23,561 nt of DNA from a virus. The notes under the pieces were generated by a model, which searched no databases, was not told the origin of the DNA, and saw nothing but the letters and a program-made list of their open reading frames with translations. Positions 1 to 23,561 of the stretch are shown piece by piece. How positions within the stretch are numbered: the first letter of the stretch is position 1; every line of letters starts with the position of its first letter. The stretch is from positions 1 through 23,561 of the IMG/VR virus record IMGVR_UViG_3300044846_000186; one strand, written 5' to 3'. The translations under genes and the position numbers were made by a program.

Positions 1-221
1 TGAGAAAACTAAACGCTATATGGCTTCTCCTAACCCACAAAGCTTACTTCCTTGCAGTATGTAAGACAGGTAAAAACGGAGACGATATGACCACGATAGG
101 ACACTACACCTATGCAATGGCAGAAACCCTAATTAACAAGCATATAGCAGACGTAGACACATACTTAGACCAAGAAGATGCAATAGACGAAGCTAACGAT
201 ATAATTAACGGAATACTATGA
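1..221 (+). CDS. Small hypothetical protein, 5' edge cut by one base
   Basis: The reading frame is open from the first base. The window begins with 'tg aga aaa', so the start codon (ATG, GTG or TTG) has probably lost only its first base. The product would be about 73 residues, with a hydrophobic N-terminal stretch (AIWLLL) followed by an acidic, helical C-terminal half (TYLDQEDAIDEANDII). I do not recognise the family. The stop codon TGA overlaps the ATG of the following methyltransferase in an ATGA arrangement, so the two are probably translationally coupled. Confidence 0.6.
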   Translation, partial: RKLNAIWLLLTHKAYFLAVCKTGKNGDDMTTIGHYTYAMAETLINKHIADVDTYLDQEDAIDEANDIINGIL

Positions 222-1384
222 TACAAAACGTACCAATCAACACAGTTAAAGCAAACCCTAACAACCCCAGGATAATTAAAGACGATAAGTTTGCAAAGCT
301 CGTAAAGTCAATTAACGAGTTCCCACAAATGCTAAACCTTAGACCTATTGTAGTAAATGATGATATGGTTGTGCTTGGTGGCAATATGAGATTAAAGGCT
401 TGTAAGGAAGCAGGACTTAAAGAGATACCGATTATTAAAGCAAGTGAATTAACCGAGCAGCAGCAAAAGGAATTTATAGTTAAAGACAACGTAGGCTATG
501 GCGAATGGGATTGGAACGACCTTGCAAATAATTGGGATAGTGAGCAGCTAATTGATTGGGGATTAGATATACCAGGTTTTGATGCCGAAGTTATAGAAGC
601 CGAGGAAGATGATTTTGCAGTTCCAGACGGGGGAATAGAAACGGATATAGTATTAGGAGATTTATTTGAGATAGGGGAACACCGATTGCTTTGTGGGGAT
701 AGTACGGATAGCGACCAAGTGGCAAAGCTAATGAACGGGCAGAAGGCTGATATGGTATTTACAGACCCACCTTACAATGTGGCTTATGAAGGTGGTAGCA
801 AAAAAAGAGATGCTATTGCAAATGATAAAATAAATGACTTTTATAAATTTCTTTACGATGTTTATACTAATTGCTTTTTATTTATGAATGATGGTAGTCC
901 TATTTATGTTGCACATAGTGAATTAGAAAGAGCAAATTTTATTTTAGCTTTTGTTGATGCTGGTTTTAAATATTCAAGTATTATAGTTTGGGTTAAAAAC
1001 AATAGTACATTTTCAATGAATAAGGACTATAAGTGGAAGCACGAACCTATAATATATGGTTGGAAACAAGGTAAAGAAAGAGTATGGCAAGGAGATAATA
1101 AACAAGACACTGTATGGAATATCGATAGACCATCAAGAAGTGAAGAACATCCTACGATGAAACCTATTGAATTATGTGAAAAGGCAATAAAAAATAGTTC
1201 AATTGAAAATTCATTAATATTTGAACCATTTACAGGTTCTGGTTCTACAATGGTAGCTGCACACCAATTAAAAAGGAAGTGCTACGGTACAGAACTTGAC
1301 CCTAAATATTGCCAAGTGATAGTAGATAGGATGCGTAAACTTGACCCAACATTAGTTATTAAAAAGAACGGAGAACCAATTTAA
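218..1384 (+). CDS. ParB-like domain fused to beta-class DNA methyltransferase
   Basis: This 388-residue protein should methylate adenine-N6 or cytosine-N4 in DNA. Residues about 5-75 look like a ParB/sulfiredoxin-type DNA-binding domain, with the signature GGNMRLKA at 54-61. The methyltransferase half has the catalytic motif TDPPYNV (DPPY at 183-186), then HPTMKP (311-316), then the SAM-binding motif FTGSGST starting near 338. Catalytic motif before SAM motif is the beta-class order. Such ParB-methyltransferase fusions commonly sit beside phage terminase genes, where they may protect DNA from host restriction. The start ATG overlaps the upstream stop. Bases about 790-1260, between the two motif blocks, are markedly richer in A/T and use GAT/AAT codons where the flanks use GAC/AAC, which suggests that the target-recognition region was exchanged. 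The target sequence cannot be read from the protein. Confidence 0.9.
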   Translation: MIQNVPINTVKANPNNPRIIKDDKFAKLVKSINEFPQMLNLRPIVVNDDMVVLGGNMRLKACKEAGLKEIPIIKASELTEQQQKEFIVKDNVGYGEWDWNDLANNWDSEQLIDWGLDIPGFDAEVIEAEEDDFAVPDGGIETDIVLGDLFEIGEHRLLCGDSTDSDQVAKLMNGQKADMVFTDPPYNVAYEGGSKKRDAIANDKINDFYKFLYDVYTNCFLFMNDGSPIYVAHSELERANFILAFVDAGFKYSSIIVWVKNNSTFSMNKDYKWKHEPIIYGWKQGKERVWQGDNKQDTVWNIDRPSRSEEHPTMKPIELCEKAIKNSSIENSLIFEPFTGSGSTMVAAHQLKRKCYGTELDPKYCQVIVDRMRKLDPTLVIKKNGEPI

Positions 1385-1403
1385 AAACAGCGAAATTACA
1401 GCG

Positions 1404-1772
1404 ATGCCTAATCCACAAAATATAGAGCCATACAAAATGCAGAAGGGGGAAACATTGAACCCAAACGGCAGACCTCGTAAGTATGTAAGCCTACTTAAAG
1501 AGCAGGGATATAAACTTGCGGAGATAAACGACACCATACAAGCTATGATGTCAATGGACTTAGAGGAACTTAAAACAGTATGGGATAACCCGAAGGCAAC
1601 AATACTTGAAAAGACAATAGCAGCAGCTATGCGGAAGAGCTTGGAGAAGGGCAGCCTTTATAGTTTAGAAACTTTGCTTACCCGTGTATATGGTAAGCCA
1701 AAAGAACAGATGGACATACAAACAGATAACAGAATAGAGATAGTATTTGTAGACGGCAAGACAATTCTTTAA
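1404..1772 (+). CDS. Putative terminase small subunit (DUF5681-like N-terminus)
   Basis: This 122-residue protein lies directly before the large terminase, with its stop and the next start overlapping by one base (TAATG). The N-terminal segment KGETLNPNGRPRK (residues 14-26) resembles the 'GNPxGRPK' signature of DUF5681-type phage proteins, which I associate with packaging loci. The rest is mostly helical, ending with a GKPKEQMDIQTD segment and a short beta-like tail. Small terminases bind the packaging start site on DNA and load the large subunit. That role is inferred from position and size, not from a diagnostic motif. The ATG at 1404 follows the methyltransferase stop by about 20 nt. Confidence 0.6.
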   Translation: MPNPQNIEPYKMQKGETLNPNGRPRKYVSLLKEQGYKLAEINDTIQAMMSMDLEELKTVWDNPKATILEKTIAAAMRKSLEKGSLYSLETLLTRVYGKPKEQMDIQTDNRIEIVFVDGKTIL

Positions 1773-2920
1773 TGCGGATAGAACTACCGAACGGACATAT
1801 AAATCAAAAGAAGATACTTGACTGCGAAGCCAGGTACATAGTTGTTATGTGTGGGAGAAGGTTCGGCAAATCGGAACTAAGCCAGATCAAATGTATTACA
1901 ACCGCAATCAAAGGCGGTCAGGTTGCTTACATAACCCCTACCTATAAATTGGCTAAGGTATTTTTTGAGAAGTTATGCAATAGCCTTCCATTCCCTAATA
2001 ACAAATCGGACTTAAATATTAGCTTCCCGAATGGTGGCAAAGTTGAATTCTTTACAGGGGAACGATTGGATAACTTAAGAGGGCGAAAGTTTAACCTGGT
2101 AATAGTAGACGAGGCTTCCTTTATACCTAACTTAGAAGATGGGTGGCTTAACTCAATAAGACCTACCTTAACTGACTATAAGGGTAAGGCTATATTCTTA
2201 AGCACCCCTAAAGGTAAAAACTACTTCTTTAGTTTGTTTAGCAAAGCCGAACCCGATTGGCAAAGCTTTAAATTCACTACATACGATAACCCTTACATAG
2301 ACCCGAATGAGATAGACGATGCAAGGAAGCAACTGCCAGAGGTTGTGTTTGAGCAAGAGTATATGGCAAACCCTGCGGAGAACGCAGCAAACCCATTTGG
2401 TAGCCAACATATTCGCAAGTGCTTACACCCAGTAACAACAATGCCGGTAGTAGCTTATGGTATTGACCTTGCGAAGTCGGTCGATTGGACAGTTATCGTA
2501 GGCTTAGACGAAGACGGGAATGTGGCTTATTTTGACCGCTTTCAAATGGATTGGCATAATACCAAGCAAACAATCCTTAGGCTGCCTAAATGCCCTATCC
2601 TTGTCGATTCTACGGGGGTTGGCGACCCGATACTCGAAGACCTGCAAAGAGAAGGGGTAATGATACAAGGCTTAAAGTTCACAAGTTCAAGTAAGCAACA
2701 ACTTATGGAAGGCTTACAGGCTGCAATACATCAAGGTAAAATAGGCTATCCTGAAGGGATAATTAGCCAGGAGTTAGAAGTATTTGAGTATATGTATACG
2801 GCAACGGGGGTAAAGTACTCCGCACCTTCAGGCTTTCACGATGATGCCGTAATGGCTTTGGCATTGGCTTGGCAGAACTTCAGCCTTAAACGTGGCACGG
2901 GTAGGTATGCCTTCCTATAA
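1772..2920 (+). CDS. terL: Terminase large subunit (ATPase and nuclease)
   Basis: This is the DNA-packaging motor that drives genome entry into the prohead and cuts the concatemer. The N-terminal ATPase shows Walker A GRRFGKS (28-34), Walker B LVIVDEA (109-115) with the catalytic glutamate, and the coupling motif STPKG (144-148). The C-terminal RNase H-like nuclease shows three acidic positions: D232 in YGIDLAKS, D279 in LVDSTG, and D357/D358 in FHDDAVMA. At 382 residues it is short for a TerL (often 400-600) but contains both domains in full. It starts on the ATG that overlaps the upstream stop codon. No terminator-like hairpin follows; a promoter-like sequence starts 25 nt after the stop. 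Confidence 0.95.
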   Translation: MRIELPNGHINQKKILDCEARYIVVMCGRRFGKSELSQIKCITTAIKGGQVAYITPTYKLAKVFFEKLCNSLPFPNNKSDLNISFPNGGKVEFFTGERLDNLRGRKFNLVIVDEASFIPNLEDGWLNSIRPTLTDYKGKAIFLSTPKGKNYFFSLFSKAEPDWQSFKFTTYDNPYIDPNEIDDARKQLPEVVFEQEYMANPAENAANPFGSQHIRKCLHPVTTMPVVAYGIDLAKSVDWTVIVGLDEDGNVAYFDRFQMDWHNTKQTILRLPKCPILVDSTGVGDPILEDLQREGVMIQGLKFTSSSKQQLMEGLQAAIHQGKIGYPEGIISQELEVFEYMYTATGVKYSAPSGFHDDAVMALALAWQNFSLKRGTGRYAFL

Positions 2921-2933
2921 TTGCAACAAGGTT
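2908..2933 (+). repeat. Imperfect direct repeat, copy 1
   Basis: This 26-nt stretch at the end of the large terminase gene matches positions 3102-3126 at about 22 of 26 aligned positions, including an identical 11-mer TAATTGCAACA followed by GGTT after a one-base indel. The two copies flank the promoter and the first mini-ORF. The cause is unknown; duplication or recombination is possible. Confidence 0.5.
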
Positions 2934-2944
2934 ACAAAAATAAA

Positions 2945-2975
2945 TTTGGTGGATTGTGTAAAACTTGTATATTTG
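2945..2975 (+). promoter_or_regulatory. Bacteroidota-type promoter (TTTG-N19-TATATTTG)
   Basis: TTTG at 2945-2948 is followed after exactly 19 nt by TATATTTG at 2968-2975, a full match to the Bacteroides/Flavobacterium housekeeping consensus TTTG-N19-TAnnTTTG. It lies in the gap after the large terminase and would drive the small-ORF cluster starting at 3004, with transcription starting a few bases after 2975. It is the best host-type promoter in the window. Confidence 0.7.
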
Positions 2976-3003
2976 GTTATTATTTAATCAAAACACAAAC
3001 ACA

Positions 3004-3090
3004 ATGAAAAAAGAAACCGCACAACTTTTAGCCGTATTTTTAGTAGCTTGTTACCTTATAGGACAATTACAAGATATATACTCAAAATGA
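3004..3090 (+). CDS. Putative 28-residue membrane peptide
   Basis: The short frame begins with MKKETAQLLAVF and has one hydrophobic segment (about residues 7-20: QLLAVFLVACYLIG) and a polar tail. It has an ATG start preceded by an A-rich leader (AAACACAAACACA) typical of Bacteroidota translation starts, and lies about 28 nt after the promoter at 2945-2975. Its TGA overlaps the next ATG (ATGA). No family is recognised. The single predicted membrane helix, start context and overlap with the next small frame support it, but so short an ORF may be fortuitous. Confidence 0.45.
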   Translation: MKKETAQLLAVFLVACYLIGQLQDIYSK

Positions 3091-3212
3091 TATACGCTAT
3101 TTGCCTTCTGCTAATTGCAACAGGTTTTGTAATGGCAGCATTATTTGACTACACAATTAAAAACTATGACCCAAAGCACAAAAGATTACATAGACAAATA
3201 TTACGCAAGTGA
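3087..3212 (+). CDS. Putative 41-residue membrane peptide
   Basis: The frame begins MIYAICLLLIATGFVMAALF, a hydrophobic helix of about 18 residues, and continues with a basic tail (KHKRLHRQILRK), as in a one-pass protein with its positive end in the cytoplasm. It starts on an ATG overlapping the stop of the previous mini-ORF and overlaps the following gene (start 3166) by 47 nt in another frame. Function is unknown. The pair of tiny membrane peptides may be a small accessory cassette, but coding has not been shown. Confidence 0.45.
   Translation: MIYAICLLLIATGFVMAALFDYTIKNYDPKHKRLHRQILRK
3102..3126 (+). repeat. Imperfect direct repeat, copy 2
   Basis: This is the second copy of the repeat seen at 2908-2933, sharing TGCCTTC at one end and TAATTGCAACA plus GGTT at the other. 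It falls inside the 41-residue membrane ORF, in the codons for its hydrophobic helix. The spacing between copies is 194 nt. Confidence 0.5.
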
Positions 3213-3378
3213 GCCTATTAGTATAATGATGAATAACATAGATGCGACCTATTTGGAAATACTTACCTACTGCAACGAGAAGGGTTACGAACCTGCAAAG
3301 CGTAGATTAAGGAAACCAGAACATAAGTCAGAAATTGGCTTTTTTGATATTGATAACTACAAACCCGAAACGATATGA
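3166..3378 (+). CDS. Small hypothetical protein
   Basis: This 70-residue protein begins MTQSTKDYIDKYYASEP. The ATG at 3166 is preferred over a TTG at 3145 because it shortens the overlap with the preceding frame and is the standard codon. The protein is polar and probably helical, with a basic KRRLRKPEHK stretch near residues 45-54. No catalytic motif or membrane segment is visible and I recognise no family. Its TGA overlaps the next gene's ATG (ATGA), so it belongs to the same operon as the HTH protein that follows. Confidence 0.65.
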   Translation: MTQSTKDYIDKYYASEPISIMMNNIDATYLEILTYCNEKGYEPAKRRLRKPEHKSEIGFFDIDNYKPETI

Positions 3379-3584
3379 ATGCAGATATAAAAAAATTGAT
3401 TAATAGTATGCATTGGTTTGAAATAGAACTTTTAAAAGCTTACTATAATCACAATAAAAATATAAGCAAATTGAGTAAAGATTGTAAAATATCTTATATG
3501 TATTTATGGAGAAAATTAAACAAATTAAAACAAACGGGTAAATTTAAATTACTTGACTATCCAGAATATTTTAACCAAAACTAA
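3375..3584 (+). CDS. Small helix-turn-helix-like DNA-binding protein
   Basis: This 69-residue, lysine-rich protein contains a helix-turn-helix-like stretch near residues 28-52 (NISKLSKDCKIS, then YMYLWRKLNKLK), similar in pattern to sigma-70 region 4 or resolvase-type HTHs. It is likely a transcription regulator or DNA-binding accessory protein. The start overlaps the upstream stop by 4 nt. The gene is clearly more A/T-rich than its neighbours and uses AAT/GAT/TTA-type codons, which suggests recent acquisition. It could also be the remnant of a larger mobile protein, since an HTH of this size is often the tail of a homing endonuclease. Confidence 0.55.
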   Translation: MNADIKKLINSMHWFEIELLKAYYNHNKNISKLSKDCKISYMYLWRKLNKLKQTGKFKLLDYPEYFNQN

Positions 3585-3588
3585 ACAA

Positions 3589-4053
3589 ATGGAACTACAA
3601 CAAATCTTCGAAACAACAAAAGAACAAAGGGTGGAGTTTACCCACCAATTAATTGAACGTTTAAACGCAGGGGAACTTGATCCGTTAAAAACACACCTCC
3701 AGGTTAAAGCCTTAGAGGATATGCTTGAAACCCTAAAGGCAAACAAGGACTACAAAGATGCCGTATTACAAGCAGCCGTTCTTAATGGTAAGGACTTTGA
3801 GTATATGAGCGCAAAGTTTAACATTAGAGAAGTAGGGGTTAAGTATGACTTTAGCAAATGTGAAAGTCCTGCATACGATGAGATATTAAGCGAGTACAAT
3901 AGCGCAGCTAAAGCCAAAAAGGATATGGAAGATTTCTTAAAGAAAGTTCCGCATCAAGGACTTGATATTATTAACGGAGTTACGGGCGAGGTTACAAAGG
4001 TTTACCCACCTGCTAAGAGTAGCACAACAAGTGTAGCCGTATCATTAAAGTAA
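3589..4053 (+). CDS. Hypothetical phage protein
   Basis: The product is 154 residues from the ATG at 3589, preceded by the A-rich context CTAAACAA. An upstream in-frame start at 3553 lies inside the previous gene and is less likely. The N-terminal two thirds are helical (MELQQIFETTKEQRVEFTH; LQVKALEDMLETLKANKDYK) and probably form a coiled coil. The C-terminal part (HQGLDIINGVTGEVTKVYPP) is beta-like. There is no signal peptide, membrane segment or enzymatic motif. Its position between packaging and tail genes suggests a virion or assembly role, but I do not recognise the family. Confidence 0.7.
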   Translation: MELQQIFETTKEQRVEFTHQLIERLNAGELDPLKTHLQVKALEDMLETLKANKDYKDAVLQAAVLNGKDFEYMSAKFNIREVGVKYDFSKCESPAYDEILSEYNSAAKAKKDMEDFLKKVPHQGLDIINGVTGEVTKVYPPAKSSTTSVAVSLK

Positions 4054-4060
4054 TAAAAAT

Positions 4061-4091
4061 ATTGTACTTCTTTGCAATTTGCTTACCTTTG
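4061..4091 (+). promoter_or_regulatory. Putative promoter (ATTG-N19-TACCTTTG)
   Basis: ATTG at 4061-4064 and TACCTTTG at 4084-4091 are separated by 19 nt. This is one mismatch from the Bacteroidota consensus TTTG-N19-TAnnTTTG, and the -7 box fits fully. It lies in the 97-nt gap before the tail assembly chaperone gene at 4151 and would give a leader of roughly 50 nt. The same gap also holds a short open frame, so the match could be partly fortuitous. Confidence 0.45.
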
Positions 4092-4150
4092 GCAGCGTTA
4101 GCTTACATAGGTGGGCATCTTGCTTATGAGATAATATTAAAACTAAGAAA

Positions 4151-4825
4151 ATGACTTGGAACGAATTAACAGTTTGGCAGTACCAACAGATTTACCCAAT
4201 AGTTACAAAGCCTGAGAAGGATTGGACTACCTTAGACGTGGAAAGTAAGTTAGTAGGTATAATCTTTAACCTTACCGACACCCAGGTAGATAGCCTAAGC
4301 GTAAAGCAGTTTAACAAATTAAAGGTAAACTTAAGCTTCTTAGACGACAAAATAGAAGGTAAGCCGGTTAAGTACACCGAAGTAAACGGCAAACGTTACA
4401 AGTTTATCTATGATGTGCAACAAATCAAAGCAGCCAGATACATAGAAACTAAAGTATTTAGCACCGACTTAGTTGGTAACCTACACAAGTTAGCAGCCTC
4501 AATGGTTATGCCTCAGCGCAAAACTTGGTACGGCAAATGGAAAAATGAGAAGTACGATGCAGCTAAGCATAGCCAATATGCAGAAGATTTACAAGGGGCA
4601 AATTTTATGCACGTTTACCAATCCATTGTTTTTTTTTATCAAGTTTACAGAAATTGGATAGAAGTTTCTCAGGGTTATTTGATACAAGAGATGATAGCGA
4701 AGGGTCTGGATACGGAGACGGCACTAAAGGTGGTTCAAACTTTATGCGAGACTTTGGATGGCAATATTGTACCAAATCTGTTGCCGACCACGAAAATATC
4801 ACAGTTGACCAAAGCTATGAGTTAA
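4151..4825 (+). CDS. Tail assembly chaperone, zero-frame product (gpG-like)
   Basis: This 224-residue protein is the short form of a probable lambda gpG/gpGT-type chaperone, which holds the tape measure protein in solution while the tail tube forms. It opens MTWNELTVWQYQQIYPI and is mostly helical with aromatic-rich stretches. After the T-run at 4629-4637 it continues in frame 0 for another 62 residues (NWIEVSQGYLIQEMIAKG..., ending QLTKAMS), which look like ordinary amphipathic helices. Evidence for the chaperone role is the overlapping -1 frame, the heptamer and its place in the tail module. No strong sequence signature is visible to me. The tape measure gene is unusually distant, 4 kb downstream. 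Confidence 0.6.
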   Translation: MTWNELTVWQYQQIYPIVTKPEKDWTTLDVESKLVGIIFNLTDTQVDSLSVKQFNKLKVNLSFLDDKIEGKPVKYTEVNGKRYKFIYDVQQIKAARYIETKVFSTDLVGNLHKLAASMVMPQRKTWYGKWKNEKYDAAKHSQYAEDLQGANFMHVYQSIVFFYQVYRNWIEVSQGYLIQEMIAKGLDTETALKVVQTLCETLDGNIVPNLLPTTKISQLTKAMS

Positions 4826-4908
4826 CCACAATACAATTCTTAAATACACTATCCTATCTAAAGGCTAAGGCTGATTATGACAAGGAGCAACATAGGAAAT
4901 TAAAGTAG
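4151..4908 (+). CDS. Tail assembly chaperone, -1 frameshift product (gpGT-like)
   Basis: The long form is predicted to use frame 0 for 162 codons (to 4636) and then the -1 frame to the TAG at 4906-4908, giving about 252 residues. The added segment begins LSSLQKLDRSFSGLF, passes through a glycine/serine/aspartate-rich linker (EGSGYGDGTKGGSN) and ends in a helical tail (YELTTIQFLNTLSYLKAKAD). The -1 frame has no separate ATG near its beginning, it is open across the whole overlap and it extends 83 nt past the zero-frame stop. In lambda-like phages the shift ratio sets the gpG:gpGT balance. A one-base sequencing error in the T9 run is the main alternative. Confidence 0.6.
4630..4636 (+). promoter_or_regulatory. 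Slippery heptamer T TTT TTT for -1 frameshifting
   Basis: Within a run of nine T (4629-4637), the frame-0 codons are GTT TTT TTT TAT, so the heptamer T-TTT-TTT is aligned for simultaneous -1 slippage of both tRNAs. The only downstream structure I see is a weak hairpin, AGAAA (4649-4653) with TTTCT (4665-4669), 12 nt after the heptamer. Slippage would join frame 0 to the open -1 frame. Confidence 0.6.
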
Positions 4909-4910
4909 AC

Positions 4911-4950
4911 CCCCACGACCCTGCCAATTTTGGTGGGGTTAGTTATTTTT
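4911..4950 (+). terminator. Probable intrinsic terminator after the chaperone gene
   Basis: CCCCAC (4911-4916) pairs with GTGGGG (4933-4938) around a 16-nt loop, followed by a T-rich stretch ending ATTTTT at 4945-4950. It starts 3 nt after the -1 frame stop. The long loop makes it weaker than the other two terminators in the window. Confidence 0.55.
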
Positions 4951-4960
4951 AGACCTTCCT

Positions 4961-4968
4961 TATATTTA
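4961..4968 (+). promoter_or_regulatory. TATATTTA box 5 nt before a GTG start
   Basis: TATATTTA differs from the Bacteroidota -7 box TAnnTTTG in its last base and lies exactly 5 nt before the GTG at 4974. The same box and spacing occur before 13525. Both follow a terminator hairpin. Transcription would begin at or next to the GTG, giving a leaderless message. No convincing -33 TTTG is present here. Confidence 0.45.
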
Positions 4969-4973
4969 TTAGC

Positions 4974-5651
4974 GTGAGTATATCTAAAGCACAAATACAA
5001 GCGTTGAGGGAAGGCTTTATACAAAGCTTAGGCGGTAGCTTTAATAAATACAAGCCAGGAGAACTTCCCGTTTTAGAAGATACTTTAGCTTTATATGGTA
5101 AAGCGTTTAACGATAAGATAGTAGAAATACTTGATAAGGATAATATTACAAGTTCTGGTAGATTAGCAGAACCGGCTTTACCAATCATTACTAAATTCGG
5201 AACAGGTTACATTTTAAGCTTAGGTTACGAACCAGGAAGCGAAGCATCTAAATACTATGACTTTGTAAACAAAGGGGTAAAAGGTACAAAGAACGAGAAA
5301 GCAGACGGCAAAACACCTTATGCTTTTAAGGGTAATAAAAAAGCAGTTCCGGTCAGTTCAATAGAAAAATGGCTTGGATATAACAAGTTAAAATCTGTAT
5401 CAGTAAAAAAGTACACAAAGCTTGGAACGGAAAGCAAAGCAATAGATAGCAAGAAGTCCTTAGCCTTTTTAATTGCTCGTAGTATACATAGGAAAGGTTT
5501 AAAATCTACACGCTACTTTGATAGAGCGGTAGCACAAATATTTAATAAAGAATTTATTGAGAATATAGCACTTGCAGTAGGGGGCGATATTCAAATACAA
5601 ATAAAGCAAACAATTAACGAAAGTAAGAATGGCAATAACAGTAACAAGTAG
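4974..5651 (+). CDS. Putative tail-completion / neck protein (HK97 gp10-like)
   Basis: This is a 225-residue basic protein with a GTG start. The C-terminal part reads SLAFLIARSIHRKGLKSTRYFDRAV (about residues 163-187), the pattern 'I-x-R-KG-x-KxTxFFxxA' seen in gp10-like or Mu gpG-like tail-completion proteins. The upstream part is rich in glycine and lysine. These proteins join the finished tail to the head or terminate the tube. The assignment rests on this motif and on tail-module context. The GTG lies 5 nt after a TATATTTA box, downstream of a terminator. The gene overlaps the next by 23 nt. Confidence 0.55.
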   Translation: MSISKAQIQALREGFIQSLGGSFNKYKPGELPVLEDTLALYGKAFNDKIVEILDKDNITSSGRLAEPALPIITKFGTGYILSLGYEPGSEASKYYDFVNKGVKGTKNEKADGKTPYAFKGNKKAVPVSSIEKWLGYNKLKSVSVKKYTKLGTESKAIDSKKSLAFLIARSIHRKGLKSTRYFDRAVAQIFNKEFIENIALAVGGDIQIQIKQTINESKNGNNSNK

Positions 5652-6843
5652 TCCTGCACCTTATTCGTCTATGCACGATAACCTGTGGTTCGTATCAAGT
5701 TCTACTAATAGCGGAACTACAAACTTTAAGTTTGTTTATGATGTCTACATAAACGGAAGTCAAATAATTAGGTCTAAGGTATTCCCTGCTCCAAGTGCAG
5801 AAGGTAGCTACGGGGTGTTTAACGCATCTCCAATGGTTAGAAGTTTTGTTACTAACTATTTTGAGCCTTCGGGCAATTCAATACTTGTAGCATCAAACGA
5901 TAAAATCAAAGTAGATTATCAACTAAGAATAGGCGAAGAGGTAAGCGGTGTAACGACTACAAACTTAGCGTCTGGCAACTTCTCTGCTTACAACTTTGTA
6001 CCGCCATTGTTTGCAGACGTATTTTTAACAAAAAACAAAACACCTTTAGTGTTATCGGACTATTACGATAATTTACTATTGGAAAACTTTACCGATGACT
6101 TCTTAACGGAACGTGATACGGATAACATAACGCTTGAATACGGAGATAACTTTTACATTACGTTTTTACGAATAGCAACGGGCGGTTATTCAGCTTGGGT
6201 TGAAGTAGTCGGACAAAATGAAGCAGTTACTAATACAGTATCGGGTAACATAACCTTGAACGGACAATTTAATATGTTTAATCTACAAGCAGGGCATATA
6301 AACGATTGGGCATCTGGAACTATAATCAACGAGAATACTTACGGCTATAATTTCTATTTAAAAAGAGGAATAGCAAAGACAAGGGTAATTAAGATAAGAC
6401 ATAAGTGCTATCCTAAATACCAACAATTTAACTTAGAGTTTCTAAATAGGCTTGGCGGTTGGGACACAAAGAAGTTCGCCCTTGTTAATAGAAGGTCGAG
6501 CGAATATCAAAGAGCATCTTACAGGCGTAGCGATTGGCAACTTGTAGGTGGGCAAATGACAAATATAGATGGATATAACAGATATAACGAAACAACTTTC
6601 AACTATGCTATTCAGCATAAAGATAAATATAAGCTTATTAGTGATTGGGTTAGTGAACAAGACTATTCTTGGTTGGCTCAGCTTGTATCGAGTCCTATTG
6701 TATATATGGAGGTTCTTGGTGCTTACTTCCCTGTTACCATAAGCACAAGCAATTATGAGTATAAGTTAGAAAGTGCGGATAAACTATTTAACTTTGAAAT
6801 TGAAGTAGAAGTAGGTAAGTATTTAACAAGCCAATTTAGATAA
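5629..6843 (+). CDS. Putative distal tail / baseplate protein
   Basis: This 404-residue protein, opening MAITVTSSPAPYSSMHDNLW, is predominantly beta-strand with few charged helices, as in tail-tip or distal-tail proteins. The segment QFNLEFLNRLGGWDTKKFAL (near residues 265-285) resembles a conserved block that I associate with Bacteroidota phage tail proteins. It has no signal peptide or catalytic motif. Its ATG lies inside the end of the previous gene, and its stop overlaps the next ATG in TAATG form. It probably works with the following 684-residue protein at the tail tip. The exact role is inferred from size, composition and position. Confidence 0.5.
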   Translation: MAITVTSSPAPYSSMHDNLWFVSSSTNSGTTNFKFVYDVYINGSQIIRSKVFPAPSAEGSYGVFNASPMVRSFVTNYFEPSGNSILVASNDKIKVDYQLRIGEEVSGVTTTNLASGNFSAYNFVPPLFADVFLTKNKTPLVLSDYYDNLLLENFTDDFLTERDTDNITLEYGDNFYITFLRIATGGYSAWVEVVGQNEAVTNTVSGNITLNGQFNMFNLQAGHINDWASGTIINENTYGYNFYLKRGIAKTRVIKIRHKCYPKYQQFNLEFLNRLGGWDTKKFALVNRRSSEYQRASYRRSDWQLVGGQMTNIDGYNRYNETTFNYAIQHKDKYKLISDWVSEQDYSWLAQLVSSPIVYMEVLGAYFPVTISTSNYEYKLESADKLFNFEIEVEVGKYLTSQFR

Positions 6844-8897
6844 TGATTAGTACTGAAATATACATCGAAGAACAGAAGATTGATTTATTGCAGGATATAT
6901 CTACCGAGTTTACTTATGCCATTGACGATGTAAGTGAGTTCGGTAGTCGCAATACATCTTATAGCAAAACAATAAGCGTTCCAGGAACGGCAAACAATAA
7001 CCTTATCTTTGGGTACATCTTCGAACTTAACAATGCTAACTTTACCGATAATACCTTACCAAACGTAGGGTATAACTTTAATGTAACTAAACAAGCTAAC
7101 TGCAAAATCTTTATCGACAAGGTGCAGATATTTAAAGGCACTTTACGAATATTGGAAATAGTTATAGACAAAGAAACTATTGAATACCAATGTAGTGTTG
7201 TAGGGGAACTTGGTGGGTTTATTAATCAGTTAGGAAATAAGCGTTTAGAAGATTTAGATTTTAGTGCTTACAACCATACTTATAGCGTAGCTAATATTAG
7301 TAATAGTTGGAATAATGCAGGGGGTTCTGGTTATTACTATCCGCTTATAGATTACGGAAACGTAAGTACAGGACAATACGGAGTAATTAAAAAGGACTTC
7401 CAATATACAACGTTTAGACCTGCTTTGTATGTTAAGGAGTATATGCAAAAGATATTTGCAGGAACAAATTATACTTTTAGTTGCCCGTTCTTTGATACGG
7501 CTTTATTTAAGAGGCTTATTATACCGCATAACCAAACAAACATTTCTACTCTAAATAATACAAGCCTTAACGCAGCAGCCAAGTTAATTACTATAAATAC
7601 AAACCTTAGTTCTATTGTAGAATATACAATGGTAACGGCAGGTAGCTTTACACTTGACGGCTTAGGGCAGTTATTTACTTATACAAGTGGGGTAACTATT
7701 ACAACAGATATACAAGTTTTATTAAGAGGAAACGTAACATTTTACAATCTACCTTTGCCAAACTTTTCTGTTGTACTTAAAAAGAATAACGTACAAATAG
7801 GAAGACAAGATTTTGATGCAAGTGTTAGTAGCTTTTTTAATTGCGAGTTTACTGCAAGTGGGATAACCTTTGCTAACACCGACTATATGCAAGTTGAAAT
7901 AGTAGCTAACGGGGTTATCCTTGATATTACATTAGGAGAACTTGGTGTAACTACAAGCACACCTACGCAAGTCCAGGTAAACTTAGGAGAAACAATTAAG
8001 GTTAACGATATTATTCCTAAAGGTATATTTCAAACAGATTTCTTTTTAAGCATTGTTAAGATGTTTAACCTTTACGTTTATGAGAATAAGTTTAACGACA
8101 AGGAATTGGTTATTAGTCCGTATGTGGACTTTTATCCTGAGGTATCAGCTACGGCAGAAGATTGGACTAACAAAGTAGATCGTGCAAAGCCTATAAGCAT
8201 AAAGCCAATGAGTGAGGTTAATGCTCGTTACTATAACTATAAGTTTAAAGCGGATAATGATTTCTACGGAGAAAACTATCGCAAGAAGTACACCGAAGGT
8301 TATGGAGATTTTATTTACGATACTGAATTTGACTTTGTAAAAGAAACCGACACTTTAGAAGTTATATTTGCTGCATCTGTATTATTCCAACAAAACGGAG
8401 AGGACAAAGTATTCCCTGCTATCTATAAAAAGTCAAACACAAATAGTGCAGAGGATAGAATGGAGAGCATTATTCGTATAATGCAGACCAAGAAAATAAC
8501 AGGTGTTGGGAGTTGGAAAATAATGGATACAACATCAACTTTAGGAACTTTTACAAGCTATGGTTATGCAGGACACTTAGACGACCCTATTAACCCTACT
8601 AATGACATAAACTTTGGCGCACCTAAAGAACTACAATTTAACCCTAATAGCTACCCAAGTACAAACGTATTTAATGCCTTTCATAGTCCTTACCTTGCAG
8701 AAATAACAAGCAAGGATAGTAAGCTATTAACTTGTTTTGGTTTATTGGATATTGTAGACATTTTTAATTTAGATTTTAGTAAGTATGTATTTATAGACGG
8801 GGTATTGTTTAGGCTTAACAAAGTCGAGAACTTTAACCCAATGGAATACAACACTACTAAATTATCATTTCTTAAAGTAATAGAAACATCATACTAA
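6843..8897 (+). CDS. Putative tail tip / hub structural protein
   Basis: This large 684-residue protein has an N-terminus (IDLLQDISTEFTYAIDDVSEFGSRNTSYSKTI, about residues 13-45) that resembles the start of Bacteroidota phage tail proteins whose 'RNTSYSKTI' block is followed by a 'PGT-x-NN' turn. The middle is long beta-rich sequence with many Asn, Thr and Ser. The C-terminus (TSKDSKLLTCFGLLDIVDIFNLDF) is more compact. A Tal/hub-like role is inferred. It is coupled on both sides by one-base TAATG overlaps, to the 404-residue tail protein and to the tape measure, which supports a common tail-tip complex. No hydrolase motif is recognised. Confidence 0.5.
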   Translation: MISTEIYIEEQKIDLLQDISTEFTYAIDDVSEFGSRNTSYSKTISVPGTANNNLIFGYIFELNNANFTDNTLPNVGYNFNVTKQANCKIFIDKVQIFKGTLRILEIVIDKETIEYQCSVVGELGGFINQLGNKRLEDLDFSAYNHTYSVANISNSWNNAGGSGYYYPLIDYGNVSTGQYGVIKKDFQYTTFRPALYVKEYMQKIFAGTNYTFSCPFFDTALFKRLIIPHNQTNISTLNNTSLNAAAKLITINTNLSSIVEYTMVTAGSFTLDGLGQLFTYTSGVTITTDIQVLLRGNVTFYNLPLPNFSVVLKKNNVQIGRQDFDASVSSFFNCEFTASGITFANTDYMQVEIVANGVILDITLGELGVTTSTPTQVQVNLGETIKVNDIIPKGIFQTDFFLSIVKMFNLYVYENKFNDKELVISPYVDFYPEVSATAEDWTNKVDRAKPISIKPMSEVNARYYNYKFKADNDFYGENYRKKYTEGYGDFIYDTEFDFVKETDTLEVIFAASVLFQQNGEDKVFPAIYKKSNTNSAEDRMESIIRIMQTKKITGVGSWKIMDTTSTLGTFTSYGYAGHLDDPINPTNDINFGAPKELQFNPNSYPSTNVFNAFHSPYLAEITSKDSKLLTCFGLLDIVDIFNLDFSKYVFIDGVLFRLNKVENFNPMEYNTTKLSFLKVIETSY

Positions 8898-10639
8898 TGG
8901 CACAAGAGAACGTAGGTATAAATATACAGGTTGGCGGTAACCAAGACCAAGCATTAGGCTCGTTAAAAGCGCAGTTAAGAGAGGCAACGGCTGAGGTAAC
9001 AAAACTATCTGAGCAGTTTGGAGCAAGTAGCAAGGAAGCCGTAAACGCAGCAAAGAGGGCAGCAGAACTTAAAGACCAAATCGGAGATGCTAAAAGTTTA
9101 ATTGATGCCTTTAATCCAGATGCTAAGTTTAAAGCCTTAACTGCTTCGCTTAGTGGTGTAGCCGGTGGCTTTAGTGCTTTACAAGGTGCAACTGCTTTAT
9201 TTGGTAAAGAGAATGAGGACTTACAGAAAACTTTACTTAAAGTAAATTCTGCTATGGCTTTATCACAAGGCTTACAAGCAGTAGGGGAAAGTATTGATAG
9301 CTTTAAGCAATTAGGTACAGTTATTAAAACGCAGGTAGTAAGTGCGTTCTCTACTTTAAGAGGTGCTTTAATCGCAACGGGAATTGGTGCTTTAGCAATC
9401 GGAATTGGGTTAGTGGCTGCTAACTTTGACAAAGTAAAGAAGGCGGTACTAAGTTTAGTTCCAGGACTTGCACAAGTTGGAACGTTCTTTAGTAGCATCA
9501 TTACAAAAGTAACTGATTTTGTAGGGGTAACATCACAAGCAGAACGTGCTTTGGCTTCTTTAGAAAAAACAACTAAGCGAGGTAATGAAGGTATTGAGGC
9601 AAGAATTAAAGTACTTACTGCACAAGGCGGTAAGGAAAAAGAGATATACGCACTTAGCAAACAACAAGGCGAAAACGAACTTACTTTTTTAAGGGCAAAG
9701 CTAAAAACTAAGGAAGGTTTAAACGAAGAGGAACTTAAGAAGTTTAGGAGTTTAAAAACAGAACAAGCGGTTTTAGATGCCCAAGAACAAAAGAGGCAAC
9801 AAGATGTATTAAAAGAAAATGCTAAAGCAGGAGCAGATGCAAGTAAAGAAGCAGATGCAAGACGTAAAGCTGAAGCAGAAAAAAGAAAAGCAGAAGAGGA
9901 AAGGCTAAGCGAGGAATTATTAAAGACACAACAAGACCGAAGGAAGCTACTTGCAGAAGATAACTTAGTAACGCAAGACCAAGTTGCTCAGGATAAAAAA
10001 GATGCAGAAGAGAAGGCTAAAAAAGAGCAAGAAGCAATAGATAATGAAAGGATAGCAAACCAAAAAGCAGTTATGTCTACTATGACTAACTTCGCTTTAC
10101 AAGGTATACAAGAGCAACAAAACTTAGCAAAGACACAAGCTGAAATTGACAGGATTGCTACCGAAAACAAGTTAAAAGAACTTGAATTACAAAAGCAAGG
10201 TGCTATGGCTGCCCTTGATGCAGTTGCAACTATTATAGATCAAAATAGCGTTGCAGGTAAAGCTATCGCAGTTGCTAAGGCGGTTATGTCTACTTACGAA
10301 GGTGCAACTAAAGCGTTAGGTGCTTATCCCCCACCATTCGGAGCGATTGCAGCAGCAGCCACAGTTGCAGCAGGATTGGCAAACGTTAAAAGGATTGTTT
10401 CTACAAATATACCTTCAGCAAGAGGAACTGGAAGCGTAGGGGGTGGAGCAAGTGCGCCAAGCATTAATTCAGCAGCACCAATAACACCGCCACAACCTCA
10501 AGCAGCGACTACTAATTTAAGTAGCCAGACAATTAACGCAATAGGCAACCAAGCCATTAGAAGCTATGTTGTAGAAAGCGATGTAACAAGTAACCAACAA
10601 AGAATTGCAGCTATTCAGCAAAGAGCAAGGTTCGGTTAA
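8897..10639 (+). CDS. Tail tape measure protein
   Basis: This 580-residue protein sets tail length and later helps DNA entry. It shows the usual layout: a helical N-terminus, a hydrophobic glycine/alanine-rich segment (about 156-176: GALIATGIGALAIGIGLVAA), a long charged coiled coil (about 210-440, rich in A, E, K and Q), a second alanine-rich hydrophobic stretch near 475-495, and a low-complexity C-terminal tail. The block NSVAGKAIAVAKAVMSTYEGATKAL followed by PPPFGAIAAAAT is typical of Bacteroidota tape measures. At about 0.15 nm per residue the tail would be near 85-90 nm. It starts on the ATG of a TAATG overlap, and its stop lies within the first repeated 36-nt element. Confidence 0.85.
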   Translation: MAQENVGINIQVGGNQDQALGSLKAQLREATAEVTKLSEQFGASSKEAVNAAKRAAELKDQIGDAKSLIDAFNPDAKFKALTASLSGVAGGFSALQGATALFGKENEDLQKTLLKVNSAMALSQGLQAVGESIDSFKQLGTVIKTQVVSAFSTLRGALIATGIGALAIGIGLVAANFDKVKKAVLSLVPGLAQVGTFFSSIITKVTDFVGVTSQAERALASLEKTTKRGNEGIEARIKVLTAQGGKEKEIYALSKQQGENELTFLRAKLKTKEGLNEEELKKFRSLKTEQAVLDAQEQKRQQDVLKENAKAGADASKEADARRKAEAEKRKAEEERLSEELLKTQQDRRKLLAEDNLVTQDQVAQDKKDAEEKAKKEQEAIDNERIANQKAVMSTMTNFALQGIQEQQNLAKTQAEIDRIATENKLKELELQKQGAMAALDAVATIIDQNSVAGKAIAVAKAVMSTYEGATKALGAYPPPFGAIAAAATVAAGLANVKRIVSTNIPSARGTGSVGGGASAPSINSAAPITPPQPQAATTNLSSQTINAIGNQAIRSYVVESDVTSNQQRIAAIQQRARFG

Positions 10640-10669
10640 ATGATAACAATTTAAAACCATTAATATTTA
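10634..10669 (+). repeat. 36-nt intergenic element, copy A
   Basis: The 13-mer GGTTAAATGATAA (10634-10646), a 12-nt spacer and the 11-mer ATTAATATTTA (10659-10669) recur with identical lengths at 11250-11285. The element begins in the last codons of the tape measure gene and ends 5 nt before the ATG at 10675. It may be a phage-specific promoter (its 3' box resembles a -7 element) or an RNA processing or translation signal. Confidence 0.65.
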
Positions 10670-10674
10670 GAAAT

Positions 10675-11259
10675 ATGGACTTACCTGTTTATTTATTAGA
10701 CATTAGCGAGGATATGAATGACGATGCCGAAGTGGACTATGTGGCACTCGTAGACAAACCTGCTATTCAAAAGAATTGGAATGCCTTTAAAAACCAACAA
10801 CGCTTTGAAGTGGTTAGCGAAGATAAGCGTATTATTTCTGGACCTCTTATGTTGGCTGACGTACCTATTTTTCGCAGCGATGCTACTTACGGCGATTACT
10901 ATGTGGTGTTCTCTAAAGATACTATTTTTAAGATTGCGCAAAAGTTTTTCAAAAGAGGCTACCAGTCAAACGTAAACTTAATGCACTCCCCTGACCAACA
11001 AGTAGAAGGGGTTACTATGTTTGAAAGTTTTATTACAGATCAAAGCAGAGGCATACAACCAATGAAAGGATTTGAAGATGCACCTGACGGGTCTTGGTTT
11101 GGTTCTTTTAAAGTAGACAACGAAGATGTATGGAACGATGTTAAAGAGGGTAAATTTAAAGGCTTTAGCGTAGAAGGATTGTTTACCTACAAGACAAAGC
11201 CAAGCAAAGAACAAGAACTTATGAATGCAATTAAGGAAATATTGCAACGGGTTAAATGA
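10675..11259 (+). CDS. Prohead protease, XkdF-like
   Basis: This 194-residue protein resembles the XkdF-type serine protease family (Peptidase_S78_2), which processes scaffold and capsid proteins during head maturation. Seen features are NVNLMHS with a candidate catalytic H104, and GKFKGFSVEGLF with a candidate nucleophile S165 preceded by DVWNDVKEG, the usual context of this family. The start ATG lies 5 nt after the ATTAATATTTA box. The scaffold-like and major capsid genes follow, as expected for a protease-scaffold-capsid unit. The family assignment is fairly confident; proteolytic activity is inferred. Confidence 0.75.
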   Translation: MDLPVYLLDISEDMNDDAEVDYVALVDKPAIQKNWNAFKNQQRFEVVSEDKRIISGPLMLADVPIFRSDATYGDYYVVFSKDTIFKIAQKFFKRGYQSNVNLMHSPDQQVEGVTMFESFITDQSRGIQPMKGFEDAPDGSWFGSFKVDNEDVWNDVKEGKFKGFSVEGLFTYKTKPSKEQELMNAIKEILQRVK

Positions 11260-11285
11260 TAAACAAAATCTTTTATTAATATTTA
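11250..11285 (+). repeat. 36-nt intergenic element, copy B
   Basis: GGTTAAATGATAA (11250-11262), a 12-nt spacer and ATTAATATTTA (11275-11285) match copy A exactly in both blocks and in spacing. Here the first block overlaps the end of the protease gene in a different codon frame from copy A, so shared coding cannot explain the identity. The 3' block ends 10 nt before the ATG at 11296. Confidence 0.65.
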
Positions 11286-11295
11286 AACAAAAAGA

Positions 11296-11886
11296 ATGAT
11301 GAACGCAAAAGATGCAATTATGCAAATTAGGGCTTTATTCGAAGATATGCCACAAGTAGAAGCACCTGCTCCTGCTGAAGCACCTATCGAGGAAGTACCT
11401 GTTACATTCGCAGAATATAGCCTTATGGATGGTACAAAGGTTATGATTAGCGAATTAGCTATCGGTGGCGAAGTTACTTTAGCAGACGGAAGTCCTGCTC
11501 CTGTTGGCGAACACCAATTAGCAGACGGCACTAAAATTGTTTTAGACGAAGACGCTAAAATCTTATCTATTGAAACCCCAGAAGCAGAAGCTAAAGAAGC
11601 TGACGAAAACCCTGCTGAAATGGGTAAAAAGTATGATGAGAAAATGGCTGACGAAATTACAAACTTAGTAGCTGAAAACGAAAATCTTAAAACACAAGTA
11701 GCACAATTAGAGGCAAAAGTTAAGAATGGCTTTAGTCAAGTAGCTGAATTAATAGAAGCACTTACAAAGACACCTAACGCTGAACCTATTGCGCAACCAA
11801 AAAACAACTTTTCTGCTAACGTAACTACAAAGGAAATGAAGTACGATAGATTAGAAAAATTTAGAAACGCTTTATTAAACAAATAA
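11296..11886 (+). CDS. Putative capsid scaffolding protein
   Basis: This 196-residue, strongly acidic protein lies between the protease and the major capsid gene, the classic scaffold position. After a short helix it has an alanine/proline/glutamate-rich linker (residues about 20-35), then two repeat-like beta segments (SLMDGTKVMISELAIGGEV and HQLADGTKIVLDEDAKIL). Next is a coiled coil at about 115-155 (ADEITNLVAENENLKTQVAQLEAKV), and a basic C-terminus (MKYDRLEKFRNALLNK) that could bind the capsid protein. Two ATG codons stand in tandem (11296 and 11299). GCT-type codons are frequent, as in the capsid gene. No enzymatic motif is present, and a minor virion protein is the alternative. Confidence 0.65.
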   Translation: MMNAKDAIMQIRALFEDMPQVEAPAPAEAPIEEVPVTFAEYSLMDGTKVMISELAIGGEVTLADGSPAPVGEHQLADGTKIVLDEDAKILSIETPEAEAKEADENPAEMGKKYDEKMADEITNLVAENENLKTQVAQLEAKVKNGFSQVAELIEALTKTPNAEPIAQPKNNFSANVTTKEMKYDRLEKFRNALLNK

Positions 11887-11898
11887 AAATAAAATAAA

Positions 11899-12852
11899 AT
11901 GGGATTTGATGTATCTGCATTAGCAAACTATACAAAAGAAAACGAAGCTCTACTTGTAACTTCATCTGTATTGGGTGCAAAAACTGCTGCTCTTATTAAG
12001 AGCGCTGGAAATATTATGGTTGGCGTTAAGAGTTCTGAGAAGATAAATATTTTAAGCACAGACGCTATCTTCCAAGATGGTGCTTCTTGTGGCTTTAATG
12101 CTTCTGGTTCTACTACCTTTACTCAACGTACTGTAACTCCTGGTAAAATTAAAGTAAACGAAGCTTTATGTCCTAAAGACCTTGAAGCAAAGTATTTACA
12201 AAAAGCTTTACCTACTGGTTCTATGTATGACAGTATTCCTTTCGAGCAAGAGTATAGCGAAAAGAAAGCTAAGACAATCGCTGCTCAATTAGAAACTGCG
12301 TTATGGACTGGAGACACTTCAAGTGTGAATGTTAACCTTAACCGCTTTGATGGTCTTGTAAAATTAATCGGTGCTGCTTCAGGTGTTGTTGCTGCTAACG
12401 CTTCAACTTTTATTTCAGGTGCGCCTTTATCAAGCATTACTGCTGCAAACGTAATCTCTATCTTTGATGGTGTTTACCAAGCAATCCCTGCACAAGTTGT
12501 AGCGGCTGACGATATGACTATCTTCTGCGGTCAAGATTTATTTAGAACTTACACTGTTGCTCTTAAAAATAGCGGTAGCTTCAATTACCAAATTGATGTG
12601 AAAGCTGATAGCGAATTTGTACTTCCTGGTACTACAATTAAAGTAATTGCAGTTGCAGGTCTTAACGGAACAAACAAAGTTTACGCTATGCGTTTAAGCA
12701 ATATGTTCTTAGGTACTGACTTATTGAACGAAGAAGAGAAGTTTGAAATTTTCTATGCTAAAGAAGCTGACCAAGTACGTTTCGTATCTGAGTTTAAGAT
12801 GGGTGTAAACATTGCATTCCCTGACGAAGTAGTGAAGTTTATCCTTGCATAA
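11899..12852 (+). CDS. Major capsid protein
   Basis: The 317-residue product is inferred to be the HK97-fold major capsid protein from position (protease, scaffold, then this gene), length, and composition: rich in Ala, Val, Gly and Thr with no membrane segments. It contains a helical stretch SEKKAKTIAAQLETALWTG near residues 128-146, a region that reads like the spine helix of the fold, and ends NIAFPDEVVKFILA. Codon choice is skewed to GCT, GTT, CTT and AAC, which fits high expression. The leader is purely A/T (AAATAAAAATAAAATAAA) with no Shine-Dalgarno sequence. A strong terminator begins 7 nt after the gene. Confidence 0.75.
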   Translation: MGFDVSALANYTKENEALLVTSSVLGAKTAALIKSAGNIMVGVKSSEKINILSTDAIFQDGASCGFNASGSTTFTQRTVTPGKIKVNEALCPKDLEAKYLQKALPTGSMYDSIPFEQEYSEKKAKTIAAQLETALWTGDTSSVNVNLNRFDGLVKLIGAASGVVAANASTFISGAPLSSITAANVISIFDGVYQAIPAQVVAADDMTIFCGQDLFRTYTVALKNSGSFNYQIDVKADSEFVLPGTTIKVIAVAGLNGTNKVYAMRLSNMFLGTDLLNEEEKFEIFYAKEADQVRFVSEFKMGVNIAFPDEVVKFILA

Positions 12853-12858
12853 TTTATC

Positions 12859-12887
12859 GGGGGATTGAAATATATCCCCCATTTTTT
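12859..12887 (+). terminator. Intrinsic terminator after the capsid gene
   Basis: GGGGGAT (12859-12865) pairs perfectly with ATCCCCC (12874-12880) around an 8-nt loop, followed by a run of six T at 12882-12887. It lies between the capsid gene and the next abundant-protein gene. Confidence 0.85.
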
Positions 12888-12910
12888 CAAACTAATTTAA
12901 TTCAAACAAT

Positions 12911-13432
12911 ATGCCTTGCGCTTTAACTCAAAATTATACCTTAGATTGTAAAGACAGTTTAGGTGGTATTACTGAGGTTTATTTCATAGCAGCAGCAGAT
13001 GTTACTTCTACAACAGAAGCAAGTGGTGTAATTACCGCTTTAGTAAAAGCATCTGGCAAGAGGTTCTATAAGTACGAACTTGTAAAAGGCACTTCTCAAT
13101 TAGTTGAGAATGTTAATGCAAACGTACAAAACGGAACTATCTTTTATGCTCCTGAATTGACCATAGTATTAAACAAATTACAAGCTAACACAAGAAACGA
13201 AATTTTATTGTTGGCTCAAAACACTTTAGTAGCAGTTGCAAAAGATAATAACAATGCATTCTGGTACTTAGGTAAAACAAGAGGCTTAGACCTTACCGCA
13301 GGTAACTCTGGTACAGGTACGGCTGAAGGCGATAGAAGTGGTTACACTTTGACCTTTACAGGTGCAGAAGCTGCCCTTGCTCCAGCAGTTAATTCAACTG
13401 TTGCTGCAGCTTTATTGACACCGGGAACTTAG
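12911..13432 (+). CDS. Putative tail tube / abundant virion protein
   Basis: This 173-residue, mostly beta-strand protein has a central block FYKYELVKGTSQLVENVNAN, then NGTIFYAPELTIVLNKL, and a C-terminal DRSGYTLTFTGAEAALAP. Together they resemble a family often found next to the capsid gene in Bacteroidota phages and prophages. 'GYTLTFTG' near the end is like the late strand of tail-tube folds. It stands alone between two strong terminators, so it is probably expressed separately and at high level, fitting a tube or decoration subunit. The tube role is a guess based on fold pattern and expression context. The leader is A/T-rich (TTTAATTCAAACAAT). Confidence 0.5.
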   Translation: MPCALTQNYTLDCKDSLGGITEVYFIAAADVTSTTEASGVITALVKASGKRFYKYELVKGTSQLVENVNANVQNGTIFYAPELTIVLNKLQANTRNEILLLAQNTLVAVAKDNNNAFWYLGKTRGLDLTAGNSGTGTAEGDRSGYTLTFTGAEAALAPAVNSTVAAALLTPGT

Positions 13433-13457
13433 GTTGTTTTGGTTTTGTATATAGATA

Positions 13458-13487
13458 CCCTCGCCTTTAATTAGGTGGGGGTTTTTT
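13458..13487 (+). terminator. Intrinsic terminator after the tube-like gene
   Basis: CCCTCGCCT (13458-13466) pairs with AGGTGGGGG (13473-13481), nine pairs including two G-T, around a 6-nt loop TTAATT. A run of six T follows at 13482-13487. It separates the tube-like gene from the portal operon. Confidence 0.85.
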
Positions 13488-13489
13488 AT

Positions 13490-13519
13490 TTTGCAAACAA
13501 TCGCAATAGTTTATATTTA
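13490..13519 (+). promoter_or_regulatory. Promoter-like TTTG-N18-TATATTTA before a GTG start
   Basis: TTTG (13490-13493) and TATATTTA (13512-13519) are 18 nt apart, close to the Bacteroidota consensus, with the last -7 base changed from G to A. The box ends 5 nt before the GTG at 13525, the same geometry as at 4961-4974. A leaderless message for the portal operon is predicted. Confidence 0.5.
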
Positions 13520-13524
13520 TAGTT

Positions 13525-13899
13525 GTGATAAGATTAATTAAGGGGCAAACCCAAAACATAATACTTACCTTGACTGAAAAGCAGCTTTTAACAAGCCCGA
13601 ACTATCTATTCATTTTTGAGAATAGAAGCACTAACACGGAAATAAAGTTTGTAAGGCTTAACAATACAGACATAAGTGCTTACAAGGAACGTTACAATGA
13701 GTTTAGCATTGTAGTTAATAGCTTTTTTAATACGGCTTTAAACGGGCAATACACCTACACAATCTACGAACAAGCAAGTACATCAAACCTAAACCCGACA
13801 GGCTTAAACCTGCTTGAAAGCGGCATTATGGAACTTGAGGGTACGACTATATCATTCACAGAATACGAAACAACAAGCACATTCACAATTAGACAATAA
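13525..13899 (+). CDS. Conserved phage protein of unknown function
   Basis: This 124-residue protein starts at a GTG (MIRLIKGQTQNIILTLTEKQL). It is beta-rich, with FIFENRSTNTEIKFVRL, YNEFSIVV and GQYTYTIYEQ, and resembles an immunoglobulin-like or small virion domain that recurs in Bacteroidota phages. I cannot name a function. There is no signal peptide or membrane segment. The GTG lies 5 nt after a TATATTTA box downstream of a terminator, so this gene heads the portal transcription unit. Its last base is the first base of the portal ATG (TAATG). Confidence 0.65.
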   Translation: MIRLIKGQTQNIILTLTEKQLLTSPNYLFIFENRSTNTEIKFVRLNNTDISAYKERYNEFSIVVNSFFNTALNGQYTYTIYEQASTSNLNPTGLNLLESGIMELEGTTISFTEYETTSTFTIRQ

Positions 13900-15875
13900 T
13901 GGAAATACAAGTATTGACATTTGCGGAAGCAAAGCAACCGGAATATAAAGAGAAAAAAGGCGAAGGTTATATGCAGTATGGTCAAAACAATGACTATCCG
14001 CAATACTTATTAGACCTATTTAACAAATCAGCAAAGCATAACGCAATTATTCGTGGCAAGGTTAACTACATTGTTGGCAATGGTTGGGCAGGAGAAGAAG
14101 CTTTAGTTAAAAAAGTAAATAGAGAGGAAAGCCTTAACGACCTTACTAAAAAGGTTGCTTTAGATTTAGAACTATTTGGTGGTGCTTATATCCAAGTTAT
14201 TTGGAGTGTTATGGGTGGTCAAGTAGCGGAGTTGTGGCATTGTGATTATACAAAGATTAGAACCAATAAAGACAATACTCAATTCTGGTACAAAGACGAT
14301 TGGAAAGCTACACGCAACCAAGAAAAGGCTGAAATTTACAATGCGTTTAACCCTGCTAACCCACAAGGTGTGCAGATACTTTATGTAAAGGAGTATCGCC
14401 CAGGAATGAACGTTTATAGCCTTCCTGGTTATTTTGGTGCGCTTAACTACATCGAAAGTGATGTTGAAGTTAGTAAGCACGTTTTAGGAAATGCTCAAAC
14501 AGGGTTTTCTGCAAGTAAACTTATTACTTTACCAAACGGAGAACCAAGCCCAGAGGAAAAGCGACTTGTTAGCAGACAGTTCGACAATATGTACACGGGT
14601 GCAGACGGCAAGAAGTATTTACTTGCGTTTGTAAACGATTTAACCCGTAAGCCTATTGTTGATGATTTGGGTGCAAGTGATCTAACTAAAGAGGACTTTG
14701 GTAGAGTAGACGAGTTAATACAAACTAACATATTTTCTGGACATCAAATTACCTCTGCAGAACTTTTTGGTATTGCCGTTCCTGGTCAATTAGGAAACAG
14801 ACAACAGATGCGCGATAGCTACGAAATATTCAATAACACTTATGTACGCTATAAACAAATGCAAATCGAAGGCGTATTTAATATGTTAGGTCAATATGCA
14901 GGTGTAACGGAAGAGTTAAAACTTCAACCGGTAGACCCTATTGGAATTGACTTTAGCGAAAATGTTATTTTACAAGTAGCACCAAAAGAGTGGATATTAG
15001 AGAAGTTAGGAATTGACCCTACACAATACGGAATAGTTGCAGAAACCGAGCAGCCAATGGCAGCAAGTCCTTTAAGTGTGAACGAGCATATTAAAGGATT
15101 GAAAGGTAGGGAATGGCAAAATATGCAGCGTATTATTAGAGATTTTAACAAAGGCAAGATAACAAGGGAACAAGCAAGTTCTATGTTAAAAGGTGGATAT
15201 GCTTTAAGTGATGACGAAGTTTCTACTTGGTTAGGTGCTGAGGAATTAGAATTTAACGAAACTGATTTTCAGGTTTTCTTTGAGTTCGGAGAAGATAGAA
15301 ATGCCTACGAAGTATTTAAAAGCAAGTCAAGATTTAACGATGATACCGACTTTGAAATGTTTGCAGATGTATCGCAGTTACAATCTAACATATTGGACTT
15401 AATTGTTAAAGACAAGCGTATTACTCCAGAGGTAATTGCTGACACTTTAAAAGAAGATGTAGGTGCGGTAAAGCGTGTTATTGATCTATTAATTGAGAAG
15501 GGGTTTATTAAGACAAACGAAGTAAAGCAAGGTAGAGGTATTGATAGTAACGTTATTATAGAAAGGCAATTAACTGCACCTATTGGACAGATTGTTGAAG
15601 CTATAAAGCCACAAACTACGCAAATATTAATTCGTTACTCTTACGAGTGGAAAGCAGGTTTTAACGATAGCGATTTAGATACAAGCAGACCTTTTTGTAA
15701 GTACTTAGTAACCGCTAACAAGTTTTATAGCCGTAGTGAGATAGAGCAAATGAGTGCAAGGCTTGGTTATTCTGTATGGGATAGACGAGGCGGTTGGTAT
15801 ACTAAGCCGGGAACAAACACACATTCTCCAAGTTGCAGACACGAGTGGCGCAGCAATATCGTGAAAAGAAAATAA
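13899..15875 (+). CDS. Portal protein with C-terminal winged-helix and Cys/His extensions
   Basis: The 658-residue product begins with a portal-like region (residues 1 to about 400) showing AIIRGKVNYIVGNGW, LFGGAYIQVIW and the stem-like YVRYKQMQIEGVFNMLGQY. The portal is the dodecameric ring through which DNA passes. Residues about 490-545 (LQSNILDLIVKDKRIT through KRVIDLLIEKGFIKTNE) look like a winged helix. The last 80 residues (RYSYEW at 579, PFCKY with C600, GGWYTKPGTN, C646-R-H648) resemble the C-terminal Cys/His domain of Mu gpF/SPP1 gp7-type minor head proteins. It is longer than usual portals (about 400-550). It overlaps both neighbours by one base and lies after the capsid gene, contrary to the usual order. 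Confidence 0.75.
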   Translation: MEIQVLTFAEAKQPEYKEKKGEGYMQYGQNNDYPQYLLDLFNKSAKHNAIIRGKVNYIVGNGWAGEEALVKKVNREESLNDLTKKVALDLELFGGAYIQVIWSVMGGQVAELWHCDYTKIRTNKDNTQFWYKDDWKATRNQEKAEIYNAFNPANPQGVQILYVKEYRPGMNVYSLPGYFGALNYIESDVEVSKHVLGNAQTGFSASKLITLPNGEPSPEEKRLVSRQFDNMYTGADGKKYLLAFVNDLTRKPIVDDLGASDLTKEDFGRVDELIQTNIFSGHQITSAELFGIAVPGQLGNRQQMRDSYEIFNNTYVRYKQMQIEGVFNMLGQYAGVTEELKLQPVDPIGIDFSENVILQVAPKEWILEKLGIDPTQYGIVAETEQPMAASPLSVNEHIKGLKGREWQNMQRIIRDFNKGKITREQASSMLKGGYALSDDEVSTWLGAEELEFNETDFQVFFEFGEDRNAYEVFKSKSRFNDDTDFEMFADVSQLQSNILDLIVKDKRITPEVIADTLKEDVGAVKRVIDLLIEKGFIKTNEVKQGRGIDSNVIIERQLTAPIGQIVEAIKPQTTQILIRYSYEWKAGFNDSDLDTSRPFCKYLVTANKFYSRSEIEQMSARLGYSVWDRRGGWYTKPGTNTHSPSCRHEWRSNIVKRK

Positions 15876-16405
15876 TGGCATACGTTTATAGACATATTAG
15901 GCTTGATAAAAACGAACCTTTTTACATAGGAATAGGCTCTGATGAAACTTACAATAGAGCTTATTCTATAAAAAGAAGAAATCTTTTATGGAATAGTATA
16001 GTTAGTAGAAGCAAATATGAAGTAGAAATAATAATGGACAATTTGACTTGGGAACAAGCTTGTGAAAAAGAGAAAGAGTTTATATCTATATATGGTAGAA
16101 AAGATTTGAAAACAGGCATATTAACAAATATGACAAGTGGTGGAGAAGGTGTTATCGATAGAGTTGTTACAAAAGAATTTAGAGAAAAATGTATGATTTC
16201 TAAATTAGGAGAACTAAACCCAAGGTATAATAAAAAACCTTGGAATTTTGGAAAAAAATTAGAGAAGTGGAATCATACACAAGAAGTAATTGAAAAAATG
16301 AAAAAGCCAAAAAATAAAACTAATTGTCCTCATTGTAATTTATATGGTGCAGTTAATCAATTAAAAAGATGGCATTTCGATAATTGTAAGTTTAAAACAA
16401 ATTAA
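15875..16405 (+). CDS. GIY-YIG-like homing endonuclease with zinc finger
   Basis: The 176-residue product starts at the ATG of a TAATG overlap with the portal; an in-frame TTG at 15833 lies inside the portal gene and is less likely. The N-terminus VYRHIR...PFYIGIG is a GIY-YIG-type nuclease core, with E79 or E81 in CEKEKEF as a candidate metal-binding residue. A NUMOD3-like DNA-binding segment follows (SKLGELNPRYNKKPWNFGKK). At the C-terminus CPHCNLYGAVNQLKRWHFDNC is a zinc-finger pattern (C-x2-C-x14-H-x3-C) common in phage homing nucleases. It is freestanding, more A/T-rich than its neighbours, and probably a selfish insertion between portal and adaptor genes. Confidence 0.8.
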   Translation: MAYVYRHIRLDKNEPFYIGIGSDETYNRAYSIKRRNLLWNSIVSRSKYEVEIIMDNLTWEQACEKEKEFISIYGRKDLKTGILTNMTSGGEGVIDRVVTKEFREKCMISKLGELNPRYNKKPWNFGKKLEKWNHTQEVIEKMKKPKNKTNCPHCNLYGAVNQLKRWHFDNCKFKTN

Positions 16406-16987
16406 ATGAGCCTAAATACATTATTCATATCTGTACAAAATATAAAAGATAGGTCTGGTCTTCACGCAAATGTTGATGAAAAGCTTGTTCTACCAGAAAT
16501 TAAAACTGCCCAGGACATCTACATCTTACCTGCGCTTGGAAGTGCTTTATACAACAGGCTTCAAGCAGGTATTACGGCTAACAACTTAAACGCTAACGAA
16601 GTTCTTTTATTAGACAATTATATAGCAGATACTTTAGTACACTATGTACTTAGTGAATTACCTATGGGTTTGTCTTACCAGTTCTACAACAAAGGTCTTT
16701 TAAGAAAGGGCGGAGAAAATACCGAGAACCCTTCTATGCAAGATATGATAGACGTAGCTAATAGATATAAGGCTCGTGCTGAGTTCTACAAGCAAAGAAT
16801 GATTAAATACCTAAAAGAATATTCTACAACTTACCCTGAGTACCTTAATCCCGGAAGCGGCATTGATGCAATACACCCTGAGAATGATGCTTACACAACG
16901 AGCATTTGGTTAGGCGATTTTGATTGCTGCGCAGGTAAAAGCTTTGAGGAACTATATCAAGGTAACAGAGGTTGTAGCGACTGCTAA
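16406..16987 (+). CDS. Head-tail adaptor-like protein (DUF6712-like)
   Basis: This 193-residue protein has an N-terminal half MSLNTLFISVQNIKDRSGLH ... KLVLPEIKTAQDIYILPALG followed by helices. That matches my recollection of DUF6712-type head-tail connector proteins in Bacteroidota phages (xLFIS..., LVLPEIKxAQDIYI, ALGSALY). The middle YKARAEFYKQRMIKYLKEY is a long helix. The C-terminus has a cluster of cysteines (DFDCCAGK ... GCSDC), which is unusual for a connector and may bind metal. It follows the endonuclease stop directly (TAA-ATG) and presumably followed the portal before the nuclease was inserted. Confidence 0.55.
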   Translation: MSLNTLFISVQNIKDRSGLHANVDEKLVLPEIKTAQDIYILPALGSALYNRLQAGITANNLNANEVLLLDNYIADTLVHYVLSELPMGLSYQFYNKGLLRKGGENTENPSMQDMIDVANRYKARAEFYKQRMIKYLKEYSTTYPEYLNPGSGIDAIHPENDAYTTSIWLGDFDCCAGKSFEELYQGNRGCSDC

Positions 16988-16989
16988 TT

Positions 16990-17121
16990 ATGAGTAAAGT
17001 AACAACAATAAAAAACCAAAATAAACTTCGTGTTTATTTAGAAAAAATTAAGAATGAGCCTGAGCCTAAACCAAATAACAAAGCAGATAACAACACTCGG
17101 AAACGACCACGAACAAATTAA
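16990..17121 (+). CDS. Putative small basic protein (43 residues)
   Basis: The frame MSKVTTIKNQNKLRVYLEKI ... ends RKRPRTN. It starts 2 nt after the adaptor stop and overlaps the next gene by 68 nt in another frame. It is lysine/arginine-rich with a KNEPEPKPNN linker. It is the only frame filling this 66-nt gap, but a length of 43 residues and the large overlap make it uncertain. Confidence 0.35.
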   Translation: MSKVTTIKNQNKLRVYLEKIKNEPEPKPNNKADNNTRKRPRTN

Positions 17122-17497
17122 CTTTGTTTACTTCGGTGATGTGTGGGAACGTTTAAGCAACGGAGAGGTAACTTACCCTGCTATGTTCTACACGCTAACG
17201 GGTGCAACTATAAACGCTAAAAATATTACTTATAATTTTAGCCTTTATTTTATGGATAGAATGTTAATGGAAGAGACAAACGAAACCGAAGTACTTAGTG
17301 ATATGACTTTAGTCGGTCAAGACATAGTGGCGCAGTTACGTTATCCTAAAGCAATTTGGGATATTGGCGATACTGCACCTTTGACTTACTTTACCGAGAG
17401 CGACCCTGACTATCTTGCAGGAGTTAAGATAGATATTACAATGGAATTACCTTATTTAAACGACAGATGCCAAGTGCCATCGATATACCAATACTAA
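17054..17497 (+). CDS. Putative tail terminator / completion protein
   Basis: This 147-residue mixed alpha/beta protein has a helix (SLNQITKQITTLGNDHEQ) followed by strands (INFVYFGDVWERL, YPAMFYTLTGATI, ITYNFSLYFMDRM) and a C-terminal strand KIDITMELPY. That pattern fits lambda gpU/HK97 gp9-like terminators, which cap the tail tube and join it to the head. It lies between the head-tail adaptor and the tail fibre. No decisive motif is visible, and a different connector component is the main alternative. The ATG at 17054 has the A-rich leader AAAAAATTAAGA. Confidence 0.5.
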   Translation: MSLSLNQITKQITTLGNDHEQINFVYFGDVWERLSNGEVTYPAMFYTLTGATINAKNITYNFSLYFMDRMLMEETNETEVLSDMTLVGQDIVAQLRYPKAIWDIGDTAPLTYFTESDPDYLAGVKIDITMELPYLNDRCQVPSIYQY

Positions 17498-17498
17498 G

Positions 17499-20400
17499 AT
17501 GATAGGAAAAAAAATTAACCAATTAGCTACCGAGTTAGCACCAGTTAGTACAGATTTAACTATTATAGGCGACCCTACAACGGGAGTAAGTAAGAAGATT
17601 ACACTTGCGCAATTAGGTGCGATATTTAGCGGTGCAGTTTCTTTTTATACTAATCTTGCAGCGTTCCCTAATCCGGGAACTATTGACGTTATATACTGCG
17701 CTAAAGACACGCAAAAACTTTATTTGTGGAGTGGCTCTGCTTATGTAGAGGTATTCCCTTCACAAGCTTTATTAGATACCTATCAGCTAAGAAGTGAGAA
17801 GGGCAACGCTAATGGTTATGCTTCTTTAGATAGTGGCGGTAAAGTTCCTATTAGTCAATTACCAAGTTCTATTATGGAATACAAAGGAACTTGGAACGCA
17901 TCTACAAACACACCTACACTTGCAAACGGAACGGGCGACACGGGAGATGTTTACATTTGTAATGTAGCAGGAACAGTAAATTTTGGCGCAGGTAATATTA
18001 CTTTTGCGGTGGGAGATTATGTGATCTATTCAGGAAGTATTTGGCAGCGTTCAAGCGGTGCGGTAGGTACTGTAACAAGCGTAGCATTAACAGTTGGTGG
18101 CGATGCGATAAGCGTATCTGGTAGCCCTTTAACTACAAGCGGAACTTTAGGTTTAGCGTTTAGCGGTACTACATCACAATACATTCGAGGTAATGGTACA
18201 CTTGCTAACTTCCCTACTTCTTTAGTAACAGGAACGGGAACTATAAACAGTGTTACTAAATGGAGTTTTACAAGCGGAGAAATAATTAATAGCAATATAT
18301 ACGATACAGGAAGTGTTATTTACAATAATAACCCTTCCGATGGTCAGTTTGCTTGGCAGTTTAACGGAAGTCAAACAACGGGATTGTCTTATGGTGCTTT
18401 GATTGTAGCAGGTACTAACGCAAGTGATATTGCTTTAAGAATACAAAATGCAAGTTCTACAAGTGAGTACTTTTTTGTGTGGGGAGATGGTAGAGTACAG
18501 ATTAACAATATACCAAACGCTACTACCGATACGGATAAGTTTTTAGTAAGTGATAGCGGAGTTATTAAATATAGAACGGGTGCTGAGTTATTAAGTGACA
18601 TAGGTGGTGCAAGTGCATCGGGTTACGTTCCTTACACGGGCGCAACTGCTAACTTAGATTTAGGAACTCATACTTTACTTGCTGCTAAAGGTACTTTTTC
18701 AAGTTCTGGTAGTGGCGATACAGTTGGAATAACACATTCAAGCGGTAGTGGTATTGCTTTAAATATTACTAAAGGTGGTAATGGCGAAGGCTTATACATA
18801 AACAAAACAAGCGGTTCGGGTAACGCTGCAACAATCATAGGCACTTTAAACGCAACTACTTTAGTTAAGTCGGGCGGTACATCTTCGCAATTTTTAAAAG
18901 CCGATGGTAGTGTAGATAGCACTTCTTACGGCACGGGTTCGGTAACAAGCGTAGGTTTATCTTCTGCAACAAGCGGAGTAACTATTGGCTCTACACCTAT
19001 TACAACAAGTGGAACTATTACTTTAGCTATTGCAACTGCAAGTGGTTCTCAGCAAGGTTTATTATCAAGCACCGATTGGACTACGTTTAACAACAAGCAA
19101 AGTGCTTTAACCAATCCAGTAACGGGTACAGGTACTACTAACTACCTACCTAAGTTTACAGGTACAAGTACAATAGGGAATAGCTTATTAACTGACAATG
19201 GAACAAATATTGGTTTAGGTGTTGCTAACCCAACCGCAGGTAGATTACAAATTAATGTTAGTGATACAACAACTGCTGCACATTTACAAATAGTAGATGG
19301 AACAACTACATTAGCTAATTCATTTGTAACTAATTTTAGAAATGCTAATGATGGAAATGGTAGATACTCTTTATCTTCTTGGCAAGTTCAAAATGCAGTA
19401 GGTAATGACCAAAATGGTTTTATAGGAGTACAATCAGTTTCAGGTGCAGGTGCTTATACACCAAATATAGTTTTTGGACAAAGAACAGGAGCAAGTACTT
19501 ATGCAACAAGAATGACTCTTGACGCTTCAGGCAATTTAGGATTAGGAGTTACACCGAGTGCGTGGGCAAGTGGTTATAAAGTAGCACAATATCAAGGAGG
19601 ATTTTTAGGCTCTGATGGAACTTCATATATTTATTTTGGGCAAAATGCTTATAGTGATGGAACTTTTAAGTATTTAGCAAATGGGTTAGCTACAATATAC
19701 GCCCAAGATGCAGGTAAATATATTTGGTATCAAGCTCCTTCAGGAACGGCAGGTAACGCTATATCCTTTACCCAAGCTATGACGTTAGATGCGAGTGGGA
19801 ACCTTGTAGTTGGCGATACTACTACAAGTGGTAGATTAAGAGTTGTAGGTAATGCTGCTACAAATGGTTTAACAGTTAAATCGGCAGGTAATGGCGGTAC
19901 ATTCCCTTTTAGAGTTACTTGGGCAAATGGTACTGACGGAAGTATGTTGTGTGTCGAGGATAATGGTCGAGTAGGAATTGGAACTACAACTCCTGGTAGA
20001 CAATTAGAAATATATGCAGCTAATGATGCCTATATGAAGTTTAATGGCCAAAGAGCAGGTAATAATGCTTTTACTATCGGTAACGATAATTCAGGATTTA
20101 TTGTATATGATGATACAAATGGAATATATAGATTAAAAATAGCAAACTCTACAGGAGCAGCTACATTCTCAAGTAGTGTAACGGCAAATCAAATAAGCTC
20201 TATTGTTACAAGTGGAACTGCAAGAGTTACAATAGGAGATGGCTCAGTAAGTGGTGGGGCTTTATTAAATTTAGCAGGTGTAAGTGGTGGCAAAACTTGG
20301 TTTATTTCAAGCAACTATAATATTGGCGGTGGTTTAGAATTTATACAATCTACAACAAATGGTGGCACAACTCCGGCAAGTGGTGCTGCTATGCTCATAA

Positions 20401-20588
20401 CAAGTGGGGGTAATATAGAAATAGCAACAGGCTCAATAAAAACAGGAGAACCAGACACGGGTTGGGGAAGAGCAGCAATCAAGATAGGAGCAAGAGTAAG
20501 TGGAACTGCATTCGGAGTTGGCGGTTACTTACCTGTAAGCGTAGACGGAACAGTATATTATATTAATTTAAATAGTTCAACACCTTAA
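17499..20588 (+). CDS. Tail fibre / receptor-binding protein, mosaic
   Basis: This 1029-residue, Gly/Ser/Thr/Asn-rich protein should form a trimeric fibre that binds the host surface. The N-terminus (MIGKKINQLATELAPVSTDL) would attach it to the tail. Two related beta-repeats start near residues 190 and 480 (GTVTSVALT and GSVTSVGLS), and MTLDASGNL appears at 672 and 761. These phrases are widespread in aquatic phage fibres. The C-terminus ends GGYLPVSVDGTVYYINLNSSTP, without the S74 self-cleaving chaperone. Bases about 19230-19730 and 20130-20420 have more A/T-rich, AAT/GGA-type codons than the first half, which suggests exchange of the distal receptor-binding part. Confidence 0.8.
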   Translation: MIGKKINQLATELAPVSTDLTIIGDPTTGVSKKITLAQLGAIFSGAVSFYTNLAAFPNPGTIDVIYCAKDTQKLYLWSGSAYVEVFPSQALLDTYQLRSEKGNANGYASLDSGGKVPISQLPSSIMEYKGTWNASTNTPTLANGTGDTGDVYICNVAGTVNFGAGNITFAVGDYVIYSGSIWQRSSGAVGTVTSVALTVGGDAISVSGSPLTTSGTLGLAFSGTTSQYIRGNGTLANFPTSLVTGTGTINSVTKWSFTSGEIINSNIYDTGSVIYNNNPSDGQFAWQFNGSQTTGLSYGALIVAGTNASDIALRIQNASSTSEYFFVWGDGRVQINNIPNATTDTDKFLVSDSGVIKYRTGAELLSDIGGASASGYVPYTGATANLDLGTHTLLAAKGTFSSSGSGDTVGITHSSGSGIALNITKGGNGEGLYINKTSGSGNAATIIGTLNATTLVKSGGTSSQFLKADGSVDSTSYGTGSVTSVGLSSATSGVTIGSTPITTSGTITLAIATASGSQQGLLSSTDWTTFNNKQSALTNPVTGTGTTNYLPKFTGTSTIGNSLLTDNGTNIGLGVANPTAGRLQINVSDTTTAAHLQIVDGTTTLANSFVTNFRNANDGNGRYSLSSWQVQNAVGNDQNGFIGVQSVSGAGAYTPNIVFGQRTGASTYATRMTLDASGNLGLGVTPSAWASGYKVAQYQGGFLGSDGTSYIYFGQNAYSDGTFKYLANGLATIYAQDAGKYIWYQAPSGTAGNAISFTQAMTLDASGNLVVGDTTTSGRLRVVGNAATNGLTVKSAGNGGTFPFRVTWANGTDGSMLCVEDNGRVGIGTTTPGRQLEIYAANDAYMKFNGQRAGNNAFTIGNDNSGFIVYDDTNGIYRLKIANSTGAATFSSSVTANQISSIVTSGTARVTIGDGSVSGGALLNLAGVSGGKTWFISSNYNIGGGLEFIQSTTNGGTTPASGAAMLITSGGNIEIATGSIKTGEPDTGWGRAAIKIGARVSGTAFGVGGYLPVSVDGTVYYINLNSSTP
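18066..18157 (+). repeat. Tail-fibre internal repeat, copy 1
   Basis: It encodes GTVTSVALTVGGDAISVSGS followed by PLTTSGTLGL and is related to the stretch at 18936-19025, with a shared DNA core GTAACAAGCGTAG. These are beta-strand fibre repeats, presumably from duplication or shared modules. Confidence 0.5.
18936..19025 (+). repeat. Tail-fibre internal repeat, copy 2
   Basis: It encodes GSVTSVGLSSATSGVTIGS followed by PITTSGTITL, the second copy of the beta-repeat at 18066-18157. Amino-acid phase, TTSGT ending and the 13-nt DNA core are conserved. Confidence 0.5.
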
Positions 20589-20590
20589 AA

Positions 20591-20983
20591 ATGGCATTAC
20601 AAACAAAATGGGTAGTGGTTCAAATGGATACCGCACCTTCAGAGGACAAATTAACAGACGTAGTTAAAAGAGTGCATTATCGTTACGAGGGTACAGACGA
20701 ACAATACTTTGCAGATATTTACGGAGTATTGTCTTGCGAAACACCTTCGGAAACTGATTTTACTGCTTACGAAGATTTAACTTACGAGCAAGTATGTACT
20801 TGGTTAGAAGCAGGTCTTAACGTAGAAGCTATGGACTTAAACTTAGCTACACAAATTGAGAACCTTAAAAACCCACCAATTGTAAATTTACCTTTGCCGT
20901 TTAGTAATCCACAATTATCTTTACAAACAAAAAACAATGAAAATGAAGTACAAACAACTATTACAATTAGTCAGGAGCATTAA
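20591..20983 (+). CDS. Small tail-fibre-adjacent protein (DUF7936-like)
   Basis: This 130-residue protein, MALQTKWVVVQMDTAPSEDK, reads with WVVVQMD and DVVKRVHYRYEG strands, then FADIYGVL, TPSETDFTAYEDLTYEQVCTWL, and a proline-rich NPPIVNLPLPF tail. This layout resembles short proteins found beside tail-fibre genes in many environmental phages, which I associate with DUF7936. The function is unknown; a fibre-associated virion protein is a guess. It starts 3 nt after the fibre stop with no Shine-Dalgarno sequence and overlaps the next gene by 47 nt in another frame. Confidence 0.55.
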   Translation: MALQTKWVVVQMDTAPSEDKLTDVVKRVHYRYEGTDEQYFADIYGVLSCETPSETDFTAYEDLTYEQVCTWLEAGLNVEAMDLNLATQIENLKNPPIVNLPLPFSNPQLSLQTKNNENEVQTTITISQEH

Positions 20984-21329
20984 TGCAGTAATTGAAAACC
21001 AAGAAACAAAAGTAGCTAAGAAGCTTGTAAAAGTTTATGAGAAGGTTAAAAAGTACCACGAAGATTACAACTCACAAGTTGAGGAACTTCGTTTGGATAA
21101 CGCTTCAGTAGACGAAAAAGGCATTTTAGTACTTACAGAAAAAGGAGATTACAAGTTCTCAAAAGAAGGCATCAAGAAGCTTACCAAAGATATTGAAACC
21201 TTAAATGATAAAGAATTTGATTTTCAAATAATTAACGTAGTCAATCCACAAGGTCTCGAGGACTTTACTTTTTTAGAAGATTGGACTACTGGCATCGAAT
21301 TTAACAAACAAGAAGACATAGAACTATAA
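20937..21329 (+). CDS. Small helical phage protein (DUF1617-like)
   Basis: This 130-residue protein starts MKMKYKQLLQLVRSINAVIE, with a second in-frame ATG two codons later at 20943. Residues about 5-55 form a charged helical hairpin (KVAKKLVKVYEKVKKYHEDY), then come a strand pair GILVLTEKGDYKFS and a helix EGIKKLTKDIETLN. The general pattern resembles the DUF1617 phage protein family, whose role is unknown. The overlap with the previous gene suggests coupled translation. It directly precedes the lysis genes (stop TAA, then ATG). Confidence 0.55.
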   Translation: MKMKYKQLLQLVRSINAVIENQETKVAKKLVKVYEKVKKYHEDYNSQVEELRLDNASVDEKGILVLTEKGDYKFSKEGIKKLTKDIETLNDKEFDFQIINVVNPQGLEDFTFLEDWTTGIEFNKQEDIEL

Positions 21330-21500
21330 ATGGAAAGTAACCACCAAGCAGACCAATCAACAATCGTATCAGTAGTAAGTGCTACAATAAGCATTACAAG
21401 TATTCAACCACTATTCACATTGATTGCAAGTTTGGTGGCTATTGTTTCTGGAGCAATGGCTATTCGCTACTACTACAAAATGACTAAGAAACTAAAATGA
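21330..21500 (+). CDS. Putative holin-like membrane protein (56 residues)
   Basis: The frame begins MESNHQADQSTIVSVV and has a hydrophobic region from about residue 11 to 46, enough for one long or two short membrane helices. A basic tail (RYYYKMTKKLK) would remain in the cytoplasm. Its ATG follows the previous stop immediately and its TGA overlaps the next ATG (ATGA). Size, topology and position at the head of the lysis genes fit a holin, which forms the membrane lesion that releases the endolysin. The small protein at 23311 is a competing candidate. Confidence 0.6.
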   Translation: MESNHQADQSTIVSVVSATISITSIQPLFTLIASLVAIVSGAMAIRYYYKMTKKLK

Positions 21501-21928
21501 GATTAATTCTTTTAGCCTTATTACTTACTTCGTGTGCTTCAGTTAAGAAGGCATCGGAGCGTTTAGATAGCACTGTTGTTAAAACTTTTGACTCGGTGCG
21601 TGTAGTCGTTTTAGATAGCGTAACTAAAATAGTAGAAAAGGAAGAGTATTTTACCAAGACAATAACTTACTACGATACTTTATGGCTTACTAAGGACAGT
21701 ATGATAACTATTCCTAAGTATACCGAGACCTACACAAGAGGCACAAAAGAGAAACAAACTGATAGTAAGCAGACCAAGACGGACTCAATGGCTCTTAATC
21801 GCACAGAAAGTACTCAAATTTCGAAGATAATTAAAACTAAGGATAAGTCATTCAGCGAATTCTATAAGGCTCTAATTGCGCTTATATTGATAATTACGCT
21901 AATCTTATTCTTTTGGAAACGTAAATAA
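21497..21928 (+). CDS. Putative unimolecular spanin (lipoprotein plus C-terminal helix)
   Basis: This 143-residue protein has a lipoprotein signal MRLILLALLLTSC with the lipidated Cys at 13, a long polar periplasmic part rich in Thr, Ser and Lys, and a C-terminal membrane helix (about 122-140: KALIALILIITLILFFW) ending WKRK. Lipid anchor at one end and inner-membrane helix at the other is the layout of u-spanins such as T1 gp11, which fuse inner and outer membranes in the last lysis step. No acidic export signal (LES) follows the Cys, so periplasmic-facing retention is expected. Its start overlaps the holin-like gene stop. The spanin role is inferred from topology and context. Confidence 0.6.
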   Translation: MRLILLALLLTSCASVKKASERLDSTVVKTFDSVRVVVLDSVTKIVEKEEYFTKTITYYDTLWLTKDSMITIPKYTETYTRGTKEKQTDSKQTKTDSMALNRTESTQISKIIKTKDKSFSEFYKALIALILIITLILFFWKRK

Positions 21929-21929
21929 T

Positions 21930-22202
21930 ATGGCAAAAGCAGCAAAAAGCGTAAGCGTATCAGCTAACCCGTTACCGATTTCATTCAAGGAGTTTAGCAA
22001 GAACCCTGTCGTTGGTATGCTATTTTTATGTATCTGCGGTATTAGTTACTTGTATATCGACAATGCAAAGCGTAACGAAAAGCAAGACGAAAAGATAGGC
22101 AGCTTGTATGAAATGGTGCGTAAGAGCGATAGCAGTAACGCAGCAAGTACGGCTCGTCTGGAAATGGCAGTAGACCTAAAGGCTCTAAAAAAGTTTAAGT
22201 AA
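21930..22202 (+). CDS. Putative one-helix membrane protein (i-spanin-like)
   Basis: This 90-residue protein has an N-terminal cytoplasmic part with lysines (MAKAAKSVSVSANP), a membrane helix near 27-43 (VVGMLFLCICGISYLYI) and a charged helical C-terminus (KRNEKQDEKIGSLYEMVRKSD) likely to project into the periplasm as a short coiled coil. That is the topology of an inner-membrane spanin such as Rz, but it is short, and a class-III holin-like role cannot be excluded. Its stop overlaps the ATG of the following lipoprotein (TAATG), as expected for an i-spanin/o-spanin pair. Confidence 0.5.
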   Translation: MAKAAKSVSVSANPLPISFKEFSKNPVVGMLFLCICGISYLYIDNAKRNEKQDEKIGSLYEMVRKSDSSNAASTARLEMAVDLKALKKFK

Positions 22203-22492
22203 TGCGCTATTTAGTATTGATTGCTTTGATAGGTTGCGGAACTAAGACCGATAACCAGATTATAGAGTTGCAAGACAAAGTAAAGCAAAGCCAAGTGCAG
22301 AGCGAACAAGTGCAGGGTGTGGCTTCTCAGGATAACAAGAAGGTAATTACTAAGACAGTGAAAACAATAGTTACCTTAAAACAAGAACTAAAAGAATTAA
22401 AAACGGAACTAAATGAAGTTAAGGCTAAATTGGACTCCGCTAATTCTGTTGATACTAATAGCACCAAGTTCCAGTTACGCCCAATACGTTAA
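22202..22492 (+). CDS. Putative small lipoprotein (o-spanin-like)
   Basis: This 96-residue protein has a lipobox LIGC with the Cys at position 12 after a very short hydrophobic signal (MRYLVLIALIGC). The rest is a lysine/glutamine-rich helix (IIELQDKVKQSQVQSEQVQG, then VTLKQELKELKTELNEVKAKL), likely a coiled coil in the periplasm. This fits an outer-membrane spanin or an accessory lipoprotein. It is coupled to the upstream membrane protein by TAATG, and the next gene starts inside it in another frame (22413, an 80-nt overlap). Confidence 0.5.
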   Translation: MRYLVLIALIGCGTKTDNQIIELQDKVKQSQVQSEQVQGVASQDNKKVITKTVKTIVTLKQELKELKTELNEVKAKLDSANSVDTNSTKFQLRPIR

Positions 22493-22853
22493 GAAGATAG
22501 GCGGCGAGGATAAGATTGTTATTAGCCGTACAGAAGGCGAAAAGATTAACAACTCATTTGATAGCCTAACTAATTTAGTAAGCTACCAAAACACACGAAT
22601 AGATAGCTTAATTAAAGCTAACATTAAGACAAGGGATAGCCTTCGCATTGACTTACTTACCCTTAAAGATACCCTTACTCAACGCAATAAAATATCAAAC
22701 GATACGTTAAACGACTATCGTAATAGATACTATAAAAACATAGCAATTTACGAGCAGTATGAAAAAGCGGTGCAGTTTGAAATAAAACTACATAGGCTTA
22801 ATTCAGTTTTGTTTGCTATGCTAACATTCTTTTTATACTCACAAATAAATTAA
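22413..22853 (+). CDS. Secreted coiled-coil membrane protein of the lysis cassette
   Basis: This 146-residue protein opens with a signal-peptide-like MKLRLNWTPLILLILIAPSSSYAQ (possible cleavage after SYA, residue 23). A charged coiled-coil-like region (DSLTNLVSYQNTRIDSLIKAN, then RIDLLTLKDTLTQRNKI) follows, and then a C-terminal hydrophobic helix (about 127-143: LNSVLFAMLTFFLYS). The start ATG lies in the upstream lipoprotein gene and reads its DNA in the +1 frame. Similar signal-coiled-coil-helix proteins commonly stand before endolysins in Bacteroidota phages. A spanin or lysis-accessory role is inferred, and no enzymatic motif is visible. Confidence 0.6.
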   Translation: MKLRLNWTPLILLILIAPSSSYAQYVKKIGGEDKIVISRTEGEKINNSFDSLTNLVSYQNTRIDSLIKANIKTRDSLRIDLLTLKDTLTQRNKISNDTLNDYRNRYYKNIAIYEQYEKAVQFEIKLHRLNSVLFAMLTFFLYSQIN

Positions 22854-22854
22854 A

Positions 22855-23301
22855 ATGCAATTAAACGACAAAGGTAAAGACCTTATTAAATTCTACGAAG
22901 GCTGCAAATTAGTAGCTTACAAATGCAGTGCTGCAAAAGATACTATCGGCTACGGGAATACTTTTTATGAAAACGGAACACCTGTAAAGCCAGGAGATAA
23001 GATTACCCAAGAACGAGCAAATGAGTTATTTGAAATCATAGCTAAAGAGTTTGCAGACAAAGTTGCTCCATTAGTTAAGAGTGCGGTTACACCTAATCAG
23101 TTCGCTGCGCTTACAAGCTTTGCCTATAACGCAGGTATCGGTAACCTAAAGAGTTCTACTTTATTAAAGAAGGTAAACGCTAACCCTAACGACCCTTCAA
23201 TAGCTTTAGAGTTTGCCAAGTGGGATAAAGCAGGTGGCAAAGTTCTTGCAGGTCTTACAAAGCGTAGAGCATCTGAGTCAAAATTATACTTCACACCTTA
23301 A
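22855..23301 (+). CDS. Endolysin, GH24 lysozyme (T4/P22 type)
   Basis: The 148-residue muramidase cuts the glycan backbone of peptidoglycan. The N-terminus LNDKGKDLIKFYEGCKLVAY and IGYGNT, and the C-terminus KWDKAGGKVLAGLTKRRASE, are family signatures. The catalytic triad fits E-x8-C-x5-T (E15, C24, T30), the cysteine variant of the E-x8-D-x5-T motif. No signal peptide or SAR helix is visible, so release should depend on a holin. It starts 1 nt after the stop of the preceding gene (TAA-A-ATG), with the core lysis proteins upstream and a two-helix protein downstream. Confidence 0.95.
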   Translation: MQLNDKGKDLIKFYEGCKLVAYKCSAAKDTIGYGNTFYENGTPVKPGDKITQERANELFEIIAKEFADKVAPLVKSAVTPNQFAALTSFAYNAGIGNLKSSTLLKKVNANPNDPSIALEFAKWDKAGGKVLAGLTKRRASESKLYFTP

Positions 23302-23310
23302 ATTAATACT

Positions 23311-23529
23311 ATGAAATGGTTAGCCAATTTATTATCAGACGAAAGAGGTAGCGTGTCTACAAAGCGAGTTATTGCTTTACTATCGGCTTTATTTATCTGT
23401 GTTACCTTATTAGCTAATAGCTTCACGCATCAAGAGATTGCCCCTTCGGATAAACTTGTAGATGCCGTAATGGTTATTTGCATAGCTGCAATGGGTACTA
23501 CTACAATAGATAAATTCAGCCAAAAATAA
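23311..23529 (+). CDS. Small two-helix membrane protein, holin-like
   Basis: This 72-residue protein has a short amphipathic start (MKWLANLLSDERGSVSTKR), a first membrane helix near 20-38 (VIALLSALFICVTLLANSF), a short loop (THQEIAPSDK), and a second helix near 48-65 (LVDAVMVICIAAMGTTTI) ending IDKFSQK. Small two-helix proteins next to an endolysin are holin candidates, and this layout is common in Bacteroidota phages. It lies 9 nt after the endolysin stop. With the 56-residue protein at 21330 it leaves two candidates for holin, one of which might be an antiholin. Confidence 0.6.
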   Translation: MKWLANLLSDERGSVSTKRVIALLSALFICVTLLANSFTHQEIAPSDKLVDAVMVICIAAMGTTTIDKFSQK

Positions 23530-23532
23530 ACA

Positions 23533-23561
23533 ATGCTAAAATCAAAACGAAAACGACTATT
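23533..23561 (+). CDS. Start of a further gene, cut by window end
   Basis: An ATG at 23533 opens MLKSKRKRL and runs off the window. It follows the stop of the two-helix protein by 3 nt, like the other closely packed starts. Only nine codons are visible, so neither family nor reality can be judged. Confidence 0.35.

Follow-up and report, generated by a model that had tools for sequence, protein, structure and literature searches.

A gene in which two overlapping reading frames meet at a run of nine Ts (T9) was found in a viral sequence from IMG/VR, 23,561 bases long, which was analysed whole and is called the window here. Comparison with related sequences indicated that a programmed net -1 frame switch, which would make products like lambda gpG and gpGT, is almost certainly real. 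We accepted the switch because T9 and both frames were conserved among relatives and the variable codon position flipped across the site. The G/GT architecture and the position between the terminase and the tail module suggested that the gene is very probably a tail assembly chaperone. As a whole explanation, a G/GT chaperone with a minority -1 switch at T9, for which we leaned slightly to slippage of RNA polymerase, was given marginally better than an even chance. The features of the window are listed in Table 1.

Table 1. Frame-switch gene and neighbouring genes in the window.
Feature	Positions	Strand	Remarks
Terminase large subunit	1772..2920	+	upstream, same module; tblastn against TerL genes annotated in phage isolates
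Zero-frame gene, putative G-like product	4151..4825	+	ATG 4151, 224 aa; N-terminal part common to the longer product
T9 run, proposed slippage site	4629..4637	+	read G|TT TTT TTT T|AT
In-frame heptamer T_TTT_TTT, candidate ribosomal site inside T9	4630..4636	+	codons GTT TTT TTT TAT
-1 frame, putative T-like domain	4636..4908	+	90 aa, LSSLQK...RKLK, stop 4906-4908; would be reached after a net -1 shift
Dual-coding overlap	4637..4825	+	~62 codons; no codon position free (diversity in close relatives)
Tail-module gene	4974..5651	+	homologue of P12024S_42, BLASTP E 6e-7
Tail-module gene	5629..6843	+	homologue of P12024S_44, BLASTP E 8e-7
Tail-module gene	6843..8897	+	homologue of P12024S_45, BLASTP E 1e-4
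Tape measure protein	8897..10639	+	presumed chaperone client; PHROG tail tape measure 1.7e-8; BLASTP E 9e-11 to P12024S_49
Candidate tail tube protein	12911..13432	+	follows the probable major capsid gene directly; named by its position only

An earlier note on this DNA had located the T run, the zero-frame stop and the heptamer in the zero frame, and its coordinates were correct. The -1 frame started at the run with TTA TCA AGT (LSSLQK...). It was open to its own stop as the note had said, extending 83 bases beyond the zero-frame stop. Dinucleotide shuffles of both strands gave an expectation of 4.1 ± 2.7 T9 runs in this AT-rich window, and one was present. The run alone was unremarkable. What exceeded chance was its exact conservation in homologues together with the codon-phase flip.

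The close set consisted of 80 IMG/VR loci whose encoded proteins were 80-94% identical to the window protein. In 80/80 of these closest relatives the run had exactly nine Ts and its register was unchanged, and both frames were open except where contigs ended within the gene. Diversity was computed for each codon position among 65 distinct sequences of close relatives. Upstream of the run, the values at zero-frame positions 1, 2 and 3 were 0.070, 0.053 and 0.306. Past the zero-frame stop they were 0.040, 0.306 and 0.032, the free position being position 3 of the -1 frame. Within the overlap, values of 0.092, 0.144 and 0.134 left a free position in neither frame. The freedom of the wobble position was likewise lost in the overlap of a second clade, falling from 0.225 to 0.03. 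A pattern of this kind marks the junction of two coding frames at the run. Both downstream frames had been described as protein-like, and both were found to be constrained in the close set and in the second clade.

The same arrangement was found in Nonlabens (Persicivirga) phage P12024S (JQ823122). At the corresponding place, gene 38 of this phage reads CTT TTT TTT TAT CAT, with T9 in the same register. Its -1 ORF has 86 aa, and the database annotates only the last part of it, as the separate gene 39. Genes 38 and 39, annotated as two hypothetical genes, correspond to PHROGs 32199 and 38404, both of unknown function. Fold comparison from a poor model was what first pointed to P12024S, and the relationship was then borne out by sequence. 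In profile-profile comparison, the zero-frame protein of the window was homologous to P12024S_38 (probability 96.7%, E 3.9e-10). The -1 domains of the window and its distant relatives, which are short, matched weakly on their own (probability 23%, E 9e-4), and they were collinear with common L, F, W and L columns.

A profile scan of genome contigs with the first, narrow alignment gave no match. Searches from P12024S and its relatives added many loci, with at least 583 candidates in the last search, and the MAG contigs with homologues included Bacteroidota. The run was nine or ten Ts long and never shorter in 237 non-redundant homologues, which formed 26 clusters at 60% identity. Where the FFY motif was present, T9 stood in 226 of 234 non-redundant genes and T10 in the rest, and the FFL, FFF and FFW variants also carried T9 or T10. 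Where complete, the -1 ORF was 80-92 aa long in 234 homologues. Alignment of related phages thus showed the heptamer and the -1 frame conserved in close and distant relatives. Two candidates were left out of the family. A 28% match in a 635-kb phage was dropped, its gene being of different length and context. Flavobacterium phage 6H, a relative by fold, was not counted; it is without T9. Its gene N375_gp10 (L407 10044-10927, minus strand) ends TGT TTT TTC TAT and is followed by a T-like -1 ORF, which is interrupted by TAG just past the candidate site.

We then considered the level at which the slip occurs. Slippage of RNA polymerase on T9 was given about an even chance, with a slight lean to it over the ribosome. 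The broader reading, that polymerase slippage on T9 or T10 and not the ribosome sets the ratio of short to long product throughout a large family, probably mostly phages of Bacteroidota, was placed just short of even. In bacteria, runs of nine A or T are known to make RNA polymerase slip (PMC1088944, PMC5009743), and where transcriptional slippage occurs, coding DNA avoids them (PMC1088944). Avoidance of T runs was measured by shuffling synonymous codons within genes in 353-360 kb of neighbouring coding sequence from 66-67 related loci, and in 636 kb in a more redundant set. The ratio of observed to expected runs in coding DNA was about 0.5 for seven Ts, 0.35-0.4 for eight and 0 for nine or more. 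Outside the chaperone genes, 5-7 runs of at least nine Ts were expected in the coding sequence of these loci and none was seen. Runs of exactly seven Ts were at 0.48 of expectation in frame and 0.51 out of frame; the larger set gave 0.58 and 0.33. Depletion of A_AAA_AAG, in contrast, was mainly in frame (0.68 compared to 0.95 out of frame, larger set). Since T7 was depleted no less out of frame than in frame, unlike A_AAA_AAG, the avoidance of T runs follows length, not frame.

The site itself gave a similar picture. Among the 237 homologues the run was never seven or eight Ts, though seven suffice for the heptamer. TTC was used at neither of the two F codons of the site, compared with 17% at a matched invariant F codon. 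At the second F codon, TTC would be synonymous in both frames (the -1 frame would read CTA, Leu), yet it was absent. The length-based avoidance and the absent TTC favoured a run-length requirement at the site, although they are not proof of it. T-run avoidance can also stem from DNA replication slippage.

Ribosomal -1 frameshifting at U_UUU_UUU, in which both tRNA-Phe, peptidyl and aminoacyl, would pair anew one base back with no strong stimulator, was a serious competitor, whose chance we put somewhat below even. The heptamer, which fits the X_XXY_YYZ pattern of -1 frameshift sites, was in frame in every homologue examined, and a heptamer with conserved flanking codons (V/L/I before FF and Y after) can yield T9, so that a run of always at least nine Ts was not decisive. 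To our knowledge, the chaperone switches in the literature are all described as ribosomal. These include the lambda G/GT switch (PMC5009743) and two HK97-like chaperone genes, for which ribosomal frameshifting was measured at 6-7% (PMC3711429). However, in E. coli ribosomes shift less readily on U_UUU_UUU than on A_AAA_AAG (PMC5009743). The synonymous T_TTT_TTC never took its place at the site, and elsewhere the in-frame T_TTT_TTT was avoided no more than T7 out of frame. The downstream hairpin had been called weak from the window. Conserved downstream structure was indeed absent in the family, with a mean folding z of 0.16 for 45 nt and -0.28 for 75 nt in about 41 sequences. A downstream stimulatory structure is common, not obligatory, in -1 ribosomal frameshifting. 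No conserved upstream signal was evident either, as third positions upstream of the run varied among the 237 homologues. The earlier note had proposed frameshifting on the heptamer. The in-frame T_TTT_TTT and the net -1 change stood; the ribosomal level was less firm, in that transcriptional slippage explains the data at least as well.

With slippage by RNA polymerase, one extra U would be added at U9; with slippage by the ribosome, two tRNA-Phe would slip on U_UUU_UUU. Both routes would give the same main protein, and polymerase and ribosome may act together. The majority product would be the 224-aa zero-frame protein. A minority switch at T9 would give a 252-aa protein (...SIVFF-LSSLQK...) with a different 90-aa C-terminal domain. 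We infer this ratio, with the short form major and the long form minor. If the lambda model carries over, the tape measure protein would be coated by the domain common to both forms, and tail tube subunits would be brought in by the T-like domain of the minor one. A chaperone of this type would also be expected to be absent from the virion.

Tail-chaperone identity was examined through the neighbourhood and the fold. The gene order terminase, frame-switch gene, tail genes and tape measure was common to the window, P12024S and a distant locus (L258). The gene had been remarked to lie 4 kb from the tape measure rather than adjacent to it, and this gap was normal for the lineage, given the same gene order in P12024S and L258. 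The product of the candidate tail tube gene matched P12024S_03 (BLASTP E 1e-24) and a PHROG of unknown function. No significant match to an annotated chaperone family was obtained for the window's products in PHROGs and Pfam. Profile searches of the PDB with these products gave no match, and neither did Rfam. The narrow alignment had given an AlphaFold model of low quality (pLDDT 53), and the BFVD matches of this model served as leads only. The broad alignment yielded a model of a family member (pLDDT 78) that was good for the G domain, showing a compact domain to approximately the slip site and low confidence beyond. This drop in confidence would fit a dispensable zero-frame tail that is replaced by the T-like domain. 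With the broad-alignment model, Foldseek gave no match in the PDB at E <= 0.001. VIA-align matches lay mostly on long C-terminal helices, and no PDB fold stood out. BFVD matches to annotated chaperones were weak.

These results allowed for a real frame switch in some other structural or regulatory protein pair, which we considered unlikely. It would account for the lack of a profile or fold match to annotated chaperones, the best annotated fold match, the chaperone of ctCpR1, being insignificant (E 0.22). However, the position between the terminase and the tail module, the G/GT layout and the consistent occurrence in tailed phages that carry a tape measure gene argued for a tail chaperone. The earlier proposal of short and long tail-chaperone-like proteins made through a net -1 change, as in lambda gpG/gpGT, was strongly supported by conservation and constraint. 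As to the name of tail chaperone, architecture and position fitted it, but no annotated chaperone family was matched.

It was very unlikely that the two frames are separate genes, the -1 ORF being translated from its own start and the T run being incidental. The annotation starts P12024S_39 at an ATG overlapping the stop upstream of it. In the window, the -1 frame had been said to have no suitable start of its own; TTG 4654 and ATG 4744 are in fact present in it, and their suitability is a matter of judgement. However, starting at the T run, the -1 frame was free of stops and conserved in sequence (LSS.QKLDR; LSFR.RL), upstream of these candidate starts. In addition, a run of at least nine Ts was kept across 26 clusters, which would be needless under independent initiation. 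A frameshifted or mis-assembled single gene with a true run of eight or ten Ts, conceivable in that homopolymers are error-prone in some sequencing methods, was effectively excluded because the same nine Ts recurred in 80 other metagenome contigs and in the genome of the isolate P12024S; the zero frame also stayed open and constrained downstream of the run, and no homologue among 405 loci had the two frames fused. Thus neither eight or ten Ts at this site nor a continuous fused homologue, the findings named beforehand as contrary to the switch, was encountered.

We compared the gene with known systems. Like lambda gpG/gpGT, it would make a short protein and a minor -1 fusion with a common N-terminus, from a tail-module gene and by a net -1 shift. 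In contrast to lambda, the slip site is T9 and not lambda's site, the overlap is long, with its dual-coding stretch, and the gene lies shortly after the terminase, whereas lambda's is next to the tape measure. There was no detectable sequence similarity between the two, and the level of slippage proposed here is tentative. P12024S 38/39 was alike in its homologous zero-frame protein, its T9 in the same register, its -1 T-like ORF and its homologous downstream tail genes and tape measure, but its zero-frame tail was shorter than that of the window. In Shigella mxiE (PMC1088944), as proposed here, an extra nucleotide at a U run would fuse two overlapping ORFs into a longer product. However, mxiE is a bacterial regulator gene with demonstrated slippage, whereas the present gene is a putative phage chaperone for which slippage is proposed.

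A search of open-access papers found no account of such a switch in Bacteroidota phages. We know of no earlier tail chaperone switch at the level of transcription, and slippage by RNA polymerase, if true here, would be the first. The chaperone gene and its switch were previously unannotated, the P12024S genes being hypothetical and their PHROG families without function. Hundreds of environmental phage genomes become annotatable through the finding. The family is a natural setting for testing if RNA polymerase can take over a tail-assembly switch from the ribosome. In addition, a dual-coding stretch of about 62 codons is unusually long for a DNA phage.

Other features were observed in the window. 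By eye, the ORF at 218-1384 resembled a fusion between a ParB-type nuclease domain and a DNA methyltransferase. The portal protein (13899-15875, 658 aa) had a C-terminal extension and a further tail and may be a fusion, and its residues 495-538 gave a weak winged-helix match (Pfam HTH_24, below the cut-off). The portal gene overlaps at its 3' end with an ORF at 15833-16405 that resembled by eye a GIY-YIG homing endonuclease. Before a lysozyme-like gene, two small overlapping ORFs at 22202-22853 with signal- or lipoprotein-like starts were possibly a spanin pair, as judged by eye.
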